IMG/VR virus record: IMGVR_UViG_3300046336_000116
Coordinates: 1 to 23,005 of that record
Strand: one strand, 5' to 3'
Length of the DNA stretch: 23,005 bases
Source of the DNA: a virus
Every line of letters starts with the position of its first letter. The stretch's first letter is position 1. Below are positions 1 to 23,005 of the stretch, in pieces. Both the position numbers and the translations under genes were made by a program. The notes below the pieces were generated by a model, which was given only the letters and a program-made list of their open reading frames with translations, searched no databases and was not told the origin of the DNA.

Positions 1-273
1 CCTATCCAATCAGTCGCTTCTGCAACATCATCATTTTTAATATACTGCCTCCAGTATTCACCATCCTGTAGAACACCTACCTCGATGCCACGATCTTTGT
101 GAATTCGATTCATTTCCATAGTTGCTGTAGCTAGATTGTGTGATGTGAACAGCACGGGACCTATTTCAGACAACTCTAAGTCAGGATCTAATTGATATAC
201 ATCAAAATTAGTTGACGGTATATTGCTGTCACCTTGCGAAAAATTCTGGCAGAATTGATAGTAAAAAATTCAT
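1..273 (-). CDS. partial unrecognised protein, frame broken near its start
   Basis: An open frame runs on the minus strand from 269 to the window edge and reads as ordinary protein, including NIPSTNFDVYQLDPDLELSE and EVGVLQDGEYWRQYIKNDD. I do not recognise it. Its 5' end is odd. A TGA sits at 272-270 in this frame, and the first in-frame ATG is far inside at 119. An ATG at 273-271 lies in another frame that stops after 14 codons. If the T6 run at 268-263 were one base shorter, that ATG would read directly into the open frame as MNFYYQFCQNFSQ. So this is either a sequencing indel, a recently broken gene, a slippage site or a non-standard start. It follows the kinase gene in the same direction. 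The C-terminus lies outside the window. Confidence 0.45.
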
Positions 274-315
274 TTTGTCGCGCTCATTTCATTAAATTGT
301 TGGGTTAGAATAACA

Positions 316-1032
316 CTAAGAATTATACCAAACTGATACCTTTTTCTGGATCTGTTCGATAGAAAAATAGTTTGGTGCTAGGTATTGCTGTCTGTCCTCT
401 ACCATGCGTTCTTTTAAATCTTGCCCAATGGGTGATTGTATTGGGGAGCTGAAGAAGCTACTCATTTTTCTGTATCCACCCAAAATAACTTCATCAGTTA
501 ATTCACCGTTGTTTGTGATCTCAACGAAGTTACGTCCAAACTTAGATGCATAAAATGATTTGTTCTTGTTTACTTTAGCATGGACAGACTTGATAAAATC
601 AGGTGGAACAAACCTTTCGCGACTTGCTGCCCTATCTAACGCAACGTCAAGATCGGTATTAATAAACACCATTCCAACATCATATCCAAAAGATTCTAGA
701 ATACCCATCCGCTGAAAAAGTGAACTGGGGCTATTACTAGTTCCGTCAATGTAGATCGGAAGTACACCATTGATGTAGTTTACGAGAGACGTCTGCGTCA
801 GTTGCATTGCTTTATCGACATATTCATCAGCAGTTCCAGAAAACTGTGCTCCTGCAGTGTGCACCAGGTGTTCGTAGGCTTTGTCGGTATTCACTAACCG
901 GGGCGCTACGCCACCAGATGTAATTTGTTTGGATACATAACTCTTGCCAGCCCCCGGGGAACCAGCAAAGAATACTGCTTTAAATATTCCTGTATCGTTG
1001 ATCGATTCGGATAGGTAGTCTGAGAATTTCAT
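316..1032 (-). CDS. P-loop kinase (zeta-toxin-like) with capsid-targeting leader
   Basis: 238 aa. A Walker A motif, GSPGAGKS, lies at residues 24-31. It is followed by IYIDGTS (93-99, a likely catalytic or substrate Asp at 96) and an MVFINTDLDVALDR stretch (121-134) ending in a basic RAASRER lid-like segment. This order is typical of the zeta-toxin/AAA_33 group of small-molecule or polynucleotide kinases; the substrate cannot be told from the sequence. The N-terminus MKFSDYLSES resembles the T4 capsid-targeting leader MKTYQEFIAEA, and LSE|S fits the T4 gp21 cleavage rule (L/I-x-E, then a small residue). I infer that the protein may be packaged in the prohead, trimmed after Glu9 and delivered with the DNA. 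Its ATG overlaps the TGA of the upstream gene (ATGA), indicating translational coupling. Confidence 0.75.
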   Translation of the reverse strand: MKFSDYLSESINDTGIFKAVFFAGSPGAGKSYVSKQITSGGVAPRLVNTDKAYEHLVHTAGAQFSGTADEYVDKAMQLTQTSLVNYINGVLPIYIDGTSNSPSSLFQRMGILESFGYDVGMVFINTDLDVALDRAASRERFVPPDFIKSVHAKVNKNKSFYASKFGRNFVEITNNGELTDEVILGGYRKMSSFFSSPIQSPIGQDLKERMVEDRQQYLAPNYFSIEQIQKKVSVWYNS

Positions 1033-1814
1033 TGGTTTGTTGGTGCGGTGAAATTATCACCTGGAATGAGGATGGCTGGTGATGAGAACCAAATCTCGTG
1101 AGAGCGCTTAGTTAAAGTCGGCAGCTCGGATATACTAATCAACTTGAACCCATTAGTTTCGGGGTTGAGATACTTGTCAAACTTTGCCATGAGGTTGTGT
1201 GTACTCAACCACTCAGCGAGCTCAGCCTTATTAGCTCGTACTCCAACAATTTCTAGGATAGAACTTATGTCGATTAGAGTCTCAAGGTACTCAGCGTGGT
1301 ACCTAGCAGCTTTGTATGAACTGGTTGATATAGTTTTGGCGGTCGCGTCGATTATATCCCACGCCAAATTCTCTAGGTTTGTAATGGAGAAAGATTCCCA
1401 CATGTCCCCTAGCGGTGCGACAGCAAGAGTTGTGCCATTGTGAGGTAGTGTGACAAACACTTGACGGCCATAATTTAACGCAACATATTCACTATTGGTA
1501 CAGCACAGAGATTTGTCTCGCCTGGGATAGCTTGCCCACGATGGTAGAATATCCGACATCAGTACGGTGTGGTGATTGTGTTCATTTGTCGATGTTCTGG
1601 TACCAGTTTTTGGATCGACCGCATACGAATGATTCATCGATAGTTTAACAGCACGATATAACACTGCACCATTGCTCGCACACCGAACTGCGTCACCATA
1701 TTCAGGCATGGCATTTTTAACTGCGTCCACGTGCGAACCTGGGAGGATTGTGACGGATGGGAGTGAGTTGACTGCCGACTCTGCTAGGTATTCTGAGAAT
1801 TTCAGGGTCGACAT
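1029..1814 (-). CDS. putative capsid-packaged protein, possibly ADP-ribosyltransferase-like
   Basis: 261 aa. The N-terminus MSTLKFSEYLAESA carries the same leader as the next gene, with LAE|S matching the T4 gp21-type cleavage rule. The body contains LYRAV (52-56), RTSTNEHNHH (73-82), PRRDKSLCCT (97-106), a VALNYG segment (111-116) and GDMWESF (136-142). The spacing of an early Arg, a middle Ser/Thr strand and a later acidic stretch recalls the R-S-E ADP-ribosyltransferase fold, and I have the impression of a similar unnamed family in other T4-like phages. The enzymatic call is an inference and could be wrong. It starts 7 nt after the protease stop and overlaps the kinase gene by 4 nt, so protease, this protein and the kinase look like one translational unit. 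T4 Alt, a packaged ADP-ribosyltransferase, is a functional precedent. Confidence 0.7.
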   Translation of the reverse strand: MSTLKFSEYLAESAVNSLPSVTILPGSHVDAVKNAMPEYGDAVRCASNGAVLYRAVKLSMNHSYAVDPKTGTRTSTNEHNHHTVLMSDILPSWASYPRRDKSLCCTNSEYVALNYGRQVFVTLPHNGTTLAVAPLGDMWESFSITNLENLAWDIIDATAKTISTSSYKAARYHAEYLETLIDISSILEIVGVRANKAELAEWLSTHNLMAKFDKYLNPETNGFKLISISELPTLTKRSHEIWFSSPAILIPGDNFTAPTNQ

Positions 1815-1821
1815 TGCGACA

Positions 1822-2460
1822 TTATCCTAAGAACGAGCGCAGAAATTTTTGCACTTCTGTGTTGAAGTATTTCTGGGCAGATTTATCCTCTTGGAGTGCT
1901 TCTGCTAGGGTCTGTACACGGCGACCAGAGATCGAATCTTCGAGTGCTTCCTTGATGGACATGGGAACAGCACCCATAGCACTTGGTGTTGCTACGATGT
2001 CTAAACATGAGACCACAAAATTGCGGACGCTCCCACCCTCAACAACATCACCCGTACCTCGAGAGGATACTCCAAGTTGTCCACCGCCTTCAATAATTGC
2101 AGCAGCAATTTGACCCATTGGAGTGCCAAGGATTTTAATGCGGCCGACCGCATCGTTGTCTCGCATCATTAGTTTCTCGAAGATGTGAGAAACATTTTTT
2201 AACTCAACACTGATCCGCGAATCTAGTGGATGATCCAATTCACCATAGCACTGCTTGTTGTTGATTGATTCTTGTAGAGTTGCGACTGCATTGGAGATTT
2301 CCTGTCTTGGGTAATTTCTACCATTGCGGTTTTTCATTTCAGACTGCATCACAATACCTTCTAGGTACCAGAATTTCTCTCCCTTGGCGTCCAGGACGGA
2401 TTCGGATACGAATTGTGTTTGATCAGGAGTGTAAATCTCGCGTAAGAAGGTAGTATGCAT
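1822..2460 (-). CDS. 21: prohead core protease, T4 gp21-like
   Basis: 212 aa, close to T4 gp21 in length. WYLEGIVMQSEMKNRNGRNYP (split: WYLEGIVMQSE 31-41, NRNGRNYP 44-51) parallels the T4 start LYIEGIFMQAE...NRNKRLYP. GELDHP (74-79, His77) and GVSSRG (130-135) give the His and Ser of the gp21 serine protease family, which matures the prohead by cutting scaffold, capsid and internal proteins after L/I-x-E. Two such sites occur in its own tail, IKE|A (169-172) and LAE|A (185-188), consistent with self-cleavage. It follows the portal and a 57-aa ORF, as in T4 head gene order. Scaffold and major capsid genes, which follow gp21 in T4, are not seen here. Start: ATG at 2460, with only a weak GAG ribosome site, about 30 nt after a late-promoter-like motif. 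Confidence 0.93.
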   Translation of the reverse strand: MHTTFLREIYTPDQTQFVSESVLDAKGEKFWYLEGIVMQSEMKNRNGRNYPRQEISNAVATLQESINNKQCYGELDHPLDSRISVELKNVSHIFEKLMMRDNDAVGRIKILGTPMGQIAAAIIEGGGQLGVSSRGTGDVVEGGSVRNFVVSCLDIVATPSAMGAVPMSIKEALEDSISGRRVQTLAEALQEDKSAQKYFNTEVQKFLRSFLG

Positions 2461-2490
2461 TTTAGTGAACTCTTTATGTGTAGTATGGGG

Positions 2491-2498
2491 TATTTACT
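2491..2498 (-). promoter_or_regulatory. late-promoter-like motif AGTAAATA
   Basis: Minus-strand AGTAAATACCCC overlapping the stop of the 57-aa ORF and about 31 nt upstream of the protease ATG. Confidence 0.4.
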
Positions 2499-2670
2499 AC
2501 GCTGGGTTGAGGTTTACACGAGGAGCCGTCGGATCGATAGTCACTCCAACAGTTTGAACAACGTCGGGTAGCCGAGCGGCCAGAACAGCTGCGATTGCAG
2601 CAGAGGGGTCCCCTTGACGAACAATGGTGTCTATTAAATCAGAGTATTGTTGTTTTACATTAGTATCCAT
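2497..2670 (-). CDS. small protein between portal and protease (57 aa)
   Basis: 57 aa, beginning MDTNVKQQYSDLIDTIVRQG, Ala-rich in the middle (SAAIAAVLAARL) and ending VNLNPA. The ATG at 2670 is preceded by CTAAGGATAC, one of the better Shine-Dalgarno sites in the window. The frame fills the gap between portal stop (2703) and protease start (2460) with no overlap. In T4 this position holds the small prohead core genes 67 and 68. Sequence similarity to gp67 is not evident to me, so the equivalence is only positional. Its stop overlaps the TAAATA motif that could drive the protease gene. Confidence 0.65.
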   Translation of the reverse strand: MDTNVKQQYSDLIDTIVRQGDPSAAIAAVLAARLPDVVQTVGVTIDPTAPRVNLNPA

Positions 2671-2702
2671 GTGATTAGTATCCTTAGTGGGTGTGTAAAA
2701 AG

Positions 2703-4286
2703 TTATGCTGCATCTAATTCGATGCTGTCCGCCGGTGCTTCTGAATCGCCTGCTACTACTGAGTCAGGTGAGTATAGTTTTGTAATGAGTTGTGGATCAT
2801 CCAACGCAATTCCACGCTCTTCACGCAACATGCGCTCATTTTCAATTATTTCATTCTGTGTCATTTGCAGATAACGCCTTGCTGCGAATCGTGGGGACAG
2901 GGTTGCTACAGTACTTGTCTGGCTTAGCAAGTTGAGTAGAGCAGCATCCTTCTCAGCTTGACGATAAGAGTCAAAGTTGCTAGGTTTAGGTAGTACAACC
3001 GAGAAGTAGTGGGGGTCGATCTTAATTCCAACACTCTTAACAAATGCTTTGAATTCTGCGTCGATGGTGATCTGGAGTGCAGTTTGCAATCGTTCAGTAA
3101 ACTTAGCGAACCGTGCTTCTTGGATGAACGCAGCGCCAACCTTACCATCATTGGTAACTGTAGGGCCATTCGTACCATCTCTGGTCCAACTGACTGGAAT
3201 TCTTAGTCCTTGAGCCAGTTTATCAGAGAAGTGATTCAAGTCAGAGAGTTCACCCAGATTCGCACCGCCAGGCAGTACCTCAATCTTACTTCCTCTTCCA
3301 CCCTCTCCTGATGTCGCAAGGAAGAAATCTTCCATCATATCTTGAGGATCATACATATTGTCGATTCCCGAGTCGCTAGAATTATTAACTGTTGGAATCT
3401 TCTTTTGACGCATCTCCAACTTAACCTGCTCCAGGTACGCTTTACGCCTTGGAGGTGGCATTTTACCAACATCGATATAAAACACACGTTTCTCCGGAGC
3501 TCGTTGAACACGGTATATGATGATGGAGTCTTCGATCAGCTTTTTTTGTTGATAAGCTCGATATACTGAATTGAGGATCGACAACCCAAAAGGTGCTGAT
3601 TCACTCATTCCATTGTTTAGGGTGAATCTCACCAATTTGCTCATAGGAGTAATTTCCAGGGTATTAGAGTTTACTCCCAGCGTCTTTGGTACTGTGCTTT
3701 TAAAGTTTTGATTTACCACGAGCCCAATTATGAGACTTGCGTTATTCTGATCGACGTATGCTCCTGATACATTCTTGATGGGGACATATTCCCAAGGGGA
3801 AAAGGTATCAACTTTGTTAAAGACAACGTCCCCATACTTGATCAGATGCCTGGCAATGTCAAATAGTTTAGCCTCCAACCCAATCATCTTACACCAGCGG
3901 CGCAGGGCAGTATTCAGAGTGACTTGTCCAATTTCATCAACAACATCAGTCTCCAGCTCTACTGAGAGTGTTTCGCCATCGTTCTCATTGGTCATCTCTT
4001 CTGCGATGATATCAAGTGCTCTTGACACATCAACATCTGAATCCATTAGATCATACTCAGCATATCGACTCAAGCGATTACCTGATCCGGTTACAATGTT
4101 GTTGTACCAGCCTGTGACAGTACTCATCGACATTGTATCGAAGGTAATGTTATCCTGGAGTTGGGTAGGAGTCGGTTCAATGTTTACTAACTTGAAGTAC
4201 CCCGAAAACTTAGCGTTTTCATTCATATTTGGATTGATGTGCGTGAGATAGTAGAACTTATTTAGCTCTACTATTGTTGGGCGCAA
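2703..4286 (-). CDS. 20: portal vertex protein, T4 gp20-like
   Basis: About 527 aa from the TTG at 4286, or 507 aa from the ATG at 4226. The portal is the dodecameric ring at the head vertex through which DNA is packaged and to which the tail joins. RYAEYDLMDSD (74-84) followed by ALDIIAEEMTNEN is a hallmark of T4-like portals. Further conserved-looking stretches are KYGDVVFNK, RAPEKRVFYIDVGKMPPPRR, and the GEGGRGSKIEVLPGG...LRIPVSWTRDG region. The length matches T4 gp20 (about 520 aa). The start is unclear: the TTG has no purine-rich ribosome site and lies only 3 nt past the tape-measure stop, whereas the ATG at 4226 begins MNENAKFSGYF and also lacks a clear site. Confidence 0.95.
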   Translation of the reverse strand: MRPTIVELNKFYYLTHINPNMNENAKFSGYFKLVNIEPTPTQLQDNITFDTMSMSTVTGWYNNIVTGSGNRLSRYAEYDLMDSDVDVSRALDIIAEEMTNENDGETLSVELETDVVDEIGQVTLNTALRRWCKMIGLEAKLFDIARHLIKYGDVVFNKVDTFSPWEYVPIKNVSGAYVDQNNASLIIGLVVNQNFKSTVPKTLGVNSNTLEITPMSKLVRFTLNNGMSESAPFGLSILNSVYRAYQQKKLIEDSIIIYRVQRAPEKRVFYIDVGKMPPPRRKAYLEQVKLEMRQKKIPTVNNSSDSGIDNMYDPQDMMEDFFLATSGEGGRGSKIEVLPGGANLGELSDLNHFSDKLAQGLRIPVSWTRDGTNGPTVTNDGKVGAAFIQEARFAKFTERLQTALQITIDAEFKAFVKSVGIKIDPHYFSVVLPKPSNFDSYRQAEKDAALLNLLSQTSTVATLSPRFAARRYLQMTQNEIIENERMLREERGIALDDPQLITKLYSPDSVVAGDSEAPADSIELDAA

Positions 4287-4289
4287 AAA

Positions 4290-7184
4290 CTATGAGGGAA
4301 CATTGATTACTGGTTGGCTGTACATAGCAGTGGCGATGCGAAGATTAGACCCGTTTCGCATATACTCATTGGTCAACTTAGTCTGACTTTCAGATTCAGG
4401 TTTATTAATCATCAACTCTAGTAACTGTACTACTCGCGCTGTCAATTGTTCTATGGCCACAAGGCTTTGGTCCCTACTAGGCTCGTCGGGGGTTTTTGTA
4501 CTAGTTGATGTTCCATCATTAGCACCAGGTAGGGTTTTTGCGGCGGATGTTAAACTGGAGATTGCGTCCGCTTTCTTGTCCGCTAATGCTGAGCTCATCA
4601 GCGGTTGGGATGGAGTTGCTATCTTACCTGGTTGGACATCAGTAGGGACATCACCCAACTTTGGGCTTGTTGGTGACTTAGTCCAATTTTGGTACAGACC
4701 ATATGCCCCTCCCATACCCGCACCAACTGCTGCACCAACTGCAGTACCAGCTACTGGTACGAACGACCCTATTGTCGCACCAAGCGCTCCACCTTGCAAA
4801 GCGTACCCTGCTGTATCGAGGGCCGCACCAGTTTTGATATTTCCCTTTGCTGTTTCAGCTTTCGCTCTATCGTCCAAAAACTCACCACCAATATATGAGG
4901 CTATTCCAGCTAATGATAGTTTGGATCCAATAGATGCGATCTTTCCAGCATTCCCTACTAGCGAACTTCCTCCTACTTTGGCGGCGTTTAATAGATATCC
5001 ACCACCTGTTTTTGTCGCATCCCAAGCTGTTTTAGCTGCAGAGCCTATCTTGCTCCCACTTGACTTGGCTACATCTGCGAGATATCCACCACCTGTTTTT
5101 GTCGCATCCCAAGCTGTTTTAGCTGCGGAGCCTATCTTGCTCCCTGTTTTCCTAGCTATTTCACCAACTTTACCAGCACCACCTTTCACACTATCCAGCG
5201 CACCTTTTGCTAAACTACCTACAGATGTTCTCATTTTCATCATCATGTATTTGATCGCGACACCGTGAAAAAACATTGTGGAGGTAAAATATGCAAGGCC
5301 GCCTGCGCCTTGTAGGATTGGATTTGTTAATATGCTGGATACACGGTCAACTAAAGTCGTAACCCCATTTGTTGCTGCTGATCCACTGGGTGATGCTGCT
5401 TTTGCAGCTGTTTGGTCAACGTCTTTGGCGCCTTGATTTACTATCCCGTATGCTGCATCAGTACCCTTGAGTTTATCTAATGATTCCTGCCACTGTTGTA
5501 ACACAGCTACATTCTTACCGGTATCACCTGCCGTGGTTTGAGAGTTAATCAGGAATTTAGCTTGTTCACCAATGATGCCTTTGAGTTCCGCACGCTCCTT
5601 GATAATTTGTTGTCCTTCAGGAGACGATGCTTGGACATTTCGTCCTCGCATTTCCAACTCGCGGTCTCGCTGTTGGGCGGCGGCAACCTTCGCAGCGCGG
5701 TCCCCATTACCAGTATCTCGTAGTCCCTTTTCTATTTGCGACACGTGTAACTGTTGAGTGTAGTAGTCTGTGAACTTAGACAGTGCTTTTTTATTGTGTT
5801 GTTGAGCTTGCAGTCGTATTAGTTCCTGAGCTTGCTCTATCGAATAACCGGCCTGTTTATACTGAGCCATTCTCTGCACTTGCTCTAGTAGGTACATGGA
5901 CTTTTGCTTCTCGCCCATACCCAACATGATTTCTCGCTGATCTGAATCCTTTGTGATGCCCTCAGTCATCTTAGCTATGGATATCGTGCTCAGTCCTGTC
6001 AATCGACTCAGTTTGCCGAACTGCTCTGTCAGATCACCAAGCAACTTGCCGCCAACAGGGGCTGAGATTCCCACCTCTTGAGTTGCGGATAGAATTCCTG
6101 CTCCTATCTGGGCAGCCTCATTACGACTCTCTGTAATATCGTACAGCCCTGCCAAGTTTCCGAATAGTGCTTGGTCAAACTTTGCTTGGGATCCAGCACT
6201 CAGTTCAGCCGCGCGTGTTGATTGTCGGATCTCCATCAACGTCTTTGTGTTTATACCCTGTGCAGCCGCAGTCCCATAGTTGCCTAATATGCTACTGTTG
6301 TTATCATTCCCACCGATTATCGAATTTGCGCCGCCTGTTGATCTCTGAGTGATCATATCACCATATACTGACGTTGCAGCACTTGCAAGAGATAGTCCAG
6401 CTACAAATTCCTTTACTCGCTTAGCCAGAGTTTCGAATACCGGGACAAGAGCGCCATTGGGCGCTGCTAGTTTAGCTGCTCGAGCGCTATTTGCTTTTGC
6501 TGTATCGTACTCAAGTTGAGCTCGCTTTTGAGCCGTTTGGTTCGCTAACGAACTGTGGGCTGCATATGCAGCCTTGGTGGCGGTTAGTCGAGTCGTAGCA
6601 TCAGATTCATTTTTTTCGGCGATTTGAGCTTGAATCGTCGACAGTTGTTTCTCAGCCGATATTCGTTCCTTACGAGAGGTAGATTCCTTGATTTTTAGTT
6701 CTACGGACTGTTTTTCTAATTCAAGTTGTTTTGCAAACTGCTCACTCGAATCGTCGGTATACTGGATGATCGGCTCCATCACCTGCTTCATCTGATCGTG
6801 GAACTTGAGGTAATCAGCTTCGGCTGTTTTCAGAGCTCTCTCAGCGGCGGTGCGGGTATTAGCAGCAGCTTGTTGCAGAGTCTGCTGGGCAAGTGCAACA
6901 GCTTCTGCTAATTTTCGTTTGTCTTGCTCATTTGACTCCGTGAGGTTAACCAAAGAGTCAATCAGCTTCTGATCGACCTTTCTTGTGTCACGGTCCGATT
7001 TGAGTACCTGTCGACCAACCCCTACGGAATCTGTCGTAAGTCCTGATAGTAGGTCCAGTGCCTTAGCCAGGGGCTTAATTTGGCCTGTCATTATTGTTGA
7101 CAGTCTAGCCATGGCGCGTGTGAGTTCCTTCACATCAGCAGCTGATAATGTATTCCCTAATTGATTCTGCGGAGTTGTAGCCAT
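4290..7184 (-). CDS. tape-measure-like tail protein (964 aa)
   Basis: Starts at ATG 7184 (MATTPQNQLGN); a TTG four codons upstream is less likely. The first quarter (about residues 60-240) is Ala/Gln/Glu/Lys-rich and looks like long coiled coil. A hydrophobic patch ending AIKYMMMKM lies near residue 650. Then comes a 29-residue tandem repeat (about 681-731, unit GSKIGSAAKTAWDATKTGGG + YL + linker), and a Gly/Ala-rich hydrophobic stretch (LQGGALGATIGSFVPVAGTA and on). Coiled coil, a membrane-like segment and large size suit a tape measure, which sets tail length and is ejected ahead of DNA. Position supports this: in lambda-like phages the frameshifted assembly chaperones sit just upstream of the tape measure, as the gp26/gp51-like pair does here. 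T4 gp29 is shorter (590 aa). An internal virion protein is the alternative. Confidence 0.7.
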   Translation of the reverse strand: MATTPQNQLGNTLSAADVKELTRAMARLSTIMTGQIKPLAKALDLLSGLTTDSVGVGRQVLKSDRDTRKVDQKLIDSLVNLTESNEQDKRKLAEAVALAQQTLQQAAANTRTAAERALKTAEADYLKFHDQMKQVMEPIIQYTDDSSEQFAKQLELEKQSVELKIKESTSRKERISAEKQLSTIQAQIAEKNESDATTRLTATKAAYAAHSSLANQTAQKRAQLEYDTAKANSARAAKLAAPNGALVPVFETLAKRVKEFVAGLSLASAATSVYGDMITQRSTGGANSIIGGNDNNSSILGNYGTAAAQGINTKTLMEIRQSTRAAELSAGSQAKFDQALFGNLAGLYDITESRNEAAQIGAGILSATQEVGISAPVGGKLLGDLTEQFGKLSRLTGLSTISIAKMTEGITKDSDQREIMLGMGEKQKSMYLLEQVQRMAQYKQAGYSIEQAQELIRLQAQQHNKKALSKFTDYYTQQLHVSQIEKGLRDTGNGDRAAKVAAAQQRDRELEMRGRNVQASSPEGQQIIKERAELKGIIGEQAKFLINSQTTAGDTGKNVAVLQQWQESLDKLKGTDAAYGIVNQGAKDVDQTAAKAASPSGSAATNGVTTLVDRVSSILTNPILQGAGGLAYFTSTMFFHGVAIKYMMMKMRTSVGSLAKGALDSVKGGAGKVGEIARKTGSKIGSAAKTAWDATKTGGGYLADVAKSSGSKIGSAAKTAWDATKTGGGYLLNAAKVGGSSLVGNAGKIASIGSKLSLAGIASYIGGEFLDDRAKAETAKGNIKTGAALDTAGYALQGGALGATIGSFVPVAGTAVGAAVGAGMGGAYGLYQNWTKSPTSPKLGDVPTDVQPGKIATPSQPLMSSALADKKADAISSLTSAAKTLPGANDGTSTSTKTPDEPSRDQSLVAIEQLTARVVQLLELMINKPESESQTKLTNEYMRNGSNLRIATAMYSQPVINVPS
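4993..5144. repeat. 65-bp direct repeat pair, 87-bp period
   Basis: Copies at 4993-5057 and 5080-5144 differ at one base (gcagag versus gcggag). The period of 87 bp is exactly 29 codons, so the duplication keeps the tape-measure-like frame. Near identity of the DNA, not only of the protein, points to a recent duplication. Confidence 0.92.
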
Positions 7185-7241
7185 GTTTTGTATCAAATAA
7201 GCTCGGTTTAACCAGTGTAATGCAGTAGCGAGCGCATTCTA

Positions 7242-7249
7242 TATTTAGT
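7242..7249 (-). promoter_or_regulatory. late-promoter-like motif ACTAAATA
   Basis: Minus-strand ACTAAATA in the gap between the gp51-like stop and the tape-measure-like ATG, about 58 nt upstream of that start. It shares the TAAATA core with six other gaps. Compared with the T4 late consensus TATAAATA it differs at the first two positions. Confidence 0.4.
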
Positions 7250-7268
7250 AACCGGTGCGCTTTGCTGG

Positions 7269-7499
7269 TTAATAGACCTGGAACTCTTTGTTAGACTCTG
7301 TAGTTAGGCGTTCACTGAGAAATTCGCCAATTAGTTGCCGTTCAGCAAAGCAACGGCGCATCATTTCCTCGTAAGATACTGCACCACGCATGAAGTACAC
7401 CAAATCTATAACAGTCTTGATTAACCCTCGCGCTTCATCTTCAAGAGCCGCGAACAGCTCTCGGATGCGGTCTACATCTCCAGACCTGAGGGTTCCGTA
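7269..7499 (-). CDS. gp51-like hub assembly chaperone, made by -1 frameshift
   Basis: A 76-codon stretch in the -1 frame relative to the upstream gp26-like gene, running from the end of the T7 tract to TAA at 7271-7269. It reads YGTLRSGDVDRIRELF..., then VYFMRGAVSYEEMMRR, RQLIGEFLSERL and EFQVY at the end. The YFMRGxxSYEE pattern resembles the short protein that follows gp26 in other T4-like phages. The frame has no ATG, GTG or TTG before a TTG in its conserved middle; upstream it is open only back to a TGA about 45 nt before the slip site. It is therefore most likely made as a C-terminal extension of the gp26-like protein (fusion of about 345 aa). The family name gp51 is given by position and pattern, not by a confirmed match. 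Confidence 0.72.
   Translation of the reverse strand, partial: YGTLRSGDVDRIRELFAALEDEARGLIKTVIDLVYFMRGAVSYEEMMRRCFAERQLIGEFLSERLTTESNKEFQVY
7469..7486 (-). promoter_or_regulatory. small hairpin downstream of slip site
   Basis: On the minus strand GGTCT and AGACC can pair around an 8-nt loop, beginning 12 nt after the T7 heptamer. The hairpin includes the zero-frame stop. A stem 5-9 nt downstream is more usual for -1 frameshift stimulation and this one has only 5 bp, so its role is uncertain. Confidence 0.35.
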
Positions 7500-8305
7500 A
7501 AAAAACTTAGTGGATTCAAAGGGACAATAGTCGTGAATGACTCACCACAATCTTTACAAACTTGTTCTGTAGTAAAATCTACTCCCCAAGCGTTAGTGTT
7601 CTCAATTGTAGCGTTGAGTCGCTTGATCCAAGCCATCGGTAAATTATTCAACCACTCCAGAATATGATTTTCATCTGTAACATCACCAACCGATACAATT
7701 GCTGGCAGTATATTCAACAGTATGCTATCACGCATGTAATTTACTAACTCAAGTTCAGACATTGCTTCTAATTTGTCTTGTTGAGCAACGGCCGTTTGGG
7801 ATAGTGATAACACTGCACCCATTGTGTAAGGTTTAAGTTTCACAATTTGACCATTATCTAGGGTAGTTTCAAATAGTGTGGTTACTGTCGATGGGTCGAC
7901 ATTATTAGTGTCCTTAATAAAGCTACTCACATCTACGTTGTAGTTATGTTCATGAGCATCATCGCACGTGTGGGTATGTGTGATTGTTACGACAGACCCG
8001 AGGGAAATTTTGCGGAGCGCTATCAACAAGAAGTCAACATCTTTAGCTAATAGCTGCATTGGTTGTTTGATTTGAGGAATACACTTGCCGAATACTTGAG
8101 TTAGAGCCTGACCGCTGTAGATCAACTCAGGAGTTTTCATCAGTAACTCTTCATACGTCGTCATGGGTTGTACGTACACTTCACCCTCGACGAGGACAGT
8201 ATCATCTACTACAGTGTTGTCATAGAACAGAGCCAAGCTAGGTAACTTAACAGTCTCTCCGGGTAGACGAAATGATGTTGATTCTAATAGTGGATTGATA
8301 GACAT
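7472..8305 (-). CDS. 26: baseplate hub assembly protein, T4 gp26-like
   Basis: 277 aa from ATG 8305 (MSINPLLESTSFRLPG); a TTG nine codons upstream is possible. In T4, gp26 helps assemble the central hub of the baseplate. The N-terminal FRLPGETVKLPSLALFYD corresponds to the PSKGxFY-like opening of the T4 baseplate chaperone family, and the C-terminus has CKDC (250-253) followed by NPLSFF. The order of a gp26-like gene, a gp51-like frame and a large tail protein supports the call. NPLSFF is encoded by AGT TTT TTT, a run of seven T: ribosomes that do not slip stop at TAG 7474-7472 after TEPSGLEM; those that slip -1 continue into the gp51-like frame. A TAAATA motif inside the terminator-like hairpin just upstream could drive the gene. 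Confidence 0.82.
   Translation of the reverse strand: MSINPLLESTSFRLPGETVKLPSLALFYDNTVVDDTVLVEGEVYVQPMTTYEELLMKTPELIYSGQALTQVFGKCIPQIKQPMQLLAKDVDFLLIALRKISLGSVVTITHTHTCDDAHEHNYNVDVSSFIKDTNNVDPSTVTTLFETTLDNGQIVKLKPYTMGAVLSLSQTAVAQQDKLEAMSELELVNYMRDSILLNILPAIVSVGDVTDENHILEWLNNLPMAWIKRLNATIENTNAWGVDFTTEQVCKDCGESFTTIVPLNPLSFFTEPSGLEM
7499..7505 (-). promoter_or_regulatory. programmed -1 frameshift site, U_UUU_UUU
   Basis: The minus strand reads AGT TTT TTT ACG in the zero frame, so the heptamer T TTT TTT has exactly the X XXY YYZ phase needed for tandem tRNA slippage. Both tRNAs re-pair perfectly after a -1 shift. The -1 frame then stays open for 76 codons of conserved-looking protein without a start codon of its own. 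Confidence 0.72.
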
Positions 8306-8332
8306 GTATATGTGGATTGTATTGTTATACAA

Positions 8333-8375
8333 CGAAAAACTAGAGGAGTGTGTTATTTACTCCTCTAGTTTTTCG
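8333..8375 (-). terminator. 17-bp terminator hairpin holding a promoter motif
   Basis: Perfect inverted repeat with arms 8333-8349 and 8359-8375 and a 9-nt loop. On the minus strand the 3' arm ends in CTAGTTTTTCG, giving a U-tract, so it is a good intrinsic terminator for the gene ending at 8395. The arms also begin with A5, so it could work in both directions. Confidence 0.8.
8354..8361 (-). promoter_or_regulatory. late-promoter-like motif AGTAAATA in hairpin loop
   Basis: AGTAAATA spans the end of the 5' arm and the loop of the terminator hairpin. By the T4 spacing, transcription would start near 8348, inside the 3' arm, so the new transcript would lack the 5' arm and could not form the terminator. 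Confidence 0.45.
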
Positions 8376-8394
8376 GATATTTGATTTACTATCG

Positions 8395-9852
8395 TTAAAT
8401 GGTTACATTGAGTTGCTCGATAATCAACGTTCCTGTGACTGAAGTTCGAACTAGCGTATTTGGGTTTAATGTATTTTGAATCGCAAACTCTACTTCGTCA
8501 ACCACCAGTAGGGTCGTTGTGTATGTAACCGACTCAACAACTTCAGTCAAACCCGTCTCCGTGTCCGATACACCACCAGTATTTTGAGATGTCCATCCTT
8601 GGGCCGGCAGTAGTGGCCACGCGGTTGGAGCGTTGGAAACTGCGATGGTAGTTCGGGGATTGCCGATGAAATCTGCTGAGAGCGCACCATTGAATGTAAA
8701 TGTATAGTACCCGGGGGTTAACTTCATCCGATGTGGTGCTGATGGTGGTAATATTGCAGTACTCGATACTGTATTTCCAGTGAACTTGTGCGTGTCATAG
8801 GTACCGTAACTCAGCAAGTTTGCTGCATTACTGGTGTCGATTGTTGTAATCCATATATTTGTCGGTCCAGCGGTTGGGGTACCAGCCACGGTAGGTATGT
8901 GGAAATTTGGAGGATTAAAACGAATCTTTTGTGGTGCAATTACCTTACCGATTGGCTGTTGAATTCCTCGACCAGACGTAACTGCAAAAGGACTCACTAC
9001 AACCGGCTGGCCAAGCTCTACCCATATATTATCATTCACTGTCGAGAAGTTCCATGCGGTATTCTCGATCACACCACTTAATACAATTTCTTCTGTCTGG
9101 CCAATAGCCATTGCATTGTTTGCAAATCCTAGTACTCGTGTCCCAGTATCTTCATATCGAGCTACAACAACTTTATCGAACTGTGCAAGTGCCACGATCG
9201 ATCTCGCTGGAATTGGCTCCAGGGCGGTAACAGCAAGACGGCGGGTCTCATAAGAGTTAGGTGCAGATACGATTCCATTTACATAGATTGAGTCTTCAGT
9301 TGTAAAAAATTCACCCGTACTCTTTCTGATTGGCTTGCTATATGAGTCAAAAGCAATGCGGCCTGCATTGACGCTCGTTGATTTACCCACTTGGGTACCA
9401 TACGGGATGTATGAAATTGTTGAGGAGTTGGTGAACTCTGCAACAAAAAGTCGAATTCTAACTTGCCATGTATTGCCTGTCCAAACTTTCATCTTGGAAC
9501 TGTTCATATCATACCAGTGTTGGTTAGGCAGTGGGTTTGTAGGAGCTTTAGATGCGTTGGTTTGGGCGGTTGGGACCTGGCCGTATGTTATCAAACCAGT
9601 AGCTGGATCGACGTCAATATATAACCAGTAAGATACCCCTGTTGGATAGCTTGATGATCCGAATCCAGTCCAAGCATTTAATTTGGTTGAGTCTACGGAA
9701 ATTAGATAATCACTCGCGCCGTGCGCAAAGCACATTATCAAAGGAGTGTTGTCAGCTAATAGTGTAATATTACCAGCCTGGACCGATAAAAAGCCAGGAA
9801 CTAAGCCTTGTTTTTGAGAATTTACAATACCTTGACGGAATGGAACTAACAT
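8395..9852 (-). CDS. FRQGIV-type virion structural protein (fibre/baseplate-associated)
   Basis: 485 aa from ATG 9852; a TTG two codons upstream is less likely. The N-terminal block has MLVPFRQGIV (1-10), MCFAHGASDYL, YWLYIDVDPATGLITYG and NQHWYDMNSSKMKVWTGNTW. I have seen this order (FRQGI / FAH-x-YL / WLYxDxDxxTG / HWxD...MKVWxG) in unnamed structural proteins of T4-like phages of marine and soil bacteria, where they lie among baseplate and tail genes. The rest is Thr/Ser/Asn-rich, beta-strand-like and without cysteine motifs, like a fibre or fibre-attachment protein. No catalytic motif is visible. It lies between the SWIM protein and the gp26-like gene, with a TAAATA motif about 30 nt upstream and a strong terminator after it, so it may form its own late transcript. 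Confidence 0.7.
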   Translation of the reverse strand: MLVPFRQGIVNSQKQGLVPGFLSVQAGNITLLADNTPLIMCFAHGASDYLISVDSTKLNAWTGFGSSSYPTGVSYWLYIDVDPATGLITYGQVPTAQTNASKAPTNPLPNQHWYDMNSSKMKVWTGNTWQVRIRLFVAEFTNSSTISYIPYGTQVGKSTSVNAGRIAFDSYSKPIRKSTGEFFTTEDSIYVNGIVSAPNSYETRRLAVTALEPIPARSIVALAQFDKVVVARYEDTGTRVLGFANNAMAIGQTEEIVLSGVIENTAWNFSTVNDNIWVELGQPVVVSPFAVTSGRGIQQPIGKVIAPQKIRFNPPNFHIPTVAGTPTAGPTNIWITTIDTSNAANLLSYGTYDTHKFTGNTVSSTAILPPSAPHRMKLTPGYYTFTFNGALSADFIGNPRTTIAVSNAPTAWPLLPAQGWTSQNTGGVSDTETGLTEVVESVTYTTTLLVVDEVEFAIQNTLNPNTLVRTSVTGTLIIEQLNVTI

Positions 9853-9884
9853 ATTCAAATACCAACATATTCAGTGATGTGGTG

Positions 9885-9892
9885 TATTTAGC
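9885..9892 (-). promoter_or_regulatory. late-promoter-like motif GCTAAATA
   Basis: Minus-strand GCTAAATACACC about 33 nt upstream of the ATG at 9852, in the gap following the SWIM protein. The downstream CACC also follows the copy at 13861. Confidence 0.45.
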
Positions 9893-9930
9893 CAAAAGAT
9901 CGTGCGTTCTACTAGATCACTACAAAATCA

Positions 9931-10398
9931 CTACTTGATTATACCACTTGCTGTGAGGGTAGCAATTAATTTCATAAGGTGTTTACACATACCAATGGAT
10001 GTGTTGCTTACAGGGGAACTAGTTTTCTTGATATACGGTTTGCTAATTGATCCAAACAAAACCCCTACACTCGAATTCGCTCGTGCCAGTCGAAATGTAA
10101 AATCTTCACAAGTACAATTAAGTTGTATTTTATCACCCCTCGAGTCGATCGGGTGTATGTTTATCGACTCACCATCTACAAGTTGCACCTGCACGCCATC
10201 AGGTTGTTCAATAGTGTCAAGCACTCTGAGATGTACACGTTGTTTGGTCGCCGTAGTAGCGGAGAATAGCACTCCAGGTGGAACTGCACTACACTCAACC
10301 GATCCAACTAACTTGACGCCTTTCGATCGCTCATCGCGATCACTTGGCATGGTTGTCGTAGCTTGCTGAACTTGTTGAATTGTGGATTCGAGTATCAT
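9931..10398 (-). CDS. SWIM zinc-finger protein
   Basis: 155 aa. CTC at 95-97 and CKH at 138-140 form the C-x-C...C-x-H zinc ligand pattern of a SWIM domain, in the setting LNCTCEDFTFRL...GMCKHLMKLIATL. SWIM domains bind DNA or protein partners. The N-terminal 85 residues are a likely beta-rich domain (FSATTATKQRVHLRVLD, VQLVDGESINIHPID) without a motif I know. It starts 2 nt after the stop of the Cys-rich protein with AGAGATTGG upstream, so the two genes are probably co-translated. Its place among baseplate genes suggests a minor virion or assembly role rather than DNA metabolism, but this is inferred from position only. Confidence 0.75.
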   Translation of the reverse strand: MILESTIQQVQQATTTMPSDRDERSKGVKLVGSVECSAVPPGVLFSATTATKQRVHLRVLDTIEQPDGVQVQLVDGESINIHPIDSRGDKIQLNCTCEDFTFRLARANSSVGVLFGSISKPYIKKTSSPVSNTSIGMCKHLMKLIATLTASGIIK

Positions 10399-10400
10399 TT

Positions 10401-11252
10401 TTAACCAATCTCTAGTAATAGTACACCATCTTCAATAACCTGGAAAAACTCCACCATTGCAGCTGATACAGTCGTATGAGAGATGTCAGGGCAAGGTGAT
10501 GTAGAAGGTACCGTGCAAGGGCCGTGATAGTTGTTAGACCAAATTTCGGTTGGGATTGGATCTGCATACTCGATGGGAAATTCTTCCAACTCTCCTAGTT
10601 CAAGACCAATCCTCATACTTGGCTGGTATCCACACACGGCTTCACAATCAATTGTCCCCGACTCGAGTAGGTTTGATTCAAGTAACTCACCCTCAAGCCC
10701 TGTCTCACATGCTGGTTGAGGTTCGCAATAAACCTCACACAGCGGATCTCCAAATTCGTATCCAGTAGTTTCATATGGATATACCTCGAATCCAATTTCA
10801 CAACCAGGCATGGTAGTTGATATCGTTGGTTCAACATCACACATCGGGAAGTCGTAAAACACAGGAACTCCCCCAGAACTCAGTCCGATGTACCATAGTG
10901 GATTTCGATATGGTGCGTTCGTTTCGGGATTAATATCCAAGCCTCTGGGGTCAGTGATAATTGAGTATATTGGGGAATCCATCTCAATTCCCAAATCTTC
11001 AAGAACGGTCGTCTCCAGACCTTGTATGACACAACAATCAGGGGGTTGGTCACAATTATCTGTGTGTAGATTGAAGCCGAGGTGCACAATCGAAAAGAAG
11101 TCTTCCTCTGGAGCGACATTCAAATCATCGGAGAAATTTATTTGAATTCCAGCTGATAAGATTTTGGTATGGAAGGGCTTTGCGTCTAGCGTAAAGTCAA
11201 CCAACCCTTGAATAGGACTAAGACACGACGGGGAGAATAGTAGTGAGCTCAT
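10401..11252 (-). CDS. acidic Cys-rich structural protein with KPFHTKI motif
   Basis: 283 aa, not recognised as a named family. VDFTLDAKPFHTKILSAGI (19-37) matches a motif, x-KPFHTKI-x-V, that I associate with large baseplate or tail proteins of T4-like phages. The rest is strongly acidic and has 13 cysteines at residues 10, 67, 73, 74, 138, 151, 172, 176, 182, 203, 207, 246 and 254, many in E/D/P-rich turns such as LCEVYCEPQPACETG. This is unusual for a protein assembled in the reducing cytoplasm and may mean metal binding or crosslinking in the finished virion. It starts 7 nt after the 845-aa gene with TTAGGG as a plausible ribosome site, and is followed 2 nt later by the SWIM protein. Confidence 0.7.
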   Translation of the reverse strand: MSSLLFSPSCLSPIQGLVDFTLDAKPFHTKILSAGIQINFSDDLNVAPEEDFFSIVHLGFNLHTDNCDQPPDCCVIQGLETTVLEDLGIEMDSPIYSIITDPRGLDINPETNAPYRNPLWYIGLSSGGVPVFYDFPMCDVEPTISTTMPGCEIGFEVYPYETTGYEFGDPLCEVYCEPQPACETGLEGELLESNLLESGTIDCEAVCGYQPSMRIGLELGELEEFPIEYADPIPTEIWSNNYHGPCTVPSTSPCPDISHTTVSAAMVEFFQVIEDGVLLLEIG

Positions 11253-11259
11253 CTGATGA

Positions 11260-13797
11260 TTACCCTAAGATAACTTCCTGTGAGGCATTTAGTGATATGT
11301 AACTAGTTTTCATTAAATCCACAAGCTCGTGCCCTTTATACATTGCAACATTAATTATCAAAAATGTTAGATCATTTATCGTACTTGGAAAGCACGCCTG
11401 ATACATCATCAACAATGCACTATTGTAATCGTGTGGGGTATTTAACGGTCTTGCCAATATTTCGAGAATTGTGTGGCGGTCTTCTGTTACAAGACTTGCA
11501 GTTCGCATATAATCTAAAAATAGCTCACGAGCCTCTGTTGTACTAAACATCACCTGATCGTGCCCCGACCCATACTGAGTTTGGGTGGAGTTCAAGAAGT
11601 CGTATGTCGCTCTACTTGAGCTCGGTACTATCTCACCATCTGAGTTTATACCAGATATTGTTTGAGTTATTCGCGCCCAGATTGCTGGCAGTATCTTATT
11701 TTTTTGTTTGGGTCGGAATAGTACCCACTGATCATGTGCAACTTTCTGATTAGTATCAGACTCATACCGTGCACGAATATTTGGATCCAAATCAAGTGCA
11801 ATGGAGTATGCGTGAGGTTTAGGACTATTCAGATCAAATAATCCCTTAGTGGTAATAATGTCATACACGAACTCACCTGTAGCTGTGCGGTTTGGGTTGC
11901 GTAGCACGAAAAACTCTCTACTGTCCCCCACAGCTAAGTCGAGTTCAACATCAGTAGTGGTGAGAGTTTTCCCCGTTGGAATAACATCATACTTCCGAAT
12001 CCAGAAGTAGTATGTTGTAGTCACACCATCATCTCGTTCAGAGTACGGGAAGTCTCTGACGTAGTACGTGATCATATTATTGGTGTCAATTAGATCTGTG
12101 GTGGTCTTTCGTATTGTTGGTGTTGGTTCCAGCAGCTGCACATCGATTATGTCTTGCGGACCAAGATCGGTAGATGGCTCACCAACATCATTCAGTATCG
12201 TAACAGATAGGTCGTCCTGATCAAGTACGTAAGGGGATTCGAGGCCATTAACCCAGACGATAACATTATCATCATCTGGTAGGCGGCGGATCATCGTGGG
12301 GTGTTGAAAATAAAACTTTGGATTCACATAAGTGTTTGGGAACACTGAATTGTCGAAGCAGTAAAATCTCTCTGTAACTGGTGGTTCGACAATGCTGGGA
12401 TATGCGTCCCAATCACTATCTGCGATCCGAAAGTCGCCGATGGGTGTCGTCAAACTAATCACCGGATCCCCGGCTTCTGTTTCCAGTATGAAAGTAGTTG
12501 GGGTTAGTACGGTTATAACATACGGCAGCCCTAGTGTGATTCCCGTAGATACTTTATTTCCGGCAGTTCCTACCCGTTCGTATACAGACACCAGTTTACC
12601 GGTTGTGAACAATATTGGTGTCAGAGATGTGAAGACTGTTTGCGTTGTACCTGCGTCCCATAACACAACATCATTATACTTTCGCGTTTTGGATAGTATC
12701 CTACTATATGGTTCTGTAGAATCTTTGACTGCAGACGGCTGCTTGTTTGATGCTACCCATTGGTACACCACAAGTTCAGTACCTTCGTGTAGCTGACCCC
12801 AACTCGAGGTAGCTTGATCGAATGATGCAATGTGAGTATCGTTATAAGGGCGGTACAACCTTGTGTTGGTAGCCCACCAGTATGTACCTTGCTGGTGTGA
12901 TGTCCATTGATTGCCAGGAGAGCCGTCGCTCGTCACTAATTTGTCGACTGAGTATATGGCTGGGTCAGTATCTGATGTTACATCAATTTGATTAATCGAA
13001 CGAGAATGTAGGTTGAATTTAGGATCCCACCGGTTGAGCGACTTCACGATAGATTTATCGTGGTTGTTTATGATTCGAATTGGAGCATATTTTGAATATC
13101 TCGGCAGCATTGGTTGAATTACAACGAACGCAATGCCAGAAGCTGGTACCCAGGTCGCGATGTCATATGTCCAGTGAATTAGTTCGTTGTTAATAACTAC
13201 ATAATCCGATGGGTCATTTAGTTGTATTACTGTTGGTCTCGCGTCCACTGCTAGTAGTAGCGTCAATTCAACACCAATTGCTACCGGGGCGGCGAGTGTG
13301 ACCGTTAGTCCGTTGAGTGTGAAACCTGTAATCTCAGTAGACCCAACATACAGTTTGGATGTAAATGGGGTGTTTATGGTGTTTATTGGAATATTGCTAG
13401 TAAATGTGAATATCCGCTGGATATCTGACGATACAACCTGAGTGTCTCGTAATACAGTATCAAACATGAACAACTTGACATCAACTTGATCACCGAGCAG
13501 GCCATGAGCTAGTCGGGAAGCGAATGACATTGTGGTCAAATTAGTAGCGCTAGCGCTGCGATCGATTACATAAACGTTAGGTGGAAGGATTTCGGCGGCA
13601 AATTGGACACCAACAGTAGTGTCGATTCTATTGGAGTAATTTGGATAGTCAATCCACCTAGCTTGATCGGTACTGAATATATCAGACACTGGGAAATCGG
13701 TGTCTATCTCCGAATACGCCACACTTAGCGCCGGTGATTGCTCTGCGAGTTGTTCACGAACCTCATTGAGGTTTGATATTCCGGGATTTTTAGCCAT
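11260..13797 (-). CDS. large virion structural protein (845 aa)
   Basis: Tyr/Trp/Asp-rich, beta-like protein with no catalytic motif. Blocks include HDKSIVKSLNRWDPK (246-260), GTYWWATNTRLYRPYND (304-320), WGQLHEGTELVVYQWVAS (333-350), TTTYYFWIRKYDVIP, and near the C-terminus HDQWVLFRPKQKNKILPAIW and a GSGHDQVMFSTTEARELF segment. Similar blocks (WWDTxxxRxxxY, WGxLxxGxxVxVYxWVxS, YYFWVKN, HxxWxL) occur, as I recall, in a single very large structural protein in other T4-like phages. It lies between the 1679-aa protein and the KPFHTKI protein, so it probably belongs to the baseplate or its outer fibres. ATG 13797 is chosen; the ribosome site is weak. A TAAATA motif sits about 64 nt upstream. Confidence 0.75.
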   Translation of the reverse strand: MAKNPGISNLNEVREQLAEQSPALSVAYSEIDTDFPVSDIFSTDQARWIDYPNYSNRIDTTVGVQFAAEILPPNVYVIDRSASATNLTTMSFASRLAHGLLGDQVDVKLFMFDTVLRDTQVVSSDIQRIFTFTSNIPINTINTPFTSKLYVGSTEITGFTLNGLTVTLAAPVAIGVELTLLLAVDARPTVIQLNDPSDYVVINNELIHWTYDIATWVPASGIAFVVIQPMLPRYSKYAPIRIINNHDKSIVKSLNRWDPKFNLHSRSINQIDVTSDTDPAIYSVDKLVTSDGSPGNQWTSHQQGTYWWATNTRLYRPYNDTHIASFDQATSSWGQLHEGTELVVYQWVASNKQPSAVKDSTEPYSRILSKTRKYNDVVLWDAGTTQTVFTSLTPILFTTGKLVSVYERVGTAGNKVSTGITLGLPYVITVLTPTTFILETEAGDPVISLTTPIGDFRIADSDWDAYPSIVEPPVTERFYCFDNSVFPNTYVNPKFYFQHPTMIRRLPDDDNVIVWVNGLESPYVLDQDDLSVTILNDVGEPSTDLGPQDIIDVQLLEPTPTIRKTTTDLIDTNNMITYYVRDFPYSERDDGVTTTYYFWIRKYDVIPTGKTLTTTDVELDLAVGDSREFFVLRNPNRTATGEFVYDIITTKGLFDLNSPKPHAYSIALDLDPNIRARYESDTNQKVAHDQWVLFRPKQKNKILPAIWARITQTISGINSDGEIVPSSSRATYDFLNSTQTQYGSGHDQVMFSTTEARELFLDYMRTASLVTEDRHTILEILARPLNTPHDYNSALLMMYQACFPSTINDLTFLIINVAMYKGHELVDLMKTSYISLNASQEVILG

Positions 13798-13860
13798 AGT
13801 GTCGGTGTTTACTCAGTCAGACTGGTGACAGAGTTCGGTAGTGAGTTCTGATGTTAGGTG

Positions 13861-13868
13861 TATTTAAT
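13861..13868 (-). promoter_or_regulatory. late-promoter-like motif ATTAAATA
   Basis: Minus-strand ATTAAATACACC just after the stop of the 1679-aa gene and about 64 nt upstream of the 845-aa gene. No hairpin accompanies this copy. Confidence 0.45.
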
Positions 13869-13876
13869 CAAAACTA

Positions 13877-16800
13877 TCACGTACTGAACCTGAAGTTGCA
13901 AAAATCATTCAATAAATCATCTGAAGTGATGTTGAAAGCTATTTGATCTCTCTGATGGACGGTGCCGAAAGTACCTAACTTCCATGCCCAAAACTCATCT
14001 ACTTCTTTTTGGTCATACAGAGTATGCTTAGTGAAAACATCCACAACACCTTTGGTACCCTTTTGGCGGATCATCTTTTGCCAAAATTGAAACTCAGTCT
14101 TGGATGTAACTGGGACATTCTGAAAATATGAGAGCGGAAGCTTACCCATGCCTGTGCGAACGTCTGTAGTAGACTGGATCAACTCATTGCTATTATTAAC
14201 ATTCCAATCCTGGCGTTGGTATTGGGCGGTTGTTTCCAGATTTGGTAGAGTAGTGTTAGGGGTTACTACAAATCCACCCATGGTTGGGCGGTAGAAGTGT
14301 CTAGAACTGCGCTGAAATTCCAACCTCATTGTAGGTTTCTGGATATTTAGAAATGGATCATAGATAACGAGCCCACCAGCAGTCTGAGCATCGAAGAGTA
14401 GCGCGTGTTCATAGTAATCAACAGACACTTTACCTGAACCAATATGTTGGAATTTGTTTTGATTTGGTACTGCATTGCCTACACGATTCTTATTTTCGTA
14501 AAAGAATGTAGTGATTCTGTCAGTACGCAGCGGAACTACATCAGAGGTGATCGGATCGCCAATATCATCATATATTGCCGCTGTGGATTGCAGTTCGGTA
14601 GTGTATGGAGTATTGTAAATGTTACATATCACACCTTCGGGAGTATTCACCCAGATTCGATCACGGAATGGATTGAGTTCTACATACGGAATATCTAGTG
14701 CTAGTCGAGTATTGTATGAATCTTCAGGTACATATCTCCGATTTGACAGTCCATATGAATTGTATATGGTACTCAACATTCGTCTAACTTGCTGGTTCCA
14801 GTCTACCAATTCTTGAGTATCAGGATCGTACGTTGGGTTTCCGCCATAAGCAAACACAACACCATCATCCTCCATGAACCGCACATACGAGTGAATGAAG
14901 TCAATTAGATTCTGTACACCGGTAACAACTACTGGAAACTCAAATGGGATAATTTCATTTCTATCCGGAACAATATACTCCCAAACTCGCTTCACATTAT
15001 CAACAGCTGAGTGAAATGTTGACTCTATAGATTTAGCTTCTGCAACGAATTCGTTCATTCCAAACACTGCTGTAGTCCCTTGGGATATTAGTGCTTGGTC
15101 GATGTCGTCACATAGTTGGAAAAAGCTGTGTGAAGAGGTTGTAATATGCGGCATATTGCGCACATATAATACACTAGACACTCCATCAATTACTATAGTA
15201 ATTGTTTCTCCTGTAATCCAAGGTGCACTACCCACACATTGAAATGCGAGTAGGGAAGGCTTCCATGTCACGGAGCGTCTCAACATTCCGTACCGGCGGC
15301 GGGTTTCCACAATGGACTCAGAAGTATCGATCTTATATTCCCAATCGTCTCCAGTACCTGCAGGTAGCGTGAGTGGGGATCCTGCCTTATTGAGTGTCAC
15401 GATAAGATTTGAGAATGATATAGTTTTTACATTCTCGGTGCGCTTGAGTGCAAGTTTGTAGTTTGTCAGTGGTGAACACTCTTCATATATTCGGAGAGTC
15501 TGAGGAACTATTAGTGAGCCTGTTTGATAAGCAAGCTTGGTAGTCCAAGACTTCCAAGCAAGTAGGGGTGAATCGTTGACGCTCAACAAATTGTTGTATC
15601 TGCTGAAGAGTACAACAAGACTCATTAGTGATCTGTCCGAGTGGAGATTGTCACCAAGTAGGGAGTCTAGTTGAGAGTGGACATTGCGAGTATTGGTATT
15701 GATTGTTAACCCACCAACTACAATGGTGTCAGCTTGCATGACCACCAATTTGTAGAATTCAAAAGGATCTGCTGCGTGTGCTGTTTGTAGTTGAGCTCTG
15801 ACGAAGTCGTCAGACCATCTCCAGATAAACTCCAAGTTGCTACCTGCTCTATATGGGAGTACTGATGGAGGAGTGGTGGATCCTATCGCAGATATATTTG
15901 TCAATAACTGCTGCCCGTCTACTTGTTGATCAGTCGGTGATACGGGCACCCAATAAGGCGGAAGCAGACCGTCTGGTAAAATTCCATCAGAAGTTGTATA
16001 GTCAGTTGTATTGACTGATGTTCTAACACAACCCAATACTTCGCCTGCTACTCCACTTGAAATAGCAACATCGTCTGGCAGAGGATATCCAGGTGGGACA
16101 ATCCCTTGAGCAATATTTTCCCACATTGTCTGAGTCCACACTCGAAACCGAGATTGGTCAGAGTACTCAACCTTCCACCAGGTGGGTTCGTTTATGTAAC
16201 CCTGCAGACGCCATGGTTCGCGGTGCGGGTATGAGGTTCCATATAGATTGGAGTAAATCTCCAATGTAGTATTTGCCCACTCGACGGGAATGGTTGGGTA
16301 AGGTGCGTTGATAGCGGGGGTGAATGTATTGCCGTACCACCACGTAAACGCCTTTGTAGCAACATACGATCGAGTTAGTGCATTAGTCTGATTTCGGGTG
16401 CGTACCAATCGCTTGTAGGCGGTTTGATATGCTTTGGTCAACCCACTAGCTTCGAGTGCTGTGTGCTGCGTGTTAATATCCAGTAACGAAAGTGGTTGTG
16501 GATTACGCTCCAGGGTTCGCTTGTGCAGGTCTGTCTCAAACAATAGCTGCACTTGCGCTAGTATGACAGCAGTGTCGAGGGTGTGCCACGCACGAATGGT
16601 AGGTACGATTGCCCAACCCAAATTAGTCATTTGGTACAGTACATTTGTTGGCGTTTCTAACCAGAACTTACCAGTTGGGATTAGGCCTTGTGGTGCTGAA
16701 GTTGCGATGTAGTCGACTACCAAACTCATTAGTTGGTTGGTTGATGTGTTCAACCAGAGAGCATTTCTAGCTATAGGAAGTGGTGGGACATTTGCTGTCA

Positions 16801-18916
16801 CAACAGATCCTGTCGCTACTACACTAGATACTACCGAGTCATGCCTGGCTTTGTTGACTGCTAGGATACGCTTGGATCCTGTGTGGGAGGTTAGTGATAT
16901 TACACCAAGTGATGGGTCTGCGACCAGAGTTGGAGTAGTGAGTGGTACAATGCCATACATAGCTAGCGACGGTACTAAATTTGGAAAGCCCACGCCCGTG
17001 GTCACATTATAGGTTGCTGAATCTTGGAACACTAAATCATTTGTACCGCTAGTCACTGCAGCGGTTTTAATCGAACTGTATATTACAGCCGCAATCGTTT
17101 CAGCGTTGTGTTCCGCAGTAGCAATTAGATCCGCCAACAATAATGTAGCCTGCTGCTCGACGAATGCTGTGTGTGCGTAGGTTTGATCGATAATGAAGTT
17201 AATCAGATTAGGCATTGCAATGTGCTTAGCAATCATTGACGATATCCAATGAATTTCTCCACCGTGCGCTATCTTAATGATTCCACCGAGCGACCAATCT
17301 GTCGGAGCACCACCAGTGGGTGGTTGATGTTCGCTAATTGACTTGAAATGGGGAGCAATCTCACTATATCTAACAACTCGGCGAGTTTCGCGCATAGGGT
17401 TCGCTGCCAGCAGTGGTGATGGTTCCCAAGTCCCCGACCCAGGCGGGACAGAAACTCCAGGCAGTTCGCCATCAGCAACCCTATCTTGATTCACATAGCG
17501 TGGAACATATTGGTGTGGCCCTCTCCAGATTGTGCTGAAGTTTGAACTGTGTTTGAAGGCCAACAACTCGTTTGTGGTTGTAGTGAGGTCAGTCGAAAAC
17601 TTGAAGTCTTCACGGCCATTTGATACCCAAATGCGTTTGTTGAGTTGAGGTGTAACTCCCGCATCGGGGTCTCCAACATATTCCCATATGGTACCAATTG
17701 AGTGCAACTCACTCGTAGCAACATCATACAAATTAAACCTGGGTTGTTGAGAGTATGCAGACTTTACCTGGTCAGTGTATCGATACTTGGTTAGATTTTT
17801 TCTAATAGTACCCGAGACTTCAATACCAGCAAAGTCTGTGAATACAGCCGCTGATGATAGCACTTTTGTAACCACATCTTCTCTACCAACGTCTGCCGCG
17901 GTTTGAGCTCCGTGGAAAATTTCCACGCTACCAACAACAGGGGTCAGAAATTGAATTTCTGTACTATATTGGGACCCAGGAGTTTCAACTTCAATATAGT
18001 TGAATACGCGCTTCCCATTGTGATGAACTATGATAGCATCCTGTCCAAATAGAAAGGCTGGGCAGTATACTTGAGTTGTTGGTTGAGTGATGAGTTGTGA
18101 GGCGTGTGGAGTCAGTAGTAGTGGTTGGTGCACACATGGTGATACTCTCTCATCAACAAGTTCCCACAATAGTGGAAACAACGGATCTTGAATTTGTAGA
18201 TCAGTCGGATCTGTAATTGATGTCGTCCACTGATCTGAAAGTGTTTGTCGGTGATTCCAGGTCCTGTGTACTTGTGACCAGGCATTGAGCTCGATGTCAT
18301 CAAACTCAATTATAGGTAGAACTGCTTGTTTTGCAATTCCTGTCCATGATGCTGTGGGATTTGTCGACAACCCATACAAGAATGGGGATTCGATCTGAGT
18401 TTGAGTGTACCACTTATTGGATGCACTCCAAGCATTGGGTACAGCCACATCACGTGTAATCGTGACGTAATCTGGTTTCTCAGTGACGTTGTCAGGGTTT
18501 GCCCAGAAATAGTCGTTATAGTGGATAAATTTATCCAGCGCGATGGGTGGAGCAAAATTCATTTGACTAACCTTGCCCCATTCACGATATCTAGTAGGAT
18601 CAATGCCAGTATGGGCAGCTTTGCGCAGAATGTCAGCCCAATTTAAGATCGTTTCTTCTGTTCCATACTGTACTGAGTATACTGGCGACAGTTGGTAGGC
18701 TTGGCGGCCTGTTGTAGTTTCCAGGATAGCTTCAGATACATTTGTCAGTGGAAATCCAATCGTACCGGCAACATTTGTAACTTCAGGTTTGGTAAGCCAT
18801 CGTTGAAATACCGTAGATAACATGCTACTAGATACTTCAGACTGATTCACACCAGGGAGCAGCGAATCTAAATCCAAGTTCTTGCGTGTATAGTCGCTAC
18901 CAAATTCTTCAAACAT
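13877..18916 (-). CDS. very large virion structural protein (1679 aa)
   Basis: The largest gene here. The N-terminus MFEEFGSDYTRKNLDLDSLLPGVNQSE followed by VFQRWLTKPEVTNVAGTIGFP recalls the LPxxxQTxxLxxFFxxTxDxxxxP...GxIG opening of giant structural proteins in T4-like phages (quoted from memory). The body is Trp/Tyr/Thr-rich with repeated short themes (WWYGNTFTPAI, WRLQGYINEPTWWKVEYSD, FIWRWSDDFVRAQL). Near the C-terminus there are SGKVSVDYYEHALLFDAQTA and VDEFWAWKLGTFGT. No enzyme motif or membrane segment is evident. In T4 the gene after gp6 is gp7, also a large wedge protein (1032 aa), so a wedge or peripheral baseplate role is plausible by position. ATG 18916 has a good ribosome site (CTAAAGGTGCC), and a perfect TATAAATA lies about 92 nt upstream. 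Confidence 0.8.
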   Translation of the reverse strand: MFEEFGSDYTRKNLDLDSLLPGVNQSEVSSSMLSTVFQRWLTKPEVTNVAGTIGFPLTNVSEAILETTTGRQAYQLSPVYSVQYGTEETILNWADILRKAAHTGIDPTRYREWGKVSQMNFAPPIALDKFIHYNDYFWANPDNVTEKPDYVTITRDVAVPNAWSASNKWYTQTQIESPFLYGLSTNPTASWTGIAKQAVLPIIEFDDIELNAWSQVHRTWNHRQTLSDQWTTSITDPTDLQIQDPLFPLLWELVDERVSPCVHQPLLLTPHASQLITQPTTQVYCPAFLFGQDAIIVHHNGKRVFNYIEVETPGSQYSTEIQFLTPVVGSVEIFHGAQTAADVGREDVVTKVLSSAAVFTDFAGIEVSGTIRKNLTKYRYTDQVKSAYSQQPRFNLYDVATSELHSIGTIWEYVGDPDAGVTPQLNKRIWVSNGREDFKFSTDLTTTTNELLAFKHSSNFSTIWRGPHQYVPRYVNQDRVADGELPGVSVPPGSGTWEPSPLLAANPMRETRRVVRYSEIAPHFKSISEHQPPTGGAPTDWSLGGIIKIAHGGEIHWISSMIAKHIAMPNLINFIIDQTYAHTAFVEQQATLLLADLIATAEHNAETIAAVIYSSIKTAAVTSGTNDLVFQDSATYNVTTGVGFPNLVPSLAMYGIVPLTTPTLVADPSLGVISLTSHTGSKRILAVNKARHDSVVSSVVATGSVVTANVPPLPIARNALWLNTSTNQLMSLVVDYIATSAPQGLIPTGKFWLETPTNVLYQMTNLGWAIVPTIRAWHTLDTAVILAQVQLLFETDLHKRTLERNPQPLSLLDINTQHTALEASGLTKAYQTAYKRLVRTRNQTNALTRSYVATKAFTWWYGNTFTPAINAPYPTIPVEWANTTLEIYSNLYGTSYPHREPWRLQGYINEPTWWKVEYSDQSRFRVWTQTMWENIAQGIVPPGYPLPDDVAISSGVAGEVLGCVRTSVNTTDYTTSDGILPDGLLPPYWVPVSPTDQQVDGQQLLTNISAIGSTTPPSVLPYRAGSNLEFIWRWSDDFVRAQLQTAHAADPFEFYKLVVMQADTIVVGGLTINTNTRNVHSQLDSLLGDNLHSDRSLMSLVVLFSRYNNLLSVNDSPLLAWKSWTTKLAYQTGSLIVPQTLRIYEECSPLTNYKLALKRTENVKTISFSNLIVTLNKAGSPLTLPAGTGDDWEYKIDTSESIVETRRRYGMLRRSVTWKPSLLAFQCVGSAPWITGETITIVIDGVSSVLYVRNMPHITTSSHSFFQLCDDIDQALISQGTTAVFGMNEFVAEAKSIESTFHSAVDNVKRVWEYIVPDRNEIIPFEFPVVVTGVQNLIDFIHSYVRFMEDDGVVFAYGGNPTYDPDTQELVDWNQQVRRMLSTIYNSYGLSNRRYVPEDSYNTRLALDIPYVELNPFRDRIWVNTPEGVICNIYNTPYTTELQSTAAIYDDIGDPITSDVVPLRTDRITTFFYENKNRVGNAVPNQNKFQHIGSGKVSVDYYEHALLFDAQTAGGLVIYDPFLNIQKPTMRLEFQRSSRHFYRPTMGGFVVTPNTTLPNLETTAQYQRQDWNVNNSNELIQSTTDVRTGMGKLPLSYFQNVPVTSKTEFQFWQKMIRQKGTKGVVDVFTKHTLYDQKEVDEFWAWKLGTFGTVHQRDQIAFNITSDDLLNDFCNFRFST

Positions 18917-18973
18917 TATTCAGGCACCTTTAGTGAGTATCGGAGTACTAGGGCTAGATACGTAGTGGACGCA

Positions 18974-19012
18974 CAGAAAAATACTACACCACGATCAAGG
19001 AGTGTAGTATTT
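18974..19012 (-). terminator. intrinsic terminator after gp6
   Basis: Minus-strand arms 19012-19002 and 18989-18979 give an 11-bp perfect stem with a 12-nt loop, followed by a U-tract (GTGTAGTATTTTTCTG). It begins 25 nt after the gp6 stop. Its 5' arm overlaps the TATAAATA promoter. Confidence 0.75.
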
Positions 19013-19015
19013 ATA
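19008..19015 (-). promoter_or_regulatory. late promoter TATAAATA
   Basis: Exact match to the T4 late promoter core on the coding strand, upstream of the 1679-aa gene. By T4 spacing, transcription would begin near 19002, leaving most of the terminator's 5' arm out of the transcript. Confidence 0.65.
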
Positions 19016-19037
19016 GAGTGCGATGATTCTGATAACC

Positions 19038-22000
19038 TTACTGTCTGAGGTTTGTAGCTGTTAATGTATCAACTATTTGAATATCCACTGCCGACACATC
19101 TGCAATTAAGATTTCATCAGCAGCGCTTTGCACTTGATACAAATCTCCAAATTGAAATTCTGGATACAGTGGCACTAACAACATCGACCGGATGTCGTAT
19201 TTGGTGTTGGTCTGAACATATGCTGCCAGGCTCGAGAAAAACAATTGATCACCAAATGCGATATTGGAGATGTCGAAGTATTGACGAATGAGCGATATCA
19301 CATCAGTCTTGACCATATCCGAAGATGTTGATAGGTTGTTGACAACGAGTTGAATTTTTGCACGACTTTGTGGTGGAGCATTTTTACCGTACAATACTTT
19401 GAATTTACCGGGGCGAAGTATCACCTCATCAGACATCATTGCATTCTGTAGGTAGGCAGAATACGACGTCTTGAGTTGGAAGTAACTAGGCACTTCTGGT
19501 TGAGGGGCGTCTGATTGGAGCCAGTTCAGAGTATCAACGTAGTACTGTTTGGTGATTATGTACAAATCGTTGACGTTGGTGTGTACCGGATCTACCAAGT
19601 TGAATGAGTCTGTGTAGTGCTCCCACAAAAAGTTCAAATCTTTTCGTCCAGGGTAACGAATGTATAGGTTATGAGCGAAGTCGTAAGCGTAGTTTAATCT
19701 GACAGAATCTGTGTCCTCTTGGATGATGAAATCCGAGTTGGTATTGGGCCGAGACAAGTACACAAAGTCGCGTACAACCACCGTGATCTGAGTGTTAGAT
19801 CTCGTATCAGCAATTTTAATTATGTTGACTAGTTGGCCTGACATACCAGTCGGATCTTCTTCCCACGTTACCGGATCCGAGTTTCCGTACACTGCACTGA
19901 CGTCACCAAATCCCCGTAGGTACTTGTCGGGTAGTGTTAAATCGATGGCACTATTTTGTGGTACCGCGAAGGTGTATATCGAGTTTAGTAGTGACTCAGC
20001 TGCAAGGTCTTCTGGGAACCCATCTCCATTCGAATCTGAACCGATTAGTTCTACTTTTGATAAATCTACAGTAGTTTGATTCGGCAGCGAAGAATATGTG
20101 ACTACATTGCCAGCGACCTTAAACACAACATCATCTGTAAGCACACCATTTTTTGTTTTGTTGACGTTAGCTTTCAGAATTGTAATTCGGTCAGCTGTTG
20201 GCAATAAGGTATCGTAATCTAATTGAGATCCTAGCGAGTAGTTCCAAAATTTAGTTGTTGCGCTGGAGAATATAGTCGCGGCGGTATATGAGGTTATTAC
20301 CCAACCCCGTGTCGATGTCATCACATTGATTGTAATATCAGGAGTTACAGTCAGGTTCAGTCCGATTATCCAAGTGTTTGTCGTAATGTCCCACTTGAAG
20401 CCGACTGTGCCACCGCTAGTTAGCAAATCTAGAGCGTTGACCAGTTGAGAGCGCTCTGGTATTGTAAGGTACGTCCTAACTTGTACATTCGCCGCATTTC
20501 TCTGCACAATACCCAACCAGAGGTCAGGTGCAGCTAGTAATGGCTCCACGTGTGTGAGGGCGAACACAATTGTTGGGATTGAGTTATTAGGATTGAGAAC
20601 TTCTTTTAGCTTGATGGTTGGCTTGAAGTAGAATGCACCATCATTGCTGAATATTTTTACATTTTCATACACTTCACTACCGTCGTTCCAGCCTGAATAT
20701 TTCGACTGACCTGTGAAGCTTCGATTGACCGCCTTAATTTTTACGATGGATGGATCTTGGAGTAGGTACCCCTCGTGATCTTGAGCATTAACCATCCTGT
20801 CCTGAGTGTAGTACACACCAGGAACTGCCCGCTGAAGTTTTCTAATCGATTCAGACTCGGATTGATTCTCAATTGGAGTCGTTAGAGAGAATTGTACTGT
20901 ACAACGTTGTTTGTTACCATACAAGTCTTGGTACTCAAGAATCATCACTCGCTTCTGTATCACCGACACGGGGATTGATTGTGTGAGAGCCTCACTAGCA
21001 CGAGTCCAGAGAGTAAAATGGCCAGTGGGTACATTAGAGTAGTTACCATCTCCAAATACCAATTGAATCCCATCACCCTCAAGAGTCTCAACCTGAAATA
21101 CATTGCGGTCGTTTGTTGGGCTATTGTATGCAATATTGTCAACTTGAGTCCAATGGCGAACGAAATCACCACTCGAGGTCAATTCCGCAAGCCAGACGTC
21201 TGTATCATTGATGCCATTGATCCGGAGCGCATCTGTGTGGTTTACCGTTGCGCCATCAAAGAACAAGGGGGTTGGTGATAAGTGTCCTTGCTTGGTTAGG
21301 AAGAAGTATCCAGTGTTTCTTGACCCTACTCCAAATCCATCATTGAGCCTAAGAATGTCGAGTGATCTATCCCCCGATGCTGGGTACTCAGCAATAGCAC
21401 TCTCAGTTAATTTTACCGGAACGAGCTCCATCGGCAAATTTAGTTTATCGAGGTTGACTGTGTACCTGTACACACCATTCGCCGTTGGTGCAACATTAAG
21501 TGAGAACTTCTCGACTATCGTACCATCAAGATTCAGCTTGTCTGAGTCGTTTATGATTCCGGTCTTATTATTGACAATTTTGTTGAGGATTAATTCAAAC
21601 TGAAGCTGCCAATTTGAATTGGTTTGATCGTTCCACTTAACAGCTTTATTTTTTAAATCCACACCCTGTTGGTCGATAATTGATTCAGTTGTAGTTAGGG
21701 TATCTATTTTAACCAGACCAGTTGCTGGGGTCCGACGAGAGGGTGTGTACCCCATCATCGCTGCTAGTTGCAGGGCTGAGGACTTGCGGGTAACATTACC
21801 CAGTATGTGTTCTTGTGTGTTTACGTCTACCCTATATGCAAACAGTTCCCCTACATATGCGAATAACTCTATTAAGGGTAGCATTTCATCCGTTTCAATA
21901 AGGTTGTTGAAATACTCTGGGTGATATGTTCGGAGATAGCTTATGAGAACTTGTTTGATTTCATCATAATCAAACTGTTTATAAGAAATTGACTTCTTTA

Positions 22001-22058
22001 AAACATCGTATGTTGACTGCCATTGTTCGGCAAAGTTAGTATTTGGAGCAGCTGGCAT
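19038..22058 (-). CDS. 6: baseplate wedge protein, T4 gp6-like
   Basis: 1006 aa, longer than T4 gp6 (660 aa). gp6 forms the continuous inner ring of the baseplate and joins the wedges. The N-terminal third shows the classic family run: YKQFDYDEIKQVLISYLRTY (26-45), HPEYFNN, ETDEMLPLIELFAYVGELFA, YRVDVNTQEHILGNVTRKSS, ALQLAAMMGYTPSRRTPATG, and a WNDQTNSNWQ segment. QDHEGYLLQDPSIVKIKAVN is typical of the central part. The C-terminal region has the GKFKVLYGKNAPP and VISLIRQYFD...FGDQLFFSSLAAYV elements that resemble the gpJ-like half. It follows gp25, as gp6 and gp25 are often linked in T4-like phages. ATG 22058 is chosen; the ribosome site is weak, and a GATAAATA motif lies about 61 nt upstream. 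Confidence 0.95.
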   Translation of the reverse strand: MPAAPNTNFAEQWQSTYDVLKKSISYKQFDYDEIKQVLISYLRTYHPEYFNNLIETDEMLPLIELFAYVGELFAYRVDVNTQEHILGNVTRKSSALQLAAMMGYTPSRRTPATGLVKIDTLTTTESIIDQQGVDLKNKAVKWNDQTNSNWQLQFELILNKIVNNKTGIINDSDKLNLDGTIVEKFSLNVAPTANGVYRYTVNLDKLNLPMELVPVKLTESAIAEYPASGDRSLDILRLNDGFGVGSRNTGYFFLTKQGHLSPTPLFFDGATVNHTDALRINGINDTDVWLAELTSSGDFVRHWTQVDNIAYNSPTNDRNVFQVETLEGDGIQLVFGDGNYSNVPTGHFTLWTRASEALTQSIPVSVIQKRVMILEYQDLYGNKQRCTVQFSLTTPIENQSESESIRKLQRAVPGVYYTQDRMVNAQDHEGYLLQDPSIVKIKAVNRSFTGQSKYSGWNDGSEVYENVKIFSNDGAFYFKPTIKLKEVLNPNNSIPTIVFALTHVEPLLAAPDLWLGIVQRNAANVQVRTYLTIPERSQLVNALDLLTSGGTVGFKWDITTNTWIIGLNLTVTPDITINVMTSTRGWVITSYTAATIFSSATTKFWNYSLGSQLDYDTLLPTADRITILKANVNKTKNGVLTDDVVFKVAGNVVTYSSLPNQTTVDLSKVELIGSDSNGDGFPEDLAAESLLNSIYTFAVPQNSAIDLTLPDKYLRGFGDVSAVYGNSDPVTWEEDPTGMSGQLVNIIKIADTRSNTQITVVVRDFVYLSRPNTNSDFIIQEDTDSVRLNYAYDFAHNLYIRYPGRKDLNFLWEHYTDSFNLVDPVHTNVNDLYIITKQYYVDTLNWLQSDAPQPEVPSYFQLKTSYSAYLQNAMMSDEVILRPGKFKVLYGKNAPPQSRAKIQLVVNNLSTSSDMVKTDVISLIRQYFDISNIAFGDQLFFSSLAAYVQTNTKYDIRSMLLVPLYPEFQFGDLYQVQSAADEILIADVSAVDIQIVDTLTATNLRQ

Positions 22059-22105
22059 TTAGGTAATATGTAAGTTCCGCCGTACTTATTTGACATGTGC
22101 GCGGC

Positions 22106-22142
22106 ATGAGTGATTTGTTATTTATCCAAACAAATCACTCAT
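22106..22142 (-). repeat. 14-bp hairpin with promoter motif in loop
   Basis: Perfect arms 22106-22119 and 22129-22142 (ATGAGTGATTTGTT and its complement) around a 9-nt loop. No U-tract follows on either strand, so it is not a standard terminator. Confidence 0.85.
22119..22126 (-). promoter_or_regulatory. late-promoter-like motif GATAAATA
   Basis: Differs from TATAAATA only at the first base. It occupies the loop of the 14-bp hairpin and would start transcripts near 22113, about 55 nt before the gp6 ATG. Confidence 0.5.
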
Positions 22143-22155
22143 ATCCCCGAGGGAT
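22143..22155 (-). repeat. 5-bp mini-hairpin ATCCC-TCG-GGGAT
   Basis: Short GC-rich hairpin on the minus strand between the first and second long hairpins. It may stack on the neighbouring stems; no function is assignable. Confidence 0.5.
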
Positions 22156-22156
22156 A

Positions 22157-22230
22157 AAAACTTTAAGTTACATTGAACTTTGGGGTTGTGTAACGTAGTG
22201 AAGTAAAACCAAAGTTCAATGTAACTTAAA
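22157..22230 (-). terminator. 22-bp hairpin with U-tract after gp25
   Basis: Perfect 22-bp arms at 22162-22183 and 22209-22230 with a 25-nt loop. On the minus strand the 3' arm is followed by GTTTTTATC, so it can end the gp25 transcript. The stem is AU-rich and far longer than most terminators, and the large loop suggests another role as well. Confidence 0.6.
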
Positions 22231-22234
22231 ACGC

Positions 22235-22278
22235 AAGATAGATGAGGATGTAGTGCTAACGAAGTCCTCATCTATCTT
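22235..22278 (-). repeat. 14-bp hairpin with 16-nt loop
   Basis: Perfect arms 22235-22248 and 22265-22278. The loop and two closing pairs (22247-22266) are complementary in 19 of 20 positions to 22812-22831 as read on the same strand. No U-tract follows. Confidence 0.85.
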
Positions 22279-22352
22279 TAGTAATTACTAGCTCTAGGTA
22301 CCTACTAGGTAAGTTGCCCGATTGAATTCAGTACAACTTGTTGGAGTGTGGA

Positions 22353-22724
22353 TTAACCACCAAATTCCAGGTGCAGAGAAAGTACATCAATTAGATTTAA
22401 TTCAATGTAGTTCAACTCTATTGTTGCAATGATTGCATGTGCATTCCAATTTGGAACGACAGACAAATTTTTGAGTTCTACGCGCGGGTCGTAGTTGCAT
22501 ACATAAGTCAAGTCCTCGCGCACTATATCTATTGCTTCCTTTGTCATTGGTTCAAATAACAAACCTGGAATCCTTGTTCCAAACTTTGTCATTTTTAATC
22601 TCTCACCTTTGCTGGTATAGATGTGAGTAAGTAAATTCATTTTAACTAAGTCGAGATCTACTAACTTAGTGCTGTGCTTTTGGCGGAACTCGTGCAGCGA
22701 GAATCCTCGGTATAAACTACGCAT
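22353..22724 (-). CDS. 25: baseplate wedge protein, T4 gp25-like
   Basis: 123 aa, against 132 in T4. gp25 is the small lysozyme-like wedge protein that anchors the first sheath ring and is conserved in all contractile systems. FSLHEFRQKHSTKLVDLDLVKMNLLTHIYT leads to SKGERLKMTKFGTRIPGLLFEP, the family's GER-x-M-x-x-x-FG core, followed by REDLTYVCNYDPRVELKNLSV and a beta-strand end. ATG 22724 has a good ribosome site (TTAGGAATAA). It lies between two hairpin-rich gaps and directly upstream of gp6, as expected for wedge genes. Confidence 0.93.
   Translation of the reverse strand: MRSLYRGFSLHEFRQKHSTKLVDLDLVKMNLLTHIYTSKGERLKMTKFGTRIPGLLFEPMTKEAIDIVREDLTYVCNYDPRVELKNLSVVPNWNAHAIIATIELNYIELNLIDVLSLHLEFGG
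22491..22498. other. end of gp25 EPR-like region (conserved DPRVEL segment)
   Basis: The codons for YDPRVEL lie here. In contractile-system gp25 proteins a short E-P-R type motif near the C-terminal half contacts the sheath; DPR is the nearest match. The equivalence is by pattern only. Confidence 0.25.
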
Positions 22725-22811
22725 AATTGATTTATTCCTAATCTAGTACTTATTCACATTACATCCCTTGCCTCCCGCACTGCATCAACTCCGTTGATTC
22801 CGTTTATCGGT

Positions 22812-22831
22812 GACTTCGTTAGCACTACGTC
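22812..22831 (-). promoter_or_regulatory. 20-nt element complementary to hairpin loop downstream
   Basis: GACGTAGTGCTAACGAAGTC on the minus strand. The same sequence with one change lies on the plus strand at 22247-22266, so a minus-strand transcript covering gp25 would contain both partners of a 19/20 duplex. Confidence 0.7.
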
Positions 22832-22838
22832 AATTTTT

Positions 22839-22875
22839 TTTTGTAATTCAATTACTAAGGCGTGAAATTACAAAA
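22839..22875. repeat. 10-bp inverted repeat next to T9 run
   Basis: Arms TTTTGTAATT (22839-22848) and AATTACAAAA (22866-22875) with a 17-nt loop. On the plus strand no T-run follows the stem; on the minus strand AATTACAAAA is followed by five more A's, so it is not a terminator for the gp25 direction. Confidence 0.6.
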
Positions 22876-23005
22876 CCAGTTTTATAATCCCCCCTAACGT
22901 ACACGCGGGTGACAGCATGCCGATTTGCAATTCGGAATAAATTGAATTTATTCTCGTATCTGACCGCAAATTACATCAGATATTACTTGTGCTATTTTGT
23001 TCGTT

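Follow-up and report, generated by a model that had tools for sequence, protein, structure and literature searches.

A probable −1 ribosomal frameshift in the gp26-like, probable tail assembly chaperone gene of T4-related phages

The gp26-like gene and its surroundings

The window (the whole 23,005-base virus record analyzed here) derives from a T4-related phage and carries T4-type portal and prohead protease genes on the same strand as a gp26-like gene (Table 1). The product of the latter exceeds the curated cut-off (24.5) of PF12322, T4_baseplate (52 bits, E 1e-13), and matches PHROG 150, 'baseplate hub' (1.4e-15). The gene ends with AGT TTT TTT ACG GAA CCC TCA GGT CTG GAG ATG TAG, and the T7 run lies in slippery phase eight codons ahead of the stop codon, exactly where the original prediction had placed it. 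In the −1 frame, no stop codon occurs between 7541 and the one ending at 7269; 76 of its codons lie past the two Phe codons and include YFMRGAVSYEE, in agreement with the predicted 76 codons and YFMRGxxSYEE segment. The first 34 codons from the slip contain no ATG, GTG or TTG, the first being a TTG at the 35th codon and the first ATG the 39th; the frame thus lacks a normal start before its middle, as had been claimed.

Table 1. Features of the window, with the strand and the basis of each assignment
Feature	Position	Strand	Basis or detail
Portal gene, T4-type		−	PF07230, 3e-76
Prohead protease gene, T4-type		−	PF03420, 2.8e-23
gp26-like gene, probable short tail assembly chaperone (TAC-N), 277 aa	7472..8305	−	ATG at 8305, TAG at 7474-7472
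Slippery heptamer T_TTT_TTT	7499..7505	−	Zero frame AGT TTT TTT ACG
−1 frame, probable C-terminal domain of the long chaperone (TAC-NC), 78 codons + stop	7269..7505	−	Sequence comparison
Predicted stimulatory stem, 5' arm AACCCUC	7488..7494	−	RNA fold; starts 4 nt past the heptamer
Predicted stimulatory stem, 3' arm GAGGGUU	7423..7429	−	RNA fold
Large next gene, tape measure protein candidate, 964 aa	4290..7184	−	Position, length and composition only

Another heptamer in phase, C_CCT_TTG, occurs 18 nt upstream of the T7 run. It is missing from L006, the closest distinct relative of the window, and seems to be a chance occurrence. The large gene downstream had been described as tape-measure-like. 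Its position, length and composition make it a likely tape measure gene; it matched no PHROG or NCBIfam family, and its weak glycine-zipper match fell below the cut-off. Listeria phage LIS04 has an annotated tape measure gene directly 3' of its gp26-like gene.

Two side observations concern coding sequences of the window. Adjacent minus-strand ORFs at 316-1032 and 1029-1814, overlapping by 4 nt, both match PHROG 12810; the parts matched differ (261-456 and 35-247 of 788, respectively), which indicates a split or fused gene, and the downstream ORF resembles polynucleotide kinase. Separately, Cys 84, 123, 259 and 262 are invariant in an alignment of 12 gp26-like proteins, and the CxxC formed by the last two suggests a metal-binding site, judging from the alignment.

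The AlphaFold model of the gp26-like protein (pLDDT 90.6) was compared with known structures. Of the PDB entries that Foldseek listed, 2ob9, the tail assembly chaperone of HK97, was the most probable match (probability 0.51, target TM 0.45, E 0.65); higher-ranked rows had an rmsd above 20 and were discarded. VIA-align also placed 2ob9 first of 677 chains (Z 6.8 over 97 of 107 residues, a Z below 8 denoting a possibly common arrangement), followed by YqbN (3klu, Z 6.0), which we take to be a prophage tail chaperone. We infer from this fold match of moderate strength that the 'hub protein' of the original prediction is better read as a tail assembly chaperone; the match also supports the analogy with lambda G/GT drawn there.

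Conservation of the heptamer and selection on the −1 frame

Relatives were collected in several ways. Searches by tblastn found the gp26 protein in 63 phage records (E 0.01) and the −1 frame alone in XacN1, CM1/RAS14 and PA5oct-like phages (E 1e-11 to 5e-3); weaker −1-frame rows (E 4-7) were mostly chance. A single-protein search of viral contigs returned one near-identical contig and nothing else. Relatives were gathered with sub-alignments of a 12-row alignment, two of which were scanned. Viral contigs provided 96 loci, with one scan giving the best 80 of 567 relatives, and loci of the cyanophage type (L135-L214) were the best 80 of 127 relatives, so that all counts cover these rows; further loci were those adjoining related portal genes. 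A set of 114 loci together with DSL-LC02 and Ah1 makes 116, and 79 cyanophage-type loci (L203, which is incomplete, was left out) bring the number counted to 195. The 116 loci include duplicates present in two collections (CBB, RaK2, Atu_ph07, and the window with L003) and fall into 88, 55 and 23 clusters at 90, 70 and 50% identity, respectively. LIS04 (L024) lacks a −1 heptamer and belongs to none of the sets of 114, 116 and 195. Cygsa01, LR756511, LR756508, T4, phiAS4, SJ_PmiM, EC-F2 and Kaldavass were examined but not counted, although Kaldavass carries the slippery site; L001, L002, L004, L005, L007, L009, L010 and L012 were uncounted as duplicates or for having no gp26 match.

The slippery site was conserved almost without exception. 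Of the first 13 loci inspected, the window among them, 12 combine T_TTT_TTY at this Phe-Phe with a −1 frame that stays open beyond the gp26 stop; LIS04 is the one that does not. An in-phase slippery heptamer with such a frame is present in 114 of the 114 listed loci, two of which end at a contig edge, and the heptamer is T_TTT_TTT or T_TTT_TTC in 115 of the 116 listed gp26-family loci. The sole exception, L080, has T_TTT_TCC and reads Phe-Ser in frame 0, but keeps an overlapping A_AAT_TTT, and its −1 peptide begins with KFFH as in its neighbours. With the cyanophage-type loci (79/79, from the best 80 of 127 relatives), T_TTT_TTY occurs in 194 of the 195 loci counted. The site was first located by a script through the heptamer and the −1 Phe-Phe, and a recount that used frame 0 only gave the same result. 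Among uncounted phages, the final 200 nt of gp26 contain no heptamer in phase in phiAS4 or EC-F2. The same region of SJ_PmiM holds two, neither of which leads past the stop; the −1 frame at its A_AAT_TTA near the gp26 end closes ahead of the gp26 stop.

Because the Phe-Phe pair is itself conserved in frame 0, constraint was tested at synonymous sites. Located in frame 0 only, the pair is found in 115 of 116 loci. Every one of these 115 has a preceding codon that ends with T and TTT as the first Phe codon; the preceding codon takes eight different forms. The background frequencies in the same genes are 0.70 for T-ending codons and 0.69 for TTT (log10 P of −9.0 and −10.2, with the 55 clusters taken as independent). 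The site exceeds chance expectation: elsewhere in the genes, a single T_TTT_TT in phase was counted over 14,763 codon positions (55 gp26 clusters at 70% amino acid identity), and 1 of 35 other Phe-Phe pairs has one (116 loci).

Selection at the protein level acts on the −1 frame past the gp26 stop, as shown by third-position bias and by a pN far below pS. Over 25 disjoint locus pairs, 192, 104 and 537 changes fell on the first, second and third positions of the −1 codons, and pooled pN and pS were 0.083 and 0.484; dN was lower than dS in all 24 of these pairs with a computable dS. The window and L006 differ at 12, 8 and 39 of the respective positions over 198 nt. AlphaFold models the domain as helical (mean pLDDT 80). 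Foldseek gave no PDB match of note for it (best E-value 7.6), and Pfam gave no family for the window's domain and scattered weak matches among 43 members. One of these members weakly matches PF23746, Mu tail assembly protein gp41 (E 0.016), which is probably chance, though on topic.

A coding −1 frame could also be expressed as a separate protein, through its own initiation or reinitiation after the gp26 stop, with the heptamer being incidental. A separate C-domain is likely for some relatives: Cygsa01, which has no heptamer, has an ATG overlapping the stop, and LR756511 has an ATG at the gp26 stop besides an in-phase T_TTT_TTC. The first start codon lies at index 5 past the slip in 59 of 79 cyanophage-type loci (from the best 80 of 127 relatives), where reinitiation could therefore add a separate C-domain. 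A −1-frame start codon at or before three codons past the slip exists in 12 of the 116 listed loci, upstream of the slip in eight of them; L006, the window's close relative, has a GTG 18 codons upstream. Of the two features that had been proposed for comparison in relatives, the slippery tract is kept as T_TTT_TTY, and the missing start is not shared by these 12 loci. In the window itself, initiation at the first start, the 35th of 78 codons, would leave out FFYGTLRSG and, in all, almost half of the conserved domain. The first ATG lies at index 30 or later in 70 of the 116 listed loci and before it in 41, and five have none. Separate translation also leaves the synonymous-site conservation of the heptamer in 194 of 195 counted loci unexplained, and we regard it as highly improbable as the general explanation. 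A second frame with its own start, named beforehand as evidence against frameshifting, is found in Cygsa01. The Cygsa01 ORF (L126, 1809-1982; overlap TAATG) carries the annotation 'hub assembly catalyst', based on a cyanophage protein. Among 14 annotated records carrying the site, the frames are joined in none; the C-domain is unannotated in three and given as a shorter separate ORF in 11.

RNA elements around the slippery site

The region downstream of the heptamer in the window is predicted to form a branched fold closed by AACCCUC/GAGGGUU (−33.6 kcal/mol, z −3.9), and none of 200 shuffled sequences was as stable. Comparable z values were obtained for L006 (−3.4), XacN1 (−3.3) and Phosso (−3.7), and the other nine of the 13 loci folded ranged from −2.2 to −0.6. 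Over 55 clusters, the mean z was −1.60, and 330 segments taken from the same genes as controls averaged −0.33 (Mann-Whitney p 1.3e-9), with values below −2 in 20 of 55 versus 28 of 330; several clusters fold no better than shuffles. A scan of helix starts peaked 6 nt past the heptamer (mean score 15.3 vs 8.3), where 22 of 55 clusters have a strong helix, compared with 1.4% of 37,744 control positions, and 33 of 55 have none.

The paired sequences vary by clade (e.g., CCATCAAGTCC/GGACTTGATGG, GGCTCTTTGT/ACAAAGAGCC and CCCTCCGATC/GGTTGGAGGG) while the position is kept. RNAalifold found no consensus stem common to the loci and none for 15 mixed cyanophage loci. It predicted seven pairs for 29 other loci, three of them with a rare double change, and a 10-pair stem for eight marine loci, in which one pair flips between A-U and U-A in three loci and is broken in two. 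The position of the predicted stem is better conserved than its sequence.

The cyanophage-type loci (79, from the best 80 of 127 relatives) have an additional element. Strong helices start 5-8 nt past the heptamer in 51 to 65 of the 79 loci per position, against 2% of controls, and 74 of the 79 have a GAGGG whose end lies precisely 9 nt ahead of the heptamer, with GAAGG in the other five. A Shine-Dalgarno-like tetramer occupies this place in 79 of 79, versus 9% of positions. The Glu codon there is GAG in 24 of 27 cluster representatives (80% identity), the gene average being 0.30 (binomial P 4e-10). This three-part layout of upstream GAGGG, heptamer and, in most of the loci, downstream stem is that of bacterial dnaX. 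The upstream stimulator is absent from the window's group, with such a tetramer in 4 of 116 listed loci against a background of 6.5%.

The frames might instead be joined by RNA polymerase slipping on the T run, since slippage on homopolymers is known and the window has T7. Yet the run is no longer than T6 before a C in 185 of the 195 loci counted, the codon phase is fixed, L080 keeps the frame arrangement although its T run is shorter, and pausing of a ribosome would agree with a stem some 6 nt downstream; we consider polymerase slippage to be even less probable than separate translation. That a homopolymer sequencing error split one gene into two is the least credible of the explanations, because, typical error site though T7 is, the same −1 arrangement is present in named phage isolates and is shared by 195 loci with a varying distance to the stop.

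Taken together, the conserved heptamer, the synonymous constraint, the selection on the −1 frame and the stems at canonical spacing in many relatives bear out the proposed programmed −1 frameshift: the gene very probably encodes two tail assembly chaperones, TAC-N and TAC-NC, as read from these sequence features. The majority of ribosomes would complete the gp26-like TAC-N. A minority would pause at the RNA stem just 3' of U_UUU_UUU and, with two tRNA-Phe, slip back one base there, bypassing the TAG and adding a 76-residue helical domain to give TAC-NC. By analogy with lambda G/GT, TAC-N may coat the tape measure protein, with tube subunits being recruited by the C-domain that TAC-NC carries, so that slippage efficiency would set the ratio of short to long forms. 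The site, the frame, the selection and the stem statistics are taken from sequence; the slippage by the ribosome, its rate and the chaperone role are inferred.

Relationship to T4 genes 26 and 51 and to known systems

The original prediction had described a pair of gp26-like and gp51-like proteins. The gp26 assignment holds, and the −1 segment would correspond to part of gp51 and not to the whole. Profile comparisons, which are single pairwise comparisons with E-values not on a database scale, related T4 gp51 (six sequences) to the T4 gp26 family (four sequences) at E 1.7e-18, and T4 gp51 consists of a gp26-like domain and a C-terminal part. The conceptual frameshift products of DSL-LC02 and Ah1 (two sequences) matched T4 gp51 over its whole extent (6e-17). 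Of the available jumbo-type products, 41 were compared as a profile and matched the DSL-LC02/Ah1 products along their length (4e-14) and T4 gp26 (7e-9). The direct match of the jumbo-type products to T4 gp51 was weak (probability 14, E 0.002). By these comparisons, the −1 segment is the likely counterpart of the gp51 C-terminal part through the cyanophage relatives. Given the composition of gp51, the whole frameshift product would most likely be the gp51 equivalent (TAC-NC) and gp26 would be TAC-N, the window's group being linked through the cyanophage products.

T4 gp26, which serves as a natural control, belongs to the same family as the window's gene and keeps the Phe-Phe near its end as GAG TTC TTT GAG, without a heptamer. 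In T4 another gene supplies the long form, genes 26 and 51 lying on opposite strands. A broken T tract with both proteins retained, which had been named as a finding against frameshifting, thus does occur in T4, where the long form has its own opposite-strand gene.

The window resembles lambda G/GT in having an in-phase slippery site where the short gene is about to end and a second open frame overlaps it, and in a coding C-domain without an early start (some relatives have earlier starts). A shared chaperone fold is suggested by the match of its gp26 model, at a moderate Z, to the HK97 chaperone. The window differs in belonging to another sequence family (PF12322) and in its heptamer, U_UUU_UUY. 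The P2 E/E', Mu and HK97 chaperones are of the same kind as lambda G/GT.

Vladimirov, Gautam and Davidson (2022, Virology 566:9) reportedly identified the chaperone genes of T4-like phages and, as the title has it, proposed a mechanism other than frameshifting. The accessible text of PMC12846349, citing Vladimirov 2022, mentions poly-T shift signals in T4-like TAC-N genes, and that of PRFect (PMC10885494), citing the same work, a separate long fusion gene in some T4-like phages. Judging by these citing papers, the chaperones of T4-like phages had apparently been reported already, as had poly-T shift signals for some of them. The accessible part of PMC12846349 also describes a −1 frameshift for Adele and for Vandenendeviridae and Andersonviridae, with a T-rich motif at the TAC-N end and a long open −1 frame in all aligned genomes; that motif is GTTTTT, and the phage group is another than the window's. 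A literature search, with subscription papers mostly outside its reach, found, among the titles, abstract openings and passages covered, no description of −1 frameshifting for jumbo or cyanophage gp26 genes, and the accessible parts of PMC7650644, PMC9603447, PMC12859696, PMC11821841 and PMC12671138 do not describe the window's site.

A 2016 review (PMC5009743), in its accessible part, states that the G-T frameshift of tail chaperones is conserved in long-tailed phages 'except T4'. Against this named exception, the frameshift in relatives and gp51 as its likely counterpart offer a testable gene-duplication story, and the window is a well-supported extra case of chaperone frameshifting that helps to explain T4's difference. 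Annotations could be corrected as well, since the records with the gp26 site leave the frames unjoined. We think it fairly probable that −1 frameshifting of gp26 is widespread and probably older in T4-related phages, and that T4 is a derived exception with a second gene (51) in its place. Other branches would rely on +1 frame placement or reinitiation, and the RNA elements would vary by branch: the jumbo group would use the slip and stem, and cyanophages would, like bacterial dnaX, have a GAGGG upstream in addition.

Two uncounted loci show a further arrangement and, like Cygsa01, weigh against the −1 reading. In LIS04 (3120-3428) and LR756508 (L130), the likely C-domain is offset by +1 from the frame of the gp26-like gene and there is no −1 heptamer, the run in LIS04 being GAG TTT TTT AGT; these loci possibly use +1 or −2 shifting.
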